A stretch of DNA of 37,760 nucleotides from Dethiobacter sp. Lineage in GTDB: Bacteria; Bacillota; Dethiobacteria; Dethiobacterales; Dethiobacteraceae. The notes under the pieces are model-generated. The model saw nothing but the letters and a program-made list of their open reading frames with translations, searched no databases and was not told where the DNA came from. Both the position numbers and the translations under genes were made by a program. Positions 1 through 37,760 of the stretch are shown one piece after another. The DNA is taken from positions 1 to 37,760 of the forward strand of contig DYEY01000065.1 of assembly GCA_020725465.1 (NCBI GenBank), in the 5' to 3' direction. The first letter of the stretch is position 1; the number at the start of each line of letters is the position of its first letter.

Positions 1-1150
1 AAAGTTCTTTCAGGCTCTCGCTCATGCTGTTAAAAGAGTCAGCCAGCTGCCCGATTTCGTCCTGGCGCTTATTGACATCCACCTGCACGGTGAAATCGCC
101 CGCCGCCACCGTTTTGGCCACCCTGGCGATATTTTCAACAGGACGGGAAATGGTCAGCGCCATAAAGTAACCGGCTGCGCCGATAGCCAAAACCGCCAAA
201 AAGCCTATCAGCAGCATAAAGTTCCGCATAACCGACAACCCGGCTAACGCTTCAGCGCTGGCCACCTCAACCACCAAGCCTACCGGCTTCCGCCCAAGCG
301 TCAACACTTCCAGCACGCCCAGCACCTCTTCACCCAGGTGGTTCTTATATAAAGCGGTGTGTTCAAAAGACACATCGCGGCCATTGAGAGCGGGCCTTAG
401 CAGTTCCACCGCCTTGCTGCTGACGGTTTCCTTCAGGGCGGCATCGCTTTTGTATTTACCAAGCCTGGTGTTAGTCTGCAGCAGGCCGTCGGCGTCCACC
501 AGGTAGGCGTCGGCGCTTTGGCCCAGTTTATCCAGCCCCTGGTGCATAATCCGGGAGATGGTGTTATCGTTTAAAAGAAAACCAATGGTGCCAACCACCT
601 CACCAGCGCCGCCGCTGCGTACCGGAGCTGAAACCACCAGGGCGTTTTCGTTAATGATATTGGAAAAAAACAGCTCAGACCAGTTCAGGGTGCCCCGGAG
701 CGAAGTCTGAACGTAGTCGCGCCCAGACAAGTCAGCTCCCAGCACGCTCCGTTCAGTGCTGTAGACCACTTTCCCGGACAGGTCGGTGATAAAAATGAAA
801 TTCACCCCGTATTCCCTCACCGCCACCGGCAGGAAACTGTCCAGCATAGCCGTCCTTTCCGCCCAACTGCCATGGCCGGTGTCTCCACCTGCCGCCTTCA
901 GAATTATCAGGCTGCTGTAAACATCGTGGGTGGCGGCCAAAACCGACAATTCCGCTTCCTTTTTGCTTAAATAGTCACTTAAGCTTTGATCCAGGTTGGC
1001 GGCATACATTCTATTTGCATTGAAACTTAATTCCCTGATCTGGTTTGCGGAATTGTAATAGCTGATAAAACTGATGATTAACACCGGTATAAGCCCCACT
1101 AACATGAACAGACTGATTAGCTTTGTTTTAATGCTTGTCCTTTTAAACAT
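1..1150 (-). CDS. Methyl-accepting chemotaxis protein, N-terminal part (runs off the left edge)
   Basis: Reading the reverse strand from an ATG at 1150 gives an open frame of about 383 codons with no stop before the window edge, so the signalling end is missing. The start is preceded by GGGAGGAG. The protein begins with a short basic stretch and a membrane helix (about residues 8-30). An extracellular domain of roughly 250 residues follows, with the look of a double Cache ligand sensor (for example GGAGEVVGTIGFLL and SADAYLVDADGLL). A second membrane helix comes next (about 298-322), then a HAMP linker (SRPVENIARVAKTVAAGDFT and DEIGQLADSFNSM). In this family the absent C-terminal part would be the coiled-coil domain that controls CheA. 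Ligand unknown. Divergent from the small + strand gene at 1341. Confidence 0.9.
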   Translation of the reverse strand, partial: MFKRTSIKTKLISLFMLVGLIPVLIISFISYYNSANQIRELSFNANRMYAANLDQSLSDYLSKKEAELSVLAATHDVYSSLIILKAAGGDTGHGSWAERTAMLDSFLPVAVREYGVNFIFITDLSGKVVYSTERSVLGADLSGRDYVQTSLRGTLNWSELFFSNIINENALVVSAPVRSGGAGEVVGTIGFLLNDNTISRIMHQGLDKLGQSADAYLVDADGLLQTNTRLGKYKSDAALKETVSSKAVELLRPALNGRDVSFEHTALYKNHLGEEVLGVLEVLTLGRKPVGLVVEVASAEALAGLSVMRNFMLLIGFLAVLAIGAAGYFMALTISRPVENIARVAKTVAAGDFTVQVDVNKRQDEIGQLADSFNSMSESLKEL

Positions 1151-1289
1151 TGCGCTCCTCCCAAAAAATAAATTCTGTTTTTTTTATCGTCACAGAAAAT
1201 AAAAACTTAAGAGATTTAAAGCAAGCTACGCATCCAGCATGTTACTTAAACCAGAGCAAGTGGCGCAGGCTTGCAGGAATTACCTGATT

Positions 1290-1318
1290 TTGGACGAACA
1301 TGTATTATAATTTAATAT
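1290..1318 (+). promoter_or_regulatory. Putative sigma-A promoter of the heptad-repeat gene
   Basis: TTGGAC at 1290-1295 and TAATAT at 1313-1318 are separated by 17 bases, about 30 bases before the GTG start region of the downstream + strand gene. The region is AT-rich. Assigned by consensus only. Confidence 0.45.
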
Positions 1319-1340
1319 AAATACCCCCGGGAGCAAAAGG

Positions 1341-1676
1341 GTGGTTATAGTGAATAACGAAGAGAAAATTTTTTACTTGCTGGAGAAAATGTATATCGAT
1401 TTCAGCAAGCGGCTTGAAAACCTGGAAGCAGACTTGGCCGGCGTGAAAGCCGATTTGGTAGGCGCAAAATCCGATTTGGCCGGCGTGAAAGCCGATTTGG
1501 CTGAGGTCAAAGACAGATTAAGCTCCGTTAACAATATTGTTACCCGCATTGAAAACGATCATGGCCAGAAACTGGGTGTCCTGTTTGACGGGCACAGACT
1601 CAATTCTGAGAAGCTTGACCGGATCGAAGCAGAAGTGACCAAACACGAGGAGATTATTTTTAAACGCATCAAATAG
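1341..1676 (+). CDS. Small heptad-repeat coiled-coil protein of unknown function
   Basis: This is a 111-residue acidic/lysine-rich protein with no signal peptide or membrane segment. Residues 30-57 consist of four near-identical heptads (ADLAGVK, ADLVGAK, SDLAGVK, ADLAEVK). Further heptads follow (DRLSSVN onward), so most of the protein should form one long coiled coil. Two GTG starts are possible: 1341, preceded by GGGAG at a distance, or 1350, which sits better behind AAGGGTGG. I do not recognise a named family; similar repetitive coiled-coil proteins occur in related Clostridia. It stands alone between the divergent chemotaxis gene and the tRNA pair. Confidence 0.7.
   Translation: MVIVNNEEKIFYLLEKMYIDFSKRLENLEADLAGVKADLVGAKSDLAGVKADLAEVKDRLSSVNNIVTRIENDHGQKLGVLFDGHRLNSEKLDRIEAEVTKHEEIIFKRIK
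1428..1511 (+). repeat. Four tandem 21-bp units inside the coiled-coil gene
   Basis: Units at 1428-1448, 1449-1469, 1470-1490 and 1491-1511 each encode one heptad of the form (A/S)DL-x-x-x-K. Units 1 and 3 encode the same last six residues (DLAGVK). The in-frame 7-codon period means copy number can change without breaking the frame. Confidence 0.85.
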
Positions 1677-1723
1677 AGAGGCGCATTTGCCGCTTTATTG
1701 GCAATGCAAAAAGAGAAAAAGCA

Positions 1724-1752
1724 AAACCGCGAGGGTAAAACCCTGGCGGTTT
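1724..1752 (-). terminator. Rho-independent terminator after the tRNA pair
   Basis: AAACCGC (1724-1730) pairs with GCGGTTT (1746-1752), and AGGGT with ACCCT inside, with one G/G mismatch and a 3-base loop. On the minus strand the hairpin is followed by TTTTGCTTTTTCTC, so it should end the tRNA transcript. It may also act on the + strand gene ending at 1676. Confidence 0.75.
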
Positions 1753-1763
1753 CTGTGTTTCTA

Positions 1764-1838
1764 TGGTGGGGCTAAGTGGTTTCGAACCACCGGCCTCCTG
1801 AATGTGAGTCAGGCGCTCTCCCGCTGAGCTATAGCCCC
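1764..1838 (-). tRNA. tRNA-Val (CAC)
   Basis: The reverse strand folds as a standard cloverleaf with acceptor stem GGGGCTA/TAGCCCC, D-arm GCTCAGCGGGAGAGC, TTCGAAA in the T-arm and an encoded CCA end. The seven-base anticodon loop is CTCACAT, which gives anticodon CAC, reading the valine codon GUG. The second tRNA gene lies 8 bases upstream, so the two are probably cotranscribed. Confidence 0.95.
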
Positions 1839-1846
1839 GTTAAGTC

Positions 1847-1922
1847 TGGTGGACGTGAGGGGACTCGAACCCCTGACCTCTTGAATGCGAGCCAAGCGCT
1901 CTCCCGGCTGAGCTACACGCCC
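1847..1922 (-). tRNA. tRNA-Ala (CGC)
   Basis: Cloverleaf on the minus strand with acceptor GGGCGTG/CACGTCC. This contains the G3-U70 wobble that is the alanine identity element. The anticodon loop is CTCGCAT, giving anticodon CGC (codon GCG). The T-arm is GGGGTTCGAGTCCCC and CCA is encoded. It is the first gene of the tRNA pair. Confidence 0.95.
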
Positions 1923-1935
1923 TGGTGCGTAATAC

Positions 1936-1964
1936 ATTGTACAACATTAACGGGAAAAAATCAA
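1936..1964 (-). promoter_or_regulatory. Promoter of the tRNA-Ala/tRNA-Val unit
   Basis: On the minus strand TTGATT (1959-1964) and TACAAT (1936-1941) are separated by exactly 17 bases. The -10 box ends 13 bases before the 5' end of mature tRNA-Ala. Confidence 0.6.
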
Positions 1965-1995
1965 GGGACGGGAAACCGGGAAACGCGCTGACCAT

Positions 1996-2643
1996 CTAAA
2001 TAAGCCATTTCCCCTTAAAGCGCAGGCGCTCAAAGGAGTGGATATCTTCTTCACTGACTTGGCTACCGATACGGACGGAGAGCAGGTTAGCGGGATGGCA
2101 GGCGATGTCGGGGTCATCAGTGGTCTTGGTAACAAAACCGGGAGCGGCCAGGAGTTTCTCCATCATATCGCGGTACTCAAACAGAGCCAGGTTGGTGTTT
2201 TGTAAATCCCAGCACCAGTAGCATTCCAGGCTTACAATGATTCTGTCTTCCAGGCTGCCTGTTACAAAAGGTATGGATACCAGTTCCTTGCTGATGCCAA
2301 GGCCTCTCCAGTGGCGGGACACTTCCAGGGCCCCCAGTTCCAGCAGGCAGGCCATCCCTGATTGGGCCCAGCGTTCAAATTCAGGGTAGTGAAAAGTAAT
2401 ATAACCCACAATAGTATCTTCATTTTGGGCCACAAAAACCAAACCCTCGGGCAGTCCCGCAATATCTATAAGGGCCAGGTGCTGTTCATGCGGCCGGCGG
2501 AACCTGGACAAACCTTCGCACATAACAAGGTTGCGCAGGCAATCCTGTGTGACGGGTCCTTTTACCTGGATAATGCCACGCTCTGAGTACAGTATTTTTG
2601 TGATCAGTTGGGGCTTGGATTTTAAGCTGTTGACGGTTTGCAT
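1996..2643 (-). CDS. acuA: AcuA-type GNAT protein acetyltransferase
   Basis: The protein is 215 residues with start ATG at 2643, chosen because GGGGTG lies six bases before it and because the promoter's expected transcription start falls near 2675. That makes the longer open frame leaderless. Sequence along the whole length follows Bacillus AcuA: SRFRRPHEQHLALIDIAGLP, EDTIVGYITF, LELGALEVSRHWRGLGISKE (acetyl-CoA-binding GNAT core), YWCWDLQ, EYRDMMEKLL, TTDDPDIACHPANLL. In B. subtilis AcuA acetylates and inactivates the AMP-forming acetyl-CoA synthetase AcsA. Here neither acuB nor acuC nor an acs gene is adjacent, so its target is inferred. It has its own promoter and sits apart from its neighbours. 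Confidence 0.85.
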   Translation of the reverse strand: MQTVNSLKSKPQLITKILYSERGIIQVKGPVTQDCLRNLVMCEGLSRFRRPHEQHLALIDIAGLPEGLVFVAQNEDTIVGYITFHYPEFERWAQSGMACLLELGALEVSRHWRGLGISKELVSIPFVTGSLEDRIIVSLECYWCWDLQNTNLALFEYRDMMEKLLAAPGFVTKTTDDPDIACHPANLLSVRIGSQVSEEDIHSFERLRFKGKWLI

Positions 2644-2681
2644 ATTATCACCCCGTAACCGGTACATATTCATCCAAATTA

Positions 2682-2710
2682 AGTATATACTATTAAATTA
2701 AATAGTTCAA
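2682..2710 (-). promoter_or_regulatory. Sigma-A promoter of acuA
   Basis: Minus-strand TTGAAC (2705-2710) and TATACT (2682-2687) with a 17-base AT-only-like spacer. Transcription would begin near 2675. Confidence 0.65.
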
Positions 2711-2769
2711 TATTTCACATAGTATTTGTAATTTTAAAAATAATTTTAATTTTTTATCACAGGGAGCAC

Positions 2770-2808
2770 GATAAAAAGGCCGCATCCCGTGGTAGGGTGC
2801 GGCCTTTC
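2770..2808 (-). terminator. Terminator of the amidohydrolase gene
   Basis: AAAGGCCGCA pairs with TGCGGCCTTT around a short interior (2775-2807). On the minus strand it is followed by TTTTTAT. The gene's stop codon touches the base of the stem. Confidence 0.85.
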
Positions 2809-3613
2809 ATGAATTAAGGAAGTTCAGGGCGTTCTCATACAGGATTTTTCTTTTGAAACTGTGGTCCCAGGGCAGGCTGCTGATTTGGTCCAGGACTTCC
2901 TTCAGATCATGACAAATAAGGGGGAAGTCACTGCCATAAAGGACCCGGCCGGGGAACCTCTCTTCGGTGGCTGCCACCAGTTGGCCGGAGTCGGCAAATA
3001 GGGGGTTGCCAAGGATAAAAGCTGTGTCCAGGTAAATCCCGGGGTATTTGTCCATCAGGCGCCAGAAGTCCTGGTTGTCAGGGAGTCCAAGGTGGGCAAC
3101 CTGAATTTTTAAGCGGGGGAAGTGGTGAAGCACGGCCTGCAGCCGGTCCGCACCCAGGTAGTCGCTTTTGCTGGGAAAAGAACTGATATGCATGACCATG
3201 GCCTTGCCTCTTTCCTCTACTCCCCGGTACACAGGAAAAAAGCGGGGATCTTCGGGGAAGTAACGCTGGACGTTAAAGTGCAACTTAAAGCCGGCAAAGT
3301 TCCAGTCTTCCAGGCAGGTCCGCACCAAAGCTTCAGGTTCGGGGTCTTCAGGATGAAAGCAGGCAAAAGGGACCAGTTCGGCATTTTCACGGCAGAGACC
3401 GGCGGCCCAGCGGTTTAATTCATGGGCCATTCCGGCCCTGTGGGCATAAAGCAAGAGGAAACCTTTTTGCAAACCGTTTTTTTTCAGATATTGCAGAGCT
3501 TCCGGAATGTCCTTCCGATAAGGAAAGTGCCAGTTAATCCTGTCAAAGTAGCTGAAAATGGCGCTCATAAGTTTTTCAGGATACAGGTGAATATGGGCAT
3601 CGATATGTTCCAT
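2807..3613 (-). CDS. Amidohydrolase (Amidohydro_2 family, TIM-barrel metal hydrolase)
   Basis: A 268-residue cytosolic protein. The N-terminal DAHIH (residues 5-9) gives the first metal-ligand pair. Further family landmarks are GFKLHFN, VMHISSFPS (metal-site His), QVAHLGLP (second His) and YGSDFP (226-231, the conserved Asp at the end of the last strand). These place it with the decarboxylase/lactonase-type amidohydrolases of Pfam Amidohydro_2; the substrate cannot be told. Start ATG at 3613 follows GGGGGAACAA. It is monocistronic, with its own promoter and terminator, and divergent from the TPR gene. Confidence 0.85.
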   Translation of the reverse strand: MEHIDAHIHLYPEKLMSAIFSYFDRINWHFPYRKDIPEALQYLKKNGLQKGFLLLYAHRAGMAHELNRWAAGLCRENAELVPFACFHPEDPEPEALVRTCLEDWNFAGFKLHFNVQRYFPEDPRFFPVYRGVEERGKAMVMHISSFPSKSDYLGADRLQAVLHHFPRLKIQVAHLGLPDNQDFWRLMDKYPGIYLDTAFILGNPLFADSGQLVAATEERFPGRVLYGSDFPLICHDLKEVLDQISSLPWDHSFKRKILYENALNFLNS

Positions 3614-3640
3614 TTGTTCCCCCGGGGTGCAGTTTTATTT

Positions 3641-3669
3641 ATTATAACCGTGTGTTGCGCAGGTTTCAA
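3641..3669 (-). promoter_or_regulatory. Sigma-A promoter of the amidohydrolase gene
   Basis: Minus-strand TTGAAA (3664-3669), a 17-base spacer and a perfect TATAAT (3641-3646). Confidence 0.75.
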
Positions 3670-3684
3670 GGTAATTTAGGTTGC

Positions 3685-3713
3685 TTTACCATCCCGGCCG
3701 GATAATTTATAAT
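3685..3713 (+). promoter_or_regulatory. Promoter of the TPR membrane protein gene
   Basis: TTTACC (3685-3690) and a perfect TATAAT (3708-3713) are 17 bases apart, 27 bases before the ATG at 3740. It is arranged back-to-back with the amidohydrolase promoter. Confidence 0.6.
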
Positions 3714-3739
3714 TAGGGTGAGCGACAGGAGGTGGTGTT

Positions 3740-4495
3740 ATGGGGACGGAAAAAAAAGAAAAAGACCTTTCTCCTCTTGAAATTCCCTGGCCCAAAGAAC
3801 TGTCCTCCGGACTGGGACCCGGCCTGCTTTGGGCAGGCAGCATTTTTGTGCTGATGCTCTGGGATTGGCGGCTGGCCGTTTTGTCGGCGGCGGGCATGCT
3901 GTTCTTTTTCCATAGCCAGCGGCACTCCCCGGTGGGGCGCGCCCGCAGGCATTATGTGCAGGGGCGGCTGGCTTACCGCAGGGGTAATATCCAGTCAGCC
4001 CTGGCTGATTTCCGGCAGGTTCTGGAGATAATGCCGCAAGCCGGAGCAATTTATCCGGTAGTAGGTGATATTTATTTCCGGTTGGGCGATATTGGCAAGG
4101 CCAGGAAAACTTACCGGCAGTATTTTCACCTGAGGGGAAACGATCACCAGACAAGGATCTGGTATGCAGGCAAGCTGATGGAGCATGCACTGTTTGCCGA
4201 AGCGGCGGAAGAATTAAAAAAGTTGCCGGACAAGGTGAAAAGCGACCTGCAGGTGGTGAACCTGCTGGCGGTGAGCCTGCTAAAAACCAAAGACAGCAAA
4301 GGGGCCCTGGCAGTGTTGGAGAGAGCGGAGGTCACTATGGACGGCACCTCTGAACACCAGCTGGCCGCCCGCTACCTCTTGGGAAGGGCATATTTATCAG
4401 CCGGTGAAAAAGAGAAAGCCAAGGCCACCCTGCGCAGATTGGAGCAGGACAGCCCAGGCTACGAAGATACTCCGCGCCTGCTGGCAAGACTGTAA
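3740..4495 (+). CDS. Membrane-anchored tetratricopeptide-repeat protein
   Basis: A 251-residue protein with start ATG at 3740 behind an exact AGGAGGTGG. Residues about 25-55 form one or two membrane helices (GPGLLWAGSIFVLML, LAVLSAAGMLFFF). They are followed by helical repeats in the TPR style: GRLAYRRGNIQSALADFRQV, VVGDIYFRLGDIGKARKTY, YLLGRAYLSAGEKEKAKATL. Such proteins usually serve as scaffolds for protein complexes at the membrane; no partner is suggested by the neighbours. It ends in a hairpin shared with the convergent Spo0E-like gene. Confidence 0.8.
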   Translation: MGTEKKEKDLSPLEIPWPKELSSGLGPGLLWAGSIFVLMLWDWRLAVLSAAGMLFFFHSQRHSPVGRARRHYVQGRLAYRRGNIQSALADFRQVLEIMPQAGAIYPVVGDIYFRLGDIGKARKTYRQYFHLRGNDHQTRIWYAGKLMEHALFAEAAEELKKLPDKVKSDLQVVNLLAVSLLKTKDSKGALAVLERAEVTMDGTSEHQLAARYLLGRAYLSAGEKEKAKATLRRLEQDSPGYEDTPRLLARL

Positions 4496-4502
4496 GCAAA
4501 GG

Positions 4503-4530
4503 GAAAGACGCTTATTTAAGCGTCTTTATC
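4503..4530. terminator. Bidirectional terminator between convergent genes
   Basis: AAAGACGCTT ATTT AAGCGTCTTT forms a 9-10 bp stem with T-rich flank on both strands. The stop codon of the minus-strand Spo0E-like gene lies inside the stem. Confidence 0.7.
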
Positions 4531-4701
4531 TTTACAGGCAAGCATTTCGTTCAGCTGCTGCTGCATAAAGTCGTTAATCAGGCGGTCCACCAGTTCGCTC
4601 TGACGGAGTGTCCTCTCGTCGGAAAAGCCCCATCGCCTGGCCGCAATGGATAACCGCTCTCTTTCCCGGTCTATTAACGTAATTTGCCGAACTTGTGCCA
4701 T
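4516..4701 (-). CDS. Spo0E-like aspartyl-phosphate phosphatase
   Basis: The protein is 61 residues when started at ATG 4699-4701, which is preceded by GGAGG at ideal spacing. The longer open frame upstream has no ribosome site. The sequence is a helix-turn-helix hairpin: ERERLSIAARRWGFSDE, then LRQSELVDRLINDF. This matches the Spo0E-family pattern of a first helix, a G-x-x-D/E turn and a second helix with S-(Q/E)-x-(L/V)-D-x-L-I. Family members dephosphorylate phospho-Spo0A and delay sporulation. Assignment is by motif only. Confidence 0.65.
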   Translation of the reverse strand: MAQVRQITLIDRERERLSIAARRWGFSDERTLRQSELVDRLINDFMQQQLNEMLACKDKDA

Positions 4702-4800
4702 TTTTTCCTCCATAGATGATTTTATAATACGTGTGTATATTGTGTATATTACGACACCTAATACCATATTCCTTCCTTCAATAGCATATTTTAGCAACAT

Positions 4801-5529
4801 TTAAGAAATTTTTCTTATCAGGATAAAAGGTGTCTGTTCACGGCTTTGTCCGGCGGGGTTGTCCCTGATCAGACCGGCCAGGAAAGTGTCATCATAAGGC
4901 ATTTCGCGGTTTTTGCCAAGAATTTCGATGTTCAGGTCATTGGCGTCCACTATCATGCAATCGATACCGTACCTGTCTTTTATCTGCTGGCAGACCCGGT
5001 CAGGTTCAGCGGGAGCCAGGATTCCTTTGTCAGCATAGTACTCCCAGCCCACCACGCAGAAACCATCGATATTCCGGACGTTTTTGCCGAGGAAACTGTA
5101 GAAAAGCCCGCGTTTTCCCAACAGTTTGCCCACAGCAGAAAGCACTGCGGCAAAAAGTACCCTCCACCAACCGCAGAGATCAATGGCGGTCTGCATCTTG
5201 TATACGTTGTCCATGGCCGGCCCCGCCGGGTTTTTCATGGCGAAACGGGACAGGATGCGGGCCAGCAAGCTTACCCTTACCTGGTCTTTGTACCGGACCT
5301 GTCCCTGGCAGAGGGCAATCACCTTCTCCCCCATGGACAGTATATCTCCCTCACGGTAGTGGGGTAAAACGTATTTCTCAACCAGGTCAAAGTAACTCTC
5401 CCCCACCTCAACAAAATGAGTACGGATGGGATACCGGTTAAAAGACTGGCCTCCCACTTCCCTGGTCAACTGCCGGCCTGGATTGGGTTGCAGTTCCGCC
5501 ATAGCTCCCGCTGTCGTCACATCGTTCAC
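4801..5529 (-). CDS. Coenzyme F420:L-glutamate ligase-like protein (CofE family domain)
   Basis: A 242-residue protein with start ATG at 5529 behind GAGGTGAACG. It carries the F420_ligase fold signature: YPIRTHFVEVGESYFDLVEKYV, GDILSMGEKVIALCQGQ, then a long insertion around residues 110-160 and DRYGIDCMIVDANDLNIEIL. In archaea and actinobacteria the family adds glutamate to F420-0. Many Clostridia carry divergent members without proven F420 synthesis, and nothing nearby (fbiA/cofD, cofG/H) points to it here. No transmembrane signal except a weakly hydrophobic region near WWRVLFAAVLSAVG. Function uncertain, family fairly sure. Confidence 0.65.
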   Translation of the reverse strand: MNDVTTAGAMAELQPNPGRQLTREVGGQSFNRYPIRTHFVEVGESYFDLVEKYVLPHYREGDILSMGEKVIALCQGQVRYKDQVRVSLLARILSRFAMKNPAGPAMDNVYKMQTAIDLCGWWRVLFAAVLSAVGKLLGKRGLFYSFLGKNVRNIDGFCVVGWEYYADKGILAPAEPDRVCQQIKDRYGIDCMIVDANDLNIEILGKNREMPYDDTFLAGLIRDNPAGQSREQTPFILIRKIS

Positions 5530-5620
5530 CTCGCGGTATGATTTCGACTATTATCGCCTGATTCCTGCAAGGAGCCAGGCATAAAGATATCATGCCCACC
5601 AACAGGTAATTTATTCCATC

Positions 5621-5665
5621 AATAACAGCAAGAGCCCAGGCAGCACCCGGGCTCTTGCTGTTATT
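5621..5665 (-). terminator. Long perfect hairpin at the end of the peptide-transporter operon
   Basis: Seventeen bases at 5621-5637 (ending AAGAGCCC) pair perfectly with 5649-5665 around an 11-base loop. The stop codon of the last ABC gene (5661-5663) lies in the stem. The minus-strand tail is only moderately T-rich (TTATTGATGG), so it may protect the mRNA 3' end as much as terminate. Confidence 0.65.
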
Positions 5666-6632
5666 TCTCCAGCAGGTGGCATGCTGCGGAGTGGCCTGGT
5701 CCGACGATGCGCATGGCCGGTTCCTCAGAAAGGCAGCGGTCAAAAACCTTGGGGCAACGGGTACGGAAACGGCAGCCGGAAGGAGGGTTGAGCGGGCTTG
5801 GCACATCACCTTTCAGGATAATCCGCTCCTTCTTTGCCGTTGGGTCAGGAACGGGGATGGCGGAGAGCAGTGCCTGCGTATAGGGGTGCCGCGGTGAGTT
5901 GTACAGGTCGTGTTTGCCGGCCAGCTCCATGATTTTACCCAGGTACATAACCGCGATCCGGTCGCTACAGTGCTTTACCACGCTCAAATCATGGGCGATG
6001 AAGATGTAGGTGAGTGCCAGTTTTTTCTGCAGGTCTTTAAGCAGGTTGATAATCTGTGCCTGGATGGAGACATCAAGCGCAGATACCGGCTCGTCGCAGA
6101 TGATTAGTGAGGGTTCCAGCGCCAGTGCCCTGGCCATCACGATACGCTGGCGCTGGCCACCGCTGAATTCGTGCGGGTAGCGGCGCATATGGGAGGGGGA
6201 CAGGCCCACCAGGTCCAACAGGTTGGCTACCCGCTCGGTCAGTTCACTTTTGGTTTTGGCCAACCCGTGTACATATATGGGTTCTCCCAGGGCACGGCCG
6301 ATGGTCATCTGCGGGTTGAGTGAGCCAAAAGGGTCCTGAAAGACAATCTGCATTTCCCGTCGCAGGGGCAGAAATTGTTTTTGGCTGAGTTTTTCGATAT
6401 TTTGGCCCTTATATTTAATCTCGCCGGCGGTGGCCGGTATCAGGCGGAGGATGGTGCGTCCCACGGTGGATTTGCCACACCCGCTCTCTCCCACCAGACC
6501 CAGTGTTTCACCCTGCGCCAGGGTAAAATCTATGCCGTCCACAGCCCTGACCAGGCCGGCTTTTTCAGAGCCGCTACCCCGGCCCACAGCGAAATATTTT
6601 TTTAGTCCTTTAACTTCCAAAAGAGCGGTCAT
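5661..6632 (-). CDS. Oligopeptide/dipeptide ABC transporter ATP-binding protein (OppF/DppF type)
   Basis: A 323-residue ATPase. Walker [10 protein letters not shown] is at 48-56, the Q-loop is [11 protein letters not shown], the ABC signature FSGGQRQR is at 156-163 and Walker B LIICDEP is near 176-182. The D-loop (SALD) and H-loop (IAHDLSVV) follow. The C-terminal oligopeptide-transporter extension has [15 protein letters not shown], a cysteine pattern typical of this subfamily. The ATG at 6630-6632 overlaps the stop of the preceding ATPase by one base (TGATG), so translation is coupled. With its partner it energises uptake of peptides or a related solute. Confidence 0.95.
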
Positions 6633-7606
6633 CAGATCACCCCTTCCCGGTACAACCAGCAGCGCACCTTGCGGCCGTCAGCTTTAATGAGCGGCGGTTC
6701 TTCTTCCAGGCAGATGTCCAGGCGGCAGGTGCAGCGCGGGTTGAAGCGGCATCCCCGCGGCAGATTGAGCAGGTTTGGCACTACGCCGGGGATGACATTG
6801 AGCTTTTCCTGGTCCAGGTTAAGACGGGGGATGGAGGCCAGCAACCCTTGGGTATAAGGATGGAGCGGCCGGCCGAACAAGCCGTCCACGGGAGCTTCTT
6901 CCACCACCACGCCGGCGTACATCACCACCACCCGCTTTACCACTTCGGCCACCACACCCAGGTCGTGAGTGATAATCATGATAGCCATACCCAGCTCTTC
7001 CTGCAAGCGGTTGAGCAGGTCCAGGATCTGGGCCTGGATGGTGACGTCCAGGGCGGTGGTAGGCTCGTCGGCGATAAGCAGGGCCGGCTCACAGGCCAGG
7101 GCCATGGCAATCATAGCCCGCTGGCGCATGCCGCCGGAAAGCTGGTGCGGGTAGTCGTCAACCCTTTTTTGAGGGGAGGGTATCTGGACCAGGTCGAGCA
7201 TTTCAATGGACCGGGCCCGGGCTGCCTTTTTACCCAGCTTCTGGTGCAGTTCAACCGCCTCTGCAATCTGCTGGCCGATGGTAAATACAGGATTCAGAGA
7301 GGTCATTGGTTCCTGAAATATCATGGAAATTTCATTGCCCCTGATTTTATACATTTCTTCCTGGGTCAGGGACAGGATGTCTTTGCCGTTAAACTGCAAT
7401 TTATCTGCTTTAATTTGCCCGGGCGGGCAGGGAATCAGGCGCATGATACTCATGGCCGTAACACTTTTACCGCATCCGGATTCGCCCACCATACCGATAA
7501 ATTCACCGCGGTCAATGGTCAGGTCCAGCCCGTCAACCGCTTTGACATCGCCGTCATAGGTGTGGAACGTAGTTCTTAAATTTAAAGCCAGTAATAACTC
7601 TGACAA
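6632..7606 (-). CDS. Oligopeptide/dipeptide ABC transporter ATP-binding protein (OppD/DppD type)
   Basis: A 324-residue ATPase with Walker A GESGCGKS (41-48), Q-loop [11 protein letters not shown], signature [15 protein letters not shown] and Walker [13 protein letters not shown]. The C-terminal family extension is [15 protein letters not shown]; its clustered cysteines could hold an iron-sulfur cluster, as reported for some DppD-like proteins. Start is TTG at 7606, preceded by GAAAGG/GAAGG; no ATG is better placed. Only 22 bases separate it from the permease upstream. Forms the ATPase heterodimer with the next gene. Confidence 0.95.
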
Positions 7607-7628
7607 TTGCCTTCACACCTTTCTGCGG

Positions 7629-8570
7629 CTATTTATCCCTGATATTCTTCAGGTGGGGGTCCAAGGCATCGCGGAGACCGTCGCCAAAGAAGTTAAAGCA
7701 AAGTACGGTTATAAAAATGGCCAGCCCCGGGAAAAAGGCGGTCCAGGGCGCTTCTTTCAATGTAATCAGGTCCTTGGCTTCGTGCAGCATGCTGCCCCAG
7801 CTGAACTGGGGCGGCTGTACGCCAAGACCAAGGAAACTCAGGGTGGATTCAATCAGAATGGCGTAGGCCACCATCAGCGTGGCGTTGACAATAATAGGCG
7901 CTTTGACGTTGGGCAGAATATGCCGGAAAATAATCCGGCTGTTGGAGAAACCAAGGGCCCGGGCTGCTTCCACAAATTCCCTCTCCTTCAGACTTAAGAA
8001 TTCGCCCCTGACCAGCCGGGAGACGCCCATCCACATGGTAAAGCCGATGATCAGGGCGATGCCGAAGAAATTCGGCTTGGTGAAAGCAGCCAGAATAATA
8101 AGCAGAAACAGGGTGGGCAGCGACAGCAGGATGTCCACAAAGCGCATCAGGATTGAATCAGTAATGCCGCCGTAATAGCCGGAAATGCCCCCGTATACCG
8201 AACCCACCCCTACCGAGATGAGCATGGTGATCAGTCCCACCATCAGGGAAACTCTGGCCCCAAACAGCATCCGGCTGTAAACGTCCCGGCCCAGGTGATC
8301 CGTACCGAAAAAGAACTGTGATGAAGGACGCTGCCTGACATGCTCCCTGGAGATATTAATAAGGGTGGGGTTGTGGTTGGCCAGCAAAGGTGCCGCCACG
8401 GCGCAGCCGATAATAATTAAAAGCACGATGCTGGCGGCCACCGCCAGCCGGTTCTTGCGAAAAGCCCGCCAGAATTCAAAGAGCAGTCCGCTCTCCTGCT
8501 GCAGGTTCCCGAAACGGGCCAGCTCCTCCTGATTGCAACCCTGGTTAAAAGAAGGTTGGATTTCCGCCAT
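7629..8570 (-). CDS. Peptide-type ABC transporter permease (OppC/DppC type)
   Basis: A 313-residue inner-membrane protein. After a cytoplasmic N-terminus there is a first helix (LAVAASIVLLIIIGCAVAA) and the OppC N-terminal domain ending near FGTDHLGRDVYSRM. Then come about five more helices and the EAA coupling loop EAARALGFSNSRIIFRHILP that contacts the ATPases. Ends in GDGLRDALDP, the usual terminus of the family. ATG at 8570 lies 11 bases after the stop of the other permease. Confidence 0.95.
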   Translation of the reverse strand: MAEIQPSFNQGCNQEELARFGNLQQESGLLFEFWRAFRKNRLAVAASIVLLIIIGCAVAAPLLANHNPTLINISREHVRQRPSSQFFFGTDHLGRDVYSRMLFGARVSLMVGLITMLISVGVGSVYGGISGYYGGITDSILMRFVDILLSLPTLFLLIILAAFTKPNFFGIALIIGFTMWMGVSRLVRGEFLSLKEREFVEAARALGFSNSRIIFRHILPNVKAPIIVNATLMVAYAILIESTLSFLGLGVQPPQFSWGSMLHEAKDLITLKEAPWTAFFPGLAIFITVLCFNFFGDGLRDALDPHLKNIRDK

Positions 8571-8581
8571 TGCTGCACCGC

Positions 8582-9571
8582 CTAACTTTCGTACTTAACC
8601 CGCGGGTCAAGCACCGTGTAGAGTATGTCCGCCAGAAAATTACCAAGCAGCACCAGGACCGCTGTGATTATCACAATACCCATCAAAACCTGGTAGTCAC
8701 GGTTGCCCACCGATGTGATAAACAGCCGTCCGATACCCGGCCAGGCGAAAATTGTCTCCGTGACCACAGCGCCGGCAAAGAATGACGGCAAGTCCAGTCC
8801 CATGATGGTGACAATGGGAGTCATGGCGTTGCGCAGCGCGTGCCGGTAAATGACTCTTCTTTCCGGAACGCCCTTGGCGCGGGCGGTGCGGATATAGTTC
8901 TGGCTGATAACCTCAAGCATGGAAGAGCGCATGTAGCGGCTCCACTTGGCGGTATTCATCAGTCCCAGCACCACAGCCGGCATAATCATATACTTCAAAT
9001 GCTCCCAAAGCACGGCAAAAGGCCTGACCATGGGCTTAAAAGCCAGCGGGTCAAACCACGGTGTGGACTGGCCGCCGCCGGGAAGCACACCCAGCCAGAT
9101 TGAAAAAACATAAAGCATCAGTAAGCCAAACCAGAAAGCCGGCATGGAAATGCCAAGGAATGAAAAGAAGGTAACCACGTTGTCAAAGAGGGAATAACGG
9201 TGGGTGGCGGAGTAGATACCGATGGGAATGGCGATTGATATGGAAATCAGAAAAGAAGCCGCCATTAATTTCAGGGTAGCCGGCAGGCGGTCCGTTATTT
9301 CCCTGGCCACCGGACGGCCCGTGGCATAGGAGAGGCCGAGGTCGCCCCGTACCGTATTTTTAAGCCAGATAACATACCGGACGTGCGCCGGCTTGTCAAG
9401 GCCCAGCTGCTGAGCTATCCTCATCCGGTCAGCATAAGTGATTTTGGGGTTTTCCGCATACATGGCCATGGGACCACCCGGCGCCAGCTGCATCAGGGCA
9501 AAAGATAACACGGAGATAACCAACAGGGAAAAAAGCGAGACCAAAAATCTTCTGGCAATTTTTTTGGTCAT
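8582..9571 (-). CDS. Peptide-type ABC transporter permease (OppB/DppB type)
   Basis: A 329-residue permease. N-terminal helix RRFLVSLFSLLVISVLSFAL, the family motif LGLDKPAHVRYVIWL followed by GDLGLSYATGRPV, six predicted helices in all, and EAA loop RTARAKGVPERRVIYRHALR. Ends LYTVLDPRVKYES. Start ATG at 9571 follows AGAGGTGG. It is separated from the binding-protein gene by a 76-base gap holding a GC-rich hairpin. Confidence 0.95.
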   Translation of the reverse strand: MTKKIARRFLVSLFSLLVISVLSFALMQLAPGGPMAMYAENPKITYADRMRIAQQLGLDKPAHVRYVIWLKNTVRGDLGLSYATGRPVAREITDRLPATLKLMAASFLISISIAIPIGIYSATHRYSLFDNVVTFFSFLGISMPAFWFGLLMLYVFSIWLGVLPGGGQSTPWFDPLAFKPMVRPFAVLWEHLKYMIMPAVVLGLMNTAKWSRYMRSSMLEVISQNYIRTARAKGVPERRVIYRHALRNAMTPIVTIMGLDLPSFFAGAVVTETIFAWPGIGRLFITSVGNRDYQVLMGIVIITAVLVLLGNFLADILYTVLDPRVKYES

Positions 9572-9605
9572 GGAACCACCTCTTGATTACTGGTTAAACA
9601 AAAGA

Positions 9606-9632
9606 GGGGGGGTAGCGGACTGCTATCCCCCC
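9606..9632 (-). terminator. Intra-operon hairpin (attenuator) after the binding-protein gene
   Basis: GGGGGGGTAGC (9606-9616) pairs with GCTATCCCCCC (9622-9632), 11 bp with one wobble and a 5-base loop. The minus-strand tail is CTCTTTTGTTT. Such partial terminators or mRNA stabilisers between a binding-protein gene and its permease genes are a known way to make more binding protein than permease. Confidence 0.6.
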
Positions 9633-9647
9633 GCTTCTTTAAGACAC

Positions 9648-11294
9648 TTACTGCAGCTCCCATTCCCAGATGTTCCAGGTGTTGTTGGCCTGAGTGGGGT
9701 TGGGTTTGAAATTCTTCAGGGCAGACGGATATGCGTAGACTTTGGCAAAGAAGTAGATGTAGATGGAGGGCACTTCCTCGGCCAGGATTTCCTGGATTTC
9801 AAAGAAGTACTGTTTACGCTTCTCCCTGTCCATTTCTTTCTCGGCCAGTTCAATCAGCTCATCAACCCGGGCGTTCACGAAGCCGGGGTAGTTCTGACCC
9901 GATGTTTCCGGGTTGGTGGGATCGGGGATCTGGCTGGAGTGCCAGAGGGTCCGGGGTGAAGGGTCAAAACCGGAAACCCAGCCAAAGATAATCATATCGA
10001 ATTTCAGGCCGTCCAGGATATCGCCAAAAAGAGTGGCCGGCTCGTAATTCTGGATGTGGGCCTTGACACCGATCTTGGCCCATTCCTGCTGGGCAATCTG
10101 CTGCCAGGCTTCGCGCACTCTGTTCCCCGCGCTGGCGTTCATGGTAAACTCCAACCTCAGGCCGTTTTTGGTACGAACGCCGTCGGGGCCAAGCTTCCAG
10201 CCGGCGCTCTCCAGGAGTTCCTCGGCCTTTTTCAGGTCATAGTTGTACCTTTTGACATTGGGATTGTAGGCCCAGCTGATGGTGGGCAGGAAGCCGGTGG
10301 CAGGCTGACCGACGCCGTCCAGCACTGTTTCAATAAACTGGTCCTGCGGCCAGGCGTAAGCCAGGGCCTGCCTTACTTCCTTATCCTGGAAGATGGGGTT
10401 GCGCAGGTTAAAATCGGCGTGCACGTAGATAAAAGCCGGGTAATTAACAACTTCAATGGGCATACCGCCCTGCTTCTTGGACAGGATTTCTTTGTACTGG
10501 GGAGCAGGCACTTCCATGATGTCGATCTCACCGGCGGAGAACTGGGCCAGTTTTACATCGTCGGTGGGGATGAACTTAAAGACGATTTTTTCTATTTGCG
10601 GCTTGCCTTTGAAATAATCGTCAAACCGCTCCAGCATAATGTATTCGGTGGGCTTCCATTCCACTATCTTGTAGGGGCCGGAGCCGATGGGCCTGCGGGA
10701 GAACTCGCCGCCCTTGGTCAGGGTGTTGCCGCTGGCTTTATATTCGGCTTCCACGATGTGCTTGGGTACAATAATGGCTGAGGAATAGGCCCAGCCTTCC
10801 AGGTATTCGGCTACGTATTCCTTCAGGGTGAAGCTGAAGTTATAGTCGTCCACAATGTTCCAGGAATCGATCTTTTCCCAAAGGGTGCGGGAAGGCACAG
10901 TGACGTTGGGATCCATATGGATGTCGTAGGTGTACTTGACGTCCTTGGTGGTGAGTTCCACGCCGTCGTGGAATTTTACGCCCTTGCGCAGCCTGAAAGT
11001 GTAAGTGAGGCCGTCGTCACTGACTTTGGGCAGTTCCTCCAACAGATCAGGCACATACTCCAGTTTTTCGTTCACCTTAATCAGGGTGGAAAAGATAGCG
11101 TTCATGATGTCGGTCTCGTAGGAAGACTCGGACAGGATCGGGTTCAGTGTTTCAATATCGGGACCGCCCCAAACCAGCGGCCTTTGCGGTTTGGGCTGCT
11201 CCACAGGCTGTGTTGCCGGCTTCTTACCGCAGGACACGTTAAGGGCAGCCACCAGGACCAGGGCCAACAGGATAACCATGGACTTTCTGAACAG
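9648..11294 (-). CDS. Peptide/nickel-type ABC transporter substrate-binding lipoprotein (SBP family 5)
   Basis: About 548 residues from the proposed start. Family-5 landmarks: LVWGGPDIETLNPILSE, LLEELPKVSDDGLTYTFRLR, KGVKFHDG, PIGSGPYKIVEWKPTEY, and a conserved C-terminal WNIWEW. The N-terminal hydrophobic stretch ends in ALNVSC-GKK, a plausible though atypical lipobox, so it should be a lipoprotein facing outward. The ATG at 11279 has no ribosome site at useful distance and would drop the positively charged n-region. A CTG at 11292-11294 lies six bases behind GGGGGAG and adds FRKS. I therefore extend the gene to 11294, tentatively. It captures the solute for the downstream permease and ATPases. 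Confidence 0.9.
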   Translation of the reverse strand: MFRKSMVILLALVLVAALNVSCGKKPATQPVEQPKPQRPLVWGGPDIETLNPILSESSYETDIMNAIFSTLIKVNEKLEYVPDLLEELPKVSDDGLTYTFRLRKGVKFHDGVELTTKDVKYTYDIHMDPNVTVPSRTLWEKIDSWNIVDDYNFSFTLKEYVAEYLEGWAYSSAIIVPKHIVEAEYKASGNTLTKGGEFSRRPIGSGPYKIVEWKPTEYIMLERFDDYFKGKPQIEKIVFKFIPTDDVKLAQFSAGEIDIMEVPAPQYKEILSKKQGGMPIEVVNYPAFIYVHADFNLRNPIFQDKEVRQALAYAWPQDQFIETVLDGVGQPATGFLPTISWAYNPNVKRYNYDLKKAEELLESAGWKLGPDGVRTKNGLRLEFTMNASAGNRVREAWQQIAQQEWAKIGVKAHIQNYEPATLFGDILDGLKFDMIIFGWVSGFDPSPRTLWHSSQIPDPTNPETSGQNYPGFVNARVDELIELAEKEMDREKRKQYFFEIQEILAEEVPSIYIYFFAKVYAYPSALKNFKPNPTQANNTWNIWEWELQ

Positions 11295-11396
11295 TTCAAT
11301 CTCCCCCTTTTATTTAGCGATTAAAACCGATAGATTATATATTCGTTGCGTAGGGACTATATCCTGCTACTATTCCTTTTCTTTCTTTTTCCATAT

Positions 11397-11425
11397 ATAA
11401 TATTTTTTATAAGCAACCATTGCAA
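11397..11425 (-). promoter_or_regulatory. Promoter of the peptide-transporter operon
   Basis: Minus-strand TTGCAA (11420-11425) and TATTAT (11397-11402), 17 bases apart, in an AT-rich intergenic stretch. The leader to the binding-protein gene is about 95 bases. Confidence 0.5.
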
Positions 11426-11454
11426 ATATTTGAATAAAACCTATATGTGTCCTG

Positions 11455-13599
11455 TCAGCTCAATACCACCAAGGCGTCCACAATTACCGGATCCGGACCG
11501 CTGACCAATATGGGGTTTAAATCCATCTCGGTTATCTCCGGGTGAAGCAGCGGAATATAACTCAGGGCCTCCAGCAGCGAGGCCAGCTTAACTTTGTTAA
11601 CAGCCGGCATGCCTCTGAATTCTCCAAGCAGGGCGGCAGCCCTGATGTCTCTCTGCATTTCTTCGGCCTCCTCCCGGCAAAGCGGCGCCACCCGGAAAGT
11701 CACATCCCTCAACGCTTCGGTAAAAACTCCACCCAGGCCAAACAGTACAGCCGGGCCAAAGCCGGGGAACCAAGTCACGCCCGCAGTCAGCTCCCGCTCT
11801 CCCCGGATCATCGGCGACACTATTACAGGTATAGCTGCGCCGGCCGCAGACCTGATGGCAGAAAAGGCCGCCCTGACGGCCTCTGCGGATTTACAGTTAA
11901 GGTGTACCAGGCCCCTTTCCGTCTTGTGCAGTATCTCATGAGAACAGGCCTTGACCGCCACAGGATAACCCACTGCTTCCGCTGCCGCCTGTGCTTCCTC
12001 AGCACTTTTGGCCAGGTAGTCCGCAGTGACCGGCAGGCCGTAGGCGGCCAGGAGCTTTTTGGCCTGGTATTCGTCCAGCGCTTTTTGACCCCTGGCAGCT
12101 GCCTCCTGCAATATTGCCTCCGCCTGCGTCGACCGCTTGGGCAGTATTGGCAAAACCGCTTTTTCCCTCTCCCTGATTTCCTTATACCTGAGCAGAGCCG
12201 CCATGGCCCGGGCGGCCTTTTCCGGCGAGTCGAAGACCGGGACGCCCCTTTCCCGGTAGGCGGTGGTGTAGTTATCCTCACTGTCGAAAAAGGATGATAT
12301 AACCAGCGGGAGGTTATATTGCCAGGGCAGGGAGGCGGTTTGAGTGAGATCCGGCTCAAACCGTTTTAATAAAGACTCCAGTGAGATATCCCCGGTCATT
12401 TCTTTGATATGGGGGTAAACATCCCTCATAAAACCGTGACTCATGGCGCCGTGAATGATAATCCCGTCAACCTCGCCGCTCTCGGCAATAATGCCGGGGA
12501 TAACCGTGCTTATAACCTGGGCGTCCAGGTGAAAGGTGAGGTCTACCGGATTGCCGCTGGCGGCATGGCCGGGAATAAGAGGGCGAATTTTCTCCTGCAG
12601 GGCATCAGAAAAACCTGGCACCTCCAGCCCTTCCTGGTCGCAGGTATTGGCAATGGCTGTGCCGGGGCCGCCGGAATTGGTGACCACAGCAATCCTCTTC
12701 CCGCGCAGCGGGGGCAGGCTGGCCAGCGCCCAGCCGTGGCTGTACAGGTCCTCCACCGAATGGACGCGGATAATTCCCGCTTGCTTGAAAACACCGTCGT
12801 AGAGGTAATCCGGCCCGGCCATGGAACCGGTATGGCTGGCCCCTGCCCGCGCCCCTGCGGCCGAGCCGCCCACATACTGGGCAATTACCGGCTTGTGCCG
12901 GGTGATTTTACGCGCCACCTCAATAAACCTGGCGCCGTCCCTTATTCCTTCTATGTAAAGGGCAACGGCCCGGGAATCTTCATCTTCGCCCAGGTATTCC
13001 AGCGCATCCACAATGTTTATGTCAGCTTCGTTGCCCACGCTGACGGCCTTGCTGAAGCGGATACCCCTTTTTCTCAGATAAGAAAGGGTCTGGGTAACAT
13101 AGGTACCGCTCTGGGAAGCCATGCCCAGCAAGCCGGGCTCACCGGAAACGGGCAGCACCGTCAGGTTCAGTGCCAGTTGGGTGTTGATAATGCCCATGCA
13201 GTTGGGACCCAGGAAGCGCAGGCCATGCCGTGCCGCCGTTTGCTTCAGTTCCTCCTCCAGCCGCCTGCCCGTTTCTCCTGTCTCGCGGAAACCCGCGGTA
13301 ATTATAACAGCGTACCTGGTGCCCAGGGAACCAAACTGGTCTACCAGCAGGTTTACCTGGTCCGGCGGAACCACAAGCATAACCAGGTCCGGTGCTTCCG
13401 GCAGGTCGGCCGCCGACGGGTACGCCCGGTGTCCAAGGACGGTTTTTTCCCTGGGGTGAACAGGATAAAACCTGCCCCGGTACCCGTCTTTAATGATGCT
13501 GAGAGCCTGCATGGTCCCCATTTTCATGGGGTTGTTGTTGGCACCAACCACAGCCACCGATGCCGGGGTCATCAGCCCGTGCAAAGGGTTCTTTTTCAT
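11455..13599 (-). CDS. ADP-forming acyl-CoA (acetyl-CoA) synthetase, fused alpha-beta form
   Basis: A 714-residue cytosolic enzyme. The start is ATG 13597-13599, preceded by AGGAGAG; a longer frame to 13623 lacks a site. The N-terminal CoA-binding Rossmann domain (SVAVVGANNNPMKMG) is followed by a succinyl-CoA-ligase-like part with GPNCMGIIN, ASQSGTYV and SVGNEADIN. The phosphohistidine loop GASHTGSMAG has His at about 256. The C-terminal ATP-grasp domain (DEYQAKKLLAAYGLPVT, VGYPVAVKACS, ELTAGVTWFPGFGPAVLFGLGG, EMDLNPILV) is the beta part. The family converts acyl-CoA + ADP + Pi to acid + ATP, a way of conserving energy in fermenters. Acyl specificity unknown. Confidence 0.92.
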   Translation of the reverse strand: MKKNPLHGLMTPASVAVVGANNNPMKMGTMQALSIIKDGYRGRFYPVHPREKTVLGHRAYPSAADLPEAPDLVMLVVPPDQVNLLVDQFGSLGTRYAVIITAGFRETGETGRRLEEELKQTAARHGLRFLGPNCMGIINTQLALNLTVLPVSGEPGLLGMASQSGTYVTQTLSYLRKRGIRFSKAVSVGNEADINIVDALEYLGEDEDSRAVALYIEGIRDGARFIEVARKITRHKPVIAQYVGGSAAGARAGASHTGSMAGPDYLYDGVFKQAGIIRVHSVEDLYSHGWALASLPPLRGKRIAVVTNSGGPGTAIANTCDQEGLEVPGFSDALQEKIRPLIPGHAASGNPVDLTFHLDAQVISTVIPGIIAESGEVDGIIIHGAMSHGFMRDVYPHIKEMTGDISLESLLKRFEPDLTQTASLPWQYNLPLVISSFFDSEDNYTTAYRERGVPVFDSPEKAARAMAALLRYKEIREREKAVLPILPKRSTQAEAILQEAAARGQKALDEYQAKKLLAAYGLPVTADYLAKSAEEAQAAAEAVGYPVAVKACSHEILHKTERGLVHLNCKSAEAVRAAFSAIRSAAGAAIPVIVSPMIRGERELTAGVTWFPGFGPAVLFGLGGVFTEALRDVTFRVAPLCREEAEEMQRDIRAAALLGEFRGMPAVNKVKLASLLEALSYIPLLHPEITEMDLNPILVSGPDPVIVDALVVLS

Positions 13600-13685
13600 T
13601 TTATCTCTCCTATCTGGTACCATTTGGTAATATCAGGACTGGCGGTTCCTGGCATACGCTTTAAGCAAATAACTGCCCTCTTTAA

Positions 13686-13714
13686 ATATTAAATAAGTAA
13701 AGTATTTTTTGCAA
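13686..13714 (-). promoter_or_regulatory. Promoter of the acyl-CoA synthetase gene
   Basis: Minus-strand TTGCAA (13709-13714), 17-base spacer, TAATAT (13686-13691). Leader about 80 bases. Confidence 0.55.
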
Positions 13715-13747
13715 GAGCTTATTTTTATTATTCCCGGGCAAATTAAC

Positions 13748-13777
13748 AGGCTGCACCTCAGCGTGCAGCCTTTTTTT
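13748..13777 (+). terminator. Intrinsic terminator hairpin with its T-run on the plus strand
   Basis: AGGCTGCAC (13748-13756) pairs with GTGCAGCCT (13763-13771), followed by TTTTTTT on the + strand. It sits right after the stop of the minus-strand NamZ gene, where the minus-strand tail (GTTAATTTG) is poor in T. It probably works in both directions, better on the plus strand. Confidence 0.7.
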
Positions 13778-15558
13778 CATTTGGTAAGTTTCTGGCTTTC
13801 CAGCAATTGGTTAAAAAGGCTGGCTTCTCCGGTTTTTCTAAAAATTTTGCCCGCGGCGTCGTAACTTACCCGGTCAAAATCCAGTATCCGGTCTGTCAAC
13901 TGAAAAACTTTCCCTCTCTCCAAAGCGGCGGCGGAACTGAACTCCATCTGCCAGGTCAGGGCCAGTTCAGCCGCTTTGTCCAGGTAGTTTCCCGGCCAGG
14001 CGCCGGTCAGGTGATCGTTGTAGCCAAGTATCCGCAGCAGCACGGTGATTACTTCAGCGGCGCTGATATTTTCGTCAGGGCGGAAAGACCCGTCTGGGTA
14101 CCCCTTAACAAACCCCTGCTGGAATGCCAGGTTAACCCAGCCGGCATGCCAGCTCCCCGGCAGCACATCACGGAAAAGCGAAGGCCGGGAACGCTGCAGC
14201 GGCTCGCGGTTTTTCAGGCCGGCCATTATCACCGCCACTTTGGCAAACTCGGCCCTGGTAATGTTATTGGCCAGCCGGAATGTACCGTCAGGGTAACCTT
14301 CTATAACACCCAGTCCATAAAGGCGTTCCGTGGCCGCCCCGGCCAGGTCTAAGCGGTAGGGAGCATCACCGTAAATCAGGTAAGCCGTTCTTTCTTCCTT
14401 AAAACGGTTGAGCGCGGGAGCATAATTAGCCTCGATTTGCTGCGGGGAAAGCCCCTGTTCCAGGTACTGGCCGATTTTGTCAGTACCCATTATTTTATCA
14501 AACATAACTATAGACTGGGAGGTCTGACCGCTTTTGGGCACAGTAAAGTTGTTGAGAGACCTGGCAAAGGCAAGGGCGTAGATGCCTGTACGCGCAGGGT
14601 TGAAAGTCCGGTAATCGGTTATTTTCAGGCGCACACCCCCGGCGGTGCCGGACTTTTCCGGCAAAAAGACAACGCCGGGCAGCCCCGCGCCGTTTAGCAG
14701 CCGGGCAAATTCCACCTCATTTATTCCCCTGCCGCCAATCCAGCGGAATTTGTCGGCCTGGAAAATACCTGTGCCCTCGCCCAGCCCGGTAGCCATATAA
14801 CCAAAGGCCGAATCCAGGTCCTGAATATTGGGTGAAGTCCTTACCCAGGGCAATCCTGTATCCTGGAACACCATCTGGCGCGTGTAACCCGTCATGGGAA
14901 TTACCCTCAGGTCGGCCCCGATTTTACGGTTAAAAAACCTGGCCAGCTCACCGGCAGTCATGCCATGAGCCATGGGGAGGTTGTCCACACCCACGAAAGA
15001 TATGAAGCGGTCCTCCATCATGGGACCCTCCACAATTACACCTCCCACCGGGTTAGGGCGGTCCAGCACTATGACCGGGATGTTATACTTTTTTGCCTCT
15101 GCCATAACATAATTAAGGGTGGACATATATGTATACGAGCGGGCCCCTATATCCTGAATATCAAAGAGCAATACGTCCACACCCTTCAGCATCTCAGCGG
15201 TGGGCCTCCTGGTCTTGCCATAAAGGCTATAGACGGGAATACCAAGCCGGGGGTGGGTATAAGATTCAACATAGGCACCGGCCTTGGCCGCACCGTCAAT
15301 ACCGTGCTCCGGTCCGTACAGTGCCGCCAGTGTCAGTGATTTGTCAGCAGCCAAGATATCGATGAGGCTTTTCCCCTTGCTGTCCACCCCGGTCTGGTTG
15401 GTAACCAGGCCCACTCTTTTACCTTTTATCAGGTAGTGGTAGCTGTCAAAAAGTACCTCGTTACCCAGCCTTACCACCGGGGTCTGGGCAGCAGCGCCGG
15501 CTCCTGCCTGAAGCAATAATATAAAAAAAACCAAAAATCCGGCCAATACTCTTTTCAT
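13777..15558 (-). CDS. namZ: SLH-anchored exo-beta-N-acetylmuramidase (NamZ / DUF1343, GH171)
   Basis: A 593-residue secreted protein. Signal peptide 1-24 (cut near GAAA-QT). The DUF1343/NamZ domain spans about 28-400, with LVTNQTGVD, YGPEHGIDGAAKAG (conserved Glu about 84), PVYSLYGKTRRPT, LLFDIQDIGARSYTY, VLDRPNPVGG and GEGTGIFQADKF. Two clear SLH repeats follow (about 408-449 with GVIEGYPDGTF and 461-512 with GFVKGYPDGSF), then a weaker third to about 560. NamZ enzymes remove MurNAc from the non-reducing ends of peptidoglycan fragments. The SLH repeats should hold it on secondary cell-wall polymer. Start ATG at 15558 follows GGGGAGAAATAA. Confidence 0.88.
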   Translation of the reverse strand: MKRVLAGFLVFFILLLQAGAGAAAQTPVVRLGNEVLFDSYHYLIKGKRVGLVTNQTGVDSKGKSLIDILAADKSLTLAALYGPEHGIDGAAKAGAYVESYTHPRLGIPVYSLYGKTRRPTAEMLKGVDVLLFDIQDIGARSYTYMSTLNYVMAEAKKYNIPVIVLDRPNPVGGVIVEGPMMEDRFISFVGVDNLPMAHGMTAGELARFFNRKIGADLRVIPMTGYTRQMVFQDTGLPWVRTSPNIQDLDSAFGYMATGLGEGTGIFQADKFRWIGGRGINEVEFARLLNGAGLPGVVFLPEKSGTAGGVRLKITDYRTFNPARTGIYALAFARSLNNFTVPKSGQTSQSIVMFDKIMGTDKIGQYLEQGLSPQQIEANYAPALNRFKEERTAYLIYGDAPYRLDLAGAATERLYGLGVIEGYPDGTFRLANNITRAEFAKVAVIMAGLKNREPLQRSRPSLFRDVLPGSWHAGWVNLAFQQGFVKGYPDGSFRPDENISAAEVITVLLRILGYNDHLTGAWPGNYLDKAAELALTWQMEFSSAAALERGKVFQLTDRILDFDRVSYDAAGKIFRKTGEASLFNQLLESQKLTK

Positions 15559-15650
15559 TTATTTCTCCCCTTTGCGTCTGTTTAACCAGGCAGAGCGGGT
15601 TATCTGTTCAGACGACAGAAAAAAGGATAAAGTCCGGGTCATTTATAAAA

Positions 15651-15680
15651 ATATTACACGAATATTGTCGCCTGGTACAA
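15651..15680 (-). promoter_or_regulatory. Possible promoter of the NamZ gene
   Basis: Minus-strand TTGTAC (15675-15680), 18-base spacer, TAATAT (15651-15656). Confidence 0.45.
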
Positions 15681-15769
15681 TTAATTTTTTTTAATACTAC
15701 GGCGAAATTTAGCCTCAATGGAGCCATGGGGACGGCTTTCAGCGTCACCGGAGCGTAGCGTGGCGCATG

Positions 15770-17473
15770 TCACTCCCTGCCACTCGTCAGTATCCGGGTA
15801 AACCTTTGCGGCGGCCTTACCCTCCAGATACTGTTTTCGGACAAAACTTCAAACTTTTCCCCTGCAATTTCTGTCTTTTCCCCGTTTGCAGCAAATGTCA
15901 GATCCGCTTCGAAAATCACGCTGCTCTCAGAGACGTCTTTTCCGGTTATCCGGTAGGATGATAAGGCAGCGGCCCAACTGCTGACCCATTCCCTGAAGCC
16001 GTTATAATCAACAGTTGTCCCGCCGGACTGCAACACCAGGATATCCCGCCAGTTCTTTCGCCGGACCGCATCCAGATATTCTTCCAGAGCACCGGCTGCG
16101 GTTTTGCCCAGTGCATCCCGCCCATTTTCGTTTCTGGCTGCCACTGCTTTCCGTTCGCGTTCCGCCGCTTCATCTGCCTGAAGGAAGGCGCTGCGGATAT
16201 AACGGTTGCCGGCGTTCCAGATCAGGAACTCATCTATGCCCAGTTCCAGGGCGGCATCAATTTGCTGGCGCACCTCTTTGGCGCCGTACGGGATATACCC
16301 GGGCACCCAGGTCGCGGTAAAGCTCTGTAGCCAAGGCCGGATAACGGCCGGATTTTCCAGGGGCGCGTTGCGTTTGATGGCATCAGTCAGGGCTCTTTTC
16401 ACAGTCCCGCCGGGGTTGGCGTCGGGTACCGGAAAGCCAAAGTAGCCCGGGCCATAGTGACTGGGGTAAATCATAGGGCAGATAATGTCCACCAGGGGCG
16501 AAACTTTTTCCCAGGTCTGGCCAATCCGGTCGCTGTCTCCCCAGGAAGTGGCGATAACACCGAACACATCGGCCGAGATGTGGACGTTGTACTCTTTTAG
16601 CTGCTCCCGGGCGTAAGCGATAAAACCGGCGATAGCCTCATCTTTTTCTCTGCCCCCGCTGTGGGGGAAATGTGCCACCCGGTCCACTGCGGCCGCGTTT
16701 TCCGGGAACCGTACATAGTCAAACTGAATCTCACGGAAGCCCAGCAAGGCCACTTCCTTAGCGATGGCAATATTGTAATCCCAGACATTTTTATGGTATG
16801 GATTTACCCAGGCAAACCGTTTGTAATCCCGGAAAACGCCGCCATCCTTCCTCTGGATGGCCCAGTCATTGCGCTGCTCGGCCAGGTGGGGATCACGGAA
16901 GACCACCAGGCGGGCAATTGGATAGATGTCCCGCTCTTTCAGCGCCGTCAGGACTGCGGTTATGTCTTTAATCGGTACGGCACGGTCCGCCCCCACCTGT
17001 CGGACAATTTCGATCTGGCTCGGATAGGTGACCAGGCCGTAATCGTTTTTGACATCAATTACCATGGCATTTAGCTCGGTGGAGGTTACCAGTTCCATCA
17101 GGTCGTTAAAACGAGCAGGAATGCCGGCGGAGTGACCGGTTACATAAATACCTTTGGCCTTTACCGGGGGATTGTCCTCCTGCACTTCCGGCGGTAGGGG
17201 AACGTAGAACGGACCCAGTTCCGCTTTCAATGCTTCCTCTCTCAGGCGCCGCTCCTCGCGCTGCCTCTCCCCGGCCAGGCGTTGTTCCTCTTCCACCCGC
17301 CTGCGCTCTTCTTCCGCTTCCCGTTCCTGTTCTTCCTGTGTCTTCCCGGTCACAGGAGGATTGTCCGGTTCAGAATAGGTCTCCTGGGTACAGCCGGCAA
17401 AAAAAGTAAGAGCAAGCAGGGAAATAAGTACGAGGGTAACCAGACAGGAGACTGTTTTTCTGGAAATTTTCAA
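15770..17473 (-). CDS. Lipoprotein with a DUF4015 putative glycoside-hydrolase domain (GHL13)
   Basis: A 567-residue protein with TTG start at 17473 behind GGGAGGATAAACGG. The signal sequence ends in the lipobox FFAGC (Cys28). Residues about 43-85 form a highly charged Glu/Arg helical linker. The DUF4015 domain covers about 105-430: AKGIYVTGHSAG, LNAMVIDVKNDYG, YPIARLVVFRDP, FAWVNPYHKNVWDYN, EIQFDYVRFP, ISADVFGVIATS, DIICPMIYPSHYGPGYFG, IRPWLQSFTA, FLIWNAGNRY. This is a TIM-barrel family predicted to act on polysaccharides; the acidic residues in IQFDYVRFPE are the usual catalytic candidates. About 460-567 is a small separate C-terminal domain, possibly NTF2-like. Likely involved in envelope polysaccharide turnover, next to NamZ. 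Confidence 0.85.
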   Translation of the reverse strand: MKISRKTVSCLVTLVLISLLALTFFAGCTQETYSEPDNPPVTGKTQEEQEREAEEERRRVEEEQRLAGERQREERRLREEALKAELGPFYVPLPPEVQEDNPPVKAKGIYVTGHSAGIPARFNDLMELVTSTELNAMVIDVKNDYGLVTYPSQIEIVRQVGADRAVPIKDITAVLTALKERDIYPIARLVVFRDPHLAEQRNDWAIQRKDGGVFRDYKRFAWVNPYHKNVWDYNIAIAKEVALLGFREIQFDYVRFPENAAAVDRVAHFPHSGGREKDEAIAGFIAYAREQLKEYNVHISADVFGVIATSWGDSDRIGQTWEKVSPLVDIICPMIYPSHYGPGYFGFPVPDANPGGTVKRALTDAIKRNAPLENPAVIRPWLQSFTATWVPGYIPYGAKEVRQQIDAALELGIDEFLIWNAGNRYIRSAFLQADEAAERERKAVAARNENGRDALGKTAAGALEEYLDAVRRKNWRDILVLQSGGTTVDYNGFREWVSSWAAALSSYRITGKDVSESSVIFEADLTFAANGEKTEIAGEKFEVLSENSIWRVRPPQRFTRILTSGRE

Positions 17474-17676
17474 CCGTTTATCCTCCCTTGGTTGCTGTCT
17501 ATTTTATAATGTATTGGACAAACAGAAATAAGTCTAATCCCTGTTTGCGGTTAAATCTGCACATAGCGCAGCACTGTTTGGCCTGCAGGTCGTTTAAGCC
17601 CGTTTTTCGCCTTATTTTGGCGCATAAACAAAAAAATCCAAACCCAGGCTGTCCCTAAATCAGGCTATGGAAGCTG
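17474..17676. other. 203-base intergenic region
   Basis: Holds the ribosome site and an AT-rich upstream part (TATAAA near 17500) of the DUF4015 gene. I see no strong terminator for the MFS gene and no RNA gene; only a weak CGCC/GGCG hairpin near 17608. Confidence 0.5.
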
Positions 17677-18834
17677 TTACTTCTTTCCTGGCAGCACCAA
17701 AACAAAGACAACCGCTGCCAGGGAAAAAGCGGACATCAGGTCAAATCCCCGCAGGTAGGAGCCGGTTCTGTCATAGGAGAGCCCTACCAGGAAAGGGCCG
17801 GTCAGCACACCCATGTTAAGAAAAGAGGACAGTACGCCAAAACCGGTCCCGGTCTGGCTTGGTGCCACCAGTTTGGGCAGGAGGGAAAACAGGGGTGCCG
17901 GTATCAATGCCGCGGCAATGCCGGTTAGTATTACTGGCAGTGCCGGGTCAGCACCGGTTCTGGGCACCATAAACAGGAGAAGCGCCATGGCCAGTGCCCC
18001 AACAGCGATAAAAGCGGGCTCCCGTCCTGCCCGGTCTGTCAGGAAACCCACGGGATAACTCAGCACCAGTGCTCCCGCCATAAAGAGACTGGTGATAAAG
18101 CCGGCAAAAGCCGCATTATGAACGGAGGCGGCATAATAGTCCGGGGCAAAGGACAAAAAAGAAATAGCCGCCGCGTTATAAGCCATCCAGACCAGAGCAC
18201 AGGCAAATACCCCAAGCGGCAATCTCCCGGAAGGCGTGACATTAACATTGCTCTGTGGTTTATCCGCCGCTTCTGGCAACCCCGGGTGCAGGAACCGGTA
18301 GAGTAACAGCAGCAATATGCTGGTACCCGAGGTTAAAAAGACGGGGGCACGCCAACCCCAGGCTAAGCCCATCACTCCAAAAAGATTAAAGGCCAAAACG
18401 GTCCCCACTGGCACAGCGGTATTGAGCATACCCATCATGCTGCCCACCACCCGTCGGTCATACCAGCGGGTAATAGCCTGAGGCGCCACTATGGCAAGGG
18501 TTATGGCTCCGGCTCCCGCTGCCAGCCTGCCCGCGGCCAGGACGGCAAATCCTTTGGCGAACCCGGACAGCAGTGTTCCCGCCGCCATCAGCGCCAGTGC
18601 GGCCATTCCCACCCTTTTGGGGCCCAGCCTGTCAGTCAGCTTACCACCCGGCACTGAAAGCACTGTTCCGGGCAGGGCAAAGAAGCCCATCAGCAACCCG
18701 GCTTGGGTATGGGATAAGCCCAGTGCCTCTATCAAAAGGTTCATTACCGGGGGCACAACCTGAAAAACCAGGGCAAACGCCAGAAGCGAAGCGTAGGATA
18801 AAGCAAGTACACGCCTGCGATGGTTCAGGTTCAT
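17677..18834 (-). CDS. Major facilitator superfamily transporter
   Basis: A 385-residue integral membrane protein with about 12 helices. It has the MFS motif A between helices 2 and 3 (GGKLTDRLGPKRVGM) and a related copy between helices 8 and 9 (GFLTDRAGREPAF). The cytoplasmic N-terminus is basic (NHRRR). Similar to the CynX/NimT-like and other MFS_1 carriers; substrate unknown. Start ATG at 18834 lies behind GGGAGGAAGGG. Two terminators upstream separate it from the Cys-rich orphan gene. Confidence 0.88.
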   Translation of the reverse strand: MNLNHRRRVLALSYASLLAFALVFQVVPPVMNLLIEALGLSHTQAGLLMGFFALPGTVLSVPGGKLTDRLGPKRVGMAALALMAAGTLLSGFAKGFAVLAAGRLAAGAGAITLAIVAPQAITRWYDRRVVGSMMGMLNTAVPVGTVLAFNLFGVMGLAWGWRAPVFLTSGTSILLLLLYRFLHPGLPEAADKPQSNVNVTPSGRLPLGVFACALVWMAYNAAAISFLSFAPDYYAASVHNAAFAGFITSLFMAGALVLSYPVGFLTDRAGREPAFIAVGALAMALLLFMVPRTGADPALPVILTGIAAALIPAPLFSLLPKLVAPSQTGTGFGVLSSFLNMGVLTGPFLVGLSYDRTGSYLRGFDLMSAFSLAAVVFVLVLPGKK

Positions 18835-18902
18835 CTACCCTTCCTCCCTTTCCCGTTACCTTCTGTATTCGGGAGCACACCTGCCAATCCCTTTATGGGA
18901 TA

Positions 18903-18930
18903 TAAAAAATGCCTGATATAGATCAGGCAT
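18903..18930 (-). terminator. Intrinsic terminator
   Basis: ATGCCTGAT (18909-18917) pairs perfectly with ATCAGGCAT (18922-18930) around a 4-base loop, followed on the minus strand by TTTTTTATA. It lies about 70 bases before the MFS start, so it either backs up the previous terminator or sits in the MFS leader. Confidence 0.75.
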
Positions 18931-18969
18931 GTATCCCGGAGGCAGGCATACAGGTGGCTCTGTGCACTG

Positions 18970-19008
18970 AAAAAAGCAGCGCCCAGAATGGCGCCGCCTT
19001 GCTTTTTT
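18970..19008 (-). terminator. Intrinsic terminator of the Cys-rich orphan gene
   Basis: On the minus strand AAAAAAGCA ... GCGCC pairs with GGCGC ... TGCTTTTTT with a 5-base bulge, ending in six T. The stop codon of the gene overlaps the stem. Confidence 0.7.
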
Positions 19009-19417
19009 ATGCTTCTCTTACATCGGACACAGAGTGCCACTTTACCTTTTCCAAGCCGTTTATTTTGGAAAAAAATATGAATTCGCCCTCCGGAGTAAGC
19101 CCAAAAACCTGCCGCCAAAGAGGCCCTTTGCAGCCATACCCGAGGGAAACCATGTGCCTGCAGGTAACGCCTTTTAGTTTCCTGATAATTACACGGAGCC
19201 ACTCAGGGTTCATCGTTCCCCCCTCCTGCCAGGACATTCCCCTGGCCAGGCGGTCAAAATCGACAAGTTCACCGGCAGGGACCCCTTTCAAAAAGAGTTC
19301 GTTCATACGCTTTTCTTCTTCCTGACGGGCAAAACATTCCTTTTCATGAACCGTGCAAGGGTAGGGGAAAATTTCACCGCAGCACTCGCACCTGTAGTTG
19401 GAAACAGCCAACACCAC
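19007..19417 (-). CDS. Small Cys-rich protein of unknown function
   Basis: A 136-residue soluble protein with GTG start at 19417 behind GAGAGGATAAA. The N-terminus YRCECCGEIFPYPCTVHEKEC (cysteines and histidine in the first 30 residues) looks like a single zinc-binding knuckle. The rest is mixed helical (WLRVIIRKLKGVTCRHMVS) and ends in a beta-rich part (VFGLTPEGEFIFFSKINGLEKV). I do not recognise the family. It is monocistronic: own likely promoter (TTGTTC 19466-19471, TATAAA 19442-19447, 18-base spacer) and own terminator. A regulator or nucleic-acid-binding role would be a guess. Confidence 0.7.
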   Translation of the reverse strand: MVLAVSNYRCECCGEIFPYPCTVHEKECFARQEEEKRMNELFLKGVPAGELVDFDRLARGMSWQEGGTMNPEWLRVIIRKLKGVTCRHMVSLGYGCKGPLWRQVFGLTPEGEFIFFSKINGLEKVKWHSVSDVREA

Positions 19418-19751
19418 TTTATCCTCTCCCTCTTTATATTATTTATAGATATAATGTTTCTATTAGAACAATACCAGAATATTTCCATATTTCAAGCTTT
19501 GAACAATAAATTTATATTAGAAATACACCAAAATTATTTTTTTTAGAAGAAAAAAGGCTCCTTATAGAGCCTTTTGCTGCTGTAAAAGCAGAATCAGTGA
19601 CAATATTGTCGATAAAGCTTATGGTTGCGCCAGCCCTGTCGGTTCCGGTGCGATATAACGCTGATTTTCAGCATATTTCCCGGGAAATATTGGGCGCTTC
19701 CCCCGCCGCGCGCCTGTTTTGATGAAAAATGTCCAAAAGAGAGCCTGTATA
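19418..19751. other. 334-base intergenic region with palindrome and terminator
   Basis: From right to left it holds the 3' region of the DUF3048 gene, a perfect 18-bp palindrome ATATTTCCCGGGAAATAT at 19673-19690, the terminator at 19546-19575, and an AT-rich promoter stretch for the Cys-rich gene. No convincing longer open frame. Confidence 0.6.
19546..19575 (-). terminator. Terminator of the ftsEX operon
   Basis: AAAAGGCTC (19552-19560) pairs with GAGCCTTTT (19567-19575) around a six-base loop; the minus-strand tail is TTTTTTCTTCT. Confidence 0.85.
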
Positions 19752-21170
19752 TTAAGGCCGGGTTATCTGTATCCAGGTAAGGCCGTATACACGCTCTATT
19801 TCCTCACCGTCTTCATAGAAAAAGCGGGTTGGTGAGGTTATGCTGTCTTTTTTCCAGATACCTGCAAAGTATTCCCCCTGGGCATAATAGTCGATTTTCC
19901 CTTCGCCCACCAGGTTTGGGGTGGGCCTGCCCTGCGGATCAATAAAATGAGGGGCGTACTGTATTATTATATTGCGCACCCTGATTTCATCACCGGTGGC
20001 ATCCCGGTGGACGGCGTCATTAACAAAGCGCCGGTACGTACCGGTCTGGGCATTGTATTCATATTTTAACCGGTAATTGGGGCTATACTGAAGCGTTATT
20101 GTTTGGGCAGGGGTACCCTCCCTGCTTAAAAAAGCGGGACGGATTATAACGGCTTCTGATGGCTCCCTGACACCCAGGGTGGAAAGGTTCACGTATAGGT
20201 TGTGGGGCGCCCGGCGCGACGGGTCACGGAAGATGCTTTTGCTTTTATAGTACAGGGCATTTGTACCCTCAATCTTCCAGTTGCTGATCTGGGCCAGGAC
20301 GTCAACACCGGCACTGGAGTAGATAAAATTGACGCCGTTCTCCAGGGCCAGCATGGCGCTATGCGTCCTCGCGCTGCGAACAGGCCCCACCTTAGCCGGT
20401 AAGTTGGCAAAGAAGGCCAGGTAGCGTGTTATCCGCCCTTCCACCTCGTATTCATAAATCAGATTGGCCCTGGCCAAACCATGCTGCGGCCTGGCCTGCG
20501 GTGCATTATCAATGGCGACGGCGTAGACCGGCATCCTCTCGGCCTGTGGCGTAATCCGTGCCAGTTCCCCGGCCAGCCGGTTTTTAGCCGCCGCCAGCAG
20601 CCTCTCTTTTTCCTGCCGTTCTGCGGCCAGGTTGCGCCGTTCCGCTTCACTGTTAAACCGGATATTCTGCAACACCTGGCGCTTCTGTTCCATATCTTTC
20701 CGGGTTGTTTCATACCTGGCCCGGTCTTCCCTGATAGCGGCAATCAGCCGGGAGTCGCTGTTTAAAATTCTTGCTATGTAAGCGGCACGTGTAACCAAGT
20801 CACCCAGGCTCTCCGCCTCAAGCAACGTATCCAGATAAGATATGCTGCCCTTCATATAAACGCTACGGACGCGGCTGGCAAAATTACGGCTGGTTTCCGC
20901 CAGCCTTGCTTCTGCCCGGACCAGTTCGGCCTTTACCTGGTGCAAAACTTTTTCCGTTTGTTCAAATTCCGCATCCAGCGCCTCTATCCGTTCCAGGCGG
21001 GTCTTAATAGACTCATCCAGCGCTTTGAGTACCCTTTCCAGTTCCGTAATTTCCCGACGTGTCTGCTCTGCTTTCTGCCGCAGTTCCCCGATGTTGCCGT
21101 AAGCCGGAGCCACAAAGAAGGCAGCTAATAATACAGCCAGCAATATAACGGTCAGGCTGCGTGATTTCAT
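19752..21170 (-). CDS. FtsEX-linked coiled-coil protein with DUF3048 (YerB-like) domain
   Basis: A 472-residue secreted protein, ATG at 21170 behind GGGGGGATGATGC. Signal sequence 1-24 (LLAAFFVAPAYG). Residues about 26-205 are a long coiled coil with the block VYMKGSISYLDTLLEAESLGD (about 104-124), the hallmark of the N-terminal domain of PcsB, CwlO-type and EnvC proteins that FtsX binds. Residues about 212-472 are DUF3048: PVYAVAIDNAPQARPQHGL, EYEVEGRITRYLAFF, VGPVRSARTH, and a C-terminal part with GKIDYYAQGEYFAGIWKK. No M23, CHAP or NlpC/P60 peptidase is present. It is the third gene after ftsE and ftsX with a 20-base gap. I infer a wall-acting protein controlled by FtsEX; the activity of DUF3048 is not established. 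Confidence 0.85.
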   Translation of the reverse strand: MKSRSLTVILLAVLLAAFFVAPAYGNIGELRQKAEQTRREITELERVLKALDESIKTRLERIEALDAEFEQTEKVLHQVKAELVRAEARLAETSRNFASRVRSVYMKGSISYLDTLLEAESLGDLVTRAAYIARILNSDSRLIAAIREDRARYETTRKDMEQKRQVLQNIRFNSEAERRNLAAERQEKERLLAAAKNRLAGELARITPQAERMPVYAVAIDNAPQARPQHGLARANLIYEYEVEGRITRYLAFFANLPAKVGPVRSARTHSAMLALENGVNFIYSSAGVDVLAQISNWKIEGTNALYYKSKSIFRDPSRRAPHNLYVNLSTLGVREPSEAVIIRPAFLSREGTPAQTITLQYSPNYRLKYEYNAQTGTYRRFVNDAVHRDATGDEIRVRNIIIQYAPHFIDPQGRPTPNLVGEGKIDYYAQGEYFAGIWKKDSITSPTRFFYEDGEEIERVYGLTWIQITRP

Positions 21171-21190
21171 GCATCATCCCCCCTTGCCCC

Positions 21191-22075
21191 TTACGCCTTC
21201 AGGTACTTACGGACAGATATCAGGCTACCCAGCCCGCCCATCGCCGTGCCTGTGGCCAGCAAAGTAGCCAGAATTGAGAAGAGTGTGGGCATATGAGTTA
21301 CTGGCTGCAGAAAGAAGGCCAGTGTTTCTCTCTGCATGAAAGCAGCCAGCCTGAAATAAGCTAATCCCACAGCCAGAGCCGCTGCCACAGTTCCCGTCCA
21401 GCCCATAACTATTCCCTCCATGAGGAAAGGGAAACGGATAAACCAGTTGCTTGCCCCCAGGTATTTCATCACGCTTATTTCTTCCTGTCGCGTCAACACT
21501 GACAGCCGGATTACCGTAACAATCAGAAAGACAGCTCCCAGAGCCAGCAGCGTACCGGTGATAATAAAAATTTTGTTCAGCCAACCGGTTACCCTGGTCA
21601 GCAGGCCAACCAGGTGTTCTCCGTAATCGGCGGACTCCACTCCCGGGATGTTCTGTATCTCAGCAGCCAGGACCGGTACCAGATCAGTGCGGACCACCTT
21701 AACCCGGTACATATCAGGTAGCGGGTTATTCTCGCCTTCCAGGCCGCTTAAGGGTACGCGGTCCCCCAGAGAACGGCTGAACTCAGCCAGTCCGTCCTCT
21801 TTGGACACAAAAACGAAGCTTTCCACCCCTTCCAGGGCAATCAGCCCCCGGCGGACTTCCTCCTTATCGGCGCTGTCGTATAAAAACACGCTGATATCGA
21901 CGGTTGACTCTATGGTACGCATGGCCTGCCCGGCGTTGACGGCAAACAGCAGAAAGCCGCCCAACATAGCCAGGGAAATGGCAATTATACCGGCAGTAAC
22001 CGCCACCAGCCAAACATTCCGCCACAGAGAAATGTAACTCTGGCGCAGGCAGTATCGTAAAGAGTTGCTATTCAT
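21191..22075 (-). CDS. ftsX: Cell division protein FtsX
   Basis: A 294-residue membrane protein. Cytoplasmic N-terminus (RYCLRQSYISLWRNVW), helix 1 (about 22-45), an extracellular loop of about 120 residues with VDISVFLYDSADKEEV, FVSKEDGLAEFSRSLGD, LPDMYRVKVV and IPGVESADYGE, then three more helices. The cytoplasmic loop RQEEISVMKYLGASNWFIR is the FtsX signature. It transmits ATP hydrolysis by FtsE across the membrane to activate peptidoglycan hydrolases. Its ATG overlaps the ftsE stop by 8 bases. Confidence 0.95.
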   Translation of the reverse strand: MNSNSLRYCLRQSYISLWRNVWLVAVTAGIIAISLAMLGGFLLFAVNAGQAMRTIESTVDISVFLYDSADKEEVRRGLIALEGVESFVFVSKEDGLAEFSRSLGDRVPLSGLEGENNPLPDMYRVKVVRTDLVPVLAAEIQNIPGVESADYGEHLVGLLTRVTGWLNKIFIITGTLLALGAVFLIVTVIRLSVLTRQEEISVMKYLGASNWFIRFPFLMEGIVMGWTGTVAAALAVGLAYFRLAAFMQRETLAFFLQPVTHMPTLFSILATLLATGTAMGGLGSLISVRKYLKA

Positions 22076-22754
22076 GGCTGTAAGTCCCCCGCTCTTCGTC
22101 CCGTACGATAAGCCCTTTTTCCAGGGCTACCACCCGTTTTTTCATACCGTTAACCAGGTCCCAGGCATGGGTGGCGATAATTACCGTGGTGCCGGACCGG
22201 TTGATATCCTCAAACAGTTCCATTAAGCGACGGGAATTCTCCCTGTCCACGTTTCCGGTGGGCTCGTCTGCCAGAATAACCAGCGGATCCTTAACAATAG
22301 CCCTGGCAATCCCCACCCGCTGCTGCTCTCCGCCTGAAAGCCGGGAGGGGAAAGAATTCTCCTTGCCTGCCAAGCCCACTCTTTCCAGGGCCAGGGACAC
22401 CCGCGCCCTGATGGCCCTTGGCGATTCCCCCAGAACCTCCAGGGCAAAGGCGACATTTTCAAAAACCGTCTTTTGCCGAAGCAGGCGGAAGTCCTGAAAT
22501 ACCATGCCGATTTTACGCCGTACCTTCAGTAGCTCGCTCTCACGCAACCCGGCCATGTCACGGCCGTTAAAAAATACCTTGCCTGAAGTGGGATCTATTT
22601 CCCGGAATATCAGCTTAATCAGGGTGCTTTTTCCGGCGCCGCTCGGGCCCACCAGAAAAACAAAGTCGCCTCTGGCAATATTAAGGGAAACGCCGGACAG
22701 CGCCCCCGCACTGCTGCCATTATAGATTTTTTGAACATCCCTGATTTCTATCAA
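22068..22754 (-). CDS. ftsE: Cell division ATP-binding protein FtsE
   Basis: About 228 residues. Walker A GPSGAGKST, Q-loop VFQDFRLL, ABC signature LSGGEQQRVGIARAI, Walker B VILADEPTGNVD and H-loop ATHAWDLV. I choose TTG at 22752-22754, which lies six bases behind AAGGGGTG. This gives the usual M-I-E-I-R-D-V beginning; the GTG three codons upstream is inside the ribosome site. First gene of the FtsE-FtsX-DUF3048 operon. Confidence 0.93.
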   Translation of the reverse strand: MIEIRDVQKIYNGSSAGALSGVSLNIARGDFVFLVGPSGAGKSTLIKLIFREIDPTSGKVFFNGRDMAGLRESELLKVRRKIGMVFQDFRLLRQKTVFENVAFALEVLGESPRAIRARVSLALERVGLAGKENSFPSRLSGGEQQRVGIARAIVKDPLVILADEPTGNVDRENSRRLMELFEDINRSGTTVIIATHAWDLVNGMKKRVVALEKGLIVRDEERGTYSHE

Positions 22755-22811
22755 TATCGGCACCCCTTTATCTGAAAAACCGTTTTGTAGTTAAAATTCA
22801 CAGTTACTCTG

Positions 22812-23345
22812 TTATTCAACCAGCAGGAACGCGTAACGGTTCATGGTCTCATTGTAATTTTTTAATACTTCTATGGGGTAACCGGCCGCCCTGACGGTGG
22901 CAAATACATCAACCCCCAGGGCGTCCGCGCCCGGGCGGGACAGCTTGGGAAGCCTGCACTGCTGGCGGGCACCAGGACAGTCGGCGCAGTAGCCGCAGGA
23001 GTCAAACCCCATCAGGAAAGCCTTGTAATAACCGGCCAGGAAAACCTGCCTCTCCAGTTCCACCAGCTTTTTGCTGTATTCACGGCTCCAGGGCTTGCGG
23101 TCCTCGGGGTGAACCACGGCTTTCTCCAGGCGGAACAGTACCACATCCTCATATTCGGCAATAAACTCCCGGCACTCCTGGATAGATGGCACATTGGGCG
23201 GGCAGGCGCCCCCCCGGGAGGAGCAGCCGAACAGGCAGCGAAAACGCACCCACTGCGACACCCTGATGTCTTTGGCTTTAATCCATCTGAAATCGCTGAA
23301 ACCGTGCTGCACAAACAACTGTTCCAGGCTTGCTTTATCAGGCAT
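22812..23345 (-). CDS. DUF2284 predicted metal-binding protein
   Basis: A 177-residue cytosolic protein rich in cysteine: CLFGCSSRGGACPPNVPS (about 38-55), then MGFDSCGYCADCPGARQQCR and LSRPGADALGVDVF. These are the conserved blocks of DUF2284, a family with 7-8 cysteines likely to bind a metal or an iron-sulfur centre; biochemical role unknown. ATG at 23345 behind GGAAGG. It lies 57 bases upstream of ftsE but nothing ties the functions together. Confidence 0.85.
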   Translation of the reverse strand: MPDKASLEQLFVQHGFSDFRWIKAKDIRVSQWVRFRCLFGCSSRGGACPPNVPSIQECREFIAEYEDVVLFRLEKAVVHPEDRKPWSREYSKKLVELERQVFLAGYYKAFLMGFDSCGYCADCPGARQQCRLPKLSRPGADALGVDVFATVRAAGYPIEVLKNYNETMNRYAFLLVE

Positions 23346-23458
23346 ATCAACCTTCCTTCCCTTAAAAAGATCTGAATTTTTGCCGGGCCTGTCTGGTTCA
23401 AACCTGTTTTATTTCTCTGGCAGCAAAGAAATCCCTTAGTCGGACATAAAAGAGGAAG

Positions 23459-24586
23459 CTACAGGTTTTTCCGGTAAATTCGGTAGATTTTATAAAGGTC
23501 CCCGCCCGCCTTGCGGGCGTCCAGGTTCATCACCGAGTTAAATTCGTGGACAGTGGAACCTTCGCCATGTGTGTAACCCAGCCGGCGGGCATTCACCATT
23601 AAATGATAATAGAGGCAGGGTGCCACGCCCTTTTTCTGATAAGGCCGGGTGACAAGAAGGACAAACAGGCGCAGACCCCTAATTTTTCTTTTATACCAGA
23701 AGAACTTAAAGAAACCAAAAGGGAAAAGCCGCCCGTTTAACTTAGGCAGAATTTCGTTATAATCAGGTAAAGCTACAAACAGACCGACCGGTTCTCCTGC
23801 CGCCGTTTCGGCAATTAAAATAAGCTCAGGCACCGCCAGCTGCTTAAATTTTGCCGTCTCCGCCTCAATCTCTTCCCTGCCGGGAGGAATCATGTCCGGC
23901 CAGTCCGGCATGGAGTTGTCTGTAATATATTTTATAATATCAATCTCTTTATCCAGTTTTTTCAGGTTTATGGGGCGAACCGTATAGCCGTACCGCTTTG
24001 CCACCAATTGCGCGCCTTTCTCAATCCTGTCCCAGGGCACCGTGGTAATATCGTATATATAAGCATTGCGGTCAAAGTCCTTGGCAAAACCATACTGTTC
24101 AAAAAAATGGACGTAATAGGGTGGGTTATAGGAGTTGAGCAGCACCGGCGGTGATTCAAAGCCTTTGATCAGCAATCCGCGGTAGTCGTCACCATTGCTG
24201 GGTGACTGCGGCCCGGTAACCACTTCAGCCCCCTGTTGCCGCAAGAAATTAAGGCCCGCATCAAACAGGGCTCTGGCAACGGTGAAGTCATCGATACACT
24301 CAAAAAGGGTAAGGTAGCTTAGTCTTTTCTGCTTGGCAGCATTTAGGCGCAGGTCCATACCTACTCCCAGCCGCCCCACCGGTTTCCCTTCTCTGAGAGC
24401 AAGCAAAAACCGGTGCGGGCCAAGCTGCAACAGGACGTTTTTGGCGGGGTTTAATGTGTTGTGCATATCAGAGAGCAGTGGTGGCACCCAGCAGGGATCC
24501 CCTTTGTACAGCGGCCAGGGCAGTTCAACAAAACGCCGCCGGTCCTGGTTTGTAACTACAACTCTGATCTCTGTCTCTCCGGGCAA
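23459..24586 (-). CDS. GNAT-fold acyltransferase-like protein
   Basis: A 375-residue soluble protein with TTG start at 24586, GGGG nine bases before it. The N-terminal part (RRFVELPWPLYKGDPCWVPPL, FLALREGKPVGRLGVGMD) and the region LILIAETAAGEPVGLFVALPDYNEIL resemble two GNAT halves. The C-terminal GSTVHEFNSVMN and KIYRIYRK are characteristic of a widespread family of about 370-380 residues in Clostridia and other anaerobes. Substrate unknown. Confidence 0.7.
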   Translation of the reverse strand: MPGETEIRVVVTNQDRRRFVELPWPLYKGDPCWVPPLLSDMHNTLNPAKNVLLQLGPHRFLLALREGKPVGRLGVGMDLRLNAAKQKRLSYLTLFECIDDFTVARALFDAGLNFLRQQGAEVVTGPQSPSNGDDYRGLLIKGFESPPVLLNSYNPPYYVHFFEQYGFAKDFDRNAYIYDITTVPWDRIEKGAQLVAKRYGYTVRPINLKKLDKEIDIIKYITDNSMPDWPDMIPPGREEIEAETAKFKQLAVPELILIAETAAGEPVGLFVALPDYNEILPKLNGRLFPFGFFKFFWYKRKIRGLRLFVLLVTRPYQKKGVAPCLYYHLMVNARRLGYTHGEGSTVHEFNSVMNLDARKAGGDLYKIYRIYRKNL

Positions 24587-24629
24587 GTGCCGGTTCCCCT
24601 TTCTGCTGTGAATACAGCTGTTATTCCTG

Positions 24630-25415
24630 TTAAGGGATTGCTATTTTATCCACGTTAAGAGCATTAACCAGGGGAAAATACTGCTCGTACACGTGCAGCC
24701 CGTCGGAAAAGGCTACGATGGGGCCGTCCTCCACCGGGAAAGTCAGGTGTGCCAGCACGTATTCCTTTAAAAGCTGCAGGCCACCAAGATTTTCAGGCAG
24801 GCCGCTGAACAAGTCCCAACTCCGGAAATAGACGGTCATCTGCAGCTTCCCTGCCACCACCTTAAAAGAGATAACACGCAGGCAGGGCGGGTCGCCCTGG
24901 CAGATGGAAGCAGGTTCTCCCACCGTTACCGTAGCCTGGTTGGTGTTGCCGCCGGAACTGTTGAGCAGCTCAATGGCTTTTGCGATTTGCCCTGAAATAT
25001 ACATGCCGTAAGTGTAATCTTCATTGGCGGCCTTTTGTGAACCTATAATGTAATCCAGGAAATAACTGTTTATTTTATCTTCATCGGTGGGTGCCGGTAT
25101 GCCGCACCCCTCAGGAGTCCGTACTGCCAGCGGGCGGGTCTGGGGTTCTTCAATCAGGATGGAAACATACGGCAGCTGCCGGCGGATCTGCCCCACGTAG
25201 CTGCCAGCTTTAACCGTGTAATCAATGCCGTTACGGACACAGCACCACATGGCATCTCTCCAGACGTCTTCGATAGTCCTGCCGCGCACGAAGTTGCCAA
25301 AAAACAGCATCCTGCTCTTTAACCGGCTAAGCTCGGCTTCCAGGCCGGCCTTCTCTTCTCGCAGCAACATGAGCTCTCTGTCGGTGTCTGTCATTTTTGC
25401 ACCCCGTTTTTGCAT
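24630..25415 (-). CDS. Divergent thymidylate synthase-like protein with N-terminal coiled coil
   Basis: 261 residues from ATG 25413-25415, which has AGGAG at good spacing; an in-frame TTG upstream has no site. Residues 11-35 form a coiled coil. From about 45 on it follows the ThyA fold: GRTIEDVWRDAMWCCVRNGI, YTYGMYISGQIAKAIELL, then DPPCLRVISFKV with the Cys (about 178) at the position of the catalytic nucleophile. YFRSWDLFSGLPENLGGLQL keeps the phosphate-binding Arg-Ser, the Asp and the base-reading Asn, and FSDGLHVYEQYF keeps the His-x-Tyr. The Arg-Arg pair normally found before the active site is Asn-Gln here (T-N-Q-A, 158-161). Probably a divergent ThyA subgroup; dTMP synthesis is inferred. 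Confidence 0.72.
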   Translation of the reverse strand: MQKRGAKMTDTDRELMLLREEKAGLEAELSRLKSRMLFFGNFVRGRTIEDVWRDAMWCCVRNGIDYTVKAGSYVGQIRRQLPYVSILIEEPQTRPLAVRTPEGCGIPAPTDEDKINSYFLDYIIGSQKAANEDYTYGMYISGQIAKAIELLNSSGGNTNQATVTVGEPASICQGDPPCLRVISFKVVAGKLQMTVYFRSWDLFSGLPENLGGLQLLKEYVLAHLTFPVEDGPIVAFSDGLHVYEQYFPLVNALNVDKIAIP

Positions 25416-25461
25416 ATTCTCCTGTAGCAATTAGACAAAATGTTCTTTTTCCCTGCCGGAT

Positions 25462-25489
25462 TTTCAGCTCAAGGCTGAAAGCTTTTTTT
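25462..25489 (+). terminator. Terminator-like hairpin in the divergent region before the MoxR gene
   Basis: TTTCAGC (25462-25468) pairs with GCTGAAA (25474-25480), then GC and TTTTTTT on the + strand. It stands upstream of the MoxR gene and downstream of no + strand gene. Confidence 0.5.
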
Positions 25490-25584
25490 CACATGCAGGT
25501 ATGTTCTGGAGAAGGTAATTACCGGAAATAAAACGAACTAAAAACGTGCAGAGGTATGGGACCAAAAAGGAAGGATGAAGCTGT

Positions 25585-26529
25585 ATGAAGGAGAAGGCAG
25601 AGCGTATTCTTGACGGTGTGGGGCAGGCAATCATCGGCAAGGAAAAACAGGCGGCCCAAATTCTGGCAGCAATTCTCTGTGGCGGCCATATCCTTATTGA
25701 GGATGTGCCCGGTGTGGGTAAAACTACCCTGGCCAAGGCCTTCGCCAGAACCCTGGGTTGTACATTCTCCCGGATTCAGTTCACACCCGACCTTATGCCT
25801 GCTGACATTATCGGCATCTCCGTCTATGACCGGGCTGAGGGGAAATTTGTCTACAAGCCGGGTCCTATAATGAGCCAGGTTGTATTGGCTGATGAGCTAA
25901 ACCGCACCTCTCCCCGGAATCAGTCCAGTCTGCTGGAAGCCATGGCGGAAGGGCAGGTGACGGTAGACGGGGTAACTTACCCTCTGCCCGCTCCTTTTAT
26001 AGTTCTGGCCACCCAAAACCCCATTGAATACGAAGGAACCTTTCCCCTGCCTGAAGCCCAGCTGGACAGGTTTATGCTGCGTATTTCCCTTGGTTATCCG
26101 GAATACGATGAGGAAAAAAAAGTTTTGCTGCTTAACGCCGTAAGCCCGGTACCTGATGACCTGAAACCAGTGGTTACACCGGAAGAATTGTTGGAGATGA
26201 AAAAGCAGGCCGCACTTGTTTTTATGTCCGGCGCCCTGCAGGACTACATAGTCAGGCTGGTCCGCAACACCAGAAGTCACCCCGATGTGCTGCTTGGCGT
26301 CAGCCCAAGGGGTGGCCAGCACCTTTATAACGGGGCAAAAGCGGTAGCCTTTATCGGCGGGAGGGAGTATGTACTGCCTGATGACGTAAAATCTCTGGCC
26401 GTACCTGTCTTTTCCCACCGAATAATCCTGAAACCGGAGGCAAGGCTGAAAGACAGGTCAGTAACCCAGGTACTGGCCGAAATACTTCATAACACCCAGG
26501 TTCCGGTGGTGCCTGATGTTAAAGTTTAA
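25585..26529 (+). CDS. MoxR-family AAA+ ATPase
   Basis: A 314-residue ATPase with Walker A VPGVGKTT (41-48), Walker B VVLADELNRT (99-108), NQSSLLEAMAEGQVTVDG, sensor ATQNPIEYEGTFPLPEAQLDRF and the C-terminal lid SPRGGQHLYNGAKA. MoxR ATPases act as chaperones that mature or assemble envelope or metal enzymes, and are typically encoded with a DUF58 protein and a transglutaminase, exactly as here. ATG at 25585 with AAAGGAAGG ten bases upstream. Its end overlaps the next gene by 14 bases. Confidence 0.93.
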   Translation: MKEKAERILDGVGQAIIGKEKQAAQILAAILCGGHILIEDVPGVGKTTLAKAFARTLGCTFSRIQFTPDLMPADIIGISVYDRAEGKFVYKPGPIMSQVVLADELNRTSPRNQSSLLEAMAEGQVTVDGVTYPLPAPFIVLATQNPIEYEGTFPLPEAQLDRFMLRISLGYPEYDEEKKVLLLNAVSPVPDDLKPVVTPEELLEMKKQAALVFMSGALQDYIVRLVRNTRSHPDVLLGVSPRGGQHLYNGAKAVAFIGGREYVLPDDVKSLAVPVFSHRIILKPEARLKDRSVTQVLAEILHNTQVPVVPDVKV

Positions 26530-27685
26530 AAGGCCACTGCTGCTGGCATTGGGCGTTACAACCCTGGCGGTGCTCCTGGTGGGCGGGAAATTCCCCTACC
26601 TGTTTTTCTACCTGTCGATAATGGTTTTCCTCGTCCCCTGTTTACGCCTGTACCAAAGCCTGAGGAAGCTCAGCGGCGAAGTGCAGGTTTCCTCTGCTTA
26701 CGCAGAAGTGGGGCAATCACTGAAGGTAAGGTACACGATCACCAACTCTCCCTCCGGGCGTTTCCCCTACCTGGAATTACAGGATGTGTTGGGCAGCCTG
26801 CCCCAGGCCACTCAGAGGGAGATTGTTATTATTGAGCCGGGCCAGACAGCAGTATTCGAGCGGGAAGTCAGCTGTACCAGGAGGGGCAGATATGACCTGA
26901 AATCCCTGAAGGTAAGGACCGGCGACCCCTTTGGTTTCTTTCAGCTGGAAAAGCCGCTGGCTGCCGGACAGGAGATCAGGGTCTATCCAAAGCTGAAGCC
27001 TTTTCCCGCGGTCAGCATACCGCCATGGCATCATTTTGGCGAGGCAGGGGTTAAGAATCCCGCTTTTGAAAGCTACAGTGAAATTGCGGGCCTGCGGGAA
27101 TGGCGGGACGGAGACAGCATCAAAAGAATTCACTGGAAGCAAACAGCCAAAACAAGCGAGCCTGTGGTAAAAAACTTTGAACGCAAGGGGGACATTTCCT
27201 CTATTGTTTTTTTGGATATGCACAAAAGAAGTTACAGAAACGACAGCCGCCACCGGCTGGAGGACCTGGCGTTGGAAGCTGCTGCTTCGTTCATCCACTT
27301 AAACCTGCACAATAATCTGCCGCTCAGTGTGTTTTGCGCGGCGGCGGCAGAATCCCCTCTCTGCGGCAGGACCCCCGGAGATTACAGGAGGATAATGGAC
27401 CACCTTATTGCCGTGGCGCCACAAGGGCAGGATGCTTTTTCCTCTTACGTCCGCAGGGCCAGCTATTTCCTTCCCCCCCAAAGTTTGCTTTATCTTTTTA
27501 CTCCTGTCCTCGACCTGGCAGATGCCGCAGTATTTATTGACCTGAAACAAAGGGGATTTTCCCCGGTACTGTTTTACCTGACTTTAGGCCAGCCGGAACC
27601 TGACGTGGATAGCCGCCTCAGTCACCTGAAGGGCGCAGCCGTCAGAATACACCTGTTACCTGTTTCCAGCTGGGAGGCTGTCTGA
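26516..27685 (+). CDS. DUF58 domain protein
   Basis: A 389-residue protein. Two N-terminal membrane helices (about 7-44) are followed by a beta-rich part (VRYTITNSPSGRFPYLEL). The DUF58 core WRDGDSIKRIHWKQTAK (196-212) leads into a von Willebrand-A-like remainder (ISSIVFLDMHK). It is the usual partner of MoxR ATPases. Start ATG lies inside the end of the moxR-like gene and its stop overlaps the next start (TGATG), so the three genes are translationally coupled. Confidence 0.9.
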   Translation: MLKFKRPLLLALGVTTLAVLLVGGKFPYLFFYLSIMVFLVPCLRLYQSLRKLSGEVQVSSAYAEVGQSLKVRYTITNSPSGRFPYLELQDVLGSLPQATQREIVIIEPGQTAVFEREVSCTRRGRYDLKSLKVRTGDPFGFFQLEKPLAAGQEIRVYPKLKPFPAVSIPPWHHFGEAGVKNPAFESYSEIAGLREWRDGDSIKRIHWKQTAKTSEPVVKNFERKGDISSIVFLDMHKRSYRNDSRHRLEDLALEAAASFIHLNLHNNLPLSVFCAAAAESPLCGRTPGDYRRIMDHLIAVAPQGQDAFSSYVRRASYFLPPQSLLYLFTPVLDLADAAVFIDLKQRGFSPVLFYLTLGQPEPDVDSRLSHLKGAAVRIHLLPVSSWEAV

Positions 27686-29931
27686 TGAACAATTTTGACA
27701 GGAAGTTCAATCTGGGCGTTGCCTTCTGGTTCAGCGTTTCACTGACAACCCCCGTGATCCACAGTATGGGGTTTGCCTGGCCGGGGCTTTTCGCCCGGTC
27801 CCTTTTAACAGCAGTGTCCCTGGCCGCCTTTACCCTTTTCATCGCCTATCCGGTGCTGATATGGGCTTTGCCCCTGTCTGTGCTGGTGCTTTCCGCCCTG
27901 GCCTGGCTAACTTTTCCCGTGCTGCTGGCTAAAATAGCCCTGGCAGTTTACCAGGCGGTGACAACCAGCTATATGTTCTACCCGGTGGTCATTATCACTT
28001 CCTTCTCCCTGGTAGTGCTTCTAATCGTAACCAGGATAAAAAAAACCCTCCCCATCCTTCTTGCCAGCGGCACCGCCGTTTTTGTGCCGCTCTGGTACCT
28101 GTACGTGGATTCCGCTTATCCCGCTGCCATCTCATACGCCCTCTGCTGGCTCATTCTTTTGAGCTATAAAAAGGGGCAGGCGCTGTGGGTCGCCGCCGGC
28201 AGCGGAGAAAAAGAGCTCAGAAACAGCTGGCTTACCTATACTGCCTCTGTCTTGCTCACCTCCCTTTTTATGGCAGTTATCTTGCCCAAGGGCTTCGGGC
28301 CCCTGCCTTTGGATTTCCTGCACAGCTGGGCCGACGCCAGGTTCCCCTTTTTGGACGGCCTCCGGGGCTGGGAAGCCAGAAACGTCAGGGGTAGCGGGGA
28401 AGAGTTCAGCCTTTATGACTCGGGATTAAGGGAAACATCCCGGCTGGGAGGGCCGCTACGGGAAGACAGCACCGTTATGCTGGAGGTTCGTGGCAATGGT
28501 GCAGGACTTTATTTGCGGGGAACTGTCAAATACATCTACACCGGGTACAGCTGGCTGAAGTCCGGTCAGCCAGAAATATGGGAACCACCCCCTATTGGAG
28601 AAGAGCTGGGGGGATTTATGGAACCTGTACAGGTCTGGATCAAGCACAGGCGGCTGCATACAACCACCGTCTTTACTCTTCTCCATACCCTTGAAATGAC
28701 GGGTTTCAGCCGCCCCCTGCTCAAAGGCCCCGGCGATGACGCCAACCTGCCCGGTGCGGTCCCCCGGAACCGCGAATACCGGGTTAAAGGGCTGAAGCTG
28801 GCTTACCGGGACAGTTTTTCCCCGGGAAAAGAACCGGATACCGGGCTGGAACCCTTCCTGGAGCTGCCGCCACATTTGCCGGCACGGGTAAAAGAGCTGG
28901 CCCTGGAGATTGCCGGCGGCAAGGACGCCTATACGGGAATCAAAGCCCTGGAAAGTTACCTGCGCAACAACTATCCGTATAACAAAAACACAGCGGTTCT
29001 GCCCGAAAACAGGGAATTTGTTGATTTCTTCCTGTTTGAACAAAAAGACGGCTACTGCACCTACTTTGCCACTGCCCTGGCCGTTATGGCCAGGGCAGTG
29101 GGGATCCCTACCCGTTACGTGGAAGGCTTTATGGTGCCCGGTTCCCCCCACAGTAACCACCATGTCTACCGGGTGGCAGGAACCAACGCCCACGCCTGGG
29201 TTGAAGCCTATATCCCCGGTACCGGCTGGCTGACCTTTGAAGCCACTCCCGGATTCCCCACCTCTGATTCCCTCCCTCTGCGGCGGGAACAGCAGGCTGA
29301 GGCCCCGGCGATTACGCCACAAAACGGTGCAGGACCGGCCGGGGATGCAACCCGTTCGCTTATACCCGATGAGGGAGAAGGATTTAGCTCCAATCCAGAA
29401 AAAACTGCAGCTTTATCACTTCTTAATTCGCTCCTTGCCATGCTCCTGGCTGCCCTGCCGTCAGCAGCCTTAATCCTGGCATCTCTGATGCTTTACCGTT
29501 GGCTGCAGGTCAGAAAGAACATGCACCGACTCAACCTGCTTCCGCCCCGGCTGCGTGCCCTGGGCTACTACACCCTGACATTGTCGCTTTTAGACAGGCT
29601 TGGGCTTGGCAAGTACCCGGGTGAAACCCCCGGGGAATACAGCGAACGGATTTACCGACGCGTTTACAGCTGGAACATCAGTTTTAAAGAACTTTCCGCT
29701 GCCATCAGCTACTCCCTTTACAGCGGAAAAGAAGAGGCCCCGCCGTTGCTGGCGGAGCAGATGGAGGCGTTTTACCTGAATATACTGGACAGGTACTTTG
29801 CCACTGTGGGCAAAGTCACTGCTTTTATAGAAATTTACCTGCAACGGAAACTTCACCAACCCTGGTGGGCCCCAGGAACTCCTTGGTCCATCCGAAACTC
29901 CGCCAACAACAGATCAACCATCCGTCCATAG
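27685..29931 (+). CDS. TgpA-like membrane transglutaminase
   Basis: A 748-residue protein. About five or six N-terminal membrane helices (20-215) lead to an extracellular DUF3488-type region, then the transglutaminase core GYCTYFATALAVMARAVGIP (Cys458), NAHAWVEAY (His503) and FEATPGF. The third catalytic position is Glu519 instead of the Asp of the P. aeruginosa TgpA triad. Many Firmicute relatives share this change. A further helix (about 575-600) and a DUF4129-like cytoplasmic tail follow. Acts probably on envelope proteins or peptides with the MoxR and DUF58 partners. The last 26 codons overlap the oppositely directed DUF3810 gene. Confidence 0.9.
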   Translation: MNNFDRKFNLGVAFWFSVSLTTPVIHSMGFAWPGLFARSLLTAVSLAAFTLFIAYPVLIWALPLSVLVLSALAWLTFPVLLAKIALAVYQAVTTSYMFYPVVIITSFSLVVLLIVTRIKKTLPILLASGTAVFVPLWYLYVDSAYPAAISYALCWLILLSYKKGQALWVAAGSGEKELRNSWLTYTASVLLTSLFMAVILPKGFGPLPLDFLHSWADARFPFLDGLRGWEARNVRGSGEEFSLYDSGLRETSRLGGPLREDSTVMLEVRGNGAGLYLRGTVKYIYTGYSWLKSGQPEIWEPPPIGEELGGFMEPVQVWIKHRRLHTTTVFTLLHTLEMTGFSRPLLKGPGDDANLPGAVPRNREYRVKGLKLAYRDSFSPGKEPDTGLEPFLELPPHLPARVKELALEIAGGKDAYTGIKALESYLRNNYPYNKNTAVLPENREFVDFFLFEQKDGYCTYFATALAVMARAVGIPTRYVEGFMVPGSPHSNHHVYRVAGTNAHAWVEAYIPGTGWLTFEATPGFPTSDSLPLRREQQAEAPAITPQNGAGPAGDATRSLIPDEGEGFSSNPEKTAALSLLNSLLAMLLAALPSAALILASLMLYRWLQVRKNMHRLNLLPPRLRALGYYTLTLSLLDRLGLGKYPGETPGEYSERIYRRVYSWNISFKELSAAISYSLYSGKEEAPPLLAEQMEAFYLNILDRYFATVGKVTAFIEIYLQRKLHQPWWAPGTPWSIRNSANNRSTIRP

Positions 29932-30974
29932 CTGTAAACACCGTCCTGCTGCCTGTTAGCTTTCAGATACACATTATTTATGTTGGCAGAAACCCGGTTG
30001 AGGGTCCCCTGGTAACGCTCCCAATATTCACGCCATTCCCCGAGGTCACGTCTTACCCCCGCACTGAATTCATTCCTGACCTCCCGCCATGTTTCGCTGT
30101 GGTACCTGTGAAGCTGCTCCATGGTATACATCAGGGCCAGCATTACTCCCGAGTATTTAAAGTCGGGGTCCGGGTGCAGCAGGCAGGTCAGGTAAGCAAT
30201 ATAATTAGCCTCGTCTTCCCTGGCAAAACCGCGCTGGTGGGCCATCTCGTGAGCGGTTACCGATGGCAGCATAAAATGTGGTATGTCAACGTTGACATTG
30301 GCTTCTGCGGTAAAAGGGAAATAGAAGCCGGTAATGCCGGCATACGACCAGTACCGGGACAACATCACTCCCTTGGGGTAACCGTACCTGCCCCCCAGCT
30401 GCGGGTAGATCCGGGCTGCCTCCTCAAATCCCAGGTGAGCCCTGCCTAACATATCACGGACTCCCGCGGGCAAAGTAGTTATCCCCCTCTCGTCCTCGCT
30501 TACCATGCTCCGCAGGTTGTTGGCCATAAATGTCAGTTGCCGTGCCAATCCCGCAAGTTCATGCACCGATGCGGGCTCAACGGGCAAACCGGAAATTTCC
30601 GCAAAAGTTAAGCGGTTGTAATTTATTCCCCACACCAAATTAAACAGCAGGTAAACTGCCACAAGCAGATGTGCCAGTTTCAGCCCCTTTGCCGGCAATC
30701 CTTTAAGAAAAACGCCCGGCTTTCTGACCAAAGCCACGACCGCACCCACCAGGGCATAAACCAGGAGTACCGCCAGGCATATCACCAGGATTTCCGCCAA
30801 CGAAAACGGCAATTTCCCGGTCAGCAGGCTGTAGGGCCTGATTGTCCGGTAATATATACCGGTGGAATAGACCGATTCTAGAAAGCCAGCAAATTTGGCC
30901 GTCGAAAATAAAAAAAACAGACCAGACACAAGGGGCAGATAAAAAACAAAAGGTATCAGTAGCTTCATTTTCAA
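29853..30974 (-). CDS. DUF3810 membrane protein with a zinc-metallopeptidase motif
   Basis: A 373-residue protein. Three N-terminal membrane helices (about 5-25, 58-82, 100-117) precede an outward domain. It contains the metal motif HEMAHQRGF (242-250) and REDEANYIAYL (Glu about 255), plus GYPKGVMLSRYWSYAGITGF. These are the marks of DUF3810, a gluzincin-like family of unknown substrate. Start TTG at 30974 (behind AGGAGAAAAGGT) or ATG at 30968. The 3' end overlaps the transglutaminase gene by 79 bases in the opposite direction. Confidence 0.88.
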   Translation of the reverse strand: MKMKLLIPFVFYLPLVSGLFFLFSTAKFAGFLESVYSTGIYYRTIRPYSLLTGKLPFSLAEILVICLAVLLVYALVGAVVALVRKPGVFLKGLPAKGLKLAHLLVAVYLLFNLVWGINYNRLTFAEISGLPVEPASVHELAGLARQLTFMANNLRSMVSEDERGITTLPAGVRDMLGRAHLGFEEAARIYPQLGGRYGYPKGVMLSRYWSYAGITGFYFPFTAEANVNVDIPHFMLPSVTAHEMAHQRGFAREDEANYIAYLTCLLHPDPDFKYSGVMLALMYTMEQLHRYHSETWREVRNEFSAGVRRDLGEWREYWERYQGTLNRVSANINNVYLKANRQQDGVYSYGRMVDLLLAEFRMDQGVPGAHQGW

Positions 30975-30989
30975 ACCTTTTCTCCTGAC

Positions 30990-31013
30990 TCAGAAAAACT
31001 CTCAGAAAAACTA
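30990..31013. repeat. 12-bp tandem duplication
   Basis: CTCAGAAAAACT occurs twice back to back between the DUF3810 gene and the small membrane-protein gene. Probably a replication-slippage product. Confidence 0.7.
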
Positions 31014-31019
31014 AAGGCT

Positions 31020-31148
31020 CTATTTTTTTGGCTTGGATATGTTGTCAATCCATTTACCTGCTGTGCGCATACTCTGTCTGTAGTTGACATATCCGATAAC
31101 CGCCAACAGAATGACAATTACCAATATTGTTAAAAGCCGACCCAGCAT
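31020..31148 (-). CDS. 42-residue single-helix membrane protein
   Basis: Open frame from ATG 31146-31148 to TAG 31020-31022, preceded by AGGAGAGG at good spacing. Residues 5-20 are a strongly hydrophobic helix (LLTILVIVILLAVIGY) after MLGR, followed by a short polar tail with several Lys and Arg (NYRQSMRTAGKWIDNISK). It fills most of an otherwise empty gap between the exonuclease and DUF3810 genes and lies in the same direction. No family recognised. The combination of ribosome site, codon choice and helix argues that it is real. Confidence 0.65.
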   Translation of the reverse strand: MLGRLLTILVIVILLAVIGYVNYRQSMRTAGKWIDNISKPKK

Positions 31149-31250
31149 GCTTACCTCTCCTCTTGACAAAATTCAGTACTTGTATCAATAATACCGGTCA
31201 AGAGTTAAGTGACGGTTAAGCTTTCTTTAAAAGATGATTAAATAGCTGTT

Positions 31251-31283
31251 AAAAAAATGGGCTTTCCGGGCCCGATTTTTTTT
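31251..31283 (-). terminator. Terminator of the exonuclease III gene
   Basis: GGGC (31259-31262) pairs with GCCC (31270-31273); T runs of seven or eight flank it on both strands, so it can act in both directions. The stem is short but GC-only. Confidence 0.55.
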
Positions 31284-31317
31284 TGACAGTTTTGGCCTTC
31301 TACAGGTTACCAAACCA

Positions 31318-32106
31318 TCAGACAGTAACACCAAAGGTTGCGATAACCGGGGCATGGTCAGACGGGGTAGGAACCCTTCGGCGGCGTGGCCACAGGTCCA
31401 CTTCCACCGCCGCCAGGTTTTTGAGGAGTGGGCGAGTGCAAAGAATGTAATCTATCCTCATACCCCGGTTTTGCCAGATTGCGCCTGTGGTGTAGTCCCA
31501 CCAGGTGAAAGCCTGCTCACCGGGGTTTAAAAAGCGAAAGCAGTCAACCAGTCCCCACTCCAGCACCGAGGTAAGCCAATGGCGTTCCTCCGGCATGGTG
31601 CCGATGGTGTCCCGCAGCAATACCGGGTCAAACACGTCCAGGTCATCTCTGGTTATGTTCAGGTCTCCCACCACCAGCAAAGGGTCAGAAGGGCTGAAGT
31701 TTTGCTCCAGGTATTTCAGAAAATTACTGTACCACTCCTGCTTATACAGGTATTTCTCCTTACCACGCAGGTCACCGTGGGGCGCATAAACATTTACCAC
31801 CGTCAGGCCTGCCAGGCGGCAACAAACTATTCTTTTTTGCCTGTCCCAAGTCTCATCACCAAAACCGGGCAGTACCTGTTCGGGTTTTTCTTTGCTGCAA
31901 ATAGCCACACCGTTAAACCCGGCCTGGCCGAATACCTCGCAGTGATAACCCAGCCCGGCAAAAGCCCCCCGGGGAAACCTGTCTTCTGTAACCTTAATTT
32001 CCTGAAGGCATAATACGTCTATGTCTTTGTCTCTTTTTTCCAGCCATTTTAACATCAACTCTTCCCTGGCCCTGATGGAATTTACATTATACGTGCATAT
32101 TTTCAA
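31318..32106 (-). CDS. xth: Exodeoxyribonuclease III (AP endonuclease)
   Basis: 262 residues from TTG 32104-32106, which gives the family beginning M-K-I-C-T-Y-N-V-N-S-I-R. The longer frame to 32175 lies inside the upstream transporter gene. EEP-family motifs: NVNSIRAR, LCLQEIKV (metal Glu), NVYAPHG, LVVGDLNITRDDLDV, SVLEWGLVDCFR, FTWWDY, MRIDYIL, PSDHAPV (catalytic His). It removes abasic sites and degrades 3' ends in base-excision repair. Follows the MFS gene after 25 bases, probably cotranscribed. Confidence 0.92.
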   Translation of the reverse strand: MKICTYNVNSIRAREELMLKWLEKRDKDIDVLCLQEIKVTEDRFPRGAFAGLGYHCEVFGQAGFNGVAICSKEKPEQVLPGFGDETWDRQKRIVCCRLAGLTVVNVYAPHGDLRGKEKYLYKQEWYSNFLKYLEQNFSPSDPLLVVGDLNITRDDLDVFDPVLLRDTIGTMPEERHWLTSVLEWGLVDCFRFLNPGEQAFTWWDYTTGAIWQNRGMRIDYILCTRPLLKNLAAVEVDLWPRRRRVPTPSDHAPVIATFGVTV

Positions 32107-32131
32107 TCCTGCCCGGCCCCCTTTACCTTTT

Positions 32132-33457
32132 TTACTCACCTGCGGGATAGCGGGCAAACAGCAACGTACCGGCAAAGAGAAAAATACCGGCCAGGGGTCC
32201 GATCACCAGTACTCCCAGCGGCCGTTCCCCCGCATAGCCCAAACCTTCCAGCAAAAACCCGAGAAAAAGGGCACAGAGCCCTACAGTCATTTTAACCACA
32301 AAACCCTGTACACCGTAATAAAAGGCCTCGCGTCGCCTCCCCGTCAGCGCCTCGTCGTAATCGGTTATATCGGCCATAATGGCATTGGGCAGGATAAAAA
32401 GCCCTGCCAGCGGGGTGCCCGCCAGGCCCACCAGTATATATGCCTGCCATTGCGGTGAAAGCGGCAGAGGCCATAATCCGATGGTGGGCAGCAATGATAC
32501 GACGATGCCGGCAAAAACCATAACTCCGGTGAAAGTGGCTTTTTTGCCTTTCAGCCTGGCCAGATAATTAACCAGAGGAAAGGAAAGCAGTGCCACGCCC
32601 AGGGAACCCGCCAGCACCAGCCCCGCTTTCTGTTCCTCCAGACCAACCACGGTTACAATAATATACGGCAGTCCCATCAGTACCAGGTGAAAGCCAAACC
32701 AAAAAAAAGGCTGGCAGCAGATATAAGCCACAAAAGGCCGGTTACGCAGGCTGTAAGCCAGAGATTCACGGAAAGAAAAAGCTGTTGCGCCGTCCTGCCC
32801 TTTTTCCCGGACCACAGCCAGCGGGCAGCACAGGCTAAGCAGCGCCAGCAGGCCGATTACCAGCCCCATGTCAGCAAAGCCAAACCTTTCAATCAAAAGC
32901 GCAGAACCGATCATGGCTATCGCCAGCCCTGCTATGTAAAAAAAGGCCAGCAAGCTGGCCAGAAAAAGCCTTTCCTGCCTGCTTTTTGCCACCTCGGGAA
33001 GCAGGGCCAGAAAGGGGCAGGTCACCACCGTGTAAAAGAAGAAAAAAGCGCTTATTACAAAAAGGGCAAAGAAAAAGTTTTGAACGGAAGGGTAAGGCAG
33101 GGGAGGTCGCCAGAGGAAAATAAAGGAAGCGGAAAGAGGCAACCCGCCAAAGAAGATAAACGGCAGGCGCCGCCCCCAGCGACTGCGGGTGTTGTCGCTC
33201 CAGGCGCCGACAAGAGGGTCGGTAACAGCGTCAACCAGCCTCCCGATACCCATGATTCCCCCGATGGCTGCCGCCGACAGGCTTGCCTGGCGGGCCGCCT
33301 CCGGTGGAGGCGCATAGAAATATATGACCCAGGTAACCACAACCTGCATAACCATGGCTATACCCATGTAGCCGGCAGCGTAAAAAACAGCCTGAGGCCC
33401 CTTCAGCCCTCTTTCTTTTCCCGGCACTGCAAAGACAGTTTTTCGCGAAGGAATCAC
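32132..33457 (-). CDS. GPH-family (MelB-like) sugar:cation symporter
   Basis: A 441-residue membrane protein with about 12 helices. The GPH signature is clear: GGIMGIGRLVDAVTDPLVGAWSDNTRSRWGRRLPFIFFGGLPL (first part), and in the second half VNYLARLKGKKATF and NAIMADITDYDEALTGRRREA. Such proteins move glycosides, pentosides or hexuronides with H+ or Na+. No glycosidase lies nearby. The start is GTG at 33457 with a poor ribosome site (AGGG directly before), so the N-terminus is uncertain by several residues. Confidence 0.85.
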   Translation of the reverse strand: MIPSRKTVFAVPGKERGLKGPQAVFYAAGYMGIAMVMQVVVTWVIYFYAPPPEAARQASLSAAAIGGIMGIGRLVDAVTDPLVGAWSDNTRSRWGRRLPFIFFGGLPLSASFIFLWRPPLPYPSVQNFFFALFVISAFFFFYTVVTCPFLALLPEVAKSRQERLFLASLLAFFYIAGLAIAMIGSALLIERFGFADMGLVIGLLALLSLCCPLAVVREKGQDGATAFSFRESLAYSLRNRPFVAYICCQPFFWFGFHLVLMGLPYIIVTVVGLEEQKAGLVLAGSLGVALLSFPLVNYLARLKGKKATFTGVMVFAGIVVSLLPTIGLWPLPLSPQWQAYILVGLAGTPLAGLFILPNAIMADITDYDEALTGRRREAFYYGVQGFVVKMTVGLCALFLGFLLEGLGYAGERPLGVLVIGPLAGIFLFAGTLLFARYPAGE

Positions 33458-33479
33458 CCCTAAATCACACTCTTTAGGT

Positions 33480-33512
33480 TAGGAAAAAGGCGCTGACAGA
33501 GCGTTCCTATGA
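33480..33512 (-). terminator. Weak terminator after the 5'-nucleotidase gene
   Basis: Minus-strand GGAACGCT ... AGCG-CC-TTTTTCC forms a short interrupted stem followed by T5. Modest. Confidence 0.35.
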
Positions 33513-33562
33513 AGTATTGCCTAAGAAACCCTCTGTGCCGCATAATCAGCGGGCCAGCGGCT

Positions 33563-35602
33563 TTACCAGGTCATCCTTACCTGGCGGCGGCTACGCCTGA
33601 AACCACGCAAGAGCAGTGCAAGCAGTATAAGAATAAACAGGAGCGTGAGGACCGGTAACATTACCAGGGGAAAGCTTCTCACGGAGTTTATGCGGCCGGC
33701 TGTATCACCATAGTAAGAATCGATAACAGGAATGCCGTCAGCATTGGCAGGTTGGCTGGCGGCATATTCCACCACCGTCTGCCATACCTTCAGCTCATCC
33801 CCGCCAACCCTGACGATCAGCTCGTCAAGACGGTCCCCCGGAATAACATTACCTTGGGCATCTTTGAGCTCCAGGTTCAGCATGGGCAACATTTTCCCCA
33901 CCATGGGCAGGAAAGAAAGGATATAAGAATCGGTAACCAAATGATACAGTTTCTGATCCCCACGCCGCAGGGTCACAAAACCTTCGTTCCCCTTCCCCTG
34001 GCGCCCGGCACCGGTATAGACTTCAGCCTGGGTCACCGCCCCAAAAGAACCGGGCAGAAGGGCGGAGGGGATCGGCTGTTTGATAACGGGCACAGTAAAC
34101 AGGACGGCGTTACGGGGATCAAAGTCATAGCGCAACCCGGAAAACTGCAGAAAGTAGGTGTCGCCCATCATCTGCTGCAACAGCACGGCCACCTCCAGGA
34201 CGCGGCGCACCTCTTCCCCGGTCAGGTATACGGAAACAATGGGATAGCCGGCATTGCCGTCAGGCCCCACGCCCAACCCCACCAGCTCAGCCAAGTCATA
34301 AAAAGTAATTACCCCCCGGGAATGGGCCAGGGTTCCCGGCGTAATGCCGCCCCGGATAGAGCCGTTGGCCTGAACGGCTATGTCTACTCTCCTTCCGGTT
34401 TTTTGTGAAGTAATGATGCGCATGGCATCTGTCACGAAATTACCTAAAGGCGTCTCCTGCAGCGGAGGCTTGTCAGGAACGGGGAAAGAAGACAGCGCGA
34501 CGGTGTCCAGTACGTGGCTGAAGCGCCCCCCCGTCTTGATTTGAATAAGAGCGTCCAGCTCCCGGGTGAATTTCTCCAGCTGGGCGCCAACCTCCGGGTC
34601 CGGGCGCAGCCGGGAATCCACAGGCAGCAGGTAGGGCTGGTTGTTCTGTCCGTTGCGCAGGCGTACCGTGCCGCTGTCCGCGGCATATGCCAGCTCCAGC
34701 TGCCCCAGGTATTTAAGTCGGGAACCGGACTGAGCGATAATCACCCCATTTTCCGACACCGGTTCATAGAGGGCGGTATGACAGTGACCGCCGATGATCA
34801 CATGTATGCCGGGAACTTCCCGGGCCAGTTCGCGGTCTTCTTCCACCCCGGCATGGGTGACAGCCACGATTACGTCCGCTCCCTGTGCCTGCAATCCGGC
34901 GACGGCCTGCCTGGCTGCGGCCAGTTGATCCGTAAAAGTGATTGGCGAAGGATTGTTGGCCACACTGACCGCATCTTTGCCGATTAACCCAAACAGGCCC
35001 ACTTTCAGGCCGTTAGACAGCTGCATCAGGTGTGTCTGGCGATAAAGCCCCCCGGCCAGAGGGTGTCCCGGCGGGGCTACAGTGTTAGTGGCCAAAACCA
35101 CCGTCCTGTCATGGGCGGCGGGATAGCCCGCCGCCCGGTAGTAACGGGCCAGGTTCTCCGGACCGTAGTCAAATTCATGGTTGCCGATAATTACCGCATC
35201 ATAGCCGATGAGCTGCATCAGGGTAAGCTCCGGGGCAAACCCTTTGGGCACCAGCCAGCTGTAAGGGGAGCCGCCGATATAATCGCCGCCGGAAAGCAAC
35301 AGTACCGGCTCCCCTGCCGCTTCTTTTTTCTCCCTGATTTGTTTTACCGCGGTAGCCAGCCGGGCAAACCCTCCCACGGCAGGATTTGTCAGCTCCGGGT
35401 GATAGTCAGCAGCGGGGGAATGGGGTATTACCGCTGAGTGTTCATCATTGGTATGGAGAATGGTAAAAAAGAGCTCATTTCCGGGGTTCGCCGCAGCCAA
35501 AGGTACCGCTACCGGCTGCAGCAGCAACGTTGCCGCCAGCACTGCGGCAATAACCGCAGCCTTCAAACGGTAACGTCGTCTTTTACCTGTGGACACGGAC
35601 AT
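33563..35602 (-). CDS. Membrane-anchored 5'-nucleotidase / UshA-type metallophosphatase
   Basis: A 679-residue exported protein. Signal sequence 1-38, then the calcineurin-like domain: HTNDEHS (50-56), SGGDYIGGS (about 104-112), GNHEFDYG (140-147), VAVTHAGVEEDRE, GGHCHT. The 5'-nucleotidase C-terminal domain follows, with PLGNFVTDAMR, QANGSIRGGI and LGVGPDGNAGYP. A terminal membrane helix near 645-672 followed by RGFRRSRRQVR anchors it. Such enzymes dephosphorylate nucleotides outside the cell to salvage nucleoside and phosphate. Start ATG at 35602 touches GGGGGG; GTG at codon 3 is spaced better. Confidence 0.9.
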   Translation of the reverse strand: MSVSTGKRRRYRLKAAVIAAVLAATLLLQPVAVPLAAANPGNELFFTILHTNDEHSAVIPHSPAADYHPELTNPAVGGFARLATAVKQIREKKEAAGEPVLLLSGGDYIGGSPYSWLVPKGFAPELTLMQLIGYDAVIIGNHEFDYGPENLARYYRAAGYPAAHDRTVVLATNTVAPPGHPLAGGLYRQTHLMQLSNGLKVGLFGLIGKDAVSVANNPSPITFTDQLAAARQAVAGLQAQGADVIVAVTHAGVEEDRELAREVPGIHVIIGGHCHTALYEPVSENGVIIAQSGSRLKYLGQLELAYAADSGTVRLRNGQNNQPYLLPVDSRLRPDPEVGAQLEKFTRELDALIQIKTGGRFSHVLDTVALSSFPVPDKPPLQETPLGNFVTDAMRIITSQKTGRRVDIAVQANGSIRGGITPGTLAHSRGVITFYDLAELVGLGVGPDGNAGYPIVSVYLTGEEVRRVLEVAVLLQQMMGDTYFLQFSGLRYDFDPRNAVLFTVPVIKQPIPSALLPGSFGAVTQAEVYTGAGRQGKGNEGFVTLRRGDQKLYHLVTDSYILSFLPMVGKMLPMLNLELKDAQGNVIPGDRLDELIVRVGGDELKVWQTVVEYAASQPANADGIPVIDSYYGDTAGRINSVRSFPLVMLPVLTLLFILILLALLLRGFRRSRRQVRMTW

Positions 35603-35661
35603 CCCCCCTGATTTATCATTAATACTCCTCGTTTTAGTGCTATTTACACATGGAATGAAAT

Positions 35662-35683
35662 AATCCTGCCTGTTGACAGGATT
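35662..35683. repeat. Short inverted repeat upstream of the 5'-nucleotidase gene
   Basis: AATCCTG (35662-35668) and CAGGATT (35677-35683), 8 bases apart. It lies in the leader or promoter region of the nucleotidase gene and could be an operator or a small hairpin. Confidence 0.45.
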
Positions 35684-35712
35684 TCTCGTGCCTTTTCCCT
35701 GAAATTTGCTGC

Positions 35713-35747
35713 TGTTTTATTGCTGTGATATCTTCCACAATAAAACA
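35713..35747 (-). terminator. Hairpin after the AT-rich membrane protein gene
   Basis: TGTTTTATTG (35713-35722) pairs with CAATAAAACA (35738-35747), with TGTG/CACA extending the stem. No T-run follows on the minus strand, so it is a weak terminator or an mRNA 3'-end structure. Confidence 0.45.
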
Positions 35748-35759
35748 ATCCTGTTTTTG

Positions 35760-36197
35760 CTACATCTCTTTTTGATATTTAACCAAATAAAAAATATTGG
35801 CAACAATACTGAACAGGTAAGCAGCAGCAATGAGCAGTACCACATTTATTTCAGTCCGCATTAAACTCAAAGCTGTTATCAGCGCGGCAAAGACCACAAG
35901 CATAAAATCAAATGCTTTTGCCTTTGCTTTGTTGCTGATGATCATGTTGCGTTCATCCTTTGATTCAATTTCGATTCGTATGGTCGCTTCAGGATCAGTT
36001 TTCAAAAGGTAATTTTTAATGGCCGCACCCAGATTCTCTCCGAATAAAACTGCGCCTATACCTACACAGATATAAGGCAATATAAACATAATACCCTGCG
36101 GGTCTGACAAGGACTTTACAAGTACAAGTCCAAAAATCATCATTACAATTCCAAATACCGACAGAGTGATGTGCTTTGCGTTCCCATTATTTTTCAT
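35760..36197 (-). CDS. Four-helix membrane protein of unknown function (DUF2178/DUF6442-like)
   Basis: A 145-residue protein with four predicted helices in two pairs (about 9-28, 35-52, 97-113, 117-138). Between the pairs is a cytoplasmic stretch with KDERNMIISNKAKAKAFD. The D-E-R-N-x-x-I-x-x-K-A pattern is typical of small membrane proteins grouped as DUF2178 or DUF6442. ATG at 36197 behind GAGGAGGAAAG. Its base composition is clearly AT-richer than its neighbours, suggesting a different origin. The frame is open through the start into the pseudogene remnant upstream. Confidence 0.7.
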   Translation of the reverse strand: MKNNGNAKHITLSVFGIVMMIFGLVLVKSLSDPQGIMFILPYICVGIGAVLFGENLGAAIKNYLLKTDPEATIRIEIESKDERNMIISNKAKAKAFDFMLVVFAALITALSLMRTEINVVLLIAAAYLFSIVANIFYLVKYQKEM

Positions 36198-37589
36198 TTG
36201 CTTTCCTCCTCGCAGGTAAAGGGCGGCCAGCGCAGGCGCGCCCAGAGCTCCGGCCGCTTCCCCGCTTTCTATGCTCTGCCTGTAGCAGGCTTCGGTCTGT
36301 TCCCTATCCTGCCCCAGCAGGTGGAGGGCGTTGGCCGCGCGCCCTTAGGCCAGGGACTGAAAAAGGGGGCGGCGTGTCCGGCCGGCCGCAGGATGTCCTC
36401 AACCCAAGGCAAAGCCTTTTGGGGCCGGGTCAAAAGCTCGGCGCCCAGGCACAGATTTTGGCAAAGAGCAGATAATCCCCGGCGTTGCGTTTAAAGGCGG
36501 CGTGTTCCTCCGCCAGATCCCGATACCGGTAGAAGCCCGAAAGCTCCGCCAGGCCGCCCCGGCCGCTTTTCCGCATTTCCTCGGTCAGCAGGATTTCGGC
36601 GTACATCAGATAGTTTAGGCTCAGCTCCTCGTGGAGGCCAAGACGGCGGAGAAGGGCAAGCTCCGCTTCCATCAGAGGGACGGCCTTTTCCTCCTGCCCT
36701 GTCACCTGGTAAGCTTTGGCGGCATAGGCACCCACGCAGTGGCGGGAGAGCCAGTCCTTTTCTTCCTCAGAGAGAGACAGGGATTTTTCGTAATAGTGAA
36801 GGCACTTTAGGTAGTCTCCCCGGTAGAAATAAATGGCGGTCAGGTACCGTTCAAACCAGGCCCTGACCCTTGCGCTGCCGCAGGCCGCGCATTTTTCCAG
36901 CATGGACAGGGTCAGCTCCCGGGCTTCACGCAGACGGCTGGACAGGACGAGGTTGTGGATTTTCTCGATAACCACCAGATACCAATCCTCCGGGGGCGCG
37001 TCCTCCGGCAGGGGCAGCAGGCTTTCCAGCAAGCCGCTGCTTTCCTCGAGGGATGCCCTGTTCCGCAGGATTCTGGCTTTATGGGCCATAGCGTAGCGCC
37101 AAACGGTTTGGTCCCGGCCTCTCCAGCTCCGGCAGGGCGGAGCTTATAAGCCTGTCCGCTTCAAAAAACTGCCCCCGGCTGGAAAGGTACATACCCCTGC
37201 CCAGGAGAACCCGGGGGGACAGCGCAAGCTTTTGCGCCTCCATGCACTGGAAATATCCCTGGAGATTGCCGCAATGTCCCTGGCCGAAGGGCCTGCCCAA
37301 AGCGGCGCTGATGCATTGGTGGATAAAAGCGGCGTCCTCCGCAAGCAGGGCGTAATCGGCGGCCTGCTCGTATTCGCCGCGGGCAAAGCAATCGGCCATG
37401 GCCCGGCGCAGGGTTTCCCGCCCCAGGGCGCCGCCGTTTTGCCGCAAAAAGGCGGCGAACAGAGGATGGTAGCGGTAAAGGCTGTTGTTCTGCAAAAGAT
37501 TTATTAAGCTTTTCAAGGATTCTTGTGTTCATCCACTGGGTGCTGTCCGAAAGAGATTGCTGCTTATGATTGTCGTTTGGTCTGAACAT
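36198..37589 (-). pseudogene. Decayed MalT-type LuxR-family transcriptional activator
   Basis: A GC-rich stretch contains consecutive fragments of one protein in different frames. 37589 starts with ATG behind GGTGGGAG (MFRPNDNHKQQ onward). 37516-37079 has NSLYRYHPLFAAFLRQ, the block after the ATPase of MalT-like regulators, then TPR-like helices. 37089-36430 has TPR repeats (YFYRGDYLKCLHYYEKSLSL, AYAAKAYQVTGQEEKAVPLM). About 36440-36360 has ALPWVEDILRPAGHAAP, and 36360-36198 has GRAANALHLLGQDREQTEACY after an in-frame TAA. The N-terminal P-loop ATPase and the C-terminal LuxR helix-turn-helix are both missing. So the gene has suffered at least three frame changes, a stop and deletions. Confidence 0.7.
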
Positions 37590-37601
37590 TCTACTCCCAC
37601 C

Positions 37602-37651
37602 TTTTTATGCTATATTTGTGGTTTTTTGCTATATCCATTATAGCATAAAAA
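37602..37651 (-). promoter_or_regulatory. Extended -10 promoter within GCTATA/TATAGC inverted repeats
   Basis: On the minus strand TGCTATAAT gives an extended -10 (TATAAT at 37637-37642). A perfect 13-bp inverted repeat, TTTTTATGCTATA (37602-37614) and TATAGCATAAAAA (37639-37651), flanks the expected transcription start. A second inner copy of GCTATA (37628-37633) pairs with the right arm. It drives the start of the decayed regulator and looks like an operator. Confidence 0.55.
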
Positions 37652-37760
37652 AGCTTAAAAACCCAGTGTTTTCAAGGGTTTATCAAGGTTTTCCTCTGTA
37701 AATAGTCAGGTCTTATTGAAGAGTTATTGCAGTGGAATCAATTATTAAATATTACCAGAA
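37652..37760. other. AT-rich right edge
   Basis: About 110 bases with no open frame, tRNA or clear hairpin recognised. Confidence 0.5.

Follow-up and report, generated by a model that had tools for sequence, protein, structure and literature searches.

A second FtsEX operon in Dethiobacter with a secreted coiled-coil effector that ends in DUF3048

To our knowledge, the FtsEX complexes characterized so far all control peptidoglycan hydrolysis, and DUF3048 is a widespread domain whose structure has been solved since 2007 with no function assigned. The two meet in a 37,760-nucleotide stretch of DNA from Dethiobacter sp. (this whole stretch is called the window below), where a sequence-only reading had described an FtsEX operon whose effector carries DUF3048 instead of a peptidoglycan hydrolase domain. 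The locus raises two questions: whether this is the FtsEX complex of the organism or an additional one, and what DUF3048 would do as its output.

Structure of the window operon and its canonical paralogue

The operon is read from the minus strand in the order ftsE, ftsX and effector gene. The ATPase gene ftsE (paralogue 2; 22068..22754) encodes a protein that exceeds the TIGR02673 cut-off (274 bits against 264.85) and has Walker A, signature and Walker B motifs intact (GPSGAGKST, LSGGEQQR and VILADEPTG in the translation). Its TTG start is preceded by AAAGGGG, and a TTG start is seen again in homologues, behind a GGAGTGC/GGGGTGC-like ribosome site. The ftsX gene (paralogue 2; 21191..22075) encodes a membrane protein above the NF038347 cut-off (251.8 bits against 225) with the FtsX extracellular domain (PF18075, E 2e-17). 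The third gene (19752..21170) encodes a secreted effector of 472 amino acids. The tight packing reported earlier is borne out by an 8-base overlap between ftsE and ftsX and a 20-base gap between ftsX and the fusion gene. The single terminator reported with it holds in part: a terminator-like hairpin is present 3' of the operon on the same strand (19552..19575), approximately 180 bases past the fusion stop, but it is a consensus match only and one of several in the region.

Two further genes of the window were recorded. A gene for a NamZ exo-muramidase with SLH domains lies near the cassette (13777-15558), and in the genome G015 a NamZ exo-muramidase gene is directly upstream of ftsE (L142:3410-4216). 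For the protein encoded at 24630-25430 the sole match is a partial one, to thymidylate synthase (E 2e-7, residues 148-256).

Profile searches agree with the earlier description of the third protein as a PcsB-type coiled coil joined to a complete DUF3048. Behind a signal-peptide-like N terminus, which is also seen across the homologues in other genomes, the effector matches CC_PcsB (PF24568) at residues 87-154 (E 1e-12, 48.1 bits against a cut-off of 27), DUF3048 (PF11258) at residues 206-332 (E 9e-31, 107.4 bits against 25) and DUF3048_C (PF17479) at residues 358-467 (E 1e-22, 80.7 bits against 25). The N-terminal region of the window effector has no cysteine, and a conserved lipobox cysteine is absent from the family homologues. 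The search against Pfam and NCBIfam profiles found no known hydrolase domain in the effector: there is no C-terminal CHAP, NlpC/P60 or M23 catalytic domain and no M23/LytM match, the PcsB equivalog model reaches 28.9 bits against 450, and the EnvC model reaches 20.6 bits against 270, over the coiled coil only.

The coiled-coil part (residues 26-212; 20535..21095, minus strand) is antiparallel. In the AF2 model it consists of two long helices, 27-106 and 122-206, and residues 112-117 form a short helical tip; between the two helices lies the FtsX-binding-type block VYMKGSISYLDTLLEA. This tip is strongly conserved in the alignment of family homologues (RVRSxYMKGGLSYLExLLxAxxxGDL). Both the profile search and Foldseek match the coiled coil to RipC, PcsB and EnvC. 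The solved complexes of RipC and EnvC show the FtsX extracellular domains bound to this tip and to the ends of the helices beside it (PMC10694151, PMC7668044). The model of the full-length effector is of moderate confidence (pLDDT 78.8, pTM 0.57), so the relative placement of coiled coil and DUF3048, or any autoinhibited state, is not to be read from it.

The genome that contains the window encodes two FtsX_ECD proteins, two CC_PcsB proteins and three DUF3048 proteins. Its canonical operon is intact elsewhere (locus L047, contig C22) and comprises ftsE, ftsX, a gene for a coiled coil-M23 protein, a CtpA-like protease gene and a gene for a PDZ protein; it lies near uvrBA, and upstream of it are prfB and the end of secA (CtpA, PDZ, uvr, prfB and sec being the names that we presume from our own reading of the translations). 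The window operon therefore encodes an extra FtsEX, a paralogue that has an effector to itself. Identity between the window and canonical proteins is 55.5% for FtsE, 34% for FtsX and 30% for the coiled coil. The claim that DUF3048 stands in place of a hydrolase is thus right for the window operon and wrong if taken to describe the sole FtsEX of the organism. A separate coiled coil-M23 partner, whose existence might have undermined the assignment, is indeed encoded, but it comes with its own FtsE and FtsX, and the two cognate pairs leave the assignment standing. The canonical FtsX of related genomes likewise has a coiled-coil effector of its own.

Conservation of the three-gene unit

The fusion is not peculiar to the window. 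It is present at full length in all 20 genomes of the family, which is the whole order as sampled, with 47-61% identity and an alignment that runs across the joint; the assembly join that might have been suspected near residues 205-212 is excluded by this. In the class the fusion occurs in 32 of 98 genomes from five families (the copy of G081 runs off its contig), and a phylum sample of 398 genomes adds the families f25, f40 and f59, for a total of 45 genomes in eight families. An ftsX of the window type is directly upstream of the fusion in 44 of these 45 genomes, as is ftsE wherever the locus reaches that far; the exception is G306, in which the contig of the fusion yielded no FtsX. The distance from the fusion to ftsX, proposed earlier as a check, is mostly a gap of less than 40 bases or a small overlap. 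As the flanking genes otherwise differ between the loci compared, the three genes hold together as a block, and the ftsEX-DUF3048 arrangement is old and conserved. A chance neighborhood or an assembly join, already refuted by the 44 adjacent pairs and by the single clades described below, retains a negligible probability. G046 carries one more copy of the fusion, which looks truncated and has no ftsX beside it (L095:3938-5056).

The fusion goes with an additional FtsX. Two or three FtsX proteins are encoded in 44 of the 45 fusion genomes, the exception being G014 (one FtsX, 90% complete), and in 28 class members that lack the fusion there is one FtsX in 27 and none in G077 (Fisher p 2e-19, uncorrected for relatedness). 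In a tree of 77 FtsX sequences the DUF3048-linked FtsX proteins form one clade (support 99), those of a third type form a separate clade (support 100), and a single group of M23-linked FtsX proteins is not rejected (p-AU 0.54). The cassettes of G010 (f1), G081 (f6) and G129 (f40), at loci L088, L100 and L020, cluster in this tree; their grouping suggests that the cassette moved between lineages as a three-gene unit.

The third FtsX is found in seven genomes of the family, in the gene order coiled-coil protein, ftsE, ftsX (L123:2087-4782, L124:2172-4879, L125:2043-4740 and L143-L146). The C-terminal part of its effector matches no Pfam family above cut-off; one of three such effectors gives a hint of LmeA phospholipid-binding proteins below threshold (E 0.034). 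This weak likeness suggests that FtsEX may also have outputs other than hydrolases. A broader view, to which we give nearly even weight, is that FtsEX may be a general switch outside the cell whose duplicates have been rewired to outputs other than hydrolases, with one paralogue driving DUF3048 and the third, in some relatives, an uncharacterized domain, such that one cell would run up to three machines with different envelope tasks. We found no report in the open-access literature of a cell with two or three FtsEX paralogues that each have an effector of their own.

Candidate roles and timing of the DUF3048 output

The DUF3048 domain of the effector (residues 204-472; 19755..20561, minus strand) was modeled alone with AF2 from 43 sequences, at a pLDDT of 95.6. 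The sole clear structural relative found is YerB of Bacillus subtilis (2psb; Z 32.3, rmsd 2.3 over 257 residues), a search outcome that does not by itself prove a new fold, and neither sequence nor fold shows similarity to any hydrolase. The fused domains form one clade against the standalone copies (support 99) and retain N222, E240, E244, R249, R265, S266, R268, E277, R381 and W439, among others. Since the charged residues that are invariant in the standalone proteins are all retained in the fused copies, the domain is unlikely to be a dead remnant. Residue 270 (window numbering) is tyrosine in 20 of 21 standalone proteins and histidine in all fused copies compared.

A scan of named genomes with the fusion protein, which relies on exact short motifs, gave one DUF3048 relative, aligned over the DUF3048 part alone. 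Long DUF3048 frames in family f6 were considered as further fusions and rejected: none of the eight examined has an adjacent ftsX, and none of the three scanned has CC_PcsB. These proteins (L080-L087), and one at L048:3436-4701, have N-terminal extensions of approximately 130-200 residues without a match to any known family, and are unlinked to ftsEX.

What the domain does can be approached from its position. DUF3048 sits where PcsB, CwlO and RipC have their catalytic domain, and E240, E244, R249, R265, R268, E277, R319, H323 and R381 are retained in the fusions of the family, and nearly all of them in standalone proteins. Both observations are consistent with DUF3048 being itself an enzyme acting on peptidoglycan, or a wall-binding domain, that FtsEX releases in the manner of those systems. 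This reading, a refinement of the best explanation, is plausible and falls somewhat below an even chance, as the domain lacks hydrolase likeness and the conserved residues would suit binding equally well. EnvC provides the precedent for a different arrangement, in which FtsEX would expose DUF3048 and thereby activate some other hydrolase, for instance an Amidase_3 enzyme. Amidase_3 genes occur in 10 of the 11 fusion genomes tested, but amidases are common anyway, the loci compared show no hydrolase gene consistently linked to the cassette, and G094 (92% complete) has the cassette and no Amidase_3 match at 1e-10; we regard an activator role as doubtful. DUF3048 could instead act on another part of the envelope (a lipoprotein, the S-layer, teichoic acid or the membrane), or sense the state of the wall and signal inward through FtsEX. 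The YerB of Parageobacillus is a lipoprotein with no assigned function (PMC13068155), and the LmeA hint in the third cassette points the same way; the characterized FtsEX outputs, which control peptidoglycan hydrolysis, speak against it, and we consider it unlikely, a little more so than the activator role.

The timing of the complex may be linked to sporulation, a proposal compatible with any of these roles and one that we treat as a tentative lead only. Spo0A or SpoIVA is found in 39 of 45 fusion genomes and in 16 of 28 genomes that lack the fusion (p 0.01), and within family f2 in 7 of 7 against 3 of 13 (p 0.003), with relatedness uncorrected in both comparisons. However, many spore formers lack the cassette, and G065 has the cassette and neither marker. 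Sporulation is delayed in B. subtilis ftsEX mutants (review, PMC7828314), and yerB is listed among the core sporulation genes controlled by Spo0A (PMC3416734). A SigH-like promoter lies 5' of the DUF3048-type ftsE in many copies (AGGAWW, 11-14 bases, RnnGAAT; 19 of 42 ftsE copies against 0.05 in shuffles), but it is missing at the ftsE of the window itself and also precedes canonical ftsE (12 of 43 with the strict pattern, 36 of 43 with the relaxed one), and was for the latter reason rejected as a sporulation-specific signature of the paralogue. Sigma E and sigma G/F motifs are not enriched upstream of the DUF3048-type ftsE. The SigH promoters listed for C. difficile look alike (PMC7438776), and the -10 part of the element resembles the Spo0A box TGTCGAA (PMC3485338). 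As an observation in its own right, a strongly conserved SigH-like element, AGGWWW-N11-15-TGTCGAAT, precedes ftsE of both FtsEX types at many loci, including L047:5346-5370; its -10 part is identical to the core of the Spo0A box.

Proposed mechanism and comparison with known systems

The explanation that we consider likely is that the locus specifies a second, dedicated FtsEX mechanotransmission complex with a DUF3048 output, beside the canonical FtsEX-M23. The earlier proposal of an FtsEX-coupled effector with DUF3048 as its output domain is upheld by the pairing with ftsX, the single fused clade and the intact domain. Contact between FtsX and the coiled coil, and switching driven by ATP, we infer by analogy with EnvC, PcsB and RipC. 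FtsE and FtsX would form a type VII ABC complex, in which the extracellular domain of FtsX would grip the secreted coiled coil at its tip (the YMKGSISYLDTLLEA block). Cycling of ATP by FtsE would then move the coiled coil, and DUF3048 would be freed or positioned on the wall side of the membrane. There it would be the part of the module that does the work, by acting on an envelope target or by recognizing one. The module would run beside the canonical hydrolase complex, and the step at which it acts is probably one of division or one related to sporulation.

The conserved joining of DUF3048 to an FtsX-type coiled coil assigns the domain to the control of the envelope and points to a predicted partner, and the fused version offers a route to studying YerB through the step that the second FtsEX switches. 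YerB and the other DUF3048 proteins (PDB 2psb) share the fold and the conserved residues of the effector domain; YerB is a free lipoprotein, whereas the DUF3048 of the window is hung on an FtsX-type coiled coil. The closest comparison within the same cell is the paralogous canonical operon, whose output is an M23 peptidase, followed by the CtpA-like protease gene and uvrBA, in contrast to the DUF3048 output of the window operon. FtsEX-PcsB of Streptococcus and FtsEX-CwlO of Bacillus likewise combine FtsE, FtsX and a secreted coiled-coil effector with the CC_PcsB domain, and share with the window effector the block YMKGxxSYLExLLxAxxxxDL; they differ in having CHAP or NlpC/P60 as output, and the window complex exists beside a canonical FtsEX of which it is a paralogue. 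The FtsEX-EnvC complex of E. coli and the FtsEX-RipC complex of M. tuberculosis have the same coiled-coil architecture, and their solved complexes match the window coiled coil in the fold search. While RipC ends in NlpC/P60 and EnvC in a degenerate, amidase-binding LytM domain, the window effector ends in a DUF3048 whose conserved residues are intact.
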